In this document: positions 1 through 64,000 of the stretch, piece after piece
Layout of the letters: each line of letters opens with the position of its first letter
How positions within the stretch are numbered: the stretch's first letter is position 1
Assembly: GCA_021802555.1 (NCBI GenBank)
Contig: JAJZRU010000003.1
Location: forward strand, 62,001 to 126,000
Source of the DNA: Pseudomonadota bacterium
Lineage (GTDB): Bacteria > Pseudomonadota > Gammaproteobacteria > Burkholderiales > Thiobacillaceae
Direction of reading: 5' to 3'
DNA length: 64,000 nucleotides
Notes under the pieces: generated by a model
The model's database searches: none
Seen by the model: only the letters and a program-made list of their open reading frames with translations
Told to the model about the DNA's origin: nothing
Translations under genes and position numbers: made by a program

Positions 1-63
1 ACTGGATGCCCCGCCGCCTGGAGGCCAGACTGACTACCGATACTCACACAAAAGGAGGACGCC

Positions 64-909
64 ATGGCAACTACCGATGCACTCGAACAAACACCCGCTC
101 CCGACTTCGCCGCGATCAAGGCGAAGCAGAAAGCCACCTGGGAGGACGGCGACTACGCCAGCTTCGCGAAGTTCATGGAGGCCGGCGCCATCGAGATCCT
201 CAACGGCTGGGCCATCGCCAAGCATCAAAGACTGCTGGACGTGGGCTGCGGCGCCGGCCAGACCGCCATTCCCGCCGCCAAGAATGGAGCGATGGTCACC
301 GGCATCGACGTCGCCGAAAACCTGATCGCCCACGCCCGCCGGCGTGCGCGGGAAGCCGGACTGGATATCCGCTTCGACGTGGGCGATGCGGAAGCCCTGC
401 CGTATGCCGACGGCAGCTTCGATGCGGCGATTTCCCTCATCGGCGCCATGTTCGCGCCGCGCCCGGAACGGGTGGTCTCTGAATTCGCGCGCGTGCTCAA
501 GCCCGGCGGCAAGCTCTACATGGCCAACTGGACGGCGGCGAGCATGCCCGGGCAGATGTTCAAATGCGTCTCCCGTTTCGTGCCACCGCCGCCGGGGCTC
601 ACGCCCCCCGTGCTGTGGGGCGACGAAGCCACGGTGAGAGCGCGTCTGTCGAACGACTTCACCGACCTGAGATTCACGCGCAGGATGTATCCGCATTGGC
701 GCTATGCCTTGGATGCGGCCGAGCTCGTCAACCTGTTCCGCGCGCAATTCGGACCGGTCAAGAAAGCCTTCGATAAGCTCGATCCTGAGCAACAGCAGGA
801 GCTGCGACGCAGCCTGGAACGGATCTACGCCGACACCGGCGAAATTACCAACGGCGTGCTCACCATCACCCAGGGCGAGCTGCTGGAAATCGAGGCGACG
901 CGCCGGTGA
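64..909 (+). CDS. Class I SAM-dependent methyltransferase
   Basis: A 281-residue protein with the class I methyltransferase fold. Motif I, DVGCGAGQ, lies at about residues 59-66. It is followed by an acidic end of strand 2 (GIDVAENLI), and by DVGDAEALPYADGSFD and LKPGGKLYMANW, which match the motifs that follow in UbiE/COQ5-like enzymes. It should transfer a methyl group from S-adenosylmethionine in the cytoplasm; the acceptor cannot be told. The start is well supported by the purine-rich site AAAGGAGG at 51-58. A truncated hemoglobin gene follows 49 bases downstream on the same strand, so the two may share a transcript ending at the terminator at 1336-1361. The family is secure, the substrate unknown. 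Confidence 0.85.
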   Translation: MATTDALEQTPAPDFAAIKAKQKATWEDGDYASFAKFMEAGAIEILNGWAIAKHQRLLDVGCGAGQTAIPAAKNGAMVTGIDVAENLIAHARRRAREAGLDIRFDVGDAEALPYADGSFDAAISLIGAMFAPRPERVVSEFARVLKPGGKLYMANWTAASMPGQMFKCVSRFVPPPPGLTPPVLWGDEATVRARLSNDFTDLRFTRRMYPHWRYALDAAELVNLFRAQFGPVKKAFDKLDPEQQQELRRSLERIYADTGEITNGVLTITQGELLEIEATRR

Positions 910-958
910 ACGGCCGCCGTCTGTCCTTGTATCTGGACGTCCGAGAGGAGAAACTCCA

Positions 959-1321
959 ATGAACGCATCGATCTATGAACGCCTTGGCGGCGCGAAGGGC
1001 ATCAGCCGCATCGTCGACGAGGTCATGGCGCGCCATTTGGCGAACCCGCTCATCAAGACGCGGTTCGAAAACATAGAAGACCTGGAGCACGCCAAAAAAA
1101 TGGCCGTTGAATTCTTCACCGCCGGTTCCGGTGGGCCGCTGCAATACACCGGCCGCGACATGCGCACGGCCCATCGCGGCATGAACATCAGCGAGCAGGA
1201 ATATCTGGCCGTAACGGACGACATCATGGGCGCCCTGGCCAAGCATGACGTCGATGCCGCAACCCAAAAAGACGTGCTGGCCATCCTCTACGCGCTCAAG
1301 GGCGACATCATCCGCATTTAG
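959..1321 (+). CDS. Group 1 truncated hemoglobin
   Basis: A 120-residue protein of the length and pattern of group 1 (TrHbN) truncated hemoglobins. It starts MNASIYERLGG, and the candidate proximal heme-ligand histidine is His72 in RTAHRGMNI. Family members bind O2 or NO reversibly and are often tied to nitric oxide detoxification or oxygen sensing in the cytoplasm. The start is set by a GAGAGGAG site at 943-950, 8 bases upstream of the ATG. It ends just before a strong hairpin terminator. Whether it works with the upstream methyltransferase is unknown; adjacency is the only link. Confidence 0.88.
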   Translation: MNASIYERLGGAKGISRIVDEVMARHLANPLIKTRFENIEDLEHAKKMAVEFFTAGSGGPLQYTGRDMRTAHRGMNISEQEYLAVTDDIMGALAKHDVDAATQKDVLAILYALKGDIIRI

Positions 1322-1335
1322 GGCACGCTCCAACA

Positions 1336-1361
1336 AAAAAGCGGCCCGCAGGCCGCTTTTT
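1336..1361. terminator. Bidirectional Rho-independent terminator
   Basis: An 11-base perfect stem, AAAAAGCGGCC (1336-1346) against GGCCGCTTTTT (1351-1361), encloses a 4-base loop. A-runs and U-runs on both sides let it work in either direction. It lies between the convergent hemoglobin gene (plus strand) and fba (minus strand). Confidence 0.85.
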
Positions 1362-1380
1362 GCCGGGCCGGAAAACCGGC

Positions 1381-2445
1381 TCAGTTGACCTTGGGGGCCA
1401 GTTCGCCCTTGGCGTAGCGCGTGGTCATGGACTCCAGCGAGATGACCTTGATCTTGGAGGCGTTGCCGGCGGTGCCGAAGGCAGTGTAGCGCGCCTTGCA
1501 GATGTCCTTCATGGCCTTGGTGGAGGCGATGAGGAATTTGCGCGGGTCGAACTCCTTCTTGTTCTCGACCAGGAATTTGCGCACCGCGCCGGTGGAGGCC
1601 ATGCGCAGGTCGGTGTCGATGTTGACCTTGCGCACGCCGTTCTTGATGCCCTCGGCGATTTCCTCGACCGGGACGCCGTAGGTCTCACCCATGTCGCCGC
1701 CGTATTCGTTGATGATCTTGAGCCAATCCTGCGGCACGGAAGAAGATCCGTGCATAACCAGATGCACGTTGGGAATGCGCTTGTGGATTTCGCGGATGCG
1801 GTCGATGGCGAGGATGTCGCCTGTCGGCGGACGCGTGAACTTGTAGGCGCCGTGGCTGGTGCCGATGGCGATGGCCAGCGCGTCGACGCCGGTTTTCTTG
1901 ACGAAATCCGCGGCTTCGTTGGGGTCGGTCAGAAGTTGGCTGTGGTCGAGCTTGCCCTCGGCGCCGATGCCGTCTTCCTCGCCGGCGGTGCCGGTTTCGA
2001 GCGAGCCCAGGCAACCCAGTTCGCCTTCCACGGACACGCCGCAGGCATGCGCCATTTCCACGGTGCGGCGGGTCACGTCGACGTTGTACTCATAGGACGA
2101 CGGCGTCTTGCCGTCTTCCTTCAGGGAGCCGTCCATCATCACCGAGGAGAAGCCCAGTTGGATGGAGCGCTGGCACACGGCGGGAGAGGTGCCGTGGTCC
2201 TGGTGCATGCACACCGGGATGTGCGGGAATTCTTCGATGGCGGCCAGGATCAGGTGGCGCAGGAAGGGCGCGCCGGCGTATTTGCGCGCGCCGGCGGAGG
2301 CCTGCACGATGACCGGGGAATCGGTCTCGTCGGCGGCTTCCATGATGGCGCGCATCTGCTCCAGGTTGTTGACGTTGAAGGCCGGGACGCCGTAGCCGTG
2401 CTCGGCGGCGTGGTCCAGCAATTGACGCAGGGAAATCAGTGCCAT
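1381..2445 (-). CDS. fba: Class II fructose-1,6-bisphosphate aldolase
   Basis: A 354-residue zinc-dependent aldolase that joins glyceraldehyde-3-phosphate and dihydroxyacetone phosphate, or cleaves the product, in glycolysis, gluconeogenesis or the Calvin cycle. Visible signatures are [10 protein letters not shown] near residue 80 (metal-binding His and catalytic Asp region), [19 protein letters not shown] and VNIDTDLR. The length and sequence match the type B class II enzymes that many autotrophic proteobacteria call CbbA. It is the last gene of the minus-strand series tkt-gap-pgk-pyk-fba, 30 bases after pyk, and ends at the bidirectional terminator. No RuBisCO or phosphoribulokinase gene lies in the window, so a Calvin-cycle role is only suggested. 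Confidence 0.95.
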
Positions 2446-2475
2446 GTGTATATCTCCTGTTGCGAAACTGAAAAC

Positions 2476-3909
2476 TCAAGCTTTCTGGCTCGCGCCCACC
2501 CGCACAATTTTGAGGGTGTTGGTGCCGCCGGACTTGCCTATGGGCTCGCCGATGGTGAGGATGATGAGATCTCCCTCGCGCACCGCGCCGCGGCGGCGCA
2601 GTTCCTCCTCGGCCTCCATCAGCAGATCCTCGCGATCCTTGGTGGCCGTCTTGAAATTGACCGGATAGACGCCCCGATAGAGAGTCACTTTTCTACGGGT
2701 TTCCACTTCGGGTGTCAAGGCGTAGATGGGCACCCCGGGATGCATGCGCGACATCCACAAACAGGTGCTGCCGGACTGGGTGAGGGCGGCGATGGCCTTG
2801 ATGTTGAGGTGCACCGAGGTGTAGGCCGCGGACATGGCGATGGCCTCGTCCACGCGCAGAAAGCTGTGACTGAGACGGCTGCCGCCGAATCCCAGCTCGG
2901 CCTCTTTTTCCGCCTCCATGCACACGCGGTCCATGGCCGCCACCGCTTCCACCGGAAAAGCGCCGGCGGCGGTTTCCGCCGACAGCATCACCGCGTCCGT
3001 GCCGTCCAGCACCGCATTGGCGACGTCGGAAACCTCCGCGCGCGTCGGGATGGGACTGGCGATCATGGACTCCATCATCTGCGTGGCGGTGATCACCAGC
3101 TTGTTGCGCTCGCGCGCCATGCGGATCATTTTCTTTTGCAGCGCCGGCACGGCGGCATCGCCGACTTCGACGCCCAGATCGCCGCGCGCCACCATGATGG
3201 CGTCGCTGGCATCCAGGATGTCCTCCAGCTCGGCCACCGCCTCGGCGCGCTCCACCTTGGCGACGATCAGGCCCCTGCCGCCGGCGGCGCGCAGCAGCTC
3301 GCGCGCCTGCTGCAAATCGGTCCCGCTGCGCGGGAACGACACCGCCAGGTAATCGGCCTTGAGCGCCGCGGCGGTCTTGATGTCGTCGATGTCCTTGGCG
3401 GTCAGGGCAGCGGCCGACAGGCCGCCGCCCTTGCGGTTGATGCCTTTGTTGTTGGACAGCACGCCGCCCTGCACGACCTTGCAATGCACGGCATTGCCCT
3501 TGACTTCTTCCACCCACAGCTCGATGCGGCCGTCGTCCAGCAGCAAGGTGGCGCCGCGCGCGACGTCGCGCGGCAGCTCCTTGTAGTCGAGGCCGACGCG
3601 CGTCTGGTCGCCCAGCTTGCAGTCCGCGTCCAGGATAAAGCTGTCGCCGGGCTTGAGGATGATCTTGTCGTTCTTGAACTTGCCGATGCGGATCTTGGGG
3701 CCCTGCAGATCCACCAGCACGCCCACCGCACGGCCGCGCGCGCGCGCCAGGGAGCGCACCAGCTCGGCGCGTTCGATGTGGTCTTCCGGCTTGCCGTGGG
3801 AAAAATTCAGCCGCACCACGTCCAGGCCGGCCTCCATCATTTTGTCCAGCACCCTGGGGTCAGACGAAGCTGGGCCCAGCGTGGCGACGATCTTGGTTTT
3901 GCGTATCAT
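2476..3909 (-). CDS. pyk: Pyruvate kinase
   Basis: A 477-residue pyruvate kinase, making pyruvate and ATP from phosphoenolpyruvate and ADP in the cytoplasm. It begins MIRKTKIVATLGPASS, the canonical N-terminus. It also shows the active-site region MVARGDLGVEVG, the MMESMI and PTRAEVSDVANAV segments, and the DGTDAVMLSAETA signature. The length is normal for a bacterial enzyme with A, B and C domains. It lies between pgk and fba on the same strand and is probably co-transcribed with them. No allosteric specificity can be read from the sequence by eye. Confidence 0.95.
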   Translation of the reverse strand: MIRKTKIVATLGPASSDPRVLDKMMEAGLDVVRLNFSHGKPEDHIERAELVRSLARARGRAVGVLVDLQGPKIRIGKFKNDKIILKPGDSFILDADCKLGDQTRVGLDYKELPRDVARGATLLLDDGRIELWVEEVKGNAVHCKVVQGGVLSNNKGINRKGGGLSAAALTAKDIDDIKTAAALKADYLAVSFPRSGTDLQQARELLRAAGGRGLIVAKVERAEAVAELEDILDASDAIMVARGDLGVEVGDAAVPALQKKMIRMARERNKLVITATQMMESMIASPIPTRAEVSDVANAVLDGTDAVMLSAETAAGAFPVEAVAAMDRVCMEAEKEAELGFGGSRLSHSFLRVDEAIAMSAAYTSVHLNIKAIAALTQSGSTCLWMSRMHPGVPIYALTPEVETRRKVTLYRGVYPVNFKTATKDREDLLMEAEEELRRRGAVREGDLIILTIGEPIGKSGGTNTLKIVRVGASQKA

Positions 3910-4009
3910 GTCCGGAGTCCGGGGTCGGGCGGAAGAGGCCGGGAAATCATGGGGCGGATGGGTCGCGCAGGATGCCGCCCCGCCGCGCGCACCTCCCGGC
4001 GCCTGGCCG

Positions 4010-5191
4010 TTATTGTGCGCGCTTTTCCAGAATGTCCACGGCGGGCAGCACCTTGCCTTCCAGATATTCCAGGAAGGCGCCGCCGGCGGTGGAAATGTAG
4101 GACACCTTGTCGTAGATATCGTACTTCTGGATGGCGGCGATGGTGTCGCCGCCGCCCGCCAGGGTAAACGCCTTGGTCTGCGCGATCGTCATGGCGATCT
4201 TCTTGGTGCCTTCGCCGAACTGGTCGAACTCGAACACCCCCACCGGGCCGTTCCACACCACGGTGCCGGCTTTCATGATGATGTCGGCCAGTTCCTGCGC
4301 GCTCTTGGGGCCGATGTCGAAGATCATGTCGTCGTCGGCCACGGCGCCGGCGTCCTTCAGCACCGCAGGCTCGTTGGCGTCGAATTTCTTGCCCACCACC
4401 ACGTCCGCGGCAATGGGGATGGAGGCGCCGCGCGCGGCCATTGTTTCCATGAGCGACTTGGCCGTGGGGATGAGGTCGTGTTCGCACAGCGACTTGCCGA
4501 CGTTTTTGCCGGCCGCCGCCAGGAAGGTGTTGGCGATGCCGCCGCCCACCACCAGTTGATCGACCTTCCGGGAGAGGGATTCGAGCACGGTCAGTTTCGT
4601 CGAGACCTTGCTGCCGCCGACGATGGCGACCATGGGGCGGGCCGGATTGGCGAGCGCCTTGTCCAGAGCGTCGAGTTCCTCGGTCAAGAGCAGGCCGGCA
4701 CAGGCCACGGGCGCAAACTGGGCGATGCCATAGGTGGAGGCCTCGGCGCGGTGCGCGGTGCCGAAGGCGTCCATGACGAATACGTCGCACAGCGCAGCGT
4801 ATTTTTTGGCGGTTTCCTCGACGTTCTTCTTCTCGCCCTTGTTGATGCGGCAGTTCTCCAGCAGCACGACTTCGCCGGGCACCACCTCGAAGCCGCCGCC
4901 CACCCAGTTGCGGATCAGGCGCACGGATTTGCCGAGCTTGGCCGAAATGACGTCGGCGACGGGCTTGAGGCTGTTTTCCTCGGAGAACTCGCCTTCGGTG
5001 GGGCGCCCCAGGTGGGATGTCACCATGACCCTGGCACCCGCCTTCATGGCGTGTTCGATGGTGGCCATGGAGGCGGTGATGCGGGCGTCGGAGGTGACTT
5101 TGCCGTCTTTCACCGGAACATTCAGGTCGGCGCGGATGAACACGCGCTTGCCGGCAAGATCGAGGTCGGTCATGCGGATAAATTTGGCCAT
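4010..5191 (-). CDS. pgk: Phosphoglycerate kinase
   Basis: A 393-residue phosphoglycerate kinase that transfers phosphate between 1,3-bisphosphoglycerate and ADP. Key segments are [32 protein letters not shown], the C-terminal FDIGPKSA and the nucleotide-binding GGGDTIAA. I chose the ATG giving [12 protein letters not shown] because it matches the family N-terminus; longer upstream starts only read through the intergenic region. The gene follows gap across a 121-base gap that carries a strong hairpin, and pyk follows 100 bases later. Confidence 0.95.
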
Positions 5192-5260
5192 GATGGGCTC
5201 CTGAGGTTTGAAAGCAATTGGCCAAGCCAAGCTTGGCGAATAGCTCTCTGGCACGCGGCC

Positions 5261-5299
5261 AGTTGGCAGTCCGCAGAAAAAATCTGCCGACTGCCAACT
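5261..5299. promoter_or_regulatory. Hairpin between gap and pgk
   Basis: AGTTGGCAGTC (5261-5271) pairs with GACTGCCAACT (5289-5299). An inner GCAGA/TCTGC stem encloses a short A-rich loop. A second small palindrome, CCAAGCTTGG, lies near 5226-5235. With no uridine run after it on the minus strand, a processing or stability element between gap and pgk messages is likelier than a full terminator. Confidence 0.6.
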
Positions 5300-5312
5300 G
5301 CGGTCTAGCTGC

Positions 5313-6344
<1,032 letters not shown>

Positions 6345-6348
6345 TTAA

Positions 6349-6429
6349 TCCGCGAAGGGCCGCAAAGATTCGCGAAGAAAAACATTCATTGCTTTTCACT
6401 TCGCGTTGCTTCGCGGCCCTTCGCGGATA
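6349..6429. promoter_or_regulatory. Large hairpin between tkt and gap
   Basis: A perfect 16-base inverted repeat, ATCCGCGAAGGGCCGC (6349-6364) against GCGGCCCTTCGCGGAT (6414-6429), flanks an inner partial stem (TCGCGAAG at 6371-6378 with CTTCGCG at 6400-6406). It starts only 3 bases beyond the tkt stop codon on the minus strand. It could partly terminate tkt transcripts or protect mRNA ends. Confidence 0.65.
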
Positions 6430-6431
6430 AA

Positions 6432-8417
6432 TCACAGAACGCCTTTCACGGCCTTGACGACGTTTTCGACCGTGAAGCCGAAGTATTCGAACAGCTTGCC
6501 GGCGGGGGCGGACTCGCCGAAGCGGTCCAGGCCCACCACGGCGCCGTCCAGGCCGACGTATTTGTACCAGCCCGAGGTGACGCCGGCTTCGACGGCCACG
6601 CGCCGCATGGAGGCAGGCAGCACGTCGTTGCGATAGCTCGCGTCCTGCCGGTCGAACACCGTGGTCGAGGGCATGGACACCACGCGCACGGCGACGCCTT
6701 CTTCCGCCAGCTTGGCCTGCGCCTTCATGGCCAGCTCCACTTCCGAGCCGGTGGCGATGATAGCGGCCTTGGCGCCCTTGGCGTCGGACAGGACATAGCC
6801 GCCCTTGGCGACGTTGGCCAGGGTGGCGGCGTCGCGCTTCACGAAGGGCAGGTTCTGGCGCGACAGGATGAGGCTGGTGGGGCCGTCGCGTCTCTCCACC
6901 GCGGCGGTCCAGGCCACCATGGTTTCCACGGTGTCGCAGGGGCGCCATACGGCCATGTTCGGCATCATGCGCAGGGTGGCGGTCTGCTCCACGGGCTGAT
7001 GGGTGGGGCCATCCTCGCCCAGGCCGATGGAGTCGTGGGTGAAGACGTGGATCACGCGCTGCTTCATGAGCGCGGCCATGCGCAGAGCATTGCGGGAGTA
7101 TTCCGAGAACATCAGGAAAGTGCCTCCGAAGGGCAAGAGCCCCCCGTGCAGCGCGACCCCGTTCATGATCGCCGCCATGCCGAATTCGCGCACGCCATAG
7201 GAAATGTAGTTGCCCGGGTTGCCGTGGCGGACGGGATGACAGCCTTCCCAGTTGGTGAGGTTGGAACCGGTCAGGTCGGCGGAGCCGCCGAGGAATTCCG
7301 GCAGCACGGGCGCCAGCGCGTTGATGGCGATCTGCGAGGCCTTCCGCGTGGCGACGGTTTCGCCCTTGGCATCGATTTCCGCCAGCTTGGCCGCGGCGTG
7401 CTGCTTCCAGTTGGCCGGCAGCTCGCCCGCCATGCGGCGCTTGAACTCCGCCGCCAGCTGCGGATGGGCTTTCCCGTATTCGGCGAACTTGTTGCTCCAC
7501 AGCGTCTCCAGCCCGGCGCCCTTGGTCTTGGCGTCCCAGCCCTGGTAGATGTCCGCGGGAATCTCGAAGGGCGGATATTTCCAGCCCAGGTTCTCGCGCG
7601 TCGCCGCGACTTCCTTTTCGCCTAGCGCGGCCCCGTGGACGTCGTGCGTGCCGGCCTTGTTGGGCGAGCCCTTGCCGATGACGGTCTTGCAGCAGATCAG
7701 GGTGGGCCGGCCGGTTTCCGCCTTGGCTTCCTGCACGGCCTTTTCCACCGCGGCGAAGTCGTGGCCGTCCACGTTGGGAATGACGTGCCAGCCGTAAGCC
7801 TCGAAACGCTTGGGGGTGTCGTCGGTGAACCAGTTGTCGACATGGCCGTCGATGGATATGCCGTTGTCGTCGTAGAAGGCGATGAGCTTGCCCAGCTTCC
7901 AGGTGCCGGCGAGCGAGCAGGTCTCGTGCGAAATGCCTTCCATCAGGCAGCCGTCGCCCAGGAAGACGTAAGTATGGTGGTTGACGATATCGAAGCCCGG
8001 CCGGTTGAATTCGTGGGCCAGGAGTTTCTCCGCCAGGGCCATGCCCACGGCGTTGGATATGCCTTGGCCGAGCGGCCCGGTGGTGGTCTCCACCCCGGGG
8101 GCATAGCCGTATTCCGGGTGGCCCGGCGTCTTGGAATGCAACTGGCGGAACTGCTTGATGTCTTCCATGCTCAGGTCATAGCCCGTCAGGTGCAGCAGGG
8201 CGTACAGCAGCATGGAGCCGTGGCCGTTGGAGAGCACGAAGCGGTCGCGGTCGGCCCATTTCGGATTGGCGGGATTGTGGCGCAGGTTGTGATTCCACAG
8301 CACTTCGGCGATTTCCGCCATGCCCATGGGGGCGCCGGGATGGCCGGATTTGGCCTTTTCCACGGCATCCAGGGCGAGGAAACGGATGGCGTTGGCAAGT
8401 TCGCTACGGGTTGGCAT
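6432..8417 (-). CDS. tkt: Transketolase
   Basis: A 661-residue thiamine diphosphate enzyme that moves two-carbon units between sugar phosphates in the pentose phosphate and Calvin pathways. It shows [28 protein letters not shown], the ThDP/metal motif [12 protein letters not shown] and the [13 protein letters not shown] segment of the pyrimidine-binding domain. I start it at the ATG giving [14 protein letters not shown], as family members begin there. An in-frame extension of 50 residues upstream is possible but has no family match. It is the first gene of the glycolytic series, and its promoter should lie in the 194 bases up to corC. Confidence 0.95.
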
Positions 8418-8611
8418 TGCAATGACCTCGGACTTAAGAAAACTAAGATGGCTCACGCACCTGCGCCGGCGGGGCTTGAGCGGTATGCTGCTGCGGAGTT
8501 TCTCCCGGCTTAACGCCTGCACCCGGAAGCCGGGTGAGGCTGCGGGCAGCTTATCCAAAACCGCCAATTATCCCGAACTGCGCCGTTCCCGGCAAGCCGA
8601 CGGGCGCAGCG

Positions 8612-9469
8612 CTATTGCGTCCCGCCATAGTCCGACTGCGGGAGTTTTTCCACCAGCAGGGTGTGGATGCGCCGGCTGTCGGCGCGCATGACCTGGATTT
8701 TCAGGCCCCCCGCCTCGATGCTTTCGCCGCGCTTGGGCAGGCGGCCGAAGTGGCTCAGCACCAGCCCGCCCACGGTGTCATAGTCGGCATCGGAGAAATG
8801 CGTACCCAGCACGGTGTTGAGGTCGGCGATCTCGGTGGCCGCCTTCACGCGGTAGCGCCCGGTCTTATCGCGCACGATGTTGTCTTCGGTCTCGTCGAAG
8901 TCGAACTCGTCCTCGATGTCGCCCACGATCTGCTCCAGCACGTCCTCGATGGTGACCAACCCGGAGACGCCGCCATACTCGTCCACCACGATGGCCATGT
9001 GGTTGCGGCTGGCGCGGAATTCCTTGAGCAGCACGTTCAGGCGCTTGGATTCGGGGATGAACACGGCCGGACGCAGCATGGCGCGGATGTCGGCCTCCTG
9101 CTGGGCGTAGAAGCGCAGCAGATCCTTGGCCAGCAGGATGCCCAGGATGTCGTCCTTGTCGCGGTCGATGACCGGAAAACGCGAATGCGCGGCCTCGATC
9201 ACGCGCGGCACGAACACCTCGGGCGCTTCGTTGATGTCCACGACGTCCATCTGCGGGCGCGGCACCATGATCTCGCGCACCTGGATGTCGCCCACCTGCA
9301 AGACCCCTTCGATCATGGCCAGGGCATCGGCGTCCATGAGGTTGCGCTCGAAGGCGCCGTGCAACAAATCGAGCAGTTGTTCGCGGTCTTCCGGCTCGCG
9401 CATGAGCAAGGCCGAAAGGCGCTCCATCCAGCCAGGCTTGGGCGGGTGACTGTCGGTATCCATCAGCAT
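8612..9469 (-). CDS. corC: CorC/HlyC-family CBS-domain protein
   Basis: A 285-residue cytoplasmic protein with two CBS domains (about residues 65-185: VREIMVPRPQMDVV, FPVIDRDKDDILGILLAKDLL, HMAIVVDEYGGVSGLVTIEDVLEQIVG) and a C-terminal CorC_HlyC transporter-associated domain (about 205-280). Such proteins are linked to magnesium and cobalt efflux, and this one has no membrane segment of its own. It follows ybeY and phoH on the minus strand, the usual phoH-ybeY-corC order in proteobacteria. A second ATG two codons in is an equally good start. Confidence 0.9.
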   Translation of the reverse strand: MLMDTDSHPPKPGWMERLSALLMREPEDREQLLDLLHGAFERNLMDADALAMIEGVLQVGDIQVREIMVPRPQMDVVDINEAPEVFVPRVIEAAHSRFPVIDRDKDDILGILLAKDLLRFYAQQEADIRAMLRPAVFIPESKRLNVLLKEFRASRNHMAIVVDEYGGVSGLVTIEDVLEQIVGDIEDEFDFDETEDNIVRDKTGRYRVKAATEIADLNTVLGTHFSDADYDTVGGLVLSHFGRLPKRGESIEAGGLKIQVMRADSRRIHTLLVEKLPQSDYGGTQ

Positions 9470-9507
9470 CCAGGGAAGTGAAAAGGGATGAAAAGCCCGG
9501 CGGCCGC

Positions 9508-9945
9508 TCAGCGCTTTTCACTCCGGTAGGGATCGTCGTAACCCAGGCTTTTAAGTATATCGGCTTCGCGCCGTTCCATGATGACGGCTTCGTGCGCGCT
9601 TTCGTGGTCGTAACCCTGCACGTGCAGCACGCCGTGCACGGTCAGATGGGCATAATGCGCCTCCAGCGCCTTGCCCTGCGCACGCGCCTCGGCGGCGACC
9701 ACGGGGGCGCACAGCACCACGTCGCCGCCGAGCCGCGCGCCGCCGCCGTCATCCAGTTCGCCATAAGCAAAGCTCAGCACATTGGTGGCGTAGTCCTTGC
9801 CGCGGTAGGCGCGGTTGAGCGCACGGCCCTCGGCCGCGTCCACCACGCGCAGGGCCAGCTCCACCGGACCATTGAGCGCCGCCTTCACCCAGCGCCGGAA
9901 CGCCGCGCGCGCGGGCAACCCCGCGGCCGGCACCGCGTACTGCAC
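9508..9945 (-). CDS. ybeY: Endoribonuclease YbeY, rRNA maturation factor
   Basis: A metalloprotein of about 145 residues with the zinc-binding signature HGVLHVQGYDH, which has the HxxxHxxxxxH spacing of YbeY. It also shows the upstream NVLSFAYGE and GDVVLCAP segments. YbeY acts in 16S rRNA 3'-end maturation and ribosome quality control. The start is uncertain: no ATG fits, and I chose the GTG giving MQYAVPAAGLP, about 14 bases after the phoH stop. The gene lies between phoH and corC, as in many proteobacteria. Confidence 0.9.
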   Translation of the reverse strand: MQYAVPAAGLPARAAFRRWVKAALNGPVELALRVVDAAEGRALNRAYRGKDYATNVLSFAYGELDDGGGARLGGDVVLCAPVVAAEARAQGKALEAHYAHLTVHGVLHVQGYDHESAHEAVIMERREADILKSLGYDDPYRSEKR

Positions 9946-9958
9946 GGAGAGACTCAGC

Positions 9959-10906
9959 TTAACGGGCGCCTTCCTTGCGATGCCGGGCATAGGCGTGGAC
10001 GATGCGCGCCACCAGCGGGTGGCGCACCACATCCTCGTGGGTGAAATGGGTGAAGGCCAGGCCGCGCACCCCCCCCAACACCTCGGTGGCATCCAGCAGC
10101 CCCGACTTGACCTGCTTGGGCAGGTCGATCTGGGTGAGATCGCCGGTGACCACCGCGCGCGCGCCGAAGCCGATGCGGGTGAGGAACATCTGCATCTGCT
10201 CCGGCGTGGTGTTCTGCGCCTCGTCCAGGATGACGAAGGCGTGGTTGAGCGTGCGCCCGCGCATGAAGGCGAGCGGCGCGATCTCGATGGTGCCGCGCTC
10301 CAGCAGCCGCCCCACCTTGTCGAAGCCCATGAGGTCGTACAGCGCGTCGTACAGGGGCCGCAGATAAGGGTCCACCTTTTGCGCCAGATCGCCGGGCAAA
10401 AACCCCAGGCGCTCGCCCGCTTCGACCGCCGGGCGGGTCAGCACCAGGCGCTTCACGGCATCCCGCTCCAGGGCGTCCACCGCGCAGGCCACCGCCAGAT
10501 AGGTCTTGCCCGTGCCGGCCGGGCCGATGCCGAAGGTGATGTCGTGGGCGAGGATTTGCTCGATGTATTCGGCCTGGCGCGGCGTGCGCGGCTTGAGGTC
10601 GGTGCGGCGCGTGCGCAGCGCGGGGCCTTCTTCGCCAGCGGCGCCGCGGGCGAGCTCCACCAGCCCCAGCTGGATGTCATCCAGCGTCAGCGCATCGGCC
10701 GCCCGGTTGTAGAAATGCTCCAGCGCCTGCGCCGCCTGTTCGGCCCGGGCCTTGGCGCCGCTCAGGGCGAAATGGCCGCTGCGACGGTGGATGACCACCT
10801 CGTAGGCCGTTTCGATCTGGCGCAGGTTTTCGTCCAACGGCCCGCACAGATGCGCCAGGCGCCGATTATCCAGCGGTTTGAAATCCAGCTCCACTGGCTT
10901 ATCCAA
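9959..10906 (-). CDS. phoH: PhoH-family ATPase
   Basis: A 315-residue PhoH-like NTPase with a KH-like N-terminal part and a P-loop core: Walker [13 protein letters not shown] and a Walker B-type segment [10 protein letters not shown]. The biochemical role of PhoH in the ybeY operon is not settled; an RNA-related ATPase or helicase function is suggested for the family. It begins 8 bases inside the end of miaB and ends 13 bases before the chosen ybeY start, so miaB-phoH-ybeY-corC look like one operon. Confidence 0.93.
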
Positions 10907-12248
10907 GCGTGCGCACCTCGCCGCGCAGGGAATGCGGCAGCGCCTCGGTCACGCGCGCCTCGACGAAATGCCCGATCAGGCGCGCGTGTCCCGCAAAGTT
11001 GACGATGCGGTTGTTGTCGGTGCGGCCGTAAAGCTCGTCGGCGTTCTTCTTGGACGGCCCCTCCACCAGCACGCGCTGCACCGTGCCGACCATGGCGCGG
11101 CTGATGCCCCGGGCCATACCCTCGATGCGCTGCTGCAGGCGCGCCAGGCGCCGCTGCTTAGCCTCATGGGAAACATCGTCGGGCAGCTCGGCCGCCGGCG
11201 TGCCGGGGCGCGGACTGTAGATGAAGCTGAAGGAATGGTCGAAGCCCACCTCCTCGATGAGCGCCATGGTGGCCTCGAAATCGGCCTCGGTTTCGCCGGG
11301 AAAACCGACGATGAAATCCGACGACAGCGAAAGATCGGGCCGCGCGGCGCGCAGCTTGCGCACGATGGACTTATACTCCAGCGCCGTATAGCCGCGCTTC
11401 ATGGCCGCGAGGATGCGGTCCGAGCCCGATTGCACCGGCAGGTGCAGATGCGACACCAGCTTGGGCTGGCGCGCATACGCTTCGTACACGCGGGCGTTCA
11501 TTTCGCGCGGGTGGCTGGTGGTGTAGCGCAGCCGCTCCACCCCCGGCACCTCCGCAACGCATTCCAAGAGCAGCGCGAAGTCGGCGACTTCCCCGTCCGC
11601 CAGGGCACCGCGATAGGCGTTCACGTTCTGCCCCAACAGGGTGATTTCCTTCACGCCCTGGGCAGCGAGATGGGCCGCTTCGGCGATCACGTCCTCGAAC
11701 GGGCGCGAGACTTCCTCGCCGCGCGTATAGGGCACGACGCAGAAGCTGCAATATTTGGAGCAGCCTTCCATGATGGACACGAAGGCGGTGGCGCCTTCGA
11801 CGCGCGCCGGCGGCAGGTGGTCGAATTTCTCGATCTCGGGAAAAGCGATGTCCACCTGGGCGCGCCCGGAGGCCTGCCTTTGCGCGATCAGCTCGGGCAG
11901 GCGGTGCAAGGTCTGCGGCCCGAACACCACATCCACATAAGGCGCGCGCGCGACGATGGCGGCGCCTTCCTGGCTCGCCACGCAGCCGCCCACGCCGACG
12001 ATGAGGGCAGGGTTCTTCGCCTTCAGCGGCTTGATGCGGCCCAGGTCGGAAAACACCTTCTCCTGGGCCTTTTCGCGCACCGAGCAGGTGTTGAAGAGGA
12101 TCACGTCGGCCTCTTCCGCACTCGCGGCCCGCACCATGCCATAGGCCGCCTGCAGCACGTCCGCCATCTTGTCCGAGTCGTACTCGTTCATCTGGCAGCC
12201 GAAGGTTTTGATGAAGACTTTTTGGGGGGTAGGCGCGGTATCGGTCAT
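10899..12248 (-). CDS. miaB: tRNA-2-methylthio-N6-dimethylallyladenosine synthase
   Basis: A 449-residue methylthiotransferase that modifies i6A37 in tRNAs. The N-terminal UPF0004 domain holds [13 protein letters not shown] and the NTCSVREKA and GGCVA cysteines for one iron-sulfur cluster. The radical SAM motif CSKYCSFC (CxxxCxxC) follows at about residue 155. A C-terminal TRAM domain ends near [14 protein letters not shown]. All six cluster cysteines appear present. It is the likely first gene of the miaB-phoH-ybeY-corC run. Confidence 0.95.
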
Positions 12249-12426
12249 GTATTCGCCGGGCTGTTATGAGACAGAGGGCGTGCCGCGCGGTCGGGAACGG
12301 CGCCCGCCACGGCATGCGCCATTGTACCGGCGCGCAGGCGGTGGAACAATGGCGCAAGGCCGGCCGGCTTGACTGGTCGGGGTTTTGCCGCGACAGTGAG
12401 CGCTTCCCACGCACAAGGGGAAACGC

Positions 12427-12771
12427 ATGATCCGCCTTACCAAAGCCCTGGCCGCCTGGGGAACGCCGGAATTTTCCACCGCGCTCAAGCAGGAACTCAA
12501 AGAACTCGATGCCGCGCTGTTGCCCTTGCAGCAGGGGCTGTCCGCCAGCAGCCACGTGGTGGACGGCAAGATCGACGTCATGGTCATCAGCGCGTCGGCG
12601 CAGGGCGACGCCATCCATGCCAAGGCCGGCATTTTCTACGCCGGCATCATCGCCGGCTGCAGCTGCGCCGACGACCCCACGCCGGTGGATGAAGTGAGCG
12701 AATATTGCGAAGTGGAACTGGCCATAGACCGCGAGACGGCGCAAGCCACGGTGGCACTGCTGCCTGGCTAG
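12427..12771 (+). CDS. Conserved hypothetical protein, 114 residues
   Basis: A compact 114-residue protein beginning MIRLTKALAAWGTPEF, with GIFYAGIIAGCSCADDP and a terminal EYCEVELAID segment. I recall similar small proteins in many Betaproteobacteria, but none with a known function. The cysteines in GCSCADD and EYCE are probably conserved and might bind a metal; that is a guess. It has no predicted signal or membrane segment. The start is preceded by AAGGGGAAAC at 12416-12425. It is convergent with brnA, with only 3 bases between the two stop codons. Confidence 0.8.
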   Translation: MIRLTKALAAWGTPEFSTALKQELKELDAALLPLQQGLSASSHVVDGKIDVMVISASAQGDAIHAKAGIFYAGIIAGCSCADDPTPVDEVSEYCEVELAIDRETAQATVALLPG

Positions 12772-12774
12772 CCC

Positions 12775-13071
12775 TTATGCCGTCTTGCGGCCTCGCAACT
12801 CTTCGCGGATCACGGCCCTGATCGTCTCCTCGATACCGGCCTGCCGCAGGGAATTCTTCAGCGTTTCGTTGATGAGCGTCTGGTAGCCCCGCTCGCCCGC
12901 CATCGCCTTGAACCGGTCGATCAGTGCCGCATCCAGATACAGGGTAATGCGCCGCTTGGGCCGTACCGCGCGCCCGGCGATGCGCTTGACGCGCACCAGC
13001 CGCCCGGCATCGATGTCGGCCTGGGTAATGGGTGCATCCTCAACGGCTGCGGTAGTAGATTTCTTGCTCAT
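12775..13071 (-). CDS. brnA: BrnA-family antitoxin
   Basis: A 98-residue protein with a ribbon-helix-helix-type C-terminal half, KRRITLYLDAALIDRFKAMA followed by GYQTLINETLKNSLRQA, as in BrnA antitoxins. These bind and neutralise the RelE-fold toxin BrnT and repress the shared promoter. It lies downstream of brnT and overlaps its 3' end by 32 bases, which is the normal brnT-brnA order. The antitoxin reading frame is intact although the toxin is frameshifted. Confidence 0.85.
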   Translation of the reverse strand: MSKKSTTAAVEDAPITQADIDAGRLVRVKRIAGRAVRPKRRITLYLDAALIDRFKAMAGERGYQTLINETLKNSLRQAGIEETIRAVIREELRGRKTA

Positions 13072-13310
13072 TGCGGTCTGCCTTTCGCATGGAAATGACG
13101 CGGATTTCTTCGTCGGTTTCGGCGGTAACGATCACCACCACCTCGCCACGCAACAGTCCCAGCGTTACGAAACGCTGTTCGCCGTAGTCAAGCCGTCGAT
13201 CCTCGAAGGTCAGGGCACCCTCACTTTCAATCCAACGGTGCTTCGTCAAAATCACAGCCGTGCTTCTTGAGATTCGCCGCCCTTTTCTTCGGGTCACTGG
13301 TGTAGCGCAT
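13040..13310 (-). pseudogene. brnT: Frameshifted BrnT toxin gene
   Basis: Reading from the ATG at 13310 gives MRYTSDPKKRAANLKKHGCD then FDEAPLD and a stop. This is a clear BrnT N-terminus, whose KKHG segment carries a conserved histidine region. The rest of the toxin continues in another frame: TFEDRRLDYGEQRFVTLGLL, then VVVIVTAETDEEIRVISMRKA and a normal end. Start to stop is 271 bases, one more than 90 codons plus a stop would need, so one extra base near 13230-13245 breaks the frame. The toxin is probably inactive unless there is ribosomal frameshifting or a sequencing error. Direct TATGCA repeats just upstream (around 13320-13336) may be the operator. Confidence 0.75.
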
Positions 13311-13424
13311 GATTCAGTGTATGCATGTTTATGCAGACAATCAATCCCCGCCCCAAACGCCCAATGATCACCTTGCGGCCCACCGCTTTTATTTATGTGG
13401 AATAGTTCGGAGCCGTTGGGAAGC

Positions 13425-14771
13425 CTACTTCCCCACGCAAAAGCGGCTGAAGATCTCGCCCAGCAAGTCGTCCGGCGTGTGCTCGCCCGTGATGGCGCCG
13501 AGCGCCTCCTGAGCCAGGCGCAGTTCCTCCGCCTGCAGCTCCAACTGCCCGGCCAATTCCAGGGCTGCACGCAGATGGCGGCGCGTGTCCGCCAACGCGC
13601 GCAGATGGCGGCGGCGCGCCAGGTAAGCGCCCTCGCCGGCCGGCTGCCAGCCCGCCAGGCGCAGCAAGGCCTGTCTAAGCAAATCCATGCCCGCGCCGGT
13701 CTTGGCCGACACCCACACGGCGCCGTCATCTTCAACGCGCGGCGCCTCCCGGCCCAGGTCGATCTTGTTGTGCACCGTCAGCCGCGCGATGCCTGGCGGC
13801 AGGCGGGCGATGATGGCCAGCTCCGCGGGGCCGATGCCGTGGGCCGCATCCACCAGCAGCAGGGCGATGCCGGCCTTCTCCACCGCCGCCCAGGTGCGCG
13901 CGATGCCGAGCTTTTCCACCGGGTCGTCGGTCTCGCGCAGGCCGGCCGTGTCCACCAGCCAGAACGGCACGCCGGTGATGTCCACGGCCTGGCGGATGGC
14001 GTCGCGCGTAGTGCCGGCAATTTCCGTGACGATGGCCACTTCCTCGCCTGCCAGGGCGTTGAGCAGGCTGGACTTGCCGACATTGGGCTGGCCGATGAGC
14101 GCGACATGCACGCCTTCCCGCAGCAGGGCGCCCTGTTCGGCGCTAGCGAGCACCCGCTCCAAATCCGCCAGGGTTTGTTCGAGCCCCGCCTGCACGCGCG
14201 CCGTCTCCACCGCCACCACGTCTTCTTCCTCGGGAAAGTCGATGGTCGCTTCCACGCGCATGCGCAGCTCGGTGAGGCTCGCCTGCAGCGCGTGCACGTG
14301 CTGGGAGAACGCCCCCATCAGCGAGCGCGCCGCCGCGCGCGCGGCTTCCGCTGACGCCGCATCGATCAAATCGGCCACCGCCTCGGCCTGCGCCAGATCG
14401 AGCTTGCCGTTGAGATAGGCGCGGCGCGTAAACTCCCCCGGCTCGGCCGGGCGCGCGCCCAGTTCCAGGCAACGATCCAACAGCGCCTGCAAGACCGCCG
14501 GGCCGCCGTGGCCGTGCAGCTCCAGCACCGACTCGCCGGTGTAGGAATGCGGCGCCGGGAAGTACAGTGCCAAGCCCTGGTCGATGGGCCGGCCCTGGGC
14601 ATCTTTGAGCTCCGCCAGCGTAGCGTAGCGCGGTTTGGGCAGCCGCCCCAGCAGCCCCTGCGCCACGCCCGCAGCCCCCGGCCCGGAGACGCGAACCACC
14701 CCCACCCCGCCGCGCCCGGGGGCGGTGGCGATGGCGGCGATGGTGTCGGGGGAGGTGGTGGGGTGAGTCAT
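13425..14771 (-). CDS. mnmE: tRNA modification GTPase MnmE
   Basis: A 448-residue tRNA-modifying GTPase that works with MnmG to make 5-carboxymethylaminomethyluridine at wobble U34. The N-terminal folate-binding domain begins [20 protein letters not shown]. The G domain has Walker [18 protein letters not shown] and DTAGLRE. The C-terminus is FCVGK, close to the family's essential CIGK end. Of two close ATGs I chose the second, [10 protein letters not shown]. In many bacteria mnmE directly follows yidC; here 16.7 kb of defence genes separate them. Confidence 0.95.
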
Positions 14772-14899
14772 CGCAAAGGGCAGCACGGCCGGATCGGCAA
14801 GGAGCCCAATTTTAGCGCCCCCTCACCCGCCGGCCGATCTGCGGTTACACTCGCCGCATAACGATACGCGGAGCGGTTGTCCCCCGATTCTGCAATGTC

Positions 14900-15907
14900 T
14901 TGAGCAAGCTCGACGAACTCTATCGCCTGCACCGCCTGCTGGATGGGCGGCGCACGGGTCTTTCCCGTGCTGCGCTCATCGGCGAGCACGGCTTTGCGCG
15001 CTCGACGCTCGCCCGCTACATCGCCGAACTGCGCTACAAGCTCGGCGCCCCGCTCGTTCACGACCCGGAGCGCGGCGGCTACCGCTACGACACCGCCGAC
15101 GGCCATCACGCCCTGCCCGGCCTGTGGTTCAGCAGCGAGGAACTGCTCGCGCTGATCACCCTCAAGCACCTGCTGGCCAACCTGGAACCGGGCCTGCTCG
15201 ACGAGCCTCTGCGCCCGCTGCAGGCCCGCATCGACAAGCTGCTGCAAGCCCACCGTCTCGGCGCCGGCCAGGCCGTGCGGCGCATCCGCCTGCTCAGCAT
15301 GGCCGCGCGGCGCAAGAACCCGCGCCATTTCCAGGCCGTCGCCCACGCCGTGCTGCAACGCCACCGCCTCAAGATCGACTACTACAACCGCGAGCGCGGC
15401 GAGACCGGCAGCCGCATCGTCTCCCCGCAGCGCCTCGCACACTACCGCGACAACTGGTACCTCGACGCCTGGTGCCACGAGAAGAAAGGCCTGCGCATCT
15501 TCGCCCTGGAATGCATCCGCGCCGCGGAGTCTGTGGCCAAGCCCGCGAAAGATATCCCCGAAACGCAGCTGGACCGCGAACTCGCTGCCAGCTATGGCAT
15601 CTTTGCAGGGCGGCCCGTCGCCACCGCCGTGCTGCGCTTCACGCCCAAACGCGCCCGCTGGGTGGCCGAGGAAACCTGGCATCCAAAGCAAGAAGGCCGC
15701 TGGCTGGATGACGGCCGCTACGAACTGCGCATCCCGTACTCGGACGACCGCGAACTGTTGATGGACATTCTGAAGTACGGGCCGGAGGTGGAGGTCGTGG
15801 CGCCGGAATCACTCAGAAAGGCCGTCAAAACCCAGCATGAATTGGCGGCGAGCCAGTATCGGCGCGGGAAAACGACGGGCTCAGAAAATGAGAACGGCCG
15901 CGGGTAA
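14900..15907 (+). CDS. HTH-WYL transcriptional regulator of the cas locus
   Basis: A 335-residue regulator. The N-terminal helix-turn-helix (about residues 1-55: LDELYRLHRLLDGRR, then FARSTLARYIAELR) is followed by a WYL domain (about 140-220; RHRLKIDYYNRERGETG and the WYLDAWCHEKKGLRIFALEC segment that names the family) and a C-terminal WCX-like part. WYL proteins sense ligands, often nucleic acids or nucleotides, and frequently control CRISPR-Cas and other phage-defence loci. The start is a TTG: the nearby ATG at 14895 runs into a stop after two codons. It is divergent from mnmE and lies 30 bases upstream of the next gene of the cas unit. Confidence 0.88.
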   Translation: MSKLDELYRLHRLLDGRRTGLSRAALIGEHGFARSTLARYIAELRYKLGAPLVHDPERGGYRYDTADGHHALPGLWFSSEELLALITLKHLLANLEPGLLDEPLRPLQARIDKLLQAHRLGAGQAVRRIRLLSMAARRKNPRHFQAVAHAVLQRHRLKIDYYNRERGETGSRIVSPQRLAHYRDNWYLDAWCHEKKGLRIFALECIRAAESVAKPAKDIPETQLDRELAASYGIFAGRPVATAVLRFTPKRARWVAEETWHPKQEGRWLDDGRYELRIPYSDDRELLMDILKYGPEVEVVAPESLRKAVKTQHELAASQYRRGKTTGSENENGRG

Positions 15908-15937
15908 TATCGCGACGATATGCAAGGAGTCCGCGTC

Positions 15938-16543
15938 ATGGGCATGTACGACACCTTCCACCTGCAAGACCGGGGCCGCGCCCTGGCCGTGCAGAGCAAA
16001 CAGTTCGCCTGCATGCTGGGCGAGTACCGCCTGGGCGATTTCGTCATGTTCGAACATGACCCGCCGGCAGGCGTCGCCACCTACGTCGAAGATCACAAAG
16101 AAGACTGGCAAGACCCGGCGTGCCCCATCGAGTGGGTCGTGCTGCTGCTTGTCGGCGGCTGCTTCGTCGACGCCTACATCACCCCCGATGAAGCCAACGC
16201 ACGCGCCACCGCCGACATCATGGCAAGGCTCTGGACCTCGCCCGAGCGCCAGGCTGATGCGTTCAAACGCCATGCGAAAAGCCACTACGAACGCCGCGAG
16301 GCGCTGGCGCATACCGTGGGCGAGATGCTGAATCTGCTGCGCGACTACGCCGAGCGCAATGCCGAAAATGCCCATCCGATCTGGCGCGCCCTGCGCCACG
16401 ATTTCGACAAGGAAAGCTGGGATCTCGCGCTCGCGCGCCTCATCGCCAACCTGCCCGACTACGCCGCGCACTTGCCCGACGGCTACCGTGTCGCGCTGGC
16501 GCTGGACGCGGCGGGTAATAGGCAAGACTCAACCAAATCATGA
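15938..16543 (+). CDS. Unknown 201-residue protein coupled to cas3
   Basis: No family of known function is recognised. The start MGMYDTFHL is chosen because AAGGAG at 15924-15929 sits 8 bases upstream; an earlier ATG overlaps that site. The N-terminal 50 residues (MGMYDTFHLQDRGRALAVQS then CMLGEYRLGDFVMFEHDPP) recall short phage and bacterial proteins that begin MGMYDT with a later QTK/QSK patch. A hydrophobic stretch EWVVLLLVGGCFVDAYI lies near residues 65-82. The C-terminal half is helical and charged. Its stop overlaps the cas3 start (ATGA at 16540-16543), so it is translationally coupled to cas3. A role in CRISPR control or interference is an inference from position. Confidence 0.75.
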   Translation: MGMYDTFHLQDRGRALAVQSKQFACMLGEYRLGDFVMFEHDPPAGVATYVEDHKEDWQDPACPIEWVVLLLVGGCFVDAYITPDEANARATADIMARLWTSPERQADAFKRHAKSHYERREALAHTVGEMLNLLRDYAERNAENAHPIWRALRHDFDKESWDLALARLIANLPDYAAHLPDGYRVALALDAAGNRQDSTKS

Positions 16544-19194
16544 TCGACATTTCCACAAAACGCCTATGGGCCAAGTCCGACCGAGACCACGCCGAGCGCT
16601 GGCACCCCTTGATCCTGCACCTGCTCGATGTCGCCGCGTGCGCCGACGCGATTCTGGTGCGCGAACCTGCAAGCACGCGCGAACGACTCGCGGCGGTATT
16701 GGGACTGCCCTGGAGCGCGGCGCGTCCGTGGCTGCTGCTGCTCGTTGCCTGCCATGACCTGGGAAAAGGCTGCCCTGGCTTTCAGTGCAAGTGGCAGAAC
16801 CTGTCTGGGCTCGATGCCGGTCCGAGCCCGGATACCACAGTCAATCACGCTTTCGTCAGTCAGGTCGAACTGCGGGAATTGCTGATCGAACACGGCTGGC
16901 CCGAGGAAACGGCGGACCTTGTCGCCGATGCGGCGGGCTGCCATCACGGCGAGCGGGCGAGCCCCGCGACGCTCGACCAGTTGGCAGGCAACCGCCGCGC
17001 GCTCGGCAAATCCGAATGGCAATGCGCCCGGCGAACCCTCATCGAAGCGCTGACCACAGTCTTCTCGCCCACCACGCCGCCGAGCAAATCCACATTGAGC
17101 GGTCCGGATTTCATGCTGCTCGCGGGCCTTACCAGCTTCGCCGACTGGATCGGCTCCAACGAAGTTTTTTTCCCATTCGGCGCGCCGGAAGACTGCGACG
17201 ACCCCGCAGCGTGGTTCAAAGCCCGGCGCGAAGCCAATGCCGAAAATGCCCTGAATCAGATCGGCTGGCTGCCGCGCTTGCCGCTGGCCGACGCGCCCCG
17301 CGCGTTCGACGCTGTGTTCGGCTTTGCGCCGCGCCCCTTGCAGCAGGCGATGGTCGACGCGCTGGCCACCATCACTCAGCCTGCGATCATGCTGGTCGAG
17401 GCGCCAATGGGTGAGGGCAAGACCGAAGCGGCGCTCTACGCCCATCTGGAATTGCAGCGGCGGCTCGGGCATCGCGGACTCTACGTCGCGCTGCCGACCA
17501 AGGCCACGGGCAATGCGATGTTCCGCCGCGTGCTCAAGTTCCTGCAAAGCCAGCGCAGCGACCGTCGGCTTGACGTGCAACTGCTGCACGGCGGCGCACT
17601 ACTCAACAACGACTTCCAGCAGCTCAAACCCAGCGGCATTTACGACGCCGCCCAAGGCGGCGAGGTGCGCGCCGGTGAATGGTTCACCCACAAGAAGCGC
17701 GCGCTGCTATCGGAATACGGCGTCGGCACCATCGATCAGGCGCTTCTGACCATCCTGCCGGTGCGCCATCAGTTCGTGCGTCTATGGGGGCTGGCGAACC
17801 GCGTCGTTGTGTTCGACGAAATCCACGCCTACGACGCCTATACCGGCACGCTGCTGCTACACCTGCTGCGCTGGCTGCTGGCGTTGGGAGCGTCAGTGGT
17901 GCTGCTCTCGGCGACGCTGCCGCCGCAGATTCGGCGTCAACTTGCGGAGCTGGTCGGGCAGAAGCCGCAGGAGCGCGAAGCTAAATATCCGCGCCTCTCG
18001 GTCTATCAGCCGGGCGAAGCGGTGCGGTCGATCCCGTTCGACGCCGATCCCAAGCGCAGACTGTCCCTGCGCATCCAGCCCGTCGCCGCCGATCTCTCCG
18101 CGATCAAGACCGCGCTCGATACGCAGCTTGCCGACGGCGGCTACGCCCTCGCGCTGGCCAACACGGTGCAACGCGCGCAGGATTTGTATCGGGATTACGG
18201 CGCGGGCGAGCCCTTGCTGAGCCACGGCGAGCCTGTCGGCAAATGCCTGCCCGACGGCACCGAAGTTTATCTCTTCCACGCGCGTTTCCCCGCTGACACC
18301 CGGCAGCGCCGTGAAGACGCTGTGTTGAAGCTATTCGGCCCGCCCACACCGGATGCCCCCGGCCCGCGCACGGGCAGAAAAATCCTCATCGCCACCCAGG
18401 TCGCCGAGCAAAGCCTGGACATCGACTTTGACCTCATCGCCACCGACCTCGCGCCTATCGATTTGCTGCTGCAACGTGCTGGCCGTCTGTGGCGGCATCC
18501 GCGCGGCGCGCGCGCCGTGAGTGAACCGATCCTCGTCGTCGCCGGCTTGCAGGAAGACCCCCCACCTTCGTTCGGCAAGCCGCTGTGGTGGAACGCCGTT
18601 TATCGCGAGGATGTTCTGCTCCGAACCCGTAGCCTGCTGCGTAACAAGCCGACGCTGCAACTGCCGGACGAAATCGACACGCTGGTGGCGTCCGTCTACG
18701 AAGAGGCCGTCGAAGTCGAAGCATCGCTCGAAGGGCGGCTCGACCGCGCCATGCAGGATGCGTTGGGCAAGGAATACGCCCACGTCGGCGAAGCGCATCA
18801 GGCCATCATCGGCCTGCCCGACGACGCCTCGTGGAAAACTGGCGCGCGCTTCACGCTATATGACGATGACGAACCCGGCGTCCATGCCAGCCTCAAGGTC
18901 AGAACGCGCCTCGGCGAAGATTCCGTCGTCGTCGTGCCGCTCTTCGATGCGGATGCATTCGACCCCGCCGTCACGCCCGAATTCGCGCAGGCCAAAGCCT
19001 GGTTCCTACGTGCCATGAGCCTGTCGCGCAAGGGCATCGTCATGCGGCTGCAAGCGCAGGGCGTGCCCGAAGGCTGGCGGCAAAGCGCCTTGCTGCGCAA
19101 CGCCTATCCGCTGCGCCTCGACTTTGAAGCGCGCTGGCTCGAAGACCCGAAGGTTCGGCTTTCCAGCGAACTGGGCCTGATTTACGAAAACTAA
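16540..19194 (+). CDS. cas3: Cas3 helicase-nuclease, type I-E
   Basis: An 884-residue effector that is recruited to Cascade-bound targets and unwinds and degrades DNA. The N-terminal HD nuclease shows RWHPLILHLLDVAACAD and the metal-binding HD pair at His72-Asp73 (ACHDLGKG), then AAGCHHGE. The superfamily 2 helicase follows with Walker A APMGEGKTEA (about 288-297), DEIH at about 426-429, LLSATLPP and the motif V-VI region ATQVAEQSLDIDFD, LLQRAGRLWRH. All key motifs are intact. The domain order is the standard HD-helicase of type I-E. It overlaps the unknown upstream gene by 4 bases and is followed 9 bases later by casA. Confidence 0.95.
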   Translation: MIDISTKRLWAKSDRDHAERWHPLILHLLDVAACADAILVREPASTRERLAAVLGLPWSAARPWLLLLVACHDLGKGCPGFQCKWQNLSGLDAGPSPDTTVNHAFVSQVELRELLIEHGWPEETADLVADAAGCHHGERASPATLDQLAGNRRALGKSEWQCARRTLIEALTTVFSPTTPPSKSTLSGPDFMLLAGLTSFADWIGSNEVFFPFGAPEDCDDPAAWFKARREANAENALNQIGWLPRLPLADAPRAFDAVFGFAPRPLQQAMVDALATITQPAIMLVEAPMGEGKTEAALYAHLELQRRLGHRGLYVALPTKATGNAMFRRVLKFLQSQRSDRRLDVQLLHGGALLNNDFQQLKPSGIYDAAQGGEVRAGEWFTHKKRALLSEYGVGTIDQALLTILPVRHQFVRLWGLANRVVVFDEIHAYDAYTGTLLLHLLRWLLALGASVVLLSATLPPQIRRQLAELVGQKPQEREAKYPRLSVYQPGEAVRSIPFDADPKRRLSLRIQPVAADLSAIKTALDTQLADGGYALALANTVQRAQDLYRDYGAGEPLLSHGEPVGKCLPDGTEVYLFHARFPADTRQRREDAVLKLFGPPTPDAPGPRTGRKILIATQVAEQSLDIDFDLIATDLAPIDLLLQRAGRLWRHPRGARAVSEPILVVAGLQEDPPPSFGKPLWWNAVYREDVLLRTRSLLRNKPTLQLPDEIDTLVASVYEEAVEVEASLEGRLDRAMQDALGKEYAHVGEAHQAIIGLPDDASWKTGARFTLYDDDEPGVHASLKVRTRLGEDSVVVVPLFDADAFDPAVTPEFAQAKAWFLRAMSLSRKGIVMRLQAQGVPEGWRQSALLRNAYPLRLDFEARWLEDPKVRLSSELGLIYEN

Positions 19195-19203
19195 GGAGGC
19201 CGA

Positions 19204-20730
19204 ATGCGCCAGTTCAACTTGATCGACGAAGCCTGGATTCCTGTTCGTAAACGTGACAGCAAGCGAGTCGAACTCGGCATCCGCGAAGTCCTGCGGCAAG
19301 CGCAAGACATCGCGGTGATCGAAGACCCTTCGCCGCTGGTCACGGCAGCGCTGCATCGTTTCCTGCTCGCCGTGCTCTACCGTGCGCTCGAAGGGCCGAC
19401 CGACATCGATCAAGCCAAAGCGCTCTTCAAGGCCGGGCCGCCGATGGACAAGATCGACACCTATCTCGAACGCTGGCGAGAGCGGTTCTGGCTGTTCGAC
19501 GAGACGCACCCGTTCGGCCAAAACCCGAATGTCCCGGCAAAGGAACTTGAACCGTGGACGAAGTTGACCGCTGAGCACAACGCCACAACCAACAAGGTGC
19601 TGTTCGACCATACAGATGCCAAGTTGCCCGGAGTGCGGTCTTTCGCGGAATGTGCGCGTTGGCTTGTTTCAACAATGACGTTCTCGCTGAGCGGCGGGCG
19701 CGGGTACTTTCCGTCCCCCTCAGTAAATGGGCTGATGTGCATTCCTATCGGGGTGACCTTGCACGAGACGTTGTGCTATTGCCTGATTGAGCAAAACCGG
19801 GCAGTCATACAAGGCGACATCCCACTTTGGGAGCGCGATCCTGAGAAAGTGCCTGTCGCAACGCCAAAGCGCGCACCGGCGGGGAATGCCGACCTTTACT
19901 CGTGGCAAGCTCGACTGGTTTTGTTGGAAGCCTGCCCAACTGGCGGTGTGGCATTCGTTCGTTTTATCGCCGGACTGGGCCATGAGTCCGCTGTGCCGAT
20001 TACCGACCCGATGCTTGCATACACTACAGACAAAGAGAAAGGGCGGTTGACCTTGCGTTTCCGCGAAAACAAAGGTATCTGGCGCGATTTTTATTCGTTG
20101 TTACCCGGTGCGGGCGGTGAGGCACCATTGACCGTACAGCACTCCATTCGACTCGCTGGACGCGACCCCCGCCTGCTGCCCAAAAGCATCCTGACTCTGG
20201 GGCTTCGATATACACCGCCCAATGCCAATGTGGACTTCTGGCGAATGGAGGCTTTCGAATTCCCATCGGCGCTGGTCGGCACAAAAGAGATTAGGGAGGA
20301 CATCCGGCAACTACTTCAGGTTGCAGAGGATTCTCAGCAAGCCCTGTGGCGGGCCTGCAAAAATTTTGCGCGCGATCTCCTGAGCCGGGGCGAACGCGAC
20401 CCCGACGGCAAGGACATCAGCCGCTTCGTCGAGCAGATGCCTGCGAGCGCCGCGTACTGGTCCACGCTTGAAGCCTCCTTCCACGATGTACTGCACAGCT
20501 ACACCGCCAAATCCGATCCTGACGTCATCCGGCTCGGTTGGCTCAAAACCGTGCGCTCGACCCTGCGCGACGCCTGGCGGCGGCACGCCGCATCCGTCTC
20601 GACCAGCGACGCCTGGGCCATCCGCGCGCTGGTGCGCGCCGAAGCGCACGTCAACAAGCAAGTCGGTGCCTTGAACAAGGAAATCAAGCAGTACGAAACC
20701 CACCGCCAATCGCAGGAGGAAACCGCATGA
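19204..20730 (+). CDS. casA: Cascade large subunit CasA (Cse1/Cas8e)
   Basis: A 508-residue Cse1-family protein that begins MRQFNLIDEAWIPV, the typical N-terminus. Other family-like segments are WRERFWLFDETHPFGQ and GGRGYFPSPSVNGL. In type I-E Cascade this subunit recognises the PAM, helps open the target and recruits Cas3. The ribosome site overlaps the cas3 stop (TAAGGAGG). Its stop overlaps the casB start (ATGA at 20727-20730). The length matches the family's roughly 500 residues, and no truncation is seen. Confidence 0.93.
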   Translation: MRQFNLIDEAWIPVRKRDSKRVELGIREVLRQAQDIAVIEDPSPLVTAALHRFLLAVLYRALEGPTDIDQAKALFKAGPPMDKIDTYLERWRERFWLFDETHPFGQNPNVPAKELEPWTKLTAEHNATTNKVLFDHTDAKLPGVRSFAECARWLVSTMTFSLSGGRGYFPSPSVNGLMCIPIGVTLHETLCYCLIEQNRAVIQGDIPLWERDPEKVPVATPKRAPAGNADLYSWQARLVLLEACPTGGVAFVRFIAGLGHESAVPITDPMLAYTTDKEKGRLTLRFRENKGIWRDFYSLLPGAGGEAPLTVQHSIRLAGRDPRLLPKSILTLGLRYTPPNANVDFWRMEAFEFPSALVGTKEIREDIRQLLQVAEDSQQALWRACKNFARDLLSRGERDPDGKDISRFVEQMPASAAYWSTLEASFHDVLHSYTAKSDPDVIRLGWLKTVRSTLRDAWRRHAASVSTSDAWAIRALVRAEAHVNKQVGALNKEIKQYETHRQSQEETA

Positions 20731-21269
20731 GCGAATACATCGCATGGCTGGAAGACATGAACGCACGGGATACGAAAGTGCGCGCCGTACTGAGGCAGAG
20801 CCTCGCGTTCGACCCCGGCACGCATATCCCGGCCTATCCCTATGTCGAGCCGTTTCTCAAGGGCGAGGGGGAAGACTGGCGCAGACAGGTACACTACCTC
20901 GTCGCCGGGCTGTGGGCGGCGCATTGGCGCGAAGGCCGCACGGAGAACAAGATCAAATTGGCCGTTGCTATCGGACACCACGACGCAGAGCGCAGGAAAG
21001 GTCTGAGTGCAAAAGACAAGATCAAGCCCACAAGCACAGAGCAACGATTCATCTCGCTGTTGGACGCGGATGAGGAGCAACTCCCGCACCGCCTGCGCCA
21101 GATGGTCGCGCTGCTGAACGATCAGCCCATCGATTTTCAGGCGCTGCTGAACGACCTGCGGGACTGGAACCGTTCCAACAAGAAAGTGCAAAACGCCTGG
21201 GCGCGCGCTTTCTACCGCACCCTCAACCCCATCGAAGCCCCCGAAACTGAAACGGAGACCGCCGCATGA
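20727..21269 (+). CDS. casB: Cascade small subunit CasB (Cse2)
   Basis: A 180-residue Cse2 protein, two copies of which usually form the belly of type I-E Cascade and stabilise crRNA and target strands. Recognisable parts are the N-terminal AVLRQSLAFDPGTH, the HYLVAGLWAAHW helix and LPHRLRQMVALL. I start it at the ATG overlapping the casA stop; an in-frame extension farther upstream only reads casA. Its stop overlaps the casC start by 4 bases. Confidence 0.92.
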   Translation: MSEYIAWLEDMNARDTKVRAVLRQSLAFDPGTHIPAYPYVEPFLKGEGEDWRRQVHYLVAGLWAAHWREGRTENKIKLAVAIGHHDAERRKGLSAKDKIKPTSTEQRFISLLDADEEQLPHRLRQMVALLNDQPIDFQALLNDLRDWNRSNKKVQNAWARAFYRTLNPIEAPETETETAA

Positions 21270-22411
21270 AAACCCTGATCGAGATTCATCTCCTGCAAAA
21301 CTTCGCGCCGTCCAACCTCAACCGGGACGACACCGGCGCGCCCAAGGATGCGTTCTTCGGCGGCACGCGCCGGGGGCGGGTGTCGAGCCAGTGCGGAAAG
21401 CGAGCGGTACGAGAGTATTTCAAGACGGAAAACGAGGCGTACTTTGCATCACGAACGAAGCGGGTAATTGACTCGCTCATGCAGAGGATTGAGCCCAAGG
21501 TCAGGAGTCTCTCAGCCTACTCGGCTGAAAACTTGGAAAAGGCCATCTCGGCTGCGATCAACTGCATCGGCGCTGGCGATAAGAAAGTCAAAGTCGAGAA
21601 GGACAAAAAGAACGGTCAGCTCAAAACTGACGTTCTTTTGTTCCTCAGCGACGCAGAAATCGACGCGCTTGCTGCGGCTATCGAAGGTAACTTTGATGCG
21701 CTACTCAAAGCCAAAATCACCAGCGAGGTTGCCAAGGTGGTAACGGACGCGATCGACGGGAAAGACAACAAATCGCGGCTGACACTGGACATTGCATTGT
21801 TTGGCCGGATGCTCGCCGTCATGCCCGAGAAAAATCAGAACGCCGCCTGCCAGGTCGCGCACGCGATCTCGACCCACGCAGTCGAGCGCGAATTCGACTT
21901 CTACACCGCCGTGGACGACTTGAAGCCGGAAGACACGGCGGGCGCGGACATGATGGGCACGGTCGAATTCAACTCGGCGTGCTATTACCGCTACGCTGTC
22001 GTCGATTGGGACAAGCTCGTCGCCAACCTTCAGGGCGACGCCGACCTCGCCACCCGGGGGCTGCGCGTGTTCCTGCAAGGCTTCGTGCTCGCCGAGCCCA
22101 CCGGCAAGCAGAACGGCTTCGCTGCGCACAACCCGCCGGAGTTTGTAGCCATTTCGGTGTGCCATGACGCCGCGCCGCGCAACCTCGCCAATGCTTTCGA
22201 GACCGCGATTCGCGCCAAGACCGGCGAGTCCTTGACGCGCAAGTCGGCGGAGGCGCTGGCGGCTAAGGCGGGCGTGCTCGATACGGCTTATCCGCGCAAG
22301 GGCCAGACCTTCGTGCTCAATCTCACGCAGGCCGAAGTTGGCAGCCTGGGGGAAGACAAGGCGTCGATCGACGCAGTGCTCGACGCCGTGCTCGCAGCGG
22401 TCAAGGGCTGA
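21266..22411 (+). CDS. casC: Cascade backbone subunit CasC (Cas7e)
   Basis: A 381-residue Cas7/Cse4/CasC protein, the backbone subunit that coats the crRNA spacer, normally six per complex. It begins MKTLIEIHLLQNFAPSNLNR and has the family pattern FGGTRRGRVSSQCGKRAVR. Also visible are LALFGRM-like ALFGRMLAVMPEKNQ and DMMGTVEFNSACYYRYAV. It overlaps casB by 4 bases and is followed 3 bases later by casD. Confidence 0.94.
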   Translation: MKTLIEIHLLQNFAPSNLNRDDTGAPKDAFFGGTRRGRVSSQCGKRAVREYFKTENEAYFASRTKRVIDSLMQRIEPKVRSLSAYSAENLEKAISAAINCIGAGDKKVKVEKDKKNGQLKTDVLLFLSDAEIDALAAAIEGNFDALLKAKITSEVAKVVTDAIDGKDNKSRLTLDIALFGRMLAVMPEKNQNAACQVAHAISTHAVEREFDFYTAVDDLKPEDTAGADMMGTVEFNSACYYRYAVVDWDKLVANLQGDADLATRGLRVFLQGFVLAEPTGKQNGFAAHNPPEFVAISVCHDAAPRNLANAFETAIRAKTGESLTRKSAEALAAKAGVLDTAYPRKGQTFVLNLTQAEVGSLGEDKASIDAVLDAVLAAVKG

Positions 22412-22414
22412 ACC

Positions 22415-23110
22415 ATGCCGACCCTGCTTTTGAGGCTAGTTGGCCCCATGCAGTCTTGGGGCACGACCAGCCGCTTCGACCAGCGCGACACCGGCAAGGA
22501 GCCGAGCAAGTCCGGCGTGATCGGCTTGTTGGCCGCCGCGCTCGGCATCGACCGCGAGGTTTGGAATGAGGATTTGCAAGCACTCGCCGCGCTGACGATG
22601 GGCGTGCGCCATGACCGGCCTGGGGTGTTGAAGCGTGATTTCCAGACAACGGGTTGCGCTGCGAGCGACACCATGATTCGGGCGGATGGCTCTTTATCCA
22701 AGGATGGCGTGACCTCGCAGCGTTACTACCTCGCTGACGCCGTGTTTCTGGTCGGGCTGGACGGCTCGGATCGCAGCCTGCTCGAACGTGCGCACGCGGC
22801 CTTGCAAAACCCAACCTGGCCACTGGCTCTGGGGCGCAAGTCCTATGTGCCTGCCGAACCAATCTGGCTGGAGGACGGCATTGTGGACGCACCATTGCTC
22901 TCCGCGCTCAAGCGTCCTTGGCTTGCAACGCCGCGACGCGGCGAAACCGCGCCAGTGGAATTGCTCGTATCGCTGGAATCGACGGACGGCAGTGGTGCGC
23001 TGCGCATGGATCAGCCCCTGTCGTCGTTCGCCGACCGTCGCTTCGGCGCGCGTCATGTGCGTTCGGAATGGATCACGCTGGAACAGGAGCCGAACGATGC
23101 TGCTGCATAG
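22415..23110 (+). CDS. casD: Cascade subunit CasD (Cas5e)
   Basis: A 231-residue Cas5e protein that begins LLLRLVGPMQSWGTTSRF and has DTGKEPSKSGVIGLLAAALG, the hallmark N-terminal pattern. Cas5e caps the 5' handle of the crRNA and bridges CasA to the CasC backbone. Its last 14 bases overlap the start of casE, so the two are translated together. The length and motifs are normal. Confidence 0.93.
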   Translation: MPTLLLRLVGPMQSWGTTSRFDQRDTGKEPSKSGVIGLLAAALGIDREVWNEDLQALAALTMGVRHDRPGVLKRDFQTTGCAASDTMIRADGSLSKDGVTSQRYYLADAVFLVGLDGSDRSLLERAHAALQNPTWPLALGRKSYVPAEPIWLEDGIVDAPLLSALKRPWLATPRRGETAPVELLVSLESTDGSGALRMDQPLSSFADRRFGARHVRSEWITLEQEPNDAAA

Positions 23111-23789
23111 GATCCATCTGAACCCACGCTGCAAGGATGCGCGGCGCGACCTCGCTGACCCTTACCAGATGCACGCGACGCTGTGCCGGGCGTTTTTCCC
23201 GCAGGACACACCGTGCCCGCCGGGCGCGCTGTTGTGGCGGCAGGAACCCGAGACTGACAAGGAAGGCCGACCGCGCGTGTTGATCCAGTCGCAGGCAGCA
23301 CCGGACTGGTCACGCCTGCACGAATCCGGCTGGCTCGCCCAAGCCGAACCCGGTATCGACCTCGTGCAAAAACTCGCGCTCGACTCGCTCGCCGCTGGCG
23401 AGGCATTCCGCTTCCGCCTGCGCACCAATCCGTGCAAGACGGCGCAAGGCAAGCGTACCGGGCTGGTTCACCCCGACGCGCAGCGCGACTGGCTCGCGCG
23501 CAAGGGCGAACAGCACGGCTTTGCCTTGCCGGCTTCGGATACGCCGGATTATTTCGACTTCGTCGAAAGTCCCAAAGGTCAGCCGTACCCTGATGTGCGG
23601 GTGTCGCAAGACCGGATGCTGACCGGGCGGCGGCGCGACGGCGTCACGATCCGCGTGTTCTCGGTGCTCTTCGAGGGGCGGCTGAGGGTGAGCGATCCTG
23701 GCAAATTTAGAGCGACGCTCGAATCCGGGATCGGTCACGGCAAGGTCATGGGCCTGGGTTTGTTGTCTATCGCACCGTTGCGAACATGA
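23097..23789 (+). CDS. casE: crRNA endoribonuclease CasE (Cas6e)
   Basis: A 230-residue Cas6e that cuts the hairpin repeats of pre-crRNA and stays bound to the 3' handle. The N-terminus MLLHRIHLNPRC and YQMHATLCRAFF hold the likely catalytic histidine. The C-terminal glycine-rich loop GIGHGKVMGLGLLS is characteristic. I start it at the ATG that overlaps casD by 14 bases. It is the last interference gene before the inserted toxin-antitoxin pairs. Confidence 0.93.
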   Translation: MLLHRIHLNPRCKDARRDLADPYQMHATLCRAFFPQDTPCPPGALLWRQEPETDKEGRPRVLIQSQAAPDWSRLHESGWLAQAEPGIDLVQKLALDSLAAGEAFRFRLRTNPCKTAQGKRTGLVHPDAQRDWLARKGEQHGFALPASDTPDYFDFVESPKGQPYPDVRVSQDRMLTGRRRDGVTIRVFSVLFEGRLRVSDPGKFRATLESGIGHGKVMGLGLLSIAPLRT

Positions 23790-23839
23790 ATGCCGCTGGC
23801 CGCCTCTTCGCTTGCCTTGGCATTAGCTCAAGCCTAAAC

Positions 23840-23859
23840 TGCATCGCATATGCATTGCA
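23840..23859. promoter_or_regulatory. Palindromic operator before the RHH antitoxin
   Basis: TGCATCGCATATGCATTGCA is a 20-base imperfect palindrome (16 of 20 positions symmetrical, with GCATATGC as its perfect centre). It ends 13 bases before the antitoxin start in the 83-base gap after casE. Ribbon-helix-helix antitoxins usually repress their own operon by binding such sites. Confidence 0.55.
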
Positions 23860-23872
23860 TCAAGGATCCCCC

Positions 23873-24148
23873 ATGAAAACCGCCACCCTGCCGCCGCTGC
23901 GTGTCGATAGCGAACTGCGCGCCGCCGCCGAGTCGGTCTTGCGCGAGGGCGAGACGCTTTCCGGCTTTGTTTTGGAAGCCGTTCGCCTGAATATCGAGCG
24001 GCGTGAGTCGCAACGCGAGTTCATCGCGCGCGGGCTGACTGCGCGGGACGAGGCGCGTGCGAGCGGTAAGTACGTCAGCGCCGAGGACATGCTCGCCCGG
24101 CTCGATGCTTCCTTGGCCAAGGCACGCACCAAGCGGGCCGGTGCGTGA
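23873..24148 (+). CDS. Ribbon-helix-helix antitoxin (YlcI/YnfO or ParD-like)
   Basis: A 91-residue protein. Its N-terminus, LPPLRVDSELRAAAESVL then SGFVLEAVRLNIERR, has the strand-helix-helix pattern of RHH DNA-binding antitoxins. The C-terminal part, GKYVSAEDMLARLDASL, resembles the toxin-binding tail of ParD/YlcI-type antitoxins. It should neutralise the following ParE-like toxin and repress the pair. I start it at MKTATLPP; a longer upstream reading frame has no family match and would read over the palindrome. It overlaps the toxin start by 4 bases (GTGA). Confidence 0.82.
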   Translation: MKTATLPPLRVDSELRAAAESVLREGETLSGFVLEAVRLNIERRESQREFIARGLTARDEARASGKYVSAEDMLARLDASLAKARTKRAGA

Positions 24149-24444
24149 GCTATCGCGTCAGGCTCGCGCCGCGCGCTGCCGACGATTTGCAGCGTTTGTT
24201 CGACTTCCTTGCCCAAACGGACTTGGCTGCGGCCGACCGTGCACGCGGTTCCATCGCCAAGGGCATCGCCTTTCTACAGGACTTCCCCTTTGCCTGCCGC
24301 AAGGCCATACCCGAAAATCCTCTTCTGCGCGAGCTGTTGATCGAATTCGGCCAGTCCGGTTATGTGGCCCTGTTTGAAATCGAGGATGCGGACACCGTTA
24401 CCATCCTAGCGGTGCGCCATCAACGCGAGGACGACTATTACTGA
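24145..24444 (+). CDS. RelE/ParE-superfamily toxin
   Basis: A 99-residue toxin of the ParE/RelE fold, with YRVRLAPRAADDLQRLFDFL at the N-terminus and YVALFEIEDADTVTILAVRH before the C-terminal tail. ParE members poison DNA gyrase while RelE members cut mRNA; sequence alone does not say which applies here. The GTG start overlaps the antitoxin stop. The pair sits between casE and cas1, on the same strand as the cas genes. Confidence 0.85.
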   Translation: MSYRVRLAPRAADDLQRLFDFLAQTDLAAADRARGSIAKGIAFLQDFPFACRKAIPENPLLRELLIEFGQSGYVALFEIEDADTVTILAVRHQREDDYY

Positions 24445-24635
24445 TGGCCGTCACAAGCGCCAAGCCATTTTGGCTGGTACCGGTGGCATGGGGTACGGCG
24501 GAGCGATGCGGCTTGCCGTCTGGAATGCTTAGTCGGCGAAAGATGGCGCTGTTGCCAAAGCCTTCCACAGAGAATTGCCGCCGGCGCGCCGCCTAGGGTA
24601 GATTGCTGATATTGCGCTACAAAACGGAGCGAATC

Positions 24636-24875
24636 ATGGAATGGAGAGGACACATCGTTTCCGACCCGGAGATTCTGATGGGCAAGCCGGTGATCAAGGG
24701 GACACGAATTTCCGTCGAGCTGATTATCGGCTGGCTGGCGAATGGCTGGACGTTCGAGCAGTTGCTTGAGTCTTATCCGCACATCACGCGCGAAGACATC
24801 CTGGCCGCGCTAGCCTTTGCGGCCGAGATGATGCAGGAAGAACAGTACATCGCCCGCCACAAGGCTGCTGCGTGA
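24636..24875 (+). CDS. DUF433 antitoxin
   Basis: A 79-residue DUF433 protein. It has the family core HIVSDPEILMGKPVIKGTRI and VELIIGWLANGWTFEQLLES, ending with YPHITREDILAALAFA. DUF433 proteins have a helix-turn-helix and are the antitoxin partners of DUF5615 PIN-like toxins. It follows the ParE-like toxin by 191 bases, where I see no other gene, so it may have its own promoter. Its stop overlaps the next gene's GTG start. Confidence 0.88.
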   Translation: MEWRGHIVSDPEILMGKPVIKGTRISVELIIGWLANGWTFEQLLESYPHITREDILAALAFAAEMMQEEQYIARHKAAA

Positions 24876-25239
24876 CGCCGCTTTTGCTGGTCAACGAGAA
24901 TTTTCCTGCGCCCGCGCTCAGGAGCTTGCGGGCGGACGGTTTCGATGTGCTTGCGGTGGCCGAGGACATGCCCGGCGCGACAGATCGCGTCGTGCTTGAG
25001 CGCGCCCGCGAGCTTGGGCGGTGGCTGGTTACCTTCGACCGCGACTATGGCGAGCTGGTGTTTCTGCACGAACTTCCGCCCCCGCCCGCAATCATCTACA
25101 TCCGGCAAGAGCCCATCCCGCCCGATGCGCCCGCCGAATGGCTGAAAAACCTGCTGTCCGTCCCGGCGCTTGAAACAGGTTATTTCATTACTTTGGGCAG
25201 CCAAACCATCCGGCGACGTGCCTTGCCTTCCGCGATTTG

Positions 25240-25240
<1 letters not shown>
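24872..25240 (+). CDS. DUF5615 PIN-like toxin coupled to cas1
   Basis: A 122-residue DUF5615 (Mut7-C/PIN-like) protein. It begins LLLVNENFPAPALRSLRADG and has ARELGRWLVTFDRDYGELVF, which holds acidic residues expected of a PIN-like nuclease (Asn/Glu at NEN and Asp at FDRDYG). Such toxins are paired with DUF433 and are thought to be ribonucleases. The GTG start overlaps the antitoxin stop, and its own TGA overlaps the cas1 ATG (TGATG at 25238-25242). Cas1 translation may therefore depend on ribosomes finishing this toxin gene. Confidence 0.85.
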
Positions 25241-26437
<1,197 letters not shown>

Positions 26438-26530
26438 CAAAGCGAAAAAAACCCGTGTGTTTTTTGGTTGGGAATCGGTAGAATTTCCAGCTGTTGATTA
26501 ACCCTGGTAGATCAACGAGTTGAAAGAAGT
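26438..26530 (+). promoter_or_regulatory. CRISPR leader with IHF-like site
   Basis: This 93-base AT-rich segment lies between cas2 and the first repeat, with A- and T-runs near 26443-26465. ATCAACGAGTTG at 26511-26522 fits the IHF consensus (ATCAANNNNTTR, only the flanking W is missing). It ends 8 bases before repeat 1, close to where IHF bends the Escherichia coli type I-E leader for spacer integration. GTTGAT (26493-26498) and ATCAAC (26511-26516) form an inverted repeat. The leader should hold the array promoter and mark the end where new spacers enter. Confidence 0.75.
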
Positions 26531-29500
26531 GTGTTCCCCGCTCGCGCGGGGATGAACCGCGTATTGATTCGCTCAATGAGCGTATGGATGCGTGTTCCCC
26601 GCTCGCGCGGGGATGAACCGATTTTTTCGCCATGGCAAGAGCTCCACGAAACGTGTTCCCCGCTCGCGCGGGGATGAACCGCAACATATAATACCGGCAC
26701 GTTTGCGGTTGTCGTGTTCCCCGCTCGCGCGGGGATGAACCGTTTTTGAAATCTTTGCGCATGGCCTATCCCTCCGTGTTCCCCGCTCGCGCGGGGATGA
26801 ACCGCCGCTCGGGTGCCATGGCCCGCCACGGGCCGTGTGTTCCCCGCTCGCGCGGGGATGAACCGCCACGGCCATCATGCTCACCAACGCCACGATCGTG
26901 TTCCCCGCTCGCGCGGGGATGAACCGCAACATATAATACCGGCACGTTTGCGGTTGTCGTGTTCCCCGCTCGCGCGGGGATGAACCGTAGTTTAGGGCGC
27001 TGGGTAATCAGGTGGACGTGGTGTTCCCCGCTCGCGCGGGGATGAACCGGCATGCATTGCGCCCGACCGCCACGTGTGCAAGTGTTCCCCGCTCGCGCGG
27101 GGATGAACCGGTACGCTCGACCTGTCCACCATTCTGGGTTCGGTGTTCCCCGCTCGCGCGGGGATGAACCGTTTTGCGCTTGTCGCCACGAACGAACTGT
27201 AGTGTGTTCCCCGCTCGCGCGGGGATGAACCGCCGGTAATTTCACCACTACAGGATATTCGCAGGTGTTCCCCGCTCGCGCGGGGATGAACCGTGACACA
27301 GTTTGCGCCCACGCCGCACCAACCTGTGTTCCCCGCTCGCGCGGGGATGAACCGAAAAACGCACCGGGCCGCGCCTGAGTGAGGAAGTGTTCCCCGCTCG
27401 CGCGGGGATGAACCGTCTGCAGGATTGCGCACCATCGCGCCCCAGCTGTGTTCCCCGCTCGCGCGGGGATGAACCGTGCCACAGTTTGCGCCCACGCCGC
27501 ACCAACCTGTGTTCCCCGCTCGCGCGGGGATGAACCGTTCTCCCTGTTTCCGAGGTGGCCCGCGAGTCAGTGTTCCCCGCTCGCGCGGGGATGAACCGCA
27601 GGACGCGGGTGCCGTATCTGATGCCGCATCGTGTTCCCCGCTCGCGCGGGGATGAACCGGGGTCGGTCTCGGTATCCCAGGTTGCAATTTTGTGTTCCCC
27701 GCTCGCGCGGGGATGAACCGCACATGACTGGTGGTTGAAGCCGCACTGCCCAAGTGTTCCCCGCTCGCGCGGGGATGAACCGGTGATGGTGCTCTCGGGT
27801 GTCGGCGCGGGCAGGTGTTCCCCGCTCGCGCGGGGATGAACCGTTGGGGCCGGGCGAGACGTCGCGGAATCGGATGTGTTCCCCGCTCGCGCGGGGATGA
27901 ACCGCCCGAGGCCAGGTCGGCGGGGATGGCGGGGATGTGTTCCCCGCTCGCGCGGGGATGAACCGCAGTTTAGGGCGCTGGGTAATCAGGTGGACGTGTG
28001 TTCCCCGCTCGCGCGGGGATGAACCGGCGTATTGACGAATGGGATCAGCTCCAGCGATGTGTTCCCCGCTCGCGCGGGGATGAACCGGCCGTGGAGAACA
28101 ACGGCGATGCCCTGCAGTAGTGTTCCCCGCTCGCGCGGGGATGAACCGCGCGAGTTTCGGCGGGCGCGGCATTGAGTCCGGTGTTCCCCGCTCGCGCGGG
28201 GATGAACCTACGCATTACCGGTAGACGCCGGGTCTAACGAGGTGTTCCCCGCTCGCGCGGGGATGAACCGCAGCCCGACGGCTACGATACCGGCAATCCA
28301 TAGTGTTCCCCGCTCGCGCGGGGATGAACCGGGCGATTGCGTCTATCTGCACGAACTAGTAATGTGTTCCCCGCTCGCGCGGGGATGAACCGCTCACTGC
28401 AAATTCGGCCTATGGAAAATTCGGGTGTTCCCCGCTCGCGCGGGGATGAACCGAATATAAAATCGCCCCTCTCTCAGACGCCGCCGTGTTCCCCGCTCGC
28501 GCGGGGATGAACCGGGAGTCCACCTGACCCCAGAACAGATTGCCGGGTGTTCCCCGCTCGCGCGGGGATGAACCGCAAAAGTTGGACGAGAAAGACCAGC
28601 CTCGATTGTGTTCCCCGCTCGCGCGGGGATGAACCGTTTTCGTGCCCCGACTGGCGCGTAACCCACAAGTGTTCCCCGCTCGCGCGGGGATGAACCGATG
28701 CTGCCGGCAGTATTGAGGCCGCCCAGCACGTGTTCCCCGCTCGCGCGGGGATGAACCGCAGCCCCAGGAAGATGAGCAGAGGGAACTGGAGTGTTCCCCG
28801 CTCGCGCGGGGATGAACCGGTATGCATGCCCCCATCATATGAGACGGTTAGGTGTTCCCCGCTCGCGCGGGGATGAACCGTGTTCGCGCCGAACAGGGAC
28901 TGTGCTTGCGTCGTGTTCCCCGCTCGCGCGGGGATGAACCGTGGGAATGCCTTGGATATCAGTTCGAGGTCGGGTGTTCCCCGCTCGCGCGGGGATGAAC
29001 CGAACCTATGATGCGTGTGGTGGCATCTTCCATTCGTGTTCCCCGCTCGCGCGGGGATGAACCGGTACTATTTTGCACCAGCGAATCACTTAGATTGTGT
29101 TCCCCGCTCGCGCGGGGATGAACCGTCGTTACAGTTGATTGCCGGGTAAGCCCCATCGTGTTCCCCGCTCGCGCGGGGATGAACCGCCTGACCAAGCCCG
29201 GCCAGTCTGTGCCGTTTAGTGTTCCCCGCTCGCGCGGGGATGAACCGCACCTACGATAATGGCCAGATGGCCGAGTTCAGTGTTCCCCGCTCGCGCGGGG
29301 ATGAACCGGTATGTAACCCAGGTTAGTACGCGCTTATAGGGTGTTCCCCGCTCGCGCGGGGATGAACCGCCGGCGCTGCGGGGATCGTGCCGGTGAGCAC
29401 CGTGTTCCCCGCTCGCGCGGGGATGAACCGCATTGGCGGAAATGTGCGACATCGCCGAGGAGGTGTTCCCCGCTCGCGCGGGGATGAACCGCGCAGCCAG

Positions 29501-29737
29501 TGGGTGGCGTGCCGGCGCCAGTAGTGTTCCCCGCTCGCGCGGGGATGAACCGGCCTTGAGCCCCACGTTGTAGGCGAAGCTCACGTGTTCCCCGCTCGCG
29601 CGGGGATGAACCGAGATCGTGCTGCACGCGCTTGCGGTGCAGCCGGGTGTTCCCCGCTCGCGCGGGGATGAACCGGCAAAAGGCAGCACTGCTCGGCGCA
29701 ATGACCTCGTGTTCCCCGCTCGCGCGGGGATGAACCG
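26531..29737 (+). CRISPR. Type I-E CRISPR array, 53 repeats and 52 spacers
   Basis: I located every repeat. There are 53 copies of a 29-base repeat that begins GTGTTCCCCG and ends GATGAACCG, with a CCCCGCTCGCGCGGGG hairpin, as in other type I-E systems. Spacers are 32 bases except six of 33 (spacers 4, 8, 20, 41, 51 and 52). Repeats are identical to the eye except number 28 (28181-28209), whose last base is T instead of G. Spacers 3 and 7 are identical; 13 and 16 differ by one base; 8 and 24 are the same sequence shifted by one base at the end with a different first base. The leader end is at cas2, so numbering runs from newest to oldest. Confidence 0.99.
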
Positions 29738-29811
29738 TCCAGCCAAAGCCTTCGGGGGCGACCTGTTACTGGTGCAGCGGCTTGCTACCGGCATTGAATA
29801 GCGCCTAATAT

Positions 29812-29827
29812 GCACACAAGTGTGTGC
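29812..29827. promoter_or_regulatory. Palindromic operator of the Phd-UPF0175 pair
   Basis: GCACACAAGTGTGTGC is symmetrical at 14 of 16 positions. It lies 19 bases before the antitoxin start and overlaps TAATAT at 29807-29812, a possible -10 box. This layout fits autorepression by the Phd-like DNA-binding antitoxin. Confidence 0.6.
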
Positions 29828-29846
29828 TTTTTCAGGAGAGTCGACC

Positions 29847-30170
29847 ATGCAAACTTTCACCATCCGCGATCTGCGCGACCGCACCAGCGAGCTGGTGCGC
29901 GATGCCGAGGCGGGCAAACTTTCCATCGTCACCAAGCATGGGCAACCGGTGTTCATCGCGGTGCCGTTCGACGAGAGCCTGCTGAAAAGCGGCGTCAATA
30001 CCGCGCTGGCGGTTCGGCTGTTCGACGAATCCCGGATCAGTCTGGGGCAGGCGGTCAAACTGGCTGGCTTGAGCCATTCCGGGTTCATCGATTTGCTGGG
30101 CAGTTTGCATATTCCTGTGGCGCGACCGGAACCCGGCGAAATCGAGCAGGAGCTGGCCGATTTTGCGTAG
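29847..30170 (+). CDS. Fused Phd/YefM-UPF0175 antitoxin
   Basis: A 107-residue protein. Residues 1-50 are a Phd/YefM-type domain (FTIRDLRDRTSELVRDAEAG, then LSIVTKHGQPVFIAVPF). Residues 55-107 look like UPF0175 (LFDESRISLGQAVKLAGLSH, then FIDLLGSLHIPV). Both families are antitoxins, and UPF0175 proteins usually partner DUF3368 toxins, as here. Starting at this ATG uses AGGAG at 29834-29838. It begins 109 bases after the last CRISPR repeat and overlaps the toxin gene by 8 bases. Confidence 0.87.
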   Translation: MQTFTIRDLRDRTSELVRDAEAGKLSIVTKHGQPVFIAVPFDESLLKSGVNTALAVRLFDESRISLGQAVKLAGLSHSGFIDLLGSLHIPVARPEPGEIEQELADFA

Positions 30171-30642
30171 GCTGATCGTGGCCGATACCGGGCCATTGCT
30201 TGCACTGGCGCGTATCGAGCAATTGGGGTTGCTTCCGGCCTTGTTTCAGCAAGTGCTGTTGACGCCGACGGTGCTGGCCGAGTGCGAAGCCAAGCCGGAT
30301 CGGGGCGAAGGCCGAGACATTCGCTATGCGTTGGCGGCGGGCCGCTTCGAACTCCTGGCCCCGCGCGACGCGCTGCCCGTTCTGGGCATCGACCCCGGCG
30401 AAACCAGCGCGCTGGCCCTGGCGCGGGAACGCGGCGCGGGCGTGTTGATGGACGACAAGGCCGGGCGCGCGGTGGCCCGGCAATTGGGTATCGCCGTCAT
30501 CGGCAGCGTGGGCGTGCTGGTGCTAGGCAAGCGCAAAGGGCTGCTGCCCCGTGTGCGCCCGCTGCTCGAAGCCTTGGTCGAGGGCGGCTATTTTCTGGGG
30601 CCGGAACTCGTCAAGGAGGCCCTGCGTCTTGCCGACGAATAA
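30163..30642 (+). CDS. DUF3368 PIN-domain toxin
   Basis: A 159-residue DUF3368 protein. It shows the PIN-like ADTGPLLALARIEQLGLLP start, an acidic AECEAKPD, PGETSALALARERGAG and the LMDDKAGRAVARQLG region with paired aspartates. The ending GVLVLGKRKGLLPRVRPLLE is typical. It is predicted to be an RNase held in check by the preceding antitoxin. The start is a TTG inside the antitoxin's last codons. Its 3' end runs against an opposing ParE-type reading frame by 120 bases. Confidence 0.85.
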   Translation: MRRLIVADTGPLLALARIEQLGLLPALFQQVLLTPTVLAECEAKPDRGEGRDIRYALAAGRFELLAPRDALPVLGIDPGETSALALARERGAGVLMDDKAGRAVARQLGIAVIGSVGVLVLGKRKGLLPRVRPLLEALVEGGYFLGPELVKEALRLADE

Positions 30643-31005
30643 TCGCCCATGAGGGTGACGTGCGGCTGGCCGACGTGTGTTCCCCGCTCGCGCGGGGATG
30701 CGACGAACCAGCCCTCTGCCGCCCCCCCAATGCCGGGGCTGGCGGCTTTGGGTTGCGATGGCGATGATGACAACCCGTTGCGAGTTGGCACGATAAACGA
30801 TGTCGAAAGGGAATCCATTGAAAGGGATGCGGCGTGCGCTGAGATGATGCAGAGCGCCAATGGCGGGGTGGTCATGAAGCAACGACAGGTTTGCTAGAAC
30901 TGCGTCGGCAAAATTGCCAGCCACTTTCGGCCCCGCATGCACAAGATAATAATCGATGGCCTCGTCGAACTCCTGCCGAGCCAAGTCGTGCCAGCAAACT
31001 TTCAC
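30523..31005 (-). CDS. ParE/RelE-like toxin with run-on C-terminus
   Basis: The first 95 or so residues are a typical ParE-superfamily toxin: VCWHDLARQEFDEAIDYYL, then FADAVLANLSLLHDHPAIG and ARRIPFNGFPFDIVYRANSQ, with ATQSRQPRHW at the usual end. Instead of stopping, the frame continues for 65 residues through the orphan CRISPR repeat (RRIPARAGNT) and antisense to the DUF3368 gene, giving 160 residues in all. The tail is almost certainly not part of the original toxin. Either the natural 3' end was lost when the array fragment joined it, or the protein is now altered. The start overlaps the antitoxin stop. Confidence 0.7.
   Translation of the reverse strand: MKVCWHDLARQEFDEAIDYYLVHAGPKVAGNFADAVLANLSLLHDHPAIGALHHLSARRIPFNGFPFDIVYRANSQRVVIIAIATQSRQPRHWGGGRGLVRRIPARAGNTRRPAARHPHGRLFVGKTQGLLDEFRPQKIAALDQGFEQRAHTGQQPFALA
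30677..30709 (+). repeat. Orphan CRISPR repeat with 5-base insertion
   Basis: The first 24 bases (30677-30700) are identical to the array repeat, from GTGTTCCCCG to GGGGATG. They are followed by 5 extra bases CGACG and then AACCA in place of AACCG. It lies 939 bases beyond the last array repeat, on the same strand, past the Phd-UPF0175/DUF3368 pair. It looks like the old distal end of the array, cut off when the pair arrived. Confidence 0.85.
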
Positions 31006-31238
31006 CTACCCGCTTTGCGAAGCTTTTCGTCGGCAACGGCGAAGACTTCTTCGCTGGGAACCCGTTTGGCGGTGCCGGACTCGATCTCGGCGATACGTCG
31101 GGCGATCTCGGCATCCCAAGCCGCATTGACTTCTTCACGTGGCATGGCGCTGACCCAAAGCCAGTCAGCCAAGTCCGCGCGTTCCTCCGGTGTGAGATTC
31201 ATGGCTTCCTGTTTGAGCTGTTCGATAGTGAGTGACAT
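31002..31238 (-). CDS. Addiction-module antitoxin (TIGR02574-like)
   Basis: A 78-residue protein beginning MSLTIEQLKQEAMNLTPEER then ADLADWLWVSA, the pattern of the putative addiction-module component family that partners RelE/ParE toxins. The C-terminal EIESGTAKRVPSEEVFAVAD is the usual toxin-contact region. It precedes the ParE-like toxin on the minus strand and overlaps it by 4 bases. It marks the right edge of the defence island, 256 bases before the yidC stop. Confidence 0.83.
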   Translation of the reverse strand: MSLTIEQLKQEAMNLTPEERADLADWLWVSAMPREEVNAAWDAEIARRIAEIESGTAKRVPSEEVFAVADEKLRKAGR

Positions 31239-31494
31239 GGCGCTCTCTCCCGAGTGGTAAGGGCAGCAAATACCTTAGAAACTATACGCCATGCCAATAT
31301 CGGAGGGTAACGCAGACCCCATCCCTATTCCCGCCTTGCAGCACTGGGCATACTGCCTGCGCCAATGCGGGCTCTCTCACCTTGAGCAAGCCTTCGCCGA
31401 CAACATTCATACGGCAACAAAGCAGCCCCCTGTGCCACCGGGCAGAGCGCCGTTCCGAAAGCACGTCCCGGTTGAACTCAAACTCCGCCACCTC

Positions 31495-33138
31495 TCACCC
31501 CTTGCTTTTCTTCCCCTGCTTCTCCATCTGCTTGGTGACGACCCACTGCTGGGCGATGGAGAGGATGTTGTTGGTGAGCCAGTAGAGCACCAGGCCGGCG
31601 GGGAAGAAGAAGAAGAAGATGGAAAAGGCGATGGGCATGATCATCATGACCTTTGCCTGGATGGGGTCGGGCGGCGTGGGGTTGAGCTTGGTCTGGATGA
31701 ACATGGTGATGCCCATGAGGATGGGCAGCACGTAGTAGGGGTCGGCCTTGGTGAGGTCGTGTATCCACAGTATCCAGGGCGCGCCGCGCAGTTCCACGGC
31801 ACCCAGCAGCACCCAGTAGAGGGCGATGAACACGGGGATCTGCATGACGATGGGCAGGCAGCCGCCCAGCGGATTGACCTTCTCGGTCTTGTACAACTCG
31901 GCCATGGCCTGGTGCAGCTTCTGGCGGTCGTCGCCGTACAGCTCCTTGAGCTTTTGCAGCTTGGGCGTGAGCTGGCGCATGTGCGCCATGGATTTGTAGC
32001 TCTTGGCCGAAAGCGGAAAGAGCAGCAGCTTGATGATGATCGTGAGGATGACGATGGCCCAGCCCCAGTTGCCGACGATGGCGTGGATTTTTTCCAGGGC
32101 CCAGAAGATGGGCACGGCGATGGGCGTGAGCAGGCCGTAGTCGCGCGTGTACTCCAGCCCCGGCGCGATCTTGGCGAGCTGGTTCTGCAGTTGCGGGCCG
32201 GCATAGAGGGGCGCGTCGAAGCTCACCGTCTGCCCCGGCGCTACGCTGCCCTCGGGCACGATCAAGCCGGCGGAAAACAGGCCGCCGCCCAAGTCCCGGA
32301 CGTAGAACTCGCGCTGCGGGCCCTGGGGCGGCAGCCAGGCGGCGACGAAATGGTGCTGCACCATGCCCACCCAGCCGTTGTTGGCCCGTTTCTCGAACTC
32401 CGCGCTATGGTCGGCGATGTTGGAGAAGGGGATTTTCTGGAATTTCTTTTCCGCCGTGTAGATCGCCGGGCCGGTATAGGCATGGATGAAATGGGATTCC
32501 CCCGGCGGCGGCTTGTCGTTGCGCACGAACTGGAAATAGGCGTTGAGGGGGACCGGGGCGGTGCCGGCATTCTTCACGCTGTAGGCAAGCCGGATCAGAT
32601 AGCTGTGCGGGGTGAAGGTGTAAGTCTTGGTCACCGTCACGCCGGTGGCCGGGTCGGTCCAGGTCAGCGGCAGCGTCAGGCTTTTCTGGCCGGGCGCCAG
32701 CGTGTAGGTGCCGGGGGCGAGCTGGAACAACGTCTTGTGGTTGGGCAGCTGCGCGCCGATCAGGCCGGACTGCGCCACATAGGGATGATTCGGGGTCTGT
32801 TCGAAGAGCGGCAGAGGCGTGTCGGCGCGGTCGGTTTCCTGATACTTGTCCAGCACCAGATGGCGCAGGTCGCCGCCTTCCGCGCTGATGGTCGCGGTCA
32901 TGAGGGGCGTCTTCACCACCGCCACGGGCGCCGGAGTGAACAAGCTCCCCGCCGCCGGAGCGACGGCTGCCGCCGCGCTCGGTGCCGTGGGCGCCTGCGG
33001 CACGCTGTTGACCGAGCCGGCTGCCTGTTGGGTGGCGGGCGCGGGCGCCTGGGGCGCATTGCGGTTTTGCCAATTTTCCCAAAGCAGCAGCAGGGAAAAG
33101 GAAAAAACGATGAAAAGTATCAGTCTTTGGGTATCCAT
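31495..33138 (-). CDS. yidC: Membrane protein insertase YidC
   Basis: A 547-residue inner-membrane insertase. It has an N-terminal anchor (LILFIVFSFSLLLLW), a large periplasmic domain (about residues 55-340) and the conserved C-terminal core with five membrane segments, including FWALEKIHAIVGNWGWAIVI and VNPLGGCLPIVMQIPVFIAL. It inserts and folds membrane proteins alone or with SecYEG. It lies in the usual rpmH-rnpA-yidD-yidC order, but mnmE does not follow; the defence island takes its place. Confidence 0.96.
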   Translation of the reverse strand: MDTQRLILFIVFSFSLLLLWENWQNRNAPQAPAPATQQAAGSVNSVPQAPTAPSAAAAVAPAAGSLFTPAPVAVVKTPLMTATISAEGGDLRHLVLDKYQETDRADTPLPLFEQTPNHPYVAQSGLIGAQLPNHKTLFQLAPGTYTLAPGQKSLTLPLTWTDPATGVTVTKTYTFTPHSYLIRLAYSVKNAGTAPVPLNAYFQFVRNDKPPPGESHFIHAYTGPAIYTAEKKFQKIPFSNIADHSAEFEKRANNGWVGMVQHHFVAAWLPPQGPQREFYVRDLGGGLFSAGLIVPEGSVAPGQTVSFDAPLYAGPQLQNQLAKIAPGLEYTRDYGLLTPIAVPIFWALEKIHAIVGNWGWAIVILTIIIKLLLFPLSAKSYKSMAHMRQLTPKLQKLKELYGDDRQKLHQAMAELYKTEKVNPLGGCLPIVMQIPVFIALYWVLLGAVELRGAPWILWIHDLTKADPYYVLPILMGITMFIQTKLNPTPPDPIQAKVMMIMPIAFSIFFFFFPAGLVLYWLTNNILSIAQQWVVTKQMEKQGKKSKG

Positions 33139-33143
33139 GATGC

Positions 33144-33353
33144 TCAGGGAACCGGGTCGTAGCCGCTGCCGCCGCCGGGGCGGCAGCGGGCGATGCGTTT
33201 GGCGGCAAGCAGACCGCCTTTGAAGAGACCGTGTTTTTCCAGGGCCTCGATCGTGTAGTCGGAACAGGAAGGCTGAAAACGGCAGCGCGGCGCGAGCAAG
33301 GGGCTCAGCGCCAAGCGGTAGGCCTTGACCAGCCAGGCGGCTAGGCGGCCCAT
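33144..33353 (-). CDS. yidD: Membrane protein insertion efficiency factor YidD
   Basis: A 69-residue YidD protein: [20 protein letters not shown], then [19 protein letters not shown] with its paired cysteines and [13 protein letters not shown] at the end. It is thought to help YidC-dependent insertion at the inner membrane. It overlaps rnpA by 13 bases and stops 5 bases before yidC. Confidence 0.93.
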
Positions 33354-33688
33354 GTCTCGGCCCGAGTGAACAAGTCGCGCAATTCTTCCATCAAGTTCTC
33401 GCCCTGCGGCCGGCGCGCCAGGCGCACCACCCAATCCCATGCCGGCAGTTCGTGCTGCATGCGGCGGAATTGTTCCCGCGCCAGGCGGCGGATGCGATTG
33501 CGGTCGACTGCGCGCGGGCACAATTTTTTTGCCACGATGAGCCCCAGGCGCGCATGGCCCAGGCTGTTCGGCCGCCCCATCAGCACGAAAACCTCGCCGC
33601 GCAAATTCCTGCGCCGGGCAAAAACCGCTTCGAACTGCGCCGCAGCCAGTAATCTCCGGCTGCGCGGATAAGCGTGGCGGCCGGCCAA
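33341..33688 (-). CDS. rnpA: Ribonuclease P protein component
   Basis: The protein subunit of RNase P, which assists the catalytic RNA in trimming tRNA 5' leaders. It shows [40 protein letters not shown] (the RNR motif) and [14 protein letters not shown]. The start is uncertain. A TTG 4 bases after the rpmH stop gives 115 residues of normal length. An ATG at 33733 inside rpmH gives 130. I chose the shorter form for its family-like N-terminus. Confidence 0.88.
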
Positions 33689-33692
33689 GCAA

Positions 33693-33827
33693 TCACACGG
33701 CCAGGCGCTTGCGCCCCTTGGCCCGGCGGGCATTGATGACCGCCCGGCCGCCGCGGGTCTTCATGCGCGCGCGGAAGCCATGGGTGCGCTTGCGCTTCAC
33801 GACGGAAGGTTGATAAGTACGTTTCAT
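33693..33827 (-). CDS. rpmH: 50S ribosomal protein L34
   Basis: A 44-residue protein beginning [20 protein letters not shown] and ending [11 protein letters not shown], a full-length L34 by every residue. It is a component of the large ribosomal subunit. It is the first gene of the minus-strand rpmH-rnpA-yidD-yidC group and diverges from dnaA across 178 bases. Confidence 0.97.
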
Positions 33828-33942
33828 GGTGCTTGCCCTCGGAATCCGGCACAGCGCTGGCGCGGCCGGTTTTTCGCCTTAAAAAACCGATTATTAGACT
33901 TTATTCGCGGCATTTGCGTCAAGTCCGCATATATTCCGGACC

Positions 33943-33951
33943 TGTGGATAA
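33943..33951 (-). promoter_or_regulatory. DnaA box upstream of dnaA
   Basis: TGTGGATAA is the exact complement of the consensus DnaA box TTATCCACA. It sits 54 bases before the dnaA start in the rpmH-dnaA gap. A likely role is autoregulation of dnaA or part of the origin. Confidence 0.75.
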
Positions 33952-34005
33952 CCTGACCGCGGAAAGGGTAGAATCGCCATCTTGCCCGGCCTTCGAATTT
34001 ATCCC

Positions 34006-35322
34006 ATGGCTTCTTTCTGGGACCAATGTCTCCAGCGCTTTCAAGACGACCTGAGCGCCCAGCAGTACAACACCTGGATCAAGCCGCTGAGCCTTGAGGA
34101 GAGCGACGGGCGCTTGAGGATACTGGCGCCCAACCGCTTCGTGCTGGACTGGTTCCGGGAAAAATTTTCCTGTCATCTGCTGACTTGGGCGCAGGAGCAT
34201 TTCGGCCAGCCGCTGGAGCTGGAATATGCACTCAGCGCCAAGCCGCGCACGGTCGCGGCGCCCGCTGCGGCGCCCGTGAGGCCGGCGGCAGCCGCGCCGC
34301 TGGCCATGCGCGTCAATCCGCAATTCAGCTTCGACAACTTCGTCGGCGGCCGCGCCAACCAACTGGCGCGCGCGGCCGCCCTACAGGTGGCGGACAATCC
34401 GGGCACGGCCTACAACCCGCTGTTCATCTATGGCGGCGTGGGTCTGGGCAAGACCCATCTCAGCCAGGCCATCGCCAACCAGCTGCGCAGCAGCCGCCCC
34501 GAAGCCCGGGTCAGCTACATCCATGCCAACGACTACGTCAACGACATGGTGCAGGCCTATCGCAACAAGGCCTTCGACAGCTTCAAGCAGCATTACGCGG
34601 CGCATGACCTGCTGCTCATCGACGACATCCAATTCTTCGCCGCCAAGGACCGCACCCAAGAAGAGTTTTTCTATATCTTCAACGCCCTGATCGAAAACCA
34701 CCGCCAGATCGTGCTGACCTGCGATACCTTTCCCAAAGACATGCAAGGCATCGACGAGCGCCTGAAGTCCCGCTTCGCCTGGGGGCTCACCGTGGCCATC
34801 GAACCGCCCGAACTGGAGATGCGCGTGGCCATCCTGCTAAAAAAAGCCGAAAGCGAAGGCGTGCGCCTGGAGGAAAACGTCGCCTTCTTCATCGCCAAAC
34901 AAGTACGAAGCAACGTGCGCGAACTGGAAGGTGCCATCAAGCGCATCGTCGCCTATGCGCGTTTTTCGGACAAACCCATCACCCTGGACCTCGCCAAGGA
35001 CGCGTTGAAGGATCTCATCGCCTCCACCAGCCGCCAGGTTTCCATCGAGAACATCCAGAAGACGGTGGCCGAATTCCACAAGCTCAAGGTCGCCGACATG
35101 TACAGCAAGAAGCGTACGCGCAATCTGGCCCGCCCGCGCCAAATCGCCATGGCGCTGGCCAAGGAGCTGACCAATATGTCGCTGCCGGAAATCGGCGAAT
35201 CCTTCGGCGGCCGCGACCACACTACGGTGCTGCACGCCTGCCGAAAGGTGCAGGAATTGAGGGAACAGGACCCGGAAACATCACGGGTCTATCTGCTGCT
35301 GCTGCAGACGCTGACAAGCTGA
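34006..35322 (+). CDS. dnaA: Chromosomal replication initiator DnaA
   Basis: A 438-residue DnaA. Domain I begins [20 protein letters not shown]. The AAA+ domain has Walker [12 protein letters not shown] and Walker [11 protein letters not shown]. Domain IV has [13 protein letters not shown] and the DnaA-box-reading segment [14 protein letters not shown]. It opens oriC and loads the helicase. I chose the ATG giving MASFWDQ rather than a TTG 8 codons earlier, because it matches the family start. dnaN and gyrB follow on the same strand. Confidence 0.97.
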
Positions 35323-35523
35323 GGAAAAGCCGGTGATTGCAGCGGAAAGAATTGTGGAAAACCCGGCCGATACCGCTCAGGCCTGCCAGTCATCCACAGC
35401 GATCCCCAGGAGCGCGCGGCTTTATGCACAGGTCGTAAGGGCCGCAATTTCGATACCTGACAATCGCTTAGCCGGTTTTCCACAACCACGCTTCCCTTTA
35501 ATAACGATGGCAAGGATTAAACA
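35323..35523. other. Probable oriC region with DnaA boxes
   Basis: The 201-base gap between dnaA and dnaN holds four DnaA-box-like 9-mers: TGTGGAAAA (35353-35361, reverse of TTTTCCACA), TCATCCACA (35390-35398), TTATGCACA (35422-35430) and TTTTCCACA (35476-35484). A short AT-rich stretch, CTTTAATAACG, lies near 35496. Flanking genes rpmH/dnaA/dnaN/gyrB are the usual neighbours of bacterial origins. Confidence 0.7.
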
Positions 35524-36627
35524 ATGTTACTGATGGAAATCGAACGCGCCGCGCTCCTGCCTCAGTTGGGTACCACCATAGGCGTGGTTGAGCGTCGCCA
35601 CACCCTCCCCATTCTGTCCAATGTCCTGATCCAGGCGCATCCCGGCGAAGCCCGCCTGCTGGCCACCGACCTCGAACTGCAGGTGGCCACGATGCTCAAG
35701 GAGGTCAAGGTCGATACGGAATTCAGCCTGACCGTCGCGGCGCGCAAGCTGTTCGACATCGTGCGCGCTCTGCCGGACGGTGCCAAAATCCGCCTGGAAA
35801 GCAAGGACAGCCAGGTGGTGCTGGCCGCGGGGCGTTCGCGCTTTACGCTGCAAACCCTGCCGGCGGCGGATTTTCCGCGCATGGAAAGCGCAGCGACGGA
35901 AGCGCGCCTGCAGGTGCCGCAGAACGTCTTGAAGCGCCTGCTGCAGTTGACCCAGTTTGCCATGGCCAATCAGGATATCCGCTATTACCTGAACGGATTG
36001 CTTCTGGTACTGGAGGGGGAAACCCTGCGCCTGGTGGCCACCGACGGCCATCGCCTGTCTTATGCCGAAACCAAGCTGGCGTCTGCCCACGATAATCGGG
36101 ATCTCATCATCCCGCGCAAGACGGTGCTGGAACTGGTGAAGATGCTGGGTGAGGACGAGGCGCCGGTGGAAATCAGCCTGGCGGGCAATCTCGTCACCTT
36201 TGCCATGGACGGTATGGAACTCATATCCAAGGTGGTGGACGGCAAGTTTCCCGATTACCAGCGCGTGATCCCCACTGCCCACGACAAGAGAATGATCGTT
36301 AATCGCCAGGAGGCCATGCAGGCGCTGCAGCGTGCGGCGATTCTCTCCAACGAGAAATTCCGCAGCGTGCGGTTGGTGCTGGGCAAAGACAGCCTCAAGG
36401 TGATCAGCACGAATAACGAGCAAGAAGAGGCCCAGGAAGAACTGGAGGCGCGCTATGAAGACACGCCTTTGGACATCGGCTTCAATGTCACTTATCTGCT
36501 GGACGGTTTGGCGGCCATCAGCGGCGACGAAGCCACGCTGGCGTTCAGCGACCCCAACAGCAGCATGCTGTTGACCAGCGCCAGCGAGCCGTCCTTCAAA
36601 TATGTCGTTATGCCCATGCGGATTTGA
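35524..36627 (+). CDS. dnaN: DNA polymerase III sliding clamp beta
   Basis: A 367-residue beta clamp with the three-domain pattern: MEIERAALLPQLGTTIGVVE at the start, HTLPILSNVLIQA, the middle LVATDGHRLSYAET and the C-terminal LLTSASEPSFKYVVMPMRI. The dimer encircles DNA and tethers replicative and repair polymerases. MLLMEIE and MEIE are both possible starts. It follows the oriC-like gap and precedes gyrB by 58 bases. Confidence 0.96.
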   Translation: MLLMEIERAALLPQLGTTIGVVERRHTLPILSNVLIQAHPGEARLLATDLELQVATMLKEVKVDTEFSLTVAARKLFDIVRALPDGAKIRLESKDSQVVLAAGRSRFTLQTLPAADFPRMESAATEARLQVPQNVLKRLLQLTQFAMANQDIRYYLNGLLLVLEGETLRLVATDGHRLSYAETKLASAHDNRDLIIPRKTVLELVKMLGEDEAPVEISLAGNLVTFAMDGMELISKVVDGKFPDYQRVIPTAHDKRMIVNRQEAMQALQRAAILSNEKFRSVRLVLGKDSLKVISTNNEQEEAQEELEARYEDTPLDIGFNVTYLLDGLAAISGDEATLAFSDPNSSMLLTSASEPSFKYVVMPMRI

Positions 36628-36682
36628 ATGCCGTCACCTGTTTTTAACCGCCCGCCCAGGGTATTTGTTTTTGTTTGAGTGA

Positions 36683-39139
<2,457 letters not shown>

Positions 39140-39149
39140 GGGGGAGAAA

Positions 39150-39196
39150 GGGCTCGTTCCGCTGGCCTATACTGCGCAAGATGAAGCACCTGCAGC
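39150..39196 (+). repeat. 47-bp direct repeat, left copy
   Basis: Positions 39150-39196 are identical to 45620-45666. The copy begins GGGCTCGTTCC, contains TATACT, then ATGAAGCACCTGCAGC. That last part encodes MKHLQ, the first residues of the rhodanese gene at the right copy. Here the frame continues only to a stop after 13 codons. It is read as the severed 5' end of the rhodanese gene. Confidence 0.9.
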
Positions 39197-39284
39197 AAGC
39201 TGGCGCCCTCCAAGCTCGATAACCCGGTGTCGGCCCAAGAAAAAATACCAACGTTCGTTTCCTGCCCATGGGGGGTAACAAACC

Positions 39285-41435
39285 GTGCGTTCCCTGGTTC
39301 GCGCTGCCTTGAGGCTTGTCGCTCGCTTATTGTTTCGCGTCCGTCTTCAGGGTGATCTGGAAGTTTTCAACGCTACACCACTACTGATTATCGCCAACCA
39401 CGAATCTTATTTGGATGGCCTGCTCCTGGGCCTGTTTCTCCCTGTGGACCCGGTTTTCATAGTTCATACAGGGGTAGTCGCCAATCCTTGGTTCCGCCTC
39501 ATCTTGCGTGGTGTCGATCACCTCGCGGTGGACCCAACGAATCCGATGGGCATGAAGCGAGTGGTGAAGCTACTTGAATCGGGGCGGCCGGTCATGATCT
39601 TTCCGGAAGGCAGACTTACCGTCACTGGCAGCCTCATGAAGGTTTATGACGGGCCAGCCTTCGTCGCTGCCAAAACCCGGGCCACCATTGTTCCGGTGCG
39701 CCTGGATGGCCCCGCGCGGAGCTACTTTTCTCGTCTATCCGGGCATTACCCGCGCCGACTCCTGCCTCGTGTCACGCTGACGGTTCTTCCCCCAACGCAT
39801 CTTGATATTGACGAAGCCGGAAATGCAAAGGCTCGCCGGCAGTCGGCGGGCGACGCCATGCGTGAGCTCATGCAGAACATGGTGTTCAACTCTCGTCCCT
39901 CCCAGACACTTTACGCTGCACTATGCGACGCAATCGATGTCTACGGTCGCCGGCGGCGCCCCTTGGAGGACATTCGGCAAATCGAATACTCCTACCAGGA
40001 TCTTCTGAAAATGGCTCTGATGCTGGGCCGGCTCGCCTGCAAAGCGGTACCCGAAGCCAAGGAGGGCGACCGCATAGGGCTGTTGCTGCCCAACATGGTA
40101 CCCACCATTGGCCTCCTGTTCGGCCTGTCTGCTCACCGTCGTGTGCCCGCGATGCTCAACTACACAGCTGGCCCTGACGCGCTTCAGGCGGCATGTACGG
40201 CGGCATGCCTTCGTGTGATCATCACCTCGAAGGCCTTCGTGGAGCAGGCCAAGCTGGGGGACACCCTCCTCAGTTTGCAGAATGTGCGGGTTCTTTATTT
40301 GGAAGATCTGCGCGCCCAGGCCGCGTGGGCTGACAAAGTATGGCTGGTCGCCTATGCCTTGTGGTTTCCCCGTTGGGTGGAGCGTGCGACCTCGCCCGAG
40401 GAAGCCGCTGTGGTGCTGTTCACCTCGGGATCGGAGGGTAAGCCCAAGGGGGTGGTTTTGCCCCATCGGGCGATACTCGCGAATATCGCCCAAGTCCGTG
40501 CGGTGGTGGATTTTTCCGTCGACGACAAGTTTCTCAATGCACTACCCATCTTCCATTCCTTCGGCCTGACGGCCGGGACTCTCCTGCCGGTACTGACAGG
40601 CTGTAATCTCTTCTTGTATCCGAGCCCGCTGCACTACCGCGTCATTCCAGAGATTGCCTATGATCGCAATTGCACGGTCCTGTTCGGCACCAGCACCTTC
40701 TTGGCGAACTACGCCAAGTATGCTCATCCCTACGACTTTTACCGCCTACGCCATGTGGTCGCCGGCGCGGAAAAACTTTCTGAGCCTGTGCGCCAGCTCT
40801 GGTTTGAGAAATTCGGGCTGCGCATCCTTGAGGGATACGGTGCAACCGAGACTGCCCCGGTACTCGCGGTCAACACCCCGATGGCGTATAGAACAGGCAC
40901 TGTGGGCCAATTCCTTCCCGGCATTGAATATCGACTGGTAGCAGTTCCTGGCATAGAACATGGGGGCCTGCTACATGTGCGCGGACCCAACGTCATGGCG
41001 GGCTACCTTCGCGTGGATCACCCAGGGATATTGGAGCCCCCCATCTCGGAAGTGGGGGGCGGCTGGTACTCCACGGGCGACGTGGTCGAGGTGGATGCTG
41101 ATGGTTTCGTGAAAATCGTTGGACGGGTCAAGCGTTTCGCCAAGATTGCCGGGGAGATGGTTTCACTCGAAGTCGCCGAAAAACTTGCCGCGGCAGTGGC
41201 TCCGGATGGAGGGCATGCCGTGGCTTCACAACCCGATGCACAGAAAGGCGAGGCCCTGGTGTTGTTTACAACCACGGCCACTCTCAGCCGGGAGTCTTTG
41301 CAGGCTAAAGCCCGCGAGGTCGGAGTGGCTGAGCTCGCTGTCCCCAGAAAAATTGTTGTGGTTGAGTCGCTGCCCCTATTGGGAACCGGCAAGACTGATT
41401 ACGTGACTCTCAAGAATTGGGCGGAGGCAGCATGA
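39285..41435 (+). CDS. aas: Acyltransferase/acyl-ACP synthetase (Aas)
   Basis: A 716-residue two-domain enzyme, the size of Escherichia coli Aas. Residues 1-200 are a PlsC-type acyltransferase with NHESYLD (38-44) and IFPEGRLTVTG (about 105-115). Residues 210-716 are an AMP-forming acyl-activating domain with FTSGSEGKPKGVVLPHRA (about 380) and GYGATETAPVLA. It should reacylate imported or damaged lysophospholipids at the inner membrane. The start is a GTG with GGGGGGT 8 bases upstream. Its stop overlaps the transporter start. Codons use more A and T than gyrB. Confidence 0.9.
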   Translation: MRSLVRAALRLVARLLFRVRLQGDLEVFNATPLLIIANHESYLDGLLLGLFLPVDPVFIVHTGVVANPWFRLILRGVDHLAVDPTNPMGMKRVVKLLESGRPVMIFPEGRLTVTGSLMKVYDGPAFVAAKTRATIVPVRLDGPARSYFSRLSGHYPRRLLPRVTLTVLPPTHLDIDEAGNAKARRQSAGDAMRELMQNMVFNSRPSQTLYAALCDAIDVYGRRRRPLEDIRQIEYSYQDLLKMALMLGRLACKAVPEAKEGDRIGLLLPNMVPTIGLLFGLSAHRRVPAMLNYTAGPDALQAACTAACLRVIITSKAFVEQAKLGDTLLSLQNVRVLYLEDLRAQAAWADKVWLVAYALWFPRWVERATSPEEAAVVLFTSGSEGKPKGVVLPHRAILANIAQVRAVVDFSVDDKFLNALPIFHSFGLTAGTLLPVLTGCNLFLYPSPLHYRVIPEIAYDRNCTVLFGTSTFLANYAKYAHPYDFYRLRHVVAGAEKLSEPVRQLWFEKFGLRILEGYGATETAPVLAVNTPMAYRTGTVGQFLPGIEYRLVAVPGIEHGGLLHVRGPNVMAGYLRVDHPGILEPPISEVGGGWYSTGDVVEVDADGFVKIVGRVKRFAKIAGEMVSLEVAEKLAAAVAPDGGHAVASQPDAQKGEALVLFTTTATLSRESLQAKAREVGVAELAVPRKIVVVESLPLLGTGKTDYVTLKNWAEAA

Positions 41436-43207
41436 GCTCCCCTCGTGGCCTGATGCGAAGCCGGCGCTTTCTGCCCCTGTTCATAACGCAGTTCTTGGGC
41501 GCCTTTAACGACAACACCTTCAAGAATGCCCTTGTGGTGTTGCTCACCTATCAGGCTGCCCAATGGACCACGATAAGCCCCGGCATACTCGCCAACCTGG
41601 CGGCGGGAATCTTTATTCTTCCGTTTTTCCTGTTTTCCGCCACGGCTGGCCAGTTGGCCGACAAGTACGATAAGTCGAGGCTGGCGCGGCTGGTCAAGAT
41701 TCTGGAAATCTTCATCATGCTGGTGGCAGGGGTCGGATTTGTGCTCCATAGCCTGGGGTGGTTGCTGTTGGCCCTATTCCTCTTGGGGTTGCACTCCACC
41801 ATCTTCGGCCCGGTGAAATATGCTTTGCTACCGCAACATCTTCGAGCCGATGAACTGTTGGGCGGCAATGCGCTCATCGAGGCCGGCACCTTCGTCTCCA
41901 TTCTGCTCGGCACCCTTGCCGGTGGCCTGCTGGCCGGCACTGGAAATCCGTCCGTCATTGCGGGCGCCGGCCTGGCTGTGGCCGTCACCGGATATTTTTC
42001 TAGCCGGGCCATTCCGTTGGCCCCGCCTCCTCAGCCGGAACTGCCAATTCACCCCAATCCTTTAAGCGAGACGTGGCGAAATATAGGCTTTGCCAGGCAA
42101 AACCGTTCGGTCTTTCTCTCCATTCTTGGAATTTCTTGGTTCTGGCTGTTTGGTGCCCTGTTTCTTGCGCAATTCCCCGCTTATGCCAAGACTGTTCTAG
42201 GAGGTGACGAGGCAGCGGTCACATTGTTGTTGGCGACTTTCACCATTGGCGTTGGGCTGGGCTCGATGGCCTGCGAGCGTTTGTCCGGGCACCGTGTGGA
42301 AATTGGGCTCGTGCCCTTGGGCTCTATCGGTTTGACGTTGTTTGGATTGGATCTGTCTCTGGCTTCGCCTGGTTCAATACCAGCCACCACACTTACAGTT
42401 GGTCAGCTGCTAGGGGTTGCCTCGACATGGCATGTCCTTGCTGATTTGTTGCTGATAGGAATTTTTGGGGGATTCTTCATCGTCCCGCTCTACGCCCTCG
42501 TCCAGATGCGCAGCGCGGAAGACTACCGTGCAAGGATCATCGCTGCCAATAACATCATGAACGCCTTGTTCATGGTGGCTGGCTCACTCGCTGCGGCGGG
42601 GCTATTGGCTGTGGGGTTGTCGATTCCCGCTTTGTTTGCCCTCGCGGCGTTGGTTAATGCTCTGGTGGCTTTCTATATCTATCGCTTGGTTCCGGAGTTT
42701 CTGGTTCGCTTCGTGGTGTGGCTCGTGCTACACACCATCGGCAGGGTGGATGCCAAGGGGCTGGAGCAAATTCCCGCCGAAGGGGGCGCCCTGCTGGTTC
42801 TCGATACCGAGGGAAAGCCCAAGTCCGTCGACATGCTTATGCTGATGGCGGCTTGCAAACGTCCAATACGCTTCATTGCCGAGGAATCCATCGAGCGGCT
42901 GCCGCTATACGGCTTTGTGCTTCGCCAGGCGCGCGCCATTTTCGCTGGCCGCGATGATCCGGATTCCCGGTCGGCTGCCATTGGCGCGGCGCGTCAAGCC
43001 CTCTTGGGAGGGCAGCTGGTTTCTGTGGCGCACAATCCCATCGATCCCGTCTCCCTGTTGGAAGAGATCCAAGTGCCGATGTTCCGCGTGACGTTGACGC
43101 CGGCCCGAGGTTGGGATGCTCACCAGAAGGCAGGTCGTCCTGCGCTGGCGAAAACCGAGCTGCTAGTCACCCCCATGTTGTCGTCTCAGGAAGGCGGTAG
43201 CCTATGA
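41432..43207 (+). CDS. LplT-like MFS transporter with PlsC-like tail
   Basis: A 591-residue protein. Residues 1-400 are a major-facilitator transporter of the lysophospholipid transporter (LplT) type: FITQFLGAFNDNTFKNALVV at the start, LGLHSTIFGPVKYALLPQHL, and many membrane segments. Residues 430-591 resemble a PlsC acyltransferase but lack its NHxxxxD catalytic motif (VLDTEGKPKSVD stands in its place) and the FPEGTR motif, so the tail may be inactive or regulatory. LplT flips lysophospholipid across the inner membrane for Aas. It overlaps aas by 4 bases. Confidence 0.85.
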   Translation: MSSPRGLMRSRRFLPLFITQFLGAFNDNTFKNALVVLLTYQAAQWTTISPGILANLAAGIFILPFFLFSATAGQLADKYDKSRLARLVKILEIFIMLVAGVGFVLHSLGWLLLALFLLGLHSTIFGPVKYALLPQHLRADELLGGNALIEAGTFVSILLGTLAGGLLAGTGNPSVIAGAGLAVAVTGYFSSRAIPLAPPPQPELPIHPNPLSETWRNIGFARQNRSVFLSILGISWFWLFGALFLAQFPAYAKTVLGGDEAAVTLLLATFTIGVGLGSMACERLSGHRVEIGLVPLGSIGLTLFGLDLSLASPGSIPATTLTVGQLLGVASTWHVLADLLLIGIFGGFFIVPLYALVQMRSAEDYRARIIAANNIMNALFMVAGSLAAAGLLAVGLSIPALFALAALVNALVAFYIYRLVPEFLVRFVVWLVLHTIGRVDAKGLEQIPAEGGALLVLDTEGKPKSVDMLMLMAACKRPIRFIAEESIERLPLYGFVLRQARAIFAGRDDPDSRSAAIGAARQALLGGQLVSVAHNPIDPVSLLEEIQVPMFRVTLTPARGWDAHQKAGRPALAKTELLVTPMLSSQEGGSL

Positions 43208-43293
43208 CTGACCCAACCGGATTCCAGGAACTCTGGTTGTTTTTATTTCGCCAAGCGCTGCCATCCGCTAATAACCTCCAGGCGTCTTGATCT

Positions 43294-43950
43294 ATGACCC
43301 CGACTCCGAATGCTCGTCGGCCCCTGAAGTCTAGGGATACGCGCTGGGCCAATGCACTCACCGCAATACTCGTGCGGCACAGGGTTTCGCCCAACCTCAT
43401 CTCTCTCAGCAGCGTTGTCTTCGCCGCGCTTGGAGCGGCTGCGATGCTTGTGCTTCCTGCCGTTTCCCTTCCGATGATGCGGGCGGGCTTGTTGGTAGGG
43501 GCGGCGGCCTGCGTCCAGTTGCGCTTGCTGTGCAATCTTTTGGATGGCATGGTCGCGGTGGAAGGCGGCCTTGGCAGTCGTTCAGGGGAAGTGTGGAATG
43601 ACCTTCCGGACCGTATTGCCGACCCACTGTTCCTAATTAGCGCAGGGTATGCCACAGGTCTTCATTACGGTCCGGAGCTTGGCTGGGCGGCGGGGCTTCT
43701 CGCGGTGTTTACCGCCTATGTCCGCCTTTTGGGCGGCGCTGCCGGCCTGACGCAACGCTTCACTGGGCCCATGGCAAAGCCTCATCGCATGGCGATGCTG
43801 ACCGTATCGCTACTTTTGGCCGCAGCTCTGACGTCATGGAACTGGGATGCGGTCGTATTGGCGGTGGGGTTGATCCTAGTCATCATCGGCACGCTCTGGA
43901 CGGTGACACGACGCACGGCTGCCATCGTGGGAGAGTTGGAGGCGAGATGA
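43294..43950 (+). CDS. CDP-alcohol phosphatidyltransferase family protein
   Basis: A 218-residue polytopic membrane protein, with membrane segments around residues 40-75, 115-150 and 165-200. At about residues 80-110 it has NLLDGMVAVEGG, then SGEVWNDLPDRIAD. This corresponds to the DG-x-x-AR-...-G-x-x-x-D-x-x-x-D active-site pattern, but with AV for AR. It resembles YnbA-type members more than PgsA or PssA, so the alcohol transferred to the lipid is unknown. It overlaps the next acyltransferase by 4 bases. Confidence 0.8.
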   Translation: MTPTPNARRPLKSRDTRWANALTAILVRHRVSPNLISLSSVVFAALGAAAMLVLPAVSLPMMRAGLLVGAAACVQLRLLCNLLDGMVAVEGGLGSRSGEVWNDLPDRIADPLFLISAGYATGLHYGPELGWAAGLLAVFTAYVRLLGGAAGLTQRFTGPMAKPHRMAMLTVSLLLAAALTSWNWDAVVLAVGLILVIIGTLWTVTRRTAAIVGELEAR

Positions 43951-44561
43951 GTTCGGCTTCGCTGGCGGCAAGTCTGTTGGTTGGACTCACCCGTCTGATT
44001 ACCGGGGTGCAGGTGCGCTGGGCCGGGTGTGAACCCCGCGTGTGCCAACGTCTTTACTATGCCAACCATAGCAGTCATCTGGATACGATAGTGATCTGGT
44101 CGGCGCTGCCCTCGGCGCTGCGCAACCATACTGCGCCGGTGGCCGCCGCCGACTACTGGGAGTGCAGCCGTCTGCGACGCTTTCTGGCACGGGAAGTGTT
44201 CCACGCCGTCCTCATCAATCGCGGAGCGGGCGCCCGTGACGCGCTTGCGCGCATATCAGCTGCGCTAAGCCTAGGCAATTCCCTGATCTTTTTTCCCGAA
44301 GGGACGCGGGGCAACGGCGCCACCGTGGGAGAGCTGAAGGCAGGCCTATACCACATTGCCAGAGATCACCCCATGATAGAACTGGTACCCGTTTACCTGC
44401 AGAACCTGAACCGTATTTTGCCCAAGGGGGAGATACTGCCTGTGCCGCTGGTTGGCAACGCCACTTTTGGGGCGCCCCTGCCCCGAGTTGCAGACGAGAG
44501 CCGGGAAGACTTCTTGCGGCGCGCTCGGGCTGCCCTGGTTGAACTGGGAGATAAGCGATGA
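43947..44561 (+). CDS. 1-acyl-glycerol-3-phosphate acyltransferase family (PlsC)
   Basis: A 204-residue acyltransferase with both catalytic motifs intact: NHSSHLD at residues 40-46 and FFPEGTRGNG at about 114-123. PlsC enzymes add the second acyl chain to lysophosphatidate at the inner membrane. Overlaps of 4 bases on both sides (ATGA) tie it to the phosphatidyltransferase and CdsA-type genes. The substrate might be the lysolipid handled by this cluster rather than lysophosphatidate. Confidence 0.88.
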   Translation: MSSASLAASLLVGLTRLITGVQVRWAGCEPRVCQRLYYANHSSHLDTIVIWSALPSALRNHTAPVAAADYWECSRLRRFLAREVFHAVLINRGAGARDALARISAALSLGNSLIFFPEGTRGNGATVGELKAGLYHIARDHPMIELVPVYLQNLNRILPKGEILPVPLVGNATFGAPLPRVADESREDFLRRARAALVELGDKR

Positions 44562-45505
44562 ATGTGGTTGCGAACCGTGACATGTATGTGCTCCTGGCGG
44601 GCGTAGTGACGCTTCTTGTCCTCAGCAGCCTTACAGGCATGGTATTGGCGCGGCGCGTAGCGGCGCCCTCCGGCCAAGCGGTGGTGGCCAACCTTAATGC
44701 CCGCGTCCGGGCGTGGTGGGTGATGACTGCGGTATTCGTCGCCGCGCTGGCTACGGGTGGTATAGGCTCAGTGCTTCTGTTCGGTCTGACTTCCTTCCTC
44801 GCGCTGCGCGAATTCATCACGCTTACGCCAACCCACCGCGCCGATCACCGAACGCTGTTTTGGGCATTCTTCGTATTCCTGCCCATCCAGTACGCCCTGG
44901 TGGCCATGCAATGGTATGGATTATTCGCCATCTTCATTCCGGTCTATGCTTTTTTGCTGGTTCCCGTGCGAAGCGTGCTAGCCGGCGATACCGAGGACTT
45001 CCTGGCGCGTACAGCCAAGATCCAATGGGGACTGATGATCGCGGTCTACTGTGTGAGCTATGCGCCCGCCTTGTTGATGCTGCAAATACCGGGTTACGTT
45101 GGGCGTAACGCCACCCTGCTGTTTTATCTCATCGTAGTCGTACAACTCTCGGACGTTATGCAATATGTTTTCGGCAAAACGCTGGGCCGTCACCCCGTCG
45201 CCCCGACCGTGAGCCCCAATAAGACCGTGGAGGGAACGGTTGGGGGAATTGCCGCTGCCACCTTGGTGGGGGGCTCGCTATGGTGGGCAACCCCATTCGG
45301 TTTTTGGCAGGCTCTGGCCATTTCGTTGTTGATATGCCTAGCCGGGTTCGCAGGGGGCCTATGCATGTCGGCCATAAAGCGTGACCGCGGGGTCAAGGAT
45401 TTTGGGAGCCTGATAGAGGGTCATGGCGGAGTCCTAGACCGCATTGATTCTCTCTGCTTTGCGGCGCCGCTTTTCTTCCATGTTGTGCGATATTGGTATA
45501 CCTGA
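44558..45505 (+). CDS. CdsA-family phosphatidate cytidylyltransferase
   Basis: A 315-residue membrane protein with eight or so hydrophobic segments. Its C-terminal CTP-transferase signature is KRDRGVKDFGSLIEGHGGVL then DRIDSLCF. It also shows the LGRHPVAPTVSPNKTVEG segment of CdsA. It should make CDP-diacylglycerol, the substrate of the CDP-alcohol enzyme two genes upstream. The set (phosphatidyltransferase, PlsC, CdsA) could build a special phospholipid. It may be a second copy beside a housekeeping cdsA elsewhere. Confidence 0.88.
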   Translation: MNVVANRDMYVLLAGVVTLLVLSSLTGMVLARRVAAPSGQAVVANLNARVRAWWVMTAVFVAALATGGIGSVLLFGLTSFLALREFITLTPTHRADHRTLFWAFFVFLPIQYALVAMQWYGLFAIFIPVYAFLLVPVRSVLAGDTEDFLARTAKIQWGLMIAVYCVSYAPALLMLQIPGYVGRNATLLFYLIVVVQLSDVMQYVFGKTLGRHPVAPTVSPNKTVEGTVGGIAAATLVGGSLWWATPFGFWQALAISLLICLAGFAGGLCMSAIKRDRGVKDFGSLIEGHGGVLDRIDSLCFAAPLFFHVVRYWYT

Positions 45506-45619
45506 GTACTGGCCCACGAATACTAAGGGGCTGTTTATGGTTCCGGAAAGGAGTCTTGGTGAGGTCTGGCGTATTAATTTATAGGAGCCACGTGTGACAT
45601 TATTTTCGTTCGTCTTCAG

Positions 45620-45666
45620 GGGCTCGTTCCGCTGGCCTATACTGCGCAAGATGAAGCACCTGCAGC
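45620..45666 (+). repeat. 47-bp direct repeat, right copy
   Basis: This is identical over 47 bases to 39150-39196, offset 6470 bases. It covers the presumed promoter, with TATACT at 45638-45643, and the first codons of the intact rhodanese gene (ATG at 45651). No inverted repeats or transposase border it. Confidence 0.9.
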
Positions 45667-46037
45667 CGAAAGAAACCCTTGAATTTCTGCGCGACCACCC
45701 GGACGCCGTGTTCGTCGACGTGCGGAGCGAATGGGAATATCTGTTCGTGGGGCACCCCAAGGGTGCGTTGCTGGTCCCTTGGGTAGACGGCCCCCGGTGG
45801 GAACGCAACCCGGAATTCGTCGACCATGTCAAACGAGCAACTTCCGTTGACCGGCCCATCGTCTTGATCTGCCGCAGCGGCAACCGCTCGCGCGACGCAG
45901 GCCAGGCGTTGGAAGCAGCCGGGTTTAGCCGGGTCTACAACGTGGAACACGGCTTCGAAGGCGAGTTGGACGAAGAACATCACCGCGGCAGCAAGACGGG
46001 CTGGCGCTTCGAGGGCCTGCCCTGGGAGCAGTGTTAG
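45651..46037 (+). CDS. Rhodanese-like sulfurtransferase
   Basis: A 128-residue single-domain rhodanese. The active-site loop CRSGNRSRDAG has its cysteine at residue 74, and VFVDVRSEWEYLFVGHPKGA is the usual CH2A-like segment. It transfers sulfane sulfur in the cytoplasm; the acceptor is unknown. TATACT ends 7 bases before the ATG with no Shine-Dalgarno site between, so a leaderless transcript is possible. The gene's first 16 bases are duplicated at 39181-39196. Confidence 0.88.
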   Translation: MKHLQPKETLEFLRDHPDAVFVDVRSEWEYLFVGHPKGALLVPWVDGPRWERNPEFVDHVKRATSVDRPIVLICRSGNRSRDAGQALEAAGFSRVYNVEHGFEGELDEEHHRGSKTGWRFEGLPWEQC

Positions 46038-46248
46038 CCCGAAATTGCCGCGGCATCATTGGCGTTCCGACGGGATATTTCGCGCCGTTGCCTGCCGATC
46101 ATCTGCCCCAACACCGCGAGTGGGGCACTTGCTTTCCGTGATGGGCTATCCCCCGGGTTTCGAGCATTTTTCCCATCTTCGCGAATCCAATCACGCCCTG
46201 CGCGCCTCTTAGCCGCAAAGGTCTCTTGTGGGGCCTGAAGGAGAAGAG

Positions 46249-46482
46249 ATGCTGTATGTCAAAAACCTCCCGATAGCGGAGCGAATACTGCGTTTGGGGC
46301 TGGGCGCCGGTCTTGTTGTGTACTCGCTGCTTGCCGGGGCTGGCCCCATGGAATGGGTGCTGCTCGCCGGGGGAGTGGGCGTCGCGCTGACCGGCGTGGT
46401 CGGGTTCTGCCCCGCCTGTGCCTTGGCGGGCCGGCGAATTGCCAAAGCGGCCGAGAAAACCTCCTCGCGGGAAGCGCCATGA
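46249..46482 (+). CDS. DUF2892 membrane protein
   Basis: A 77-residue protein with two hydrophobic stretches (LGAGLVVYSLLAGAG, WVLLAGGVGVALTGVVGF) and a C-terminal CPACALAGRR, matching DUF2892. Some members sit near rhodaneses and sulfur-metabolism genes, as here. Their role is not known. The start is set by AAGGAG 5 bases upstream. Its stop overlaps the sigma factor start by 4 bases. Confidence 0.82.
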   Translation: MLYVKNLPIAERILRLGLGAGLVVYSLLAGAGPMEWVLLAGGVGVALTGVVGFCPACALAGRRIAKAAEKTSSREAP

Positions 46483-46997
46483 TCGCCATGGAAAAACTTT
46501 ACCCCCTGATCGAGGCGGCGCAGGTGGGCGATCCCGTCGCGCTCGACCGGCTGTTGCGTACCTGCCAGCCGGACATCCGGCGCTACGCCTACCGTCATTG
46601 CCTGATCAGCGACATCGACGATGCCGTGCAGGAGGCCTTGCTCATTCTGGCGCGCCGTCTCAGGTCGCTGCGCACGGTCGCGGCGTTTCCCGGCTGGCTG
46701 TTCACCGTCGTGCGGCGGGAATGCCGGAAGCTGGAGCGCCGGGTGTTCAGCCTGGAGGCTTACGACGAGGCCAAGATGGAGGAATGGCTTGCCAACCATT
46801 CCGATGACGCCCTGCGCATCGATCTTGCCCATGCCCTCGAGTCGCTGCCCCAACACTATCGCGAGATTATTCTGATGCGGGATTTCGAGGCCATGAGCAT
46901 CCGTGAGATCGCCTCCCGGCTGCACCTCAGCAGTGCGGCGACCAAAAGCCGCCTGCACCGCGCGCGCGAGCTGGTGCGGGAATATCTGATCGCTTAG
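46479..46997 (+). CDS. ECF-type RNA polymerase sigma factor
   Basis: A 172-residue sigma-70 family protein with only regions 2 and 4. Region 2 is YRHCLISDIDDAVQEALLIL then FPGWLFTVVRRECRK. Region 4 is LESLPQHYREIILMRDFEAM then SIREIASRLHLSSAATKSRL. It should direct RNA polymerase to a small regulon. Translation is coupled to DUF2892, which is not a known anti-sigma factor, and no canonical anti-sigma gene follows, so its control is unclear. Confidence 0.9.
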   Translation: MIAMEKLYPLIEAAQVGDPVALDRLLRTCQPDIRRYAYRHCLISDIDDAVQEALLILARRLRSLRTVAAFPGWLFTVVRRECRKLERRVFSLEAYDEAKMEEWLANHSDDALRIDLAHALESLPQHYREIILMRDFEAMSIREIASRLHLSSAATKSRLHRARELVREYLIA

Positions 46998-47010
46998 CGG
47001 CGGACAAGCG

Positions 47011-47394
47011 ATGGCAAGGCGGTTTTGGAAATGGTTTGGCGAGGGGGACGCCTCGAAGACGGTCGCCGTAGGCGGCAAGGCGCTGGAAGTTCGCTGGTCG
47101 CCGCGGGCGGGGCGTGCTTTGGCGGGGCGCACCCAGCCGCTGATCGTGGAGCTGGAACTGGCTTTTGCGTGTTTTGCGCGCAAGGAAGTCCGCTTTCATG
47201 ACCTGTCGGGCGACGCGCGCGAGGTTGGTCTGGTGCGGGTCAACGACAAGCTGGTGCTGCGCGTGTCGACTATGGTTCCGGGGTCCTGCGAACCGAATGC
47301 GACAGGGGAAAAGGCGATGGTTCGTAATTTTGTGCCGCGCTGGGTAAGGATCGACCATGCCAAGGGCAACTGGATCGGGGAATACGGGCTGTAA
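47011..47394 (+). CDS. Hypothetical protein, 127 residues
   Basis: A 127-residue soluble protein, MARRFWKWFGEGDASKT, with VELELAFACFARKEVRFHDL and a C-terminal VRIDHAKGNWIGEYGL. I recognise no family. It begins 13 bases after the sigma factor stop on the same strand, so it is probably part of that operon and could be a partner or regulator of the sigma factor; this is inference from position. Confidence 0.65.
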   Translation: MARRFWKWFGEGDASKTVAVGGKALEVRWSPRAGRALAGRTQPLIVELELAFACFARKEVRFHDLSGDAREVGLVRVNDKLVLRVSTMVPGSCEPNATGEKAMVRNFVPRWVRIDHAKGNWIGEYGL

Positions 47395-47450
47395 GCCGGC
47401 CGGGTCAGAGAGGCGCTTCAGCTTCCGGCCGCGCCCCGCTGCCGCGCAGG

Positions 47451-47729
47451 TCAGGAGCCGTCGGCCTCGGCGGTGGTGAACTCCACGCCGCCCACCCACT
47501 TGGCCACCAGGTTGTACACCCACGCGCCCACCACCGTGAAAATAAAGCCGAACACCAGGTAGAACACGGGCATCAGGACCAAGGTGCCTGCCATGAAGGG
47601 CCTGGGTGCCGGCGCGTGCGAATAGATCGCAAACATGAACAGAACCATCGGCAGCGACATCAAAAAATACAGCAATGCCATGACCTTGGCCGTCTGCACC
47701 GGCGAAATGCGCGTGATCTGCTTTTTCAT
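47451..47729 (-). CDS. Small membrane protein, DUF3566-like
   Basis: A 92-residue protein with two clear membrane segments, VMALLYFLMSLPMVLFMFAI and MPVFYLVFGFIFTVVGAWVY, and a charged N-terminus MKKQITRISPVQTAK. This resembles DUF3566-type membrane proteins of unknown function. GGGGAGA, 6 bases upstream, supports this ATG over longer in-frame starts. It is convergent with the 127-residue gene. Confidence 0.72.
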   Translation of the reverse strand: MKKQITRISPVQTAKVMALLYFLMSLPMVLFMFAIYSHAPAPRPFMAGTLVLMPVFYLVFGFIFTVVGAWVYNLVAKWVGGVEFTTAEADGS

Positions 47730-47882
47730 TTCATGTCTCCCCGAGTTTTGATGATTGTCGACCGTTGCCGAAAAGGGCAACCGCCAAAATGATAACCGCT
47801 TTCTGCGGATCGGCGAGTCGCCCGGTCGGCGGTCTGGCCGGAGAGACGCCATCCGCCGGCGCGCAGGTCGCGAGTGGGCCGG

Positions 47883-48305
47883 TTATGCACCGGCCGCCTT
47901 TGCCCGCACCTTGGCGTCGAATTTCTCTTTGTCGATGACGAAGCGCTCATGGCGCCCTTTCGAGATCAGGTCCACGCCGTCGTGGGCGGCAACGGCAAAA
48001 ACGAGCTTTCTTCCCTCGACGGCAATCAATTCGACGGTTGCCGTGACTTCGAGCCCGGGCGGCGTGGCGGCCTCGTGGCTTACATCGATGTGGGTGCCGA
48101 CCGTTTGCTCCTTGGGCCAGTCGAGGTGGGCATTGATGGCCTTGATGCACGCCCACTCAAGGAAGCCGACGAGAAAACCGGTGGCAAAGACCTCGGGCAT
48201 GGCGACAAACTCCTCCGACTCGGGATAAAGAGCGGGTACGGTTTTCGATGGAGGCACTCTGAATTTGTGCTCGTATTTGATGCCGGGTTTGAGGGATTCC
48301 TTCAT
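47883..48305 (-). CDS. FlK-like hotdog thioesterase
   Basis: A 140-residue protein of the thioesterase family related to fluoroacetyl-CoA thioesterase. It shows YEHKFRVPPSKTVPALYPES, VFATGFLVGFLEWACIKAI and the HDGVDLISKGRHERFVI strand typical of that family. It should hydrolyse an acyl-CoA; nothing shows which. It lies 38 bases after the VOC protein gene on the minus strand, so the two are likely co-transcribed. Confidence 0.85.
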   Translation of the reverse strand: MKESLKPGIKYEHKFRVPPSKTVPALYPESEEFVAMPEVFATGFLVGFLEWACIKAINAHLDWPKEQTVGTHIDVSHEAATPPGLEVTATVELIAVEGRKLVFAVAAHDGVDLISKGRHERFVIDKEKFDAKVRAKAAGA

Positions 48306-48343
48306 GTAGTCTCCGGAAAAGGGGGCTCTGTCGGGCGTGCCCG

Positions 48344-48796
48344 TCACTTCGAAATGCCGCGCGTCACGCCCGGGGGCAATTGCCATCGGTCCGCCGCAAG
48401 ATCCCGGCCGCGCTGCGAAAACTCCCATTGATGCCCTTCGTGATCCAGTGCGCGATAGATTCGACCGCCCCAGAATCCGTCTTCGGGCTCGGAAACGCAC
48501 ACCGCACCCTCGGCCTTCGCCTTTGCGAAATGCCTGTCGACGTCCTCCACATACACCTTCATCATCAGGCCAGGCGTCTCCGGCGTTTGCCGCCACCTCG
48601 TATCGGGGGTGGCGATATTGAACAGGCTGTTCCCGATCTCGAACCACGTCATGCCGCCGCCCGGCCAGTTCAGGCGTGCCTGCTCGCGCTCGCGAAAACC
48701 GAAAACGCGGGTGAACCACTCGATGGCTCGGGGCAAGTCAGTATAAGTGAGGGTAGGAACAATGTCCGGTGCATCCCACATCGCATCTCCAACCAT
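48344..48796 (-). CDS. Glyoxalase/bleomycin-resistance (VOC) family protein
   Basis: A 150-residue VOC-fold protein: APDIVPTLTYTDLPRAIEWF and FTRVFGFRE at the start, then MKVYVEDVDRHFAKAKAEGA and ALDHEGHQWEFSQRG near the end, where the His and Glu are likely metal ligands. Family members include dioxygenases, glyoxalases and antibiotic-binding proteins. I start it at MVGDAMWD because TGGGGAT sits 7 bases upstream; an ATG 11 codons earlier has no such site. It is co-directional with the thioesterase. Confidence 0.82.
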   Translation of the reverse strand: MVGDAMWDAPDIVPTLTYTDLPRAIEWFTRVFGFREREQARLNWPGGGMTWFEIGNSLFNIATPDTRWRQTPETPGLMMKVYVEDVDRHFAKAKAEGAVCVSEPEDGFWGGRIYRALDHEGHQWEFSQRGRDLAADRWQLPPGVTRGISK

Positions 48797-48982
48797 TTTG
48801 TGATCCCCATTCACTGAGATGTCATGCATGGGCTTGGGAGCTCGACAGCGCCAACAAAACCGCGAAGCCCGCTGCCGCGGACGAAAGATTCCACTTCATA
48901 TACGGTCTCCCGCCAGGGCGCTACAGGCCCTGTAGCGAAATACGGGATGCCAAGGGCCGATGCTCCCGGGCTGTAATCGTTG

Positions 48983-49198
48983 CTACGTAGCGCCGGAACG
49001 CCGATCGGCGGCTTTGCTTTCGAAGTCGGGGCAAGTGGAGCGGGCGGTGATGAATTTATCGTGGCGCCGGCAAAGGCCGGTCTCGGCGCGCACCGAGCCG
49101 TACGCGGAACTCAGGATATTGAGCCCGGGAATGGCGGCTTCCAGGCGGTCTGCGCGCAGCAGGGCATGGCGGCAGCGGCTGCATTGCGGTTGCTCCAT
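48983..49198 (-). CDS. Small cysteine-containing conserved hypothetical
   Basis: A 71-residue protein, MEQPQCSRCRHALLRADRLE then SSAYGSVRAETGLCRRHDKF. The CxxCxxH and CxxH spacings suggest a zinc-binding fold. An AGGAGA site ends 6 bases before the ATG. Similar short proteins seem familiar in Betaproteobacteria, but without a known role. It sits alone, downstream of the sulfate exporter's terminator. Confidence 0.6.
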   Translation of the reverse strand: MEQPQCSRCRHALLRADRLEAAIPGLNILSSAYGSVRAETGLCRRHDKFITARSTCPDFESKAADRRSGAT

Positions 49199-49210
49199 TC
49201 CGGTCTCCTG

Positions 49211-49239
49211 AAAAGGGGGCCGGCGCAGCGGCCGGCCCC
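49211..49239 (-). terminator. Terminator after the putative sulfate exporter
   Basis: On the minus strand GGGGCCGGC (49239-49231) and GCCGGCCCC (49224-49216) form a 9-base stem with loop CGCTGC, followed by CTTTTC. It lies about 180 bases after the exporter stop and just before the small cysteine gene. Confidence 0.5.
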
Positions 49240-49420
49240 GTATCGCGGATTTTAGAGTCCCCGAATATTTCACCGGACCCGGCCCGAGGGATCGGCAGAG
49301 AGCGCATGGATCCACGATATCGGGGTGGCCGGATCCATTTCGTACCGTCGGCCCTCGCGGGGGTTGCCGGGGGCGCGGCATCTTCGCGCCCCCATCCCGC
49401 GGTTCCGGGAAATACCCGGG

Positions 49421-50818
49421 CTACAGCGCTGCCCAATGGGCCGAGAAGACGTGTACCGACAGCAGGTAGCCGAGGATGACGTTCACGACGACGCCGATGG
49501 TGAAGGCGGCGAAGGTCTTCCAGCCCACCGGCTTGAGTTCACGCAGCCGGGTGGTGAACCCTATGCTCAGGAAGCAGAAGATGAACGCCCAAGTGCGCAG
49601 CGACACCAGCGGCATGATGAGGTCGGGCTTCACCGTCTTGTTGAAATCCGCAGTGCTGTAGCCGCTGGTCATCATGGTCATGAGTAGGGAGGCGGCGAAG
49701 AAGCCGATCACGAACTTGGGAAAGCGCCACCAGATCTCGCGCGCGTCGGGGCGCACGCCGGTTTCCTTCTTCTCCCAGACCACGGTGGCGATCAGCGCCC
49801 AGACGATGGACCAGATGCCGATCCAAAGGTCGCGCCCGATCACTTTCATGAGGGTGAAGCCCTTGATGGCCGCGTCTTCGTTGCCGGCCATCTTGCCGTA
49901 GGCGCTGGCGGCGGCGAATCCCGCCGCGTCGGCAAATTCCGACGTGCCTATCCACGCTCCGGCGACGCCGGGCAGAAGGCCGAGCGCCTTGGAGATGAAG
50001 GGCAGCAGCAGGATCATGACCAGCGCCCAGCCGACCACCAGGGTAACCGAGGTGTACAGGTGCTCCTTCTTGGCGTTCACCGAGGCGGCGATCGCCATGG
50101 AAGCGGAGACGCCGCACACCGAGCCGCCGACGCCGATGACCGCGGCCAGGCGCTTGTCCAGCGCGAACAGCCGGGTGGCCGCGAAATAGATCACCGCGCA
50201 GGTCGTGATGGAGATGATCGTCGCCTGCACGATGGCCACCGGCCCGGCCGTCAGCACCAGGGTGATGGGAAAGGTCGCACCCAGCAGGACGATGCCCACC
50301 TTGATGAAGTATTCCACCCGGAAAGCGCTGTCCATCCATGCCGGCAGCGGGATGGTATTGGCCACCACGAGGCTCACCACCAGAGCGACCAGAGGAGGCT
50401 CCAGGTTGAACTTGGCAGCGTTGGCCCAGCCCGCGATGGCAAACATCAAAATCGACATCGCGTAGAGGAAGACAAAGGCGGGCACGAATTTGGACAGCTT
50501 GATGCCCATGATGCGCGTGCTGACCCCAAAGATCACCAGCCAGGCGATGAACTGCATGAGGTAAGTCTGGGCGTTGCCGGCGAAGTGGGCACCCAGTTGG
50601 TCGAGGGACGTCCATTTGAGGCCGCCCGGATTGATGGCAAGCGTCTTCAGCAGGGTGTTGCCCTGGTTGAAGAACAAGATGGCGATGGCCATGAGGCCGA
50701 GGCCCACCCAGATCGCCCACCAGTCCTCCTTGAGATAGAGGGAGCGCCATCCCAGCTTGGCCGGCTTCCCCTCTTCGCTGTTTTCATTCCATGCTTCTTG
50801 TGTTGTTTCGGCAGACAT
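49421..50818 (-). CDS. Putative sulfate exporter family transporter (YeiH-like)
   Basis: A 465-residue polytopic inner-membrane protein with ten or more hydrophobic segments, such as EYFIKVGIVLLGATFPITLV. It also has VIGVGGSVCGVSASMAIAAS and LRTWAFIFCFLSIGFTTRLR. This fits the putative sulfate exporter (YeiH/Cons_hypoth698) family. The name is a family label; the substrate is not shown here. AAAGGAGGAACAG directly before the ATG strongly supports the start at MSAETTQEAW. No LysR-type regulator is adjacent, unlike many yeiH loci. Confidence 0.85.
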   Translation of the reverse strand: MSAETTQEAWNENSEEGKPAKLGWRSLYLKEDWWAIWVGLGLMAIAILFFNQGNTLLKTLAINPGGLKWTSLDQLGAHFAGNAQTYLMQFIAWLVIFGVSTRIMGIKLSKFVPAFVFLYAMSILMFAIAGWANAAKFNLEPPLVALVVSLVVANTIPLPAWMDSAFRVEYFIKVGIVLLGATFPITLVLTAGPVAIVQATIISITTCAVIYFAATRLFALDKRLAAVIGVGGSVCGVSASMAIAASVNAKKEHLYTSVTLVVGWALVMILLLPFISKALGLLPGVAGAWIGTSEFADAAGFAAASAYGKMAGNEDAAIKGFTLMKVIGRDLWIGIWSIVWALIATVVWEKKETGVRPDAREIWWRFPKFVIGFFAASLLMTMMTSGYSTADFNKTVKPDLIMPLVSLRTWAFIFCFLSIGFTTRLRELKPVGWKTFAAFTIGVVVNVILGYLLSVHVFSAHWAAL

Positions 50819-51188
50819 CTGTTCCTCCTTTGGTTTCGTTTGCCGCGCGAGGGGCATCCCGCCTCGCACGGCGCGCAAATGAAAATCAAATGAAGCGAAA
50901 CCGCAGCCTCCGATGCCGGCTGGGCAGTTTGTGCGGGGCCCTTCGCCTGCGGGGCCCTCTTTTTTGCGTTGCCGCTACGGACTTCGGACGTTGCGCCCTA
51001 TAGCAAGACGGAGGTTTTGTAAGCCAGAAAAAATTTATTTGCAACTAAATTAAGTTTGCCGCGCGCGGGCGTGCGGCGGCAGGCGAAATATCGGGCTGCA
51101 AGAAGGGTTTTTTGGTAACAGTGTGCCATGGACGGGCCGCACGACCTCTGGCCGTCCGCCGGAGAACGATACTTAATGCGCGCTTAAA
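50819..51188. other. Intergenic region before the exporter and after the RND pump
   Basis: These 370 bases hold no gene I can support. They include GGGCCC (50936-50941) repeated at 50952-50957 and followed by TCTTTTTT, a weak plus-strand terminator-like hairpin. An AT-rich stretch at 51018-51055 could carry the minus-strand exporter promoter. Confidence 0.5.
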
Positions 51189-54100
51189 TCATGCGCCGCG
51201 TCTCAGGGCGGCGCGGCGCCGCACGAGCGCGTTTTCCGCAAGGGAATAGACCACCGGCACCACCACGAGGGTGAGCAGAGTGGAGCTGAGCATGCCGCCG
51301 ATCACGGCGACGGCGAGAGGGCCGTTGGTCTCCGCGCCCGCGCCTATTCCCAGGGCTGCGGGCAGCATGGCCAGGATGATGGTGAAGGAAGTCATGAGCA
51401 CCGGGCGCATGCGCGTAGGGCAGGCGTCGAGCAGCGCCGTGTCCACGCCCATGCCCTGAGAGCGGCGCAGGTTCGTGAGGTCCACGAGCAGGATGGAATT
51501 CTTGGCGACCAGGCCGATGAGCAGCACCAGGCCGATCATGGAATAGATATTGAGCGTCATGCTCGCGATGCCGAAGACGTTGCCCAGCAGCCAAAGCGCG
51601 AACACGCCGCCCACCACCGCGAGCGGCTGGGCCAGCATGATGATGAGCGGCTGGAAAAAGGAGTTGAACTGGCTGGCGAGCGTCATGTACAGCAGCGCCA
51701 TGGCGAGAAAGAAGGCGAAGGAAATGTATTTCACCGTCTTGTCGAATTCCGCCGCCTGGCCGGTGAACAGCAGGTTGTAGCCCGGCGGCAGCAAGCCCTT
51801 GGCGAGCTCGCGCGTGCGCTGCACGGCCGCGCCCAGCGGCATGGTCGGGGCGACATAGAAGTTGACCGCATAGCGCAAATCCAGGCGCGCGACGACGGCC
51901 GGGCCGGTGGTCTGCACGAAACGGGCGATGCTGCCCAGCGGCACCATGGCGCCGGCCGGTGTGCGCAGATAAATTTTATCGAGATCCGCCGGCTGGGTGA
52001 TCTGGCCGGGCGCGGCCTTGACGCGGATGTCGTAGCGCTGGCCGTCGCCGGGCAGGTTGTTGAAGCGCGCCACGGTCATGCCGCCGCCCAGGAGATCGAC
52101 GGCCTCGCCCACGTCGGCGGCCGAGAGCCCGAGGCTTGCCGCACGGTTGCGATCCACGTGCAGGGCCAGCTCCGGCAGGTTGAACTGAGCGTCGGTATCC
52201 ACCCGACCCATGCCGGGGGCCGCCGCCAGGCGCGCCTGCAGCGTGCGCGCGAGCTTGGCCACTTCGTCGAGATTGGGCCCGCGCACCGCGAACTGCAGCG
52301 GCTCGCCGCGCACCCCGGCGGCGAGGCCGATCTGCGAGGGAAAGGCCTCCACGCCGGGGATGCGGTTGAGTTCCCGCGCCAGCGCTTCCATGCTGGCCTG
52401 CTGGCCGACGCTGCGGCGGCCCTTGGGCTGCATGCGCACGTAGATGGTGCCCTGGTTGACCTGGGCCAGATTGCCCTGGCCCACGGTGGCGAAATAGCTG
52501 CGGATTTCAGGGTGTCGCGCGAGCACCGCCTCGATCAGCTTGAGGCGATTCTGGGTGTAGTCGATGCTGGAGCCTTGCGGTGTCTTGAACGAAACGAGGA
52601 AGGCGCCCTGATCTTCGTTGGGCACGAAGCTCTTGCCCACCTGGGCAAGAAAAAAGCCGGCCGAAAGCACCACGGCGGCGGTGATGGCCACTACCTTCCA
52701 GCGGTGCCCCAACGCCAGCGCGATGAGGCCGCGGTAGCGCCGATCCGTGGCGGCAAAGGCGCCGCCCAGCGCACGCGCGAAGGGGGCGTCGCCGTGTTTG
52801 CGCACCTTGAGATAGCGCGAGCAAAGCATGGGCGTGAGCGTGAGGGACACGAACAGCGAGGCGAGCACGCCCACCACGACCACGATGGCGAAGGACTTGA
52901 AGAACTGGCCGACGATGCCGCCCATGAAGAACACCGGTGCGAAGATGGACACCAGCGACACGCTCGCGGCAATGACCGCGAAGGTCACTTCGCGGCTGCC
53001 TTCCAGGGCCGCCTTGATCCGATTGGGCGCGTAGTGTTCGCGGTGGCGCACGATGTTCTCCAGCACCACGATGGCGTCGTCCACCACCACGCCGATCAGC
53101 AGCAGCAGCGCCAGCAGGGTGATGCTGTTGAAGGTGTAGCCGAAGAAATATATGGCCGCGATGGCGCCCAGCAGCGACACCGGGATGGCGGCGGCGACGA
53201 TCAGCGTGGAGCGCAGGTTGCGCAGGAACAGCCAGACCACGAGCGCGGTGAGCAGGGTGCCTTCCAACAAATGCTCTTGCAGCGTCGCCACCAGCTCCTG
53301 GATGTAGTCGGCATCGTTGGAGGCGATGGTGAGCTTCATGCCGGGCGGCAGCTGCGGCAGGATCTGGGTGGCGAGCTTGTGCTTCACCGCGTCGACGATG
53401 GCGACGGTGTTCGCCCCGGTGACCTTGATGAGCCCCAGGCCGACTCCTGGCTGGCCGTCGAAGCGCGCCAGCTCGCGCTTGTCGGCCAGGCCGTCCTCTA
53501 CCTGGCCGATGTCGGCCAGGCGGATGGGCGCGCCGTCGCGCCAGGCCACGATCATGCGCGAGAGCGCCGCCACGGAGTGGAACTCGAGATCGAGCTTGAG
53601 CTGGAATTCGGTGTCCTTGCCGGTGATGAAGCCGCCCGGGAGCTGCAGGTGCTGGCGCGCAAACGCCTGGAAGATGTCCTGCGGCGTGACGCGGTAGGCG
53701 GCCATGAGGGCAGGGCTCAGATTGACGCGGATCTGGCGTTCGCGCTTGCCGCCGATCTGCACCTCGCCCACGCCGGGGACGGTCTCCAGCGCTTTCTTGA
53801 GCACGTTCTCGGCGTAGAGATTCAGCTGCTGCGTGGTGCGGTCGCCCTGCAGCACCAGCCACATCACCGGCTCGCTGTTGGTCTGCATCTTGGACACCAC
53901 CGGAGGGTCGGCGCCCTTGGGCAGGCGGCGCATGATCTGGCCGATCTTCGACTGCACCTCGTTGAAGGCGACGTCGATGTTCTTGTCCAGGACGAACTGC
54001 ACGTTGATGAGCGACGCGCCCGGCGACGAGAAGGCATAGATGTGTTCGACGCCGGGAATGCTGTTGACCTGGTTCTCGATGACGTTGGTGATGCTGGCAT

Positions 54101-54278
54101 CGACCACCGTGGGATTGGCGCCGGCATCGATGGTGGTGATGGAAATGAAGGGAAACTGGACGTCGGGGTATTGCTCGACGCCGATGCGGCTGTAACTGAT
54201 GAGGCCGAACAGCACCAGCAGGCCGGACAGCATGTAGGCCAGCACATGCCGCCGTATGGAAAGCTCCGGCAGCGTCAT
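51189..54278 (-). CDS. RND efflux pump, HAE-1 type
   Basis: A 1029-residue inner-membrane proton/drug antiporter of the AcrB type. It starts LPELSIRRHVLAYMLSGLLV. The proton-relay aspartates are present in LLIGVVVDDAIVVLENIV, and MGGIVGQFFKSFAIVVVVGV and LLIGLVAKNSILLVDLTN mark the two transmembrane halves. It works with the adaptor encoded just upstream and an outer-membrane channel; no TolC-type gene is in the window. Its start overlaps the adaptor stop by 4 bases. Substrates cannot be told. Confidence 0.93.
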   Translation of the reverse strand: MTLPELSIRRHVLAYMLSGLLVLFGLISYSRIGVEQYPDVQFPFISITTIDAGANPTVVDASITNVIENQVNSIPGVEHIYAFSSPGASLINVQFVLDKNIDVAFNEVQSKIGQIMRRLPKGADPPVVSKMQTNSEPVMWLVLQGDRTTQQLNLYAENVLKKALETVPGVGEVQIGGKRERQIRVNLSPALMAAYRVTPQDIFQAFARQHLQLPGGFITGKDTEFQLKLDLEFHSVAALSRMIVAWRDGAPIRLADIGQVEDGLADKRELARFDGQPGVGLGLIKVTGANTVAIVDAVKHKLATQILPQLPPGMKLTIASNDADYIQELVATLQEHLLEGTLLTALVVWLFLRNLRSTLIVAAAIPVSLLGAIAAIYFFGYTFNSITLLALLLLIGVVVDDAIVVLENIVRHREHYAPNRIKAALEGSREVTFAVIAASVSLVSIFAPVFFMGGIVGQFFKSFAIVVVVGVLASLFVSLTLTPMLCSRYLKVRKHGDAPFARALGGAFAATDRRYRGLIALALGHRWKVVAITAAVVLSAGFFLAQVGKSFVPNEDQGAFLVSFKTPQGSSIDYTQNRLKLIEAVLARHPEIRSYFATVGQGNLAQVNQGTIYVRMQPKGRRSVGQQASMEALARELNRIPGVEAFPSQIGLAAGVRGEPLQFAVRGPNLDEVAKLARTLQARLAAAPGMGRVDTDAQFNLPELALHVDRNRAASLGLSAADVGEAVDLLGGGMTVARFNNLPGDGQRYDIRVKAAPGQITQPADLDKIYLRTPAGAMVPLGSIARFVQTTGPAVVARLDLRYAVNFYVAPTMPLGAAVQRTRELAKGLLPPGYNLLFTGQAAEFDKTVKYISFAFFLAMALLYMTLASQFNSFFQPLIIMLAQPLAVVGGVFALWLLGNVFGIASMTLNIYSMIGLVLLIGLVAKNSILLVDLTNLRRSQGMGVDTALLDACPTRMRPVLMTSFTIILAMLPAALGIGAGAETNGPLAVAVIGGMLSSTLLTLVVVPVVYSLAENALVRRRAALRRGA

Positions 54279-55354
54279 GGGGCCGAGCGCACCACCTGCA
54301 CGCGCGCGCCGTTGCTCAGGAAGCCGGCGCCGTCCTTCACCACCTGCTCACCGGCGGCCAGCCCGGCGAGGATTTCCGCCCAGCCGCCCCGGCGCGTGCC
54401 GGTCTGCACCGTGTGCGCCACGGCGCGGCCGTCTTGCACGGTGTACACGACCTGTCCGGCGGGGCGGATCACCACCGATTCGTCCGGCACCACCAGGGCG
54501 GCGGGCCGGGTGGCCAGCACCACGCGGCCGTCCACGCTCGCGCCGGCCGGCAGGCTGAGGCCGGGGGGCAGCGGCACGATGGCCTCGATAGCGCGGTTGC
54601 CGGTGCCGATCATGGGGCGCAGCTCGCTGACGACGCTGTCGAACGTGCCGCTTCTCACCGGCGTGGTGAGATGCACCGCCATGCCGGGCTTGAGCCGGTC
54701 GGCGAGGTTTTCCGGCAGGGGGAGATGGACTGTCTGCGCCTGTTCGGTGGCGATCACGAACAGCGGCTGCCCGGCGCGCGCGTAATCCCCGGCCGACGCC
54801 AGGCGGCTTTGCACCACGCCGGCCACGGGCGCGCGCACGGTGGTGCGGGAAAGATTGCGCGAGGACTGGTTGAACCCTGCGCCGGCCTGCTCGATCTGCG
54901 CATCGAGGGCTTTCAGCTGGGTGCGCGTGTTGTCCAGCGCGGCGCTGGACAGGAAACCCTGGCGCGCGAGCGACTCGTTGCGCGCCAGAGTCTGGCGCAA
55001 ATTGGCGCGTTCGGCTTCCAGGCGGCGCAGGTTGGCGCGCTGCGCGCTCACGTCGGTGGCGTAGTCGCTGGCCTGGATCAGCGCGAGGGGCTGGTTCGTC
55101 CGCACGCGATCGCCCGTTTCGACGAGGATTTTTTCGATGCGGCCGGAGACTTCGGCCGCCACCTGGGGCGCCACCTGGCTTTCCACCGTGCCGTAGGCAT
55201 CGACCGTGTCCTCGACCGGGCGCTGTACCACCGCAGCGAGCGTGATGGCCACGGGCGGCGCCCCGCGAGGGGCGGATTTATCCGCGCCGCAGCCGGCGAG
55301 AGCGAGCGCGGCGGCGGCCAGGCAAAAGCGGGTCAGCGTTCGGGTCATGCCCAT
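54275..55354 (-). CDS. RND efflux periplasmic adaptor lipoprotein
   Basis: A 359-residue membrane fusion protein. It has a lipoprotein signal (MTRTLTRFCLAAAALALAGC, lipobox LAGC), a barrel-sandwich region (VEDTVDAYGTVESQVAPQVA), a coiled-coil hairpin around residues 105-165 and beta-barrel domains (RTTVRAPVAGVVQSRLA). It links the inner-membrane pump to an outer-membrane channel. Two ATGs two codons apart are possible starts. It is translated just before the pump. Confidence 0.92.
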   Translation of the reverse strand: MGMTRTLTRFCLAAAALALAGCGADKSAPRGAPPVAITLAAVVQRPVEDTVDAYGTVESQVAPQVAAEVSGRIEKILVETGDRVRTNQPLALIQASDYATDVSAQRANLRRLEAERANLRQTLARNESLARQGFLSSAALDNTRTQLKALDAQIEQAGAGFNQSSRNLSRTTVRAPVAGVVQSRLASAGDYARAGQPLFVIATEQAQTVHLPLPENLADRLKPGMAVHLTTPVRSGTFDSVVSELRPMIGTGNRAIEAIVPLPPGLSLPAGASVDGRVVLATRPAALVVPDESVVIRPAGQVVYTVQDGRAVAHTVQTGTRRGGWAEILAGLAAGEQVVKDGAGFLSNGARVQVVRSAP

Positions 55355-55392
55355 AAGACGGCAGCGCGGGAGAAAAGATTGAGCGCCGCGGC

Positions 55393-55665
55393 TCAGCTTT
55401 TGGGCGGCACGTAGCCGGCCGGCGTCTCCGCGCCCTCGCCGAAGAAGAAGCGCTCCATCTGCTCGGCAAGATATTTGCGCGCCTTGGCGTCCACCAGATT
55501 GAGGCGGTTTTCGTTGATCAGCATGGTCTGCTGGCGCGTCCAGGCGCCCCAGGCCTCCTTGGAGACGTTGTCGAAAATGCGCTTGCCCAGCTCGCCGGGA
55601 ACGGGGGGAAAGGCCAGGCCTTCGGCCTCGCGGCCGAGCTTCACGCAATGCACCATGCGGGTCAT
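55393..55665 (-). CDS. yggX: Fe(2+)-trafficking/oxidative damage protein YggX
   Basis: A 90-residue YggX protein: [20 protein letters not shown] with the conserved cysteine, [19 protein letters not shown] and [20 protein letters not shown]. It protects iron-sulfur clusters and limits oxidative damage. It ends 38 bases before the efflux adaptor on the minus strand. Its full length is normal for the family. Confidence 0.95.
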
Positions 55666-55731
55666 CGTTGGCTCCTGAATGTCGAGAAAATATTGCGGAA
55701 TTTAACCTCAAGCCCCGCCGCGGGCAAACTT

Positions 55732-56055
55732 TCAGCCCGCGCCCCTCTCCAGCCGGCGCGCAAATACGCGCATTTCCTTGGCCGCCTGGAGGTCGCCCCT
55801 GGCTTCCGCGCGGGCGATGCCCTCCTCATAGGCCTGCCGCGCGGCGCTCGCGTCGCCGGCCTCGGCGAGCGCCCGTCCGAGCAGCTTCCAGGCGGCGGAG
55901 TAGTCGGCATCGAGTTCGACGGCGCGGCGCAGATGCGCGGCCGCCTCGGCGGGCTGCTTGAGCTTGAGATATTCGCTGCCCAGGCCGAAGCGCAGCAAGG
56001 CCGTGTCGCGTCCGGCGGCGAGCATTTTCTCCAGATTGGCGATGAGCGGGCTCAC
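55732..56055 (-). CDS. Tetratricopeptide repeat protein
   Basis: A protein of about 107 residues. It has TPR-like repeats, GLGSEYLKLKQPAEAAAHLR and DADYSAAWKLLGRALAEAGD, then SAARQAYEEGIARAEARGD. Such proteins mediate protein contacts; no partner is evident. I start at a GTG giving MSPLIANLEKML; the in-frame sequence upstream has no TPR character and overlaps ntrX. It follows the ntrY/ntrX-like pair on the minus strand. Confidence 0.72.
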   Translation of the reverse strand: MSPLIANLEKMLAAGRDTALLRFGLGSEYLKLKQPAEAAAHLRRAVELDADYSAAWKLLGRALAEAGDASAARQAYEEGIARAEARGDLQAAKEMRVFARRLERGAG

Positions 56056-56129
56056 GGTCGGCTTCTCCAGAAGGCGGGAGTAAACAATACCAGCAAAGCC
56101 ACGAGGCGCCGCAGGCGGGCCGGGGATGG

Positions 56130-57404
56130 TCACAACTCTTCGTCGAGGCGCCGGCCGGGGCGGATGTTCAGCTGCTTGAGCTTGCGGTAGAGGTGCGTGC
56201 GCTCCAGCCCGGCGCGCTCCGCCACCCGCGTCATGCTGCCGCCCTCTTTTTGCATGTGGTATTCGAAGTACTGGCGCTCGAAGGCGTCGCGCGCCTCGCG
56301 CAGCGGCTGATCCAGGGACACCCCGGCGGTGCGCGCCGGCTGGCTTTGCGCCTTGATGGGCCCAAGTACGCGGGCGACTTCCTCCTGGTCCATTTCGGCG
56401 CCCGAGGCGGTGATGGCCAGCGTGCGCACCACGTTGTTGAGCTGCGGCAGGTTGCCCGGCCAGTCGAAGTTGCGCAGCTGGTTCAGCGCCGCCACGGTGA
56501 AGCGGCGCGGAGCGCATTGGTGCGCCTCGACCATCTGGGCGAGCATGAAATTGGCGATGTCGGGGATGTCCTCGCGGTGCTCGCGCAGCGCGGGCAGGCG
56601 CAGGCGCACGGTGGACAGGCGGTAATACACGCGGCTGTCCAGTTCGCCGGCGCTGATGAGGGATTCGGGGCTGCCGCTGCAGGCGGTGACCAAGCGGGCG
56701 TTCTTCGCGGCCAGCTTGTCGATGATGAGATCCAGCCCCCTTTGCTCCAGGCGCGTGAGCTCGGTCAGTTCGGGCAGGAACAGGGTGCCGTTCTGCACCC
56801 GCTCGACGTAATCCAGCGGCGACGAGGCCAGCAGCGCGCGGTTGTCGAGTTCCACCCAGGGCGTGTTGGGCTGGTGGAGGTGGCGCGCGCACAGGTCGAA
56901 GCCGCTGCCCGCCTCGCCCACGAAGAGCACCGGCGTGGTGTGGGCAGCGATGGCGGAGAGGCGTTTTTTGAGGTCCTGGACCAGCGGGCTCTTGCCCAGC
57001 GCGGCCAGGTCCATGACCGGAACCTGGCGCGGCCCGTCGCTTTTCTTGAGGTGCTTCTGCACGGCGGCCAGCAGCTTGGCCAACGCCACGGGCTTCTCCA
57101 GGAAATCCACCGCGCCCAGGCGCGTGGCCTCGATCGCCGTGTCTATGGTGGCGTGGCCGGACATCATCACCACCGGCATGGTGAGCTGGCCGGTGGCGGT
57201 CCACTCCTTGAGCAGGGTGACGCCGTCGGTGTCCGGCATCCAGATGTCCAGCAGCACCAGGTCGGGCCGCGTTTGCTGGCGGAAGGCACGCGCCGCCTGG
57301 GCGTTCTCCGCCAGGTGCACGTCATAGCCTTCCTCGGTGAGGATTTCGGACAGCAGTTCGCGGATGCCGACTTCGTCGTCCACGACCAGGATATGGCCGC
57401 TCAT
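56130..57404 (-). CDS. ntrX: NtrX-like response regulator with degenerate AAA+ domain
   Basis: A 424-residue regulator. The receiver domain (1-120) has acidic DDE near residue 9, phospho-acceptor Asp53 (LLDIWMPDTDG) and Lys in FLEKPV. The centre resembles a sigma-54 activator but lacks an ATP-binding motif: FVGEAGSGFDLC replaces the GETGTGKE Walker A, GTLFLPELTEL replaces the acidic Walker B, and no GAFTGA loop is visible. The C-terminal Fis-type helix-turn-helix (SMTRVAERAGLERTHLYRKL) is intact. It probably acts without sigma-54. It overlaps the ntrY-like gene by 4 bases. Confidence 0.85.
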   Translation of the reverse strand: MSGHILVVDDEVGIRELLSEILTEEGYDVHLAENAQAARAFRQQTRPDLVLLDIWMPDTDGVTLLKEWTATGQLTMPVVMMSGHATIDTAIEATRLGAVDFLEKPVALAKLLAAVQKHLKKSDGPRQVPVMDLAALGKSPLVQDLKKRLSAIAAHTTPVLFVGEAGSGFDLCARHLHQPNTPWVELDNRALLASSPLDYVERVQNGTLFLPELTELTRLEQRGLDLIIDKLAAKNARLVTACSGSPESLISAGELDSRVYYRLSTVRLRLPALREHREDIPDIANFMLAQMVEAHQCAPRRFTVAALNQLRNFDWPGNLPQLNNVVRTLAITASGAEMDQEEVARVLGPIKAQSQPARTAGVSLDQPLREARDAFERQYFEYHMQKEGGSMTRVAERAGLERTHLYRKLKQLNIRPGRRLDEEL

Positions 57405-59527
57405 GAGACCTCTCTTTCATACAGGGGCAGAGTGATGGTTACGCGTGCCCCGCGCGGCTGCAGATTTTCCACGCTGATGTTGCCGTGATGCTCCTCGACG
57501 ATCTTCTGCACGATGGCCAGCCCCAGCCCCGTGCCCTTGGCCTTGCTGGTGGCGTAGGGCTCGAACAGCCGCTGCATGAGATGTTCGGGAAATCCCGGCC
57601 CGTTGTCGGCCACCGCCAGCGTGGCCGCGCTCTCCGCCCGTGCAGTCGTGACTGCAACGCGGGGAGCGGGCTCGCCCTGCAAAGCGTCCTGCGCATTTTG
57701 CAACAGATTGTGCAGAACTTGGCGCAGCAGCGCAGAATCTCCTGCCACCGGGGGCAGATTTTCGGCGAGGGCCACTTCCAGGCCGAGCGCCTTGCGGTCG
57801 TACAGGCCCAGCACTTCGCGCACCAGGGCGTTGAGGTCCATGGCGCCCAGGCGTGCGCTGGGCATGCGCGCGTAGCTGGCAAAGGCGTCCACCATGCCCT
57901 TCATGGCCGCCACCTGGTTGACGATGGTCTGGGTGGAGCGATCGAGAAATTCGGCGTCGCCGTTGGCCACCTTGTCGGCCAGCTTGCGCGCCAGCCGCTC
58001 CGCCGCGAGCTGGATGGGCGTGAGGGGATTCTTGATCTCGTGCGCCAGGCGCCGCGCCACTTCGCTCCAGGCGGCGTCGCGCTCGGCGCGGATGAGTTTG
58101 GTGACGTTGTCGAACACCAGGGTATAGCCTTCATCCATGCCGGCCGGCAGGCGGCTGCCGCGCACCAGCAGTTTGAGCGGGCCGCCGGGTGCGGCGTAAT
58201 CGAGTTGCTCCTGCCAGCTTGTGTCACCGGCGCTGAAATGCTCGTGCGCGCGCGAGCCGAACTGGGCCAGGGCGCTGTCGCCCTCACCCCAGCCGGCGAG
58301 CGGCTTGCCCAGCAGGCTGGCGGCATCGGCGCCGAGGATGCGCGCCGCCGCCTCGTTGACGGTGCGCGTCGCCAGGGCGCCGTCCAGGGCGATGACGCCA
58401 GACGAGAGGTGCCCGAGCACGTTCTCCAGATAGGCCTTGGCCTGCTCGGTCTGCTGCTGGTTGTGCTCCGCCTGCTGCTTGGCCTCGCTCAGCTGGCGGG
58501 TCATGCGGTTGAAGGATTTGATGAGCGCGCCCAGCTCGTCCCGGCTGGAAACCGGCTGCATTTGCGAAAAATCCCCCTGCGCCACCGCGCGCGTGCCGCG
58601 CGCCAGGCTGCGCAGGGGTGCCCCCAGGCGTTCCGACACCAGATAGGCCAGGGTCGTGGTGAGCAGCAGCGCCACCAGGAGCGTGAGGGTCAGGGCCAGT
58701 CCGTAAAGCCGCTTCAGGCCCAGGCGGGACAGCGCCAGCTGCTGGTATTCCTGGTAGGTCGTCTGCACCGCGTCGGCGTCGCGCGCCAGGCCGGGCGGCA
58801 CGGGCTGGATCACTTGCAGCACGCGCGTGCCCCCGGTGAGCGAGGCGGAGTAGACCGGCACCAGAACGCGCATCACCAGATCGCCGTTCTCGCCGACTTC
58901 CACTTGGCGGTAGGGCTGCTGCTGGCGTACCTGCCAAAGCAGGTTGCGGCTGGGGATGTCGGGCAGCAGGCCGCTGTTTTCGCTGCCGGCATAGGCCATG
59001 ACGTTGCCGGACTCGTCGAACAGCGTCGCCTCCGAGACCGCCGCCTGTTCGCGCAGGTTGGACAGCAGGGTGATGCTGGTGCCGGCGCCCTCGCCGGAGA
59101 GCGCCACTGCCATGCGCTCGGCCTTCTTGTTGAGGTCCTGCAGGAGATCATTGAGCGCCGCCTGCCCCAGATTCACGCCCGAGGCCAGGGCGCGGTCCAC
59201 GCGCACGTCGAACCAGGATTCGATGGTGCGGTTGAGAAAGTACACCGAGGTCAGATAGACCACTGCGCCGGGCAGCACCGCCACCACCATGAACCAGATC
59301 AGCAGGCGGTAGGTGAGCTTGCTGCCGAACACCCCGGCGCGCATGCGCCGGCGCAGCAGCCAGAGCTGCCAGATTACGGCGATGAGCAGGAGGACGGCGC
59401 CGGCAGAGCCGACGAGGAGCAGGGAAGAAAATGTCTCGCTCAGCTGCGGGGTGTCGTGGCTGGCGGTGAAGAGAAAATACAGCAGGGCGGCCGCCGCGAG
59501 GGCGGCCGCCGTCAGCATATATTTCAT
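57401..59527 (-). CDS. ntrY: NtrY-like sensor histidine kinase
   Basis: A 708-residue membrane kinase. It has several N-terminal membrane segments (residues 1-110 and about 280-305), a HAMP region near 305-360, a PAS-like domain, and a kinase core with H-box LAHEIKNPLTPIQLAAERLA. The ATPase core is NLLQNAQDAL, ADNGPGFPEHLMQRL and KAKGTGLGLAIVQKIVEEHH. It should phosphorylate the NtrX-like protein. I chose the ATG at MKYMLTAAAL, overlapping the stop of the upstream gene. NtrY/NtrX systems are linked to nitrogen, redox or envelope control. Confidence 0.9.
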   Translation of the reverse strand: MKYMLTAAALAAAALLYFLFTASHDTPQLSETFSSLLLVGSAGAVLLLIAVIWQLWLLRRRMRAGVFGSKLTYRLLIWFMVVAVLPGAVVYLTSVYFLNRTIESWFDVRVDRALASGVNLGQAALNDLLQDLNKKAERMAVALSGEGAGTSITLLSNLREQAAVSEATLFDESGNVMAYAGSENSGLLPDIPSRNLLWQVRQQQPYRQVEVGENGDLVMRVLVPVYSASLTGGTRVLQVIQPVPPGLARDADAVQTTYQEYQQLALSRLGLKRLYGLALTLTLLVALLLTTTLAYLVSERLGAPLRSLARGTRAVAQGDFSQMQPVSSRDELGALIKSFNRMTRQLSEAKQQAEHNQQQTEQAKAYLENVLGHLSSGVIALDGALATRTVNEAAARILGADAASLLGKPLAGWGEGDSALAQFGSRAHEHFSAGDTSWQEQLDYAAPGGPLKLLVRGSRLPAGMDEGYTLVFDNVTKLIRAERDAAWSEVARRLAHEIKNPLTPIQLAAERLARKLADKVANGDAEFLDRSTQTIVNQVAAMKGMVDAFASYARMPSARLGAMDLNALVREVLGLYDRKALGLEVALAENLPPVAGDSALLRQVLHNLLQNAQDALQGEPAPRVAVTTARAESAATLAVADNGPGFPEHLMQRLFEPYATSKAKGTGLGLAIVQKIVEEHHGNISVENLQPRGARVTITLPLYEREVS

Positions 59528-60078
59528 GGGGCCGCCTCGACCTTCCACACATACCAGGGGCTTTCCAGCGACCAATTGCCGGACGCCAGGGCATTGACCT
59601 GCATGGGCCTGGAGAGCTGCGAGGTGTCCAGCTTCATGCGCAGTGCGGCGCGGTAGGTCGTGCCCGGCTTGAGCTGCCCGCTATCCAGCACCGACCAGGC
59701 GCGCAGCCGGCCGAGGCCCGCGAGCGCCTCGCGCAGGGTATCGTAGGCGTGCGTCTGATAGCCGCTTTCCAGCAGATAGCGGCGCAGCAGGAAGTTGTAG
59801 CTCAAGCGGCTTTGCCTGTCCTCGCGCGCCAACTCCGCGTCGAACCACCAGCGCCGCGGCTCGACCAGGCGGAAGTCGGTGCGGAACACCAGGGTGACGC
59901 CTTTCTGCAGGGCTTCGTCCAGCGTCGGATTGAGTTGCACGGCAAGGCGCGCGTCGACTTCGTAGCGCTCTTTCTTGAGCGTGAGCTCCGCGTTTTCCAC
60001 GCGTATGCCGGCGGCCGCGGCGGGTGGCGGCGCCAAGGCCAATCCTGCGGCCAGCCCCAGGACCAGCAGCAGGAGCAG
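59524..60078 (-). CDS. DUF4390 secreted protein
   Basis: A protein of about 184 residues with a signal-peptide-like start (LLLLLVLGLAAGLALA then PPPAAAAG). The DUF4390 body includes VENAELTLKKERYEVDARLA and FDAELAREDRQSRLSYNFLL. Such genes lie between rsmB and ntrY in many Betaproteobacteria. The start is unclear: no ATG, GTG or TTG gives a full signal peptide, and a CTG five bases after the rsmB stop is the best candidate. A role in envelope sensing by the NtrY-like kinase is speculation. Confidence 0.75.
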   Translation of the reverse strand: MLLLLVLGLAAGLALAPPPAAAAGIRVENAELTLKKERYEVDARLAVQLNPTLDEALQKGVTLVFRTDFRLVEPRRWWFDAELAREDRQSRLSYNFLLRRYLLESGYQTHAYDTLREALAGLGRLRAWSVLDSGQLKPGTTYRAALRMKLDTSQLSRPMQVNALASGNWSLESPWYVWKVEAAP

Positions 60079-60082
60079 TCGT

Positions 60083-61327
60083 TCAAGAGGTTTTTTCCAG
60101 CAGGGCGTAGAAGAAGCCGTCGTTGCGCCGCGCAGGCGGCAACCTGCCGTCGCCCAGTTCGGCCGGCAGGGAAAGCCGGCGGGCGTCAGCATGAGTCTTG
60201 CGAAACGCTTGGATTTGGTTCTGATTTTCTTCCGGGAACACGGAACAGGTCGCGTACAGCAATTTACCACCGGGGGCCAGCGTCTGCCAGAGCGCAGCCA
60301 GGATTTTCGCCTGCTGGCGCGTGAAGGTCGCCAGGTCCGCGGGGCGCCGCTGCCACTTGATGTCCGGGTGGCGGCGCACCACGCCGGAGGCGGAACAGGG
60401 CACGTCCGCCAGGATGCGGTCGAACGGCCGGCCGTCCCACCAGGCCGCGGGATCGGCTGCGTCCGCGGCCAGCAGGCGGGCGTCCAGATGCAAGCGTGCG
60501 AGATTCTCGCGCACGCGTTCGAGCCTTGCGGCGTCGGCATCGAGCGCCAGCAGATCGACGTCGGCGCATTCCAGGATGTGGCCGGTCTTGCCGCCCGGCG
60601 CGGCGCAGGCATCCAGCACGCGTTGGCCGTCGGCGAGATCGAGCGCGAGCGCCGCCCATTGCGCGCCGGCATCCTGCACCGACACGAGGCCGTCGGCAAA
60701 GCCCGGCAGGCGGCTTACCGGCACAGGCTGATCCAGGGTCAGCGCCCACGGGCCGCTCGGGCCGGCGGCGAGGCCGGCCTGCGCCAGCAACGCGAGGCAG
60801 CCGTCCGGGCTGATCCTGCGCCGGTTCACCCGCAGCGTCAGGGGCGGATGTTCCAGGCTGACCGCCAGCAGGGCCTGCCAGTCTTCGGGATAGGCGGCGC
60901 GCAGCTTGTCGACCCACCAGGCGGGAAAATTCCAGCGCCCCTCTTCGCTTGCCCGCGCGCGTTCCAGGGTCGATGCCGAGTCGCGCAGGAAATTGCGCAG
61001 CACGCCGTTGATCAGGCCGCGCGCCCATTTCGGTCCGGCGGCCTCGACCGTTTCGTTGACCACGGCATAAGCGGGAGCGTCGGTGTGCGCCAGCCGATAC
61101 AGCGCCCCCAACAACAGGGCATGCAGGCGCCGCTCCTTGAGCGGCTGGCGCAGCAGCTGGGCCAGCACGCCTTCCAGTTCGCCGCGAAAACGCAGCGCCC
61201 CGTAGGCGGTATCCATGACGGCGCCGCGGCCGTCCGAGAGCGCCGCGGCAGCGAGCGCCTGGGGCAGGGTGCGCCCGGCCAGCACCGCGGCCAGCACCCC
61301 GGCCCAGGCGGCAGCTTCAGCCGCCAC
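60083..61327 (-). CDS. rsmB: 16S rRNA m5C967 methyltransferase RsmB
   Basis: A 414-residue enzyme. Residues 1-140 are a NusB-like RNA-binding domain ([27 protein letters not shown]). The methyltransferase domain has [16 protein letters not shown] and [18 protein letters not shown], and the catalytic-cysteine motif [14 protein letters not shown]. It methylates C967 of 16S rRNA. The GTG start lies within the last codons of htpX. Confidence 0.93.
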
Positions 61328-62168
61328 GCGCCATTTGCAGCAGGCGCGCCACGCGCTCTTCCGTGGGCGGATGGGTGGCGAACAGGCCGGCGATGCCGCC
61401 GCCGGAGAGTGGGTTGATGATCATCATCTGCGCGGTTTCGGGATGCGCCTCGGCCGGCGGCAGCGGCTGGCCGTGGGCATAGGCTTCGATCTTGCGCAGC
61501 GCGGAGGCGAGCGCCTCGGGGTCGCCGGAGATCTCCGCCCCGCCCGCGTCCGCGCCGAATTCGCGCGCGCGGGAGATGGCCATCTGGATGAGCATGGCGG
61601 CGAGCGGCGCGACGATCATGACGAGGATGGCCAGCGCCGGATTCACGGAACGCCCCTCGCTGTCGCGCCCGCCGAAGAACAGGCCGAAATTCGCCAGCAT
61701 GGAGATGGCGCCGGCGACCGTGGCGCTCAAGGTGGAAATGAGCGTGTCGCGATGGCGCACGTGGGTGAGTTCGTGCGCGATGACGCCGCGCAGCTCGCGC
61801 TCGGTGAGTATGCCCATGATGCCCGTGGTGGCCGCCACGGCGGCGTGCTCGGGGCTGCGCCCGGTGGCGAAGGCATTGGGCTGGGGCTCGTCGATGACAT
61901 AGACGCGCGGCATGGGCAGGCCGGCGCGGCGCGCCAGCTCGGCGACGATCTGATACAGGCGGCCGCCGCTTTGCGCATCCACTTCCTGCGCGTTGTACAT
62001 GCGCAGCACCATCTTGTCCGAGTTCCAGTAAGCGAACAAATTCATGGCTGCGGCGAACAGCAGGGCGATGAGCATGCCGCTTTGGCCGCCGATGAGAAAG
62101 CCCACGGCGCCGAACAGGGCGACGATGGCCGCCATGAGGAAGGAAGTTTTCAACCAGTTGCCGAACAT
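61317..62168 (-). CDS. htpX: Zinc metalloprotease HtpX
   Basis: A 283-residue M48 membrane protease. It has N-terminal membrane segments ([34 protein letters not shown]), the zinc motif [15 protein letters not shown] (HExxH) and a downstream Glu in [13 protein letters not shown]. It degrades misfolded inner-membrane proteins. I start it at MFGNWLKT; an earlier in-frame start has no family match. rsmB overlaps its end. Confidence 0.93.
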
Positions 62169-62247
62169 TGAAACCGCTCCGCAAAGAAAAGGAGAAATCA
62201 GGGGCTTAGATGGGAGTATCGTGGGAAAATTCAAGGCCGGCGCGGCC

Positions 62248-63174
62248 TCAGGCGTCCTCGCCCAGGCGCTCCCCCGGCGCGAGATGCGCGCCGGCGAGCC
62301 AGTCGCTCGCGCGCACACGCCTGCCGCCGGCCTTTTGCACTTCCTCCAACACCAGGAGACCTTCGCCGCAGCCCACCACCAGGCCGCCGGCATCGGCGCG
62401 CAGGACGACGCCGGGCTCGCCGCGGCCCGGCAGGGCGCGCGCCGACCAGATTTTCAGCTTTTCTCCCCGCAGGCTGGTGTAGGCGCCGGGCTGCGGATTG
62501 TAGGCCCGCACGGCGCGCACGATGGCCTCGGCCGGCTGCCGCCAGTCGATGTGAGCTTCGGCCTTGTCCAGCTTGGCGGCATAGGTGGCGAGGCTCTCGT
62601 CCTGGGGTTGCGCCGCCAGGCTGTCCAGCCGGTCGAGCGCTTCGACGATGGCGGCCGCACCGAGTGCGGCGAGGCGGTCGTGCAGGCTGCCGGCGGTTTC
62701 TTCGGCGCCGATGGCAAGGGGCTTCGCGAGCAGCATGGCGCCGGTGTCCAGGCCGGCGTCCATTTGCATGACGGTGATGCCGGTTTCGGCGTCGCCCGCG
62801 AGGATGGCCCGCTGGATGGGCGCGGCGCCGCGCCAGCGCGGCAGCAGCGAAGCGTGGATGTTCAGGCAGCCGCGCGCCGGGATGTCCAGCACGGCCTGGG
62901 GCAGAATGAGGCCGTAGGCGGCGACGACCATGACTTCGGGGCGGGCCGCGCGCAGGACCTCCTGACTCGCCGCGTCCCGCAGGGTGGCGGGCTGGAACAC
63001 CGGCAGGCCGTGGGCCAGGGCGACGCGCTTGACCGGGCTCGCTGTCAGTTGCATGCCGCGCCCGGCGGGGCGATCCGGCTGGGTCAGCACCAGGGCGATT
63101 TCGTGGCCCGCGGCGATCAGGGCGGTGAGCGCCCCGGCGGCAAACTCCGGCGTGCCGGCGAAAATGAGCCTCAA
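62248..63174 (-). CDS. fmt: Methionyl-tRNA formyltransferase
   Basis: A 308-residue enzyme that formylates initiator Met-tRNA. It begins [20 protein letters not shown]. The catalytic segment [20 protein letters not shown] has the family's Asn, His and nearby Asp ([14 protein letters not shown]). The C-terminal tRNA-binding domain ends [15 protein letters not shown]. It follows def by 31 bases, as in most proteobacteria. Confidence 0.95.
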
Positions 63175-63205
63175 GATGCGGTTCGACGTGGGCGGGTGAG
63201 AAAAC

Positions 63206-63739
63206 TCACAGGACGATGTGCTCGCGCTCGGGCGTTTTGCGCGTCTCGCGGGCTTCCTTGAGCAGCTTGATTTTGACCCGGCCGCGTTTCAGGGGCGAAA
63301 GGTAGTCGACGAAGACCTTGCCCATGAGGTGGTCCATCTCGTGCTGGACACACACGGCCAGCAGCTCATCGGCCTCGAATTCGTAGGGCTGGCCGTCGCG
63401 GCCCAACGCACGCACGCGGATGTGGGCGGCGCGCTCCACCTTGTCGAAATAACCCGGCACGGACAAACAGCCTTCCTCCCAGGTGATCTTGCCGGACTTT
63501 TCCAGGATTTCCGGGTTGATGAGCACCTTGAGGTCGTTCCTGTCCTCGGAAATGTCGATGACGATGACCCGCTCGTGGATGTCGACCTGGGTCGCCGCCA
63601 GACCGATGCCGGGCGCGGCGTACATGGTCTCGGCCATGTCGTCGACCAATTTCCGGATGCGGGCGTCTACCTCGGCAACCGGCTGGGCCACTTTATGGAG
63701 GCGGGGATCGGGGTAACGCAGGATGCTGAGTTTTGCCAT
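63206..63739 (-). CDS. def: Peptide deformylase
   Basis: A 177-residue metal-dependent deformylase with all three active-site motifs: [14 protein letters not shown] and QHEMDHLMG. It removes the formyl group from nascent proteins. It starts [14 protein letters not shown], the canonical N-terminus. def precedes fmt on the minus strand and diverges from the partial gene at the window's end across 191 bases. Confidence 0.96.
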
Positions 63740-63930
63740 GGTGCGCAGGCTGCCGGGGCGGCAGGAGGCTCCGCCTAAACCCGGCGAAATTTCTGCCGTA
63801 AAGGGTTCAGTTGAACCATATATGCTATCGACGAATTAGACAAGGTCTAACGGGGGCCGAGACATTGCTGCGTGCGGCGCTGCATCGTCCCTCGCGGCAT
63901 ATTTCGCACCTGCTGAATGGAGGGTTTTCC

Positions 63931-64000
63931 GTGCGCAAATTCCTGAGCGTTCTGGCGCTGAGCATCGCTGCCATGTCTTCCCTCCCCGCCTGCGGCGGGG
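63931..64000 (+). CDS. Partial gene with signal peptide, runs off window
   Basis: A GTG with GGAGGG 7 bases upstream opens a frame giving MRKFLSVLALSIAAMSSLPA then CGG, cut by the window end. The hydrophobic start and LPAC look like a secretion or lipoprotein signal. In many Betaproteobacteria a LysM-domain gene and dprA diverge from def at this place, so this could be that LysM protein; too little is visible to confirm it. Confidence 0.5.
   Translation, partial: MRKFLSVLALSIAAMSSLPACGG

Follow-up and report, generated by a model that had tools for sequence, protein, structure and literature searches.

The window, a stretch of 64,000 nucleotides of a Thiobacillaceae genome, carries on its minus strand an ntrX-like gene directly downstream of the genes for an NtrY-type sensor kinase, PlrP and RsmB, in the order rsmB-plrP-ntrY-ntrX (Table 1). 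The ATG start of ntrX overlaps the ntrY stop codon by 4 bp, and the ntrY ATG at 59527 overlaps the plrP stop codon by 4 bp; a longer ntrY frame with a TTG start at 59575 is present in the list of open reading frames. Further upstream, beyond plrP, are rsmB and genes that encode an M48 peptidase, a formyltransferase and a deformylase. The rsmB-plrP-ntrY-ntrX order is described for beta- and gammaproteobacteria in the excerpted text of PMC13001219. Downstream of ntrX, the same strand encodes a small TPR-repeat protein (55735-56034), followed by an RND efflux pump gene (AcrB/D/F family, PF00873) that is preceded by a HlyD-type membrane fusion gene (51189-55711). A Cons_hypoth698 family protein (PF03601) is encoded at 49421-50878, also on the minus strand.

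Table 1. Genes of the ntrX locus and features of the NtrX-like protein (window positions)
Feature	Position	Strand	Evidence
ntrX-like response regulator, 424 aa (receiver, degenerate AAA+, lid, Fis-type HTH)	56130..57404	-	ORF and Pfam
Receiver domain, residues 5-116	57057..57392	-	Pfam PF00072 Response_reg, 1.1e-29
Predicted phospho-acceptor Asp53	57246..57248	-	Alignment of NtrX rows
Degenerate AAA+ core, residues 136-273	56586..56999	-	PF14532, 3.9e-39; AlphaFold pLDDT about 90
Walker A remnant GEAGSGFD, Lys to Phe	56895..56918	-	Alignment
Shortened L1 region, GAFTGA loop deleted, 17 vs 36 residues	56790..56840	-	Alignment
Walker B remnant GTLFLPEL, Asp to Pro, Glu kept	56766..56789	-	Alignment
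AAA+ lid, residues 274-356	56337..56585	-	PF25601 AAA_lid_14, 2e-14
Sensor II remnant WPGNLPQL, Arg to Pro	56439..56462	-	Alignment
Fis-type HTH, residues 373-412; recognition helix ERTHLYRKLK at 401-410	56169..56288	-	PF02954 HTH_8, 2.3e-6
ntrY-like sensor kinase	57401..59527	-	HAMP, HisKA, HATPase_c and weak PAS matches; HEIKNPL motif
plrP, DUF4390 protein, start codon not settled	59524..60090	-	PF14334, 3.8e-50
rsmB, rRNA methyltransferase	60083..61327	-	PF01189, 1.5e-55

The original prediction, made from the sequence alone, was that of an NtrX-like regulator with intact receiver and Fis-type DNA-binding domains, and the Pfam matches bear this out; in the receiver, the phospho-acceptor D53 is accompanied by D9, D10, S82 and K104. 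PF14532 (Sigma54_activ_2) matches over the entire model (positions 1-138 of 138) with 134.5 bits against a cut-off of 25, and the AAA+ region, comprising core and lid, spans residues 136-356 according to both Pfam and a confidently predicted fold, so that the protein is not an AAA-less, PlrR-like NtrX. Its best NCBIfam match is the NtrX equivalog NF051870, at 257.6 bits; because the cut-off of 600 is missed, the name NtrX is meant more broadly here, by locus and relatives.

For comparison, the protein was aligned with the nine canonical bEBPs of its own genome (L001-L009), all of which have the GK of Walker A, GAFTGA or GAYTGS, the DE of Walker B and the sensor II arginine. At Walker A, the window protein reads GEAGSGFD, without the lysine, against sequences such as GESGTGKE (lysine in 9/9); at Walker B, it has PE for the DE of sequences such as GTLFLDEI (9/9); and 17 residues stand where the nine controls have 36, which shows that the GAFTGA loop has been deleted. 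In sensor II, proline replaces the arginine, and FREDLYYRL has become LDSRVYYRL, with one arginine kept and the other replaced. The predicted losses of Walker A and of the GAFTGA loop are thereby confirmed, and the predicted loss of acidic Walker B holds for the aspartate, but not for the second acidic residue, E212, which is retained. An rpoN gene was found in the genome, so the motif loss is no by-product of sigma-54 loss, which we ruled out as a cause. The variant loop GAYTGS belongs to L009 (G000:C47:60173-60673, below the low end of the window at C47:62001), an otherwise canonical-looking bEBP without GAFTGA.

A homologue scan with one genome per species yielded 587 confirmed relatives, of which the best 80 were taken; among these, every group that is named is betaproteobacterial. 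Together with 29 rows from 200 genomes drawn evenly from the window's order, four rows retrieved by position (L161, L162, L163 and L165) and the window protein, they gave 114 full-length rows, 110 of them distinct; some are one contig met in two collections. Since most of these rows had been picked by similarity to the query, 20 lower-ranked matches of the order draw were added. Neither the Walker A lysine nor GAFTGA occurs in any of the 114 rows, which include the best 80 of 587 and the window protein, and the Walker B aspartate is kept in five and missing in 109 of them. The 20 lower-ranked rows agree, with the lysine in none, the aspartate kept in one and missing in 19, and a loop region of 15-19 residues. 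Altogether, the P-loop lysine is absent in 134/134 full-length rows (130 distinct; the best 80 of 587 and the window protein included). PF14532 was matched by 56/56 homologues scanned. The loss of catalytic motifs is common to the relatives examined and the window gene is ordinary for its clade. Sequencing error or chance as the cause was ruled out, the losses being shared by the relatives.

Taking a match at <=1e-80 as the full-length form of NtrX, we found it as the best match in 141 genomes out of the 200 drawn, two of these matches being cut by contig ends; 56 genomes gave weaker matches and three none. In these three (G314, G358 (f213) and G380 (f190)), there was no match to the window protein at E 1e-20 and none to AAA-less NtrX at 1e-30; in the remaining three f213 genomes, matches to the AAA-less query are no better than 1e-36 to 1e-45. 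In two genomes of the order there is a second NtrX-like gene, about 1,320-1,330 nt long and with 39-41% identity to the query, namely at L164 (G296:C29:90300-96000), where the 5.7 kb fetched contain no ntrY, plrP or rsmB match, and at G337:C98:31250-32569.

Outside the order, we examined the 29 top-scoring hits that the rest of the class yielded (434-462 aa; best hits rather than a random sample, and labelled gamma here by inference), 27 of which adjoin an NtrY-like match, with none beside L110 and L123. GAFTGA is missing in all 29 of these best hits; the Walker A lysine is kept in 22, and lysine and Walker B aspartate together in 11. L166-L170, five more proteins of the class with about 420 aa each, include two with the lysine and none with GAFTGA. 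The alignment with NtrX and NtrC-type proteins that had been proposed as a check on the original prediction separates the window protein from the nine bEBPs, all of which have the missing motifs, but the absence of GAFTGA also extends to NtrX-like proteins in which the P-loop persists.

In nine families of the order draw, the AAA+ region is absent altogether: NtrX proteins of 203-272 aa (30 examined) consist of receiver and HTH with a short linker between them. At all six widely fetched loci of this kind, rsmB, plrP and ntrY were matched, rsmB of L160 being partial at the locus end, and the receivers of these six AAA-less NtrX share 70-75% identity with the window protein's own. Asp53 is invariant in all three groups, namely in 114/114 full-length beta rows (including the best 80 of 587), 30/30 AAA-less rows and 34/34 other class rows.

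The recognition helix is similarly constant. It begins with ERTHLYR in 113/114 full-length beta rows (including the best 80 of 587), 20/20 further beta rows, 30/30 AAA-less rows, 28/29 gamma rows and 3/5 further class rows, and in none of the seven own-genome bEBP helices compared (of the nine controls). NtrX therefore appears, from its sequence, to bind the same DNA whether its AAA+ domain is live-looking, dead or absent. One observation counts against this: the HTH of the AAA-less L156 scores 19.5 bits, below the Pfam cut-off of 22. We regard the persistence of the recognition helix across all three AAA+ states as the strongest argument that the output does not run via ATPase and sigma-54. 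Two published NtrX motifs of the alpha type showed no enrichment in the window: GCAN9TGC was matched 36 times (40 expected) and CAAN4TTG, which represents one of the spacings covered by CAAN3-5TTG, 10 times (14 expected).

The history of the deletion was followed on a tree of the C-terminal half of NtrY, which does not itself contain the trait, with 96 rows (53 full-length beta including the window, 30 AAA-less and 13 others). The AAA-less label changes three times on this tree, and the starred branches force at least two changes; after removal of five rows with long branches or odd make-up (L036, L081, L085, L163 and L165), there were still three, and a single AAA-less clade was rejected by the AU test (p about 1e-6). 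Each pairing of the three AAA-less groups was also rejected (p 0.0063, 5e-5 and 0.002), with the qualifications that the groups were named after the tree was seen, that the trees are quick searches and that ntrY may have been transferred between lineages. By this count, the AAA+ region was lost at least twice, the NtrY tree itself implying three deletions. The group f206, one of the three, falls in a starred set of ten rows together with the window's own family.

On balance, we lean towards a stepwise dismantling of the AAA+ domain in betaproteobacterial NtrX, in which GAFTGA, then the ATPase residues and then, two or more times, the whole domain would have been lost, with the receiver, the recognition helix and the locus unchanged. 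GAFTGA is placed first because its absence extends to Brucella NtrX and to those other class rows in which the lysine persists. NtrX of this lineage would then have been sigma-54-free for long, and the degenerate AAA+ domain of the window protein would represent an intermediate before excision, as its NtrY groups with that of an AAA-less family.

Nevertheless, the remnant does not drift freely. At a receiver identity of 0.75-0.80, the identity of the AAA+ core was 0.42 in beta pairs (3,025 pairs) versus 0.57 in gamma pairs (161) and that of the lid 0.50 versus 0.66, whereas the HTH was alike (0.71 versus 0.70), the pairs in this comparison not being independent. Between the window gene and L015, the closest pair among those listed (whole-gene dS 0.28), dN/dS reaches 0.10 in the core and 0.09 in the lid, against 0.02 in the receiver and 0.00 in the HTH. 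The greater divergence of the core in beta rows combined with this dN/dS indicates that the core is relaxed but not free. We relied on the close pair rather than on pooled dN/dS (238/465 pairs: core 0.57, lid 0.36, receiver 0.14; HTH 0.16 over 212 pairs), because many of the pooled pairs look near saturation.

The AlphaFold model (56-row alignment) has a mean pLDDT of 86, with the core near 90. In a Foldseek search, Brucella NtrX came first, with a TM score of 0.46 and an rmsd of about 12 over the whole chain, the domains being placed differently in the two proteins; single AAA+ domains such as those of NtrC1 and PspF match at an rmsd of about 3-4. Being confidently folded in the model and under purifying selection, the AAA+ remnant may do more than serve as a spacer.

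We consider it likely that the window protein is a betaproteobacterial-type NtrX of a PlrP-NtrY-NtrX (PlrP-PlrS-PlrR-type) system, that is, a DNA-binding regulator that is controlled by phosphorylation, works independently of sigma-54 and retains a folded but non-catalytic AAA+ remnant. NtrY, as assumed from the gene order, would phosphorylate Asp53; the phosphorylated receiver would favour a dimer in which the Fis-type HTH is positioned over its target sites; and this dimer would activate or repress ordinary promoters of the sigma-70 class. The AAA+ domain, without ATP hydrolysis or contact to sigma-54, would stay as a folded spacer or dimerisation scaffold, and it has been dispensable over evolution, because sister lineages deleted it. 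In the excerpts of the respective papers, phosphorylated NtrX of S. meliloti binds DNA and needs D53 for it (PMC9223101), and NtrX of R. sphaeroides is mainly an activator, of dcw-cluster operons, and possibly represses others (PMC7240162). Against a sigma-54-free reading, an extract of PMC12194929 lists NtrX/NtrY of Acidithiobacillia among sigma-54-dependent systems. Also counting against the model, neither of the two alpha-type motifs linked the window protein to a binding site or target.

The high-confidence fold and the constraint on the core could also point to a non-hydrolysing module for ligand or protein interaction that controls DNA binding, for example a nucleotide or c-di-GMP sensor like those of VpsR and FleQ, whose structures are among the fold matches. 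This appears unlikely, since no new conserved pocket was seen (the invariant core residues of the 56-row alignment are G166, Q221 and P271), for a given receiver identity the core has diverged further in beta than in the other class rows, and it was deleted two or more times. An indirect effect on sigma-54 transcription, by joining a canonical bEBP in mixed oligomers or by competing for bEBP sites, is conceivable in a genome that encodes nine such bEBPs and rpoN, and for a protein that keeps one arginine of FREDLYYRL. Nevertheless, with the other of these arginines and that of sensor II replaced, a recognition helix unlike the seven own-genome helices compared, and AAA-less orthologues that keep locus and HTH although unable to form mixed AAA+ rings, we deem it very improbable. 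That the gene is a decaying pseudogene, as the lost catalytic motifs might suggest, is scarcely credible given the open frame, the conservation of receiver and HTH in the comparison with L015 and the same state in the relatives examined.

We thus return to the phosphorylation-controlled regulator of ordinary promoters, the most likely reading of a protein that is predicted to lack ATPase activity and sigma-54 contact and has an intact receiver and HTH beside an NtrY-type kinase with a HEIKNPL phospho-acceptor motif. Both the expectation that it would not activate sigma-54 and the proposed phosphorylation-dependent role are consistent with these features; what found no support is the view of the protein as an individual oddity.

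Several known systems resemble the locus. Bordetella PlrSR and Herbaspirillum NtrYX share with it, according to the excerpted PMC13001219, the rsmB-plrP-ntrY-ntrX order, the 4-bp overlap of plrP and the kinase gene, a HEIKN-type kinase and a regulator with receiver and C-terminal DNA-binding domain. PlrR is described there as receiver plus DNA-binding domain, whereas the window protein has kept a folded, apparently dead AAA+ domain. The GAFTGA-less NtrC of Rhodobacter capsulatus and of Caulobacter, as well as VpsR, are likewise bEBP-derived proteins without the sigma-54 loop, and act at sigma-70 promoters, according to the extracts of PMC10274813, in which Caulobacter NtrX is also said to be without GAFTGA. 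Those NtrC proteins are reported in the same extracts to need ATP binding, whereas the P-loop lysine is gone from beta NtrX. Brucella NtrX (PDB 5m7n/o/p) belongs to the same family, has the same domain order and is without GAFTGA in our alignment, but keeps the GK of Walker A and the DE of Walker B and, by the entry titles, was crystallised with ATP and ADP.

The same degenerate core is found in the AAA+ domain of a relative, PDB 3co5, which is presumably from Neisseria gonorrhoeae and reads GEAGSPFE at the Walker A and GVLYVGD at the Walker B position; unlike the window protein, it was solved alone, as an isolated domain of 143 residues.

The absence of the AAA+ domain from beta NtrX has already been stated in print (excerpt of PMC13001219, there citing Bonato 2016), and the Pfam model fits the degenerate core in all homologues scanned; the window gene thus belongs to a known type, within which it is unremarkable. 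Descriptions of repeated AAA+ excision in NtrX, or of the retention of a folded dead AAA+ domain by most genomes of an order, were not found in the passages of open-licence literature covered by our searches, a weak negative as most subscription journals lie outside it. We regard stepwise decay with repeated excision as a modest addition to what is known. If repeated excision is true, orthologues that keep the dead domain can be compared with those that have lost it, a natural experiment on the remaining contribution of non-catalytic AAA+ domains to response regulators. The names of the models, a sigma-54 interaction domain for PF14532 and a nitrogen assimilation regulator for the best-matching family, would lead predictions of the regulon astray.
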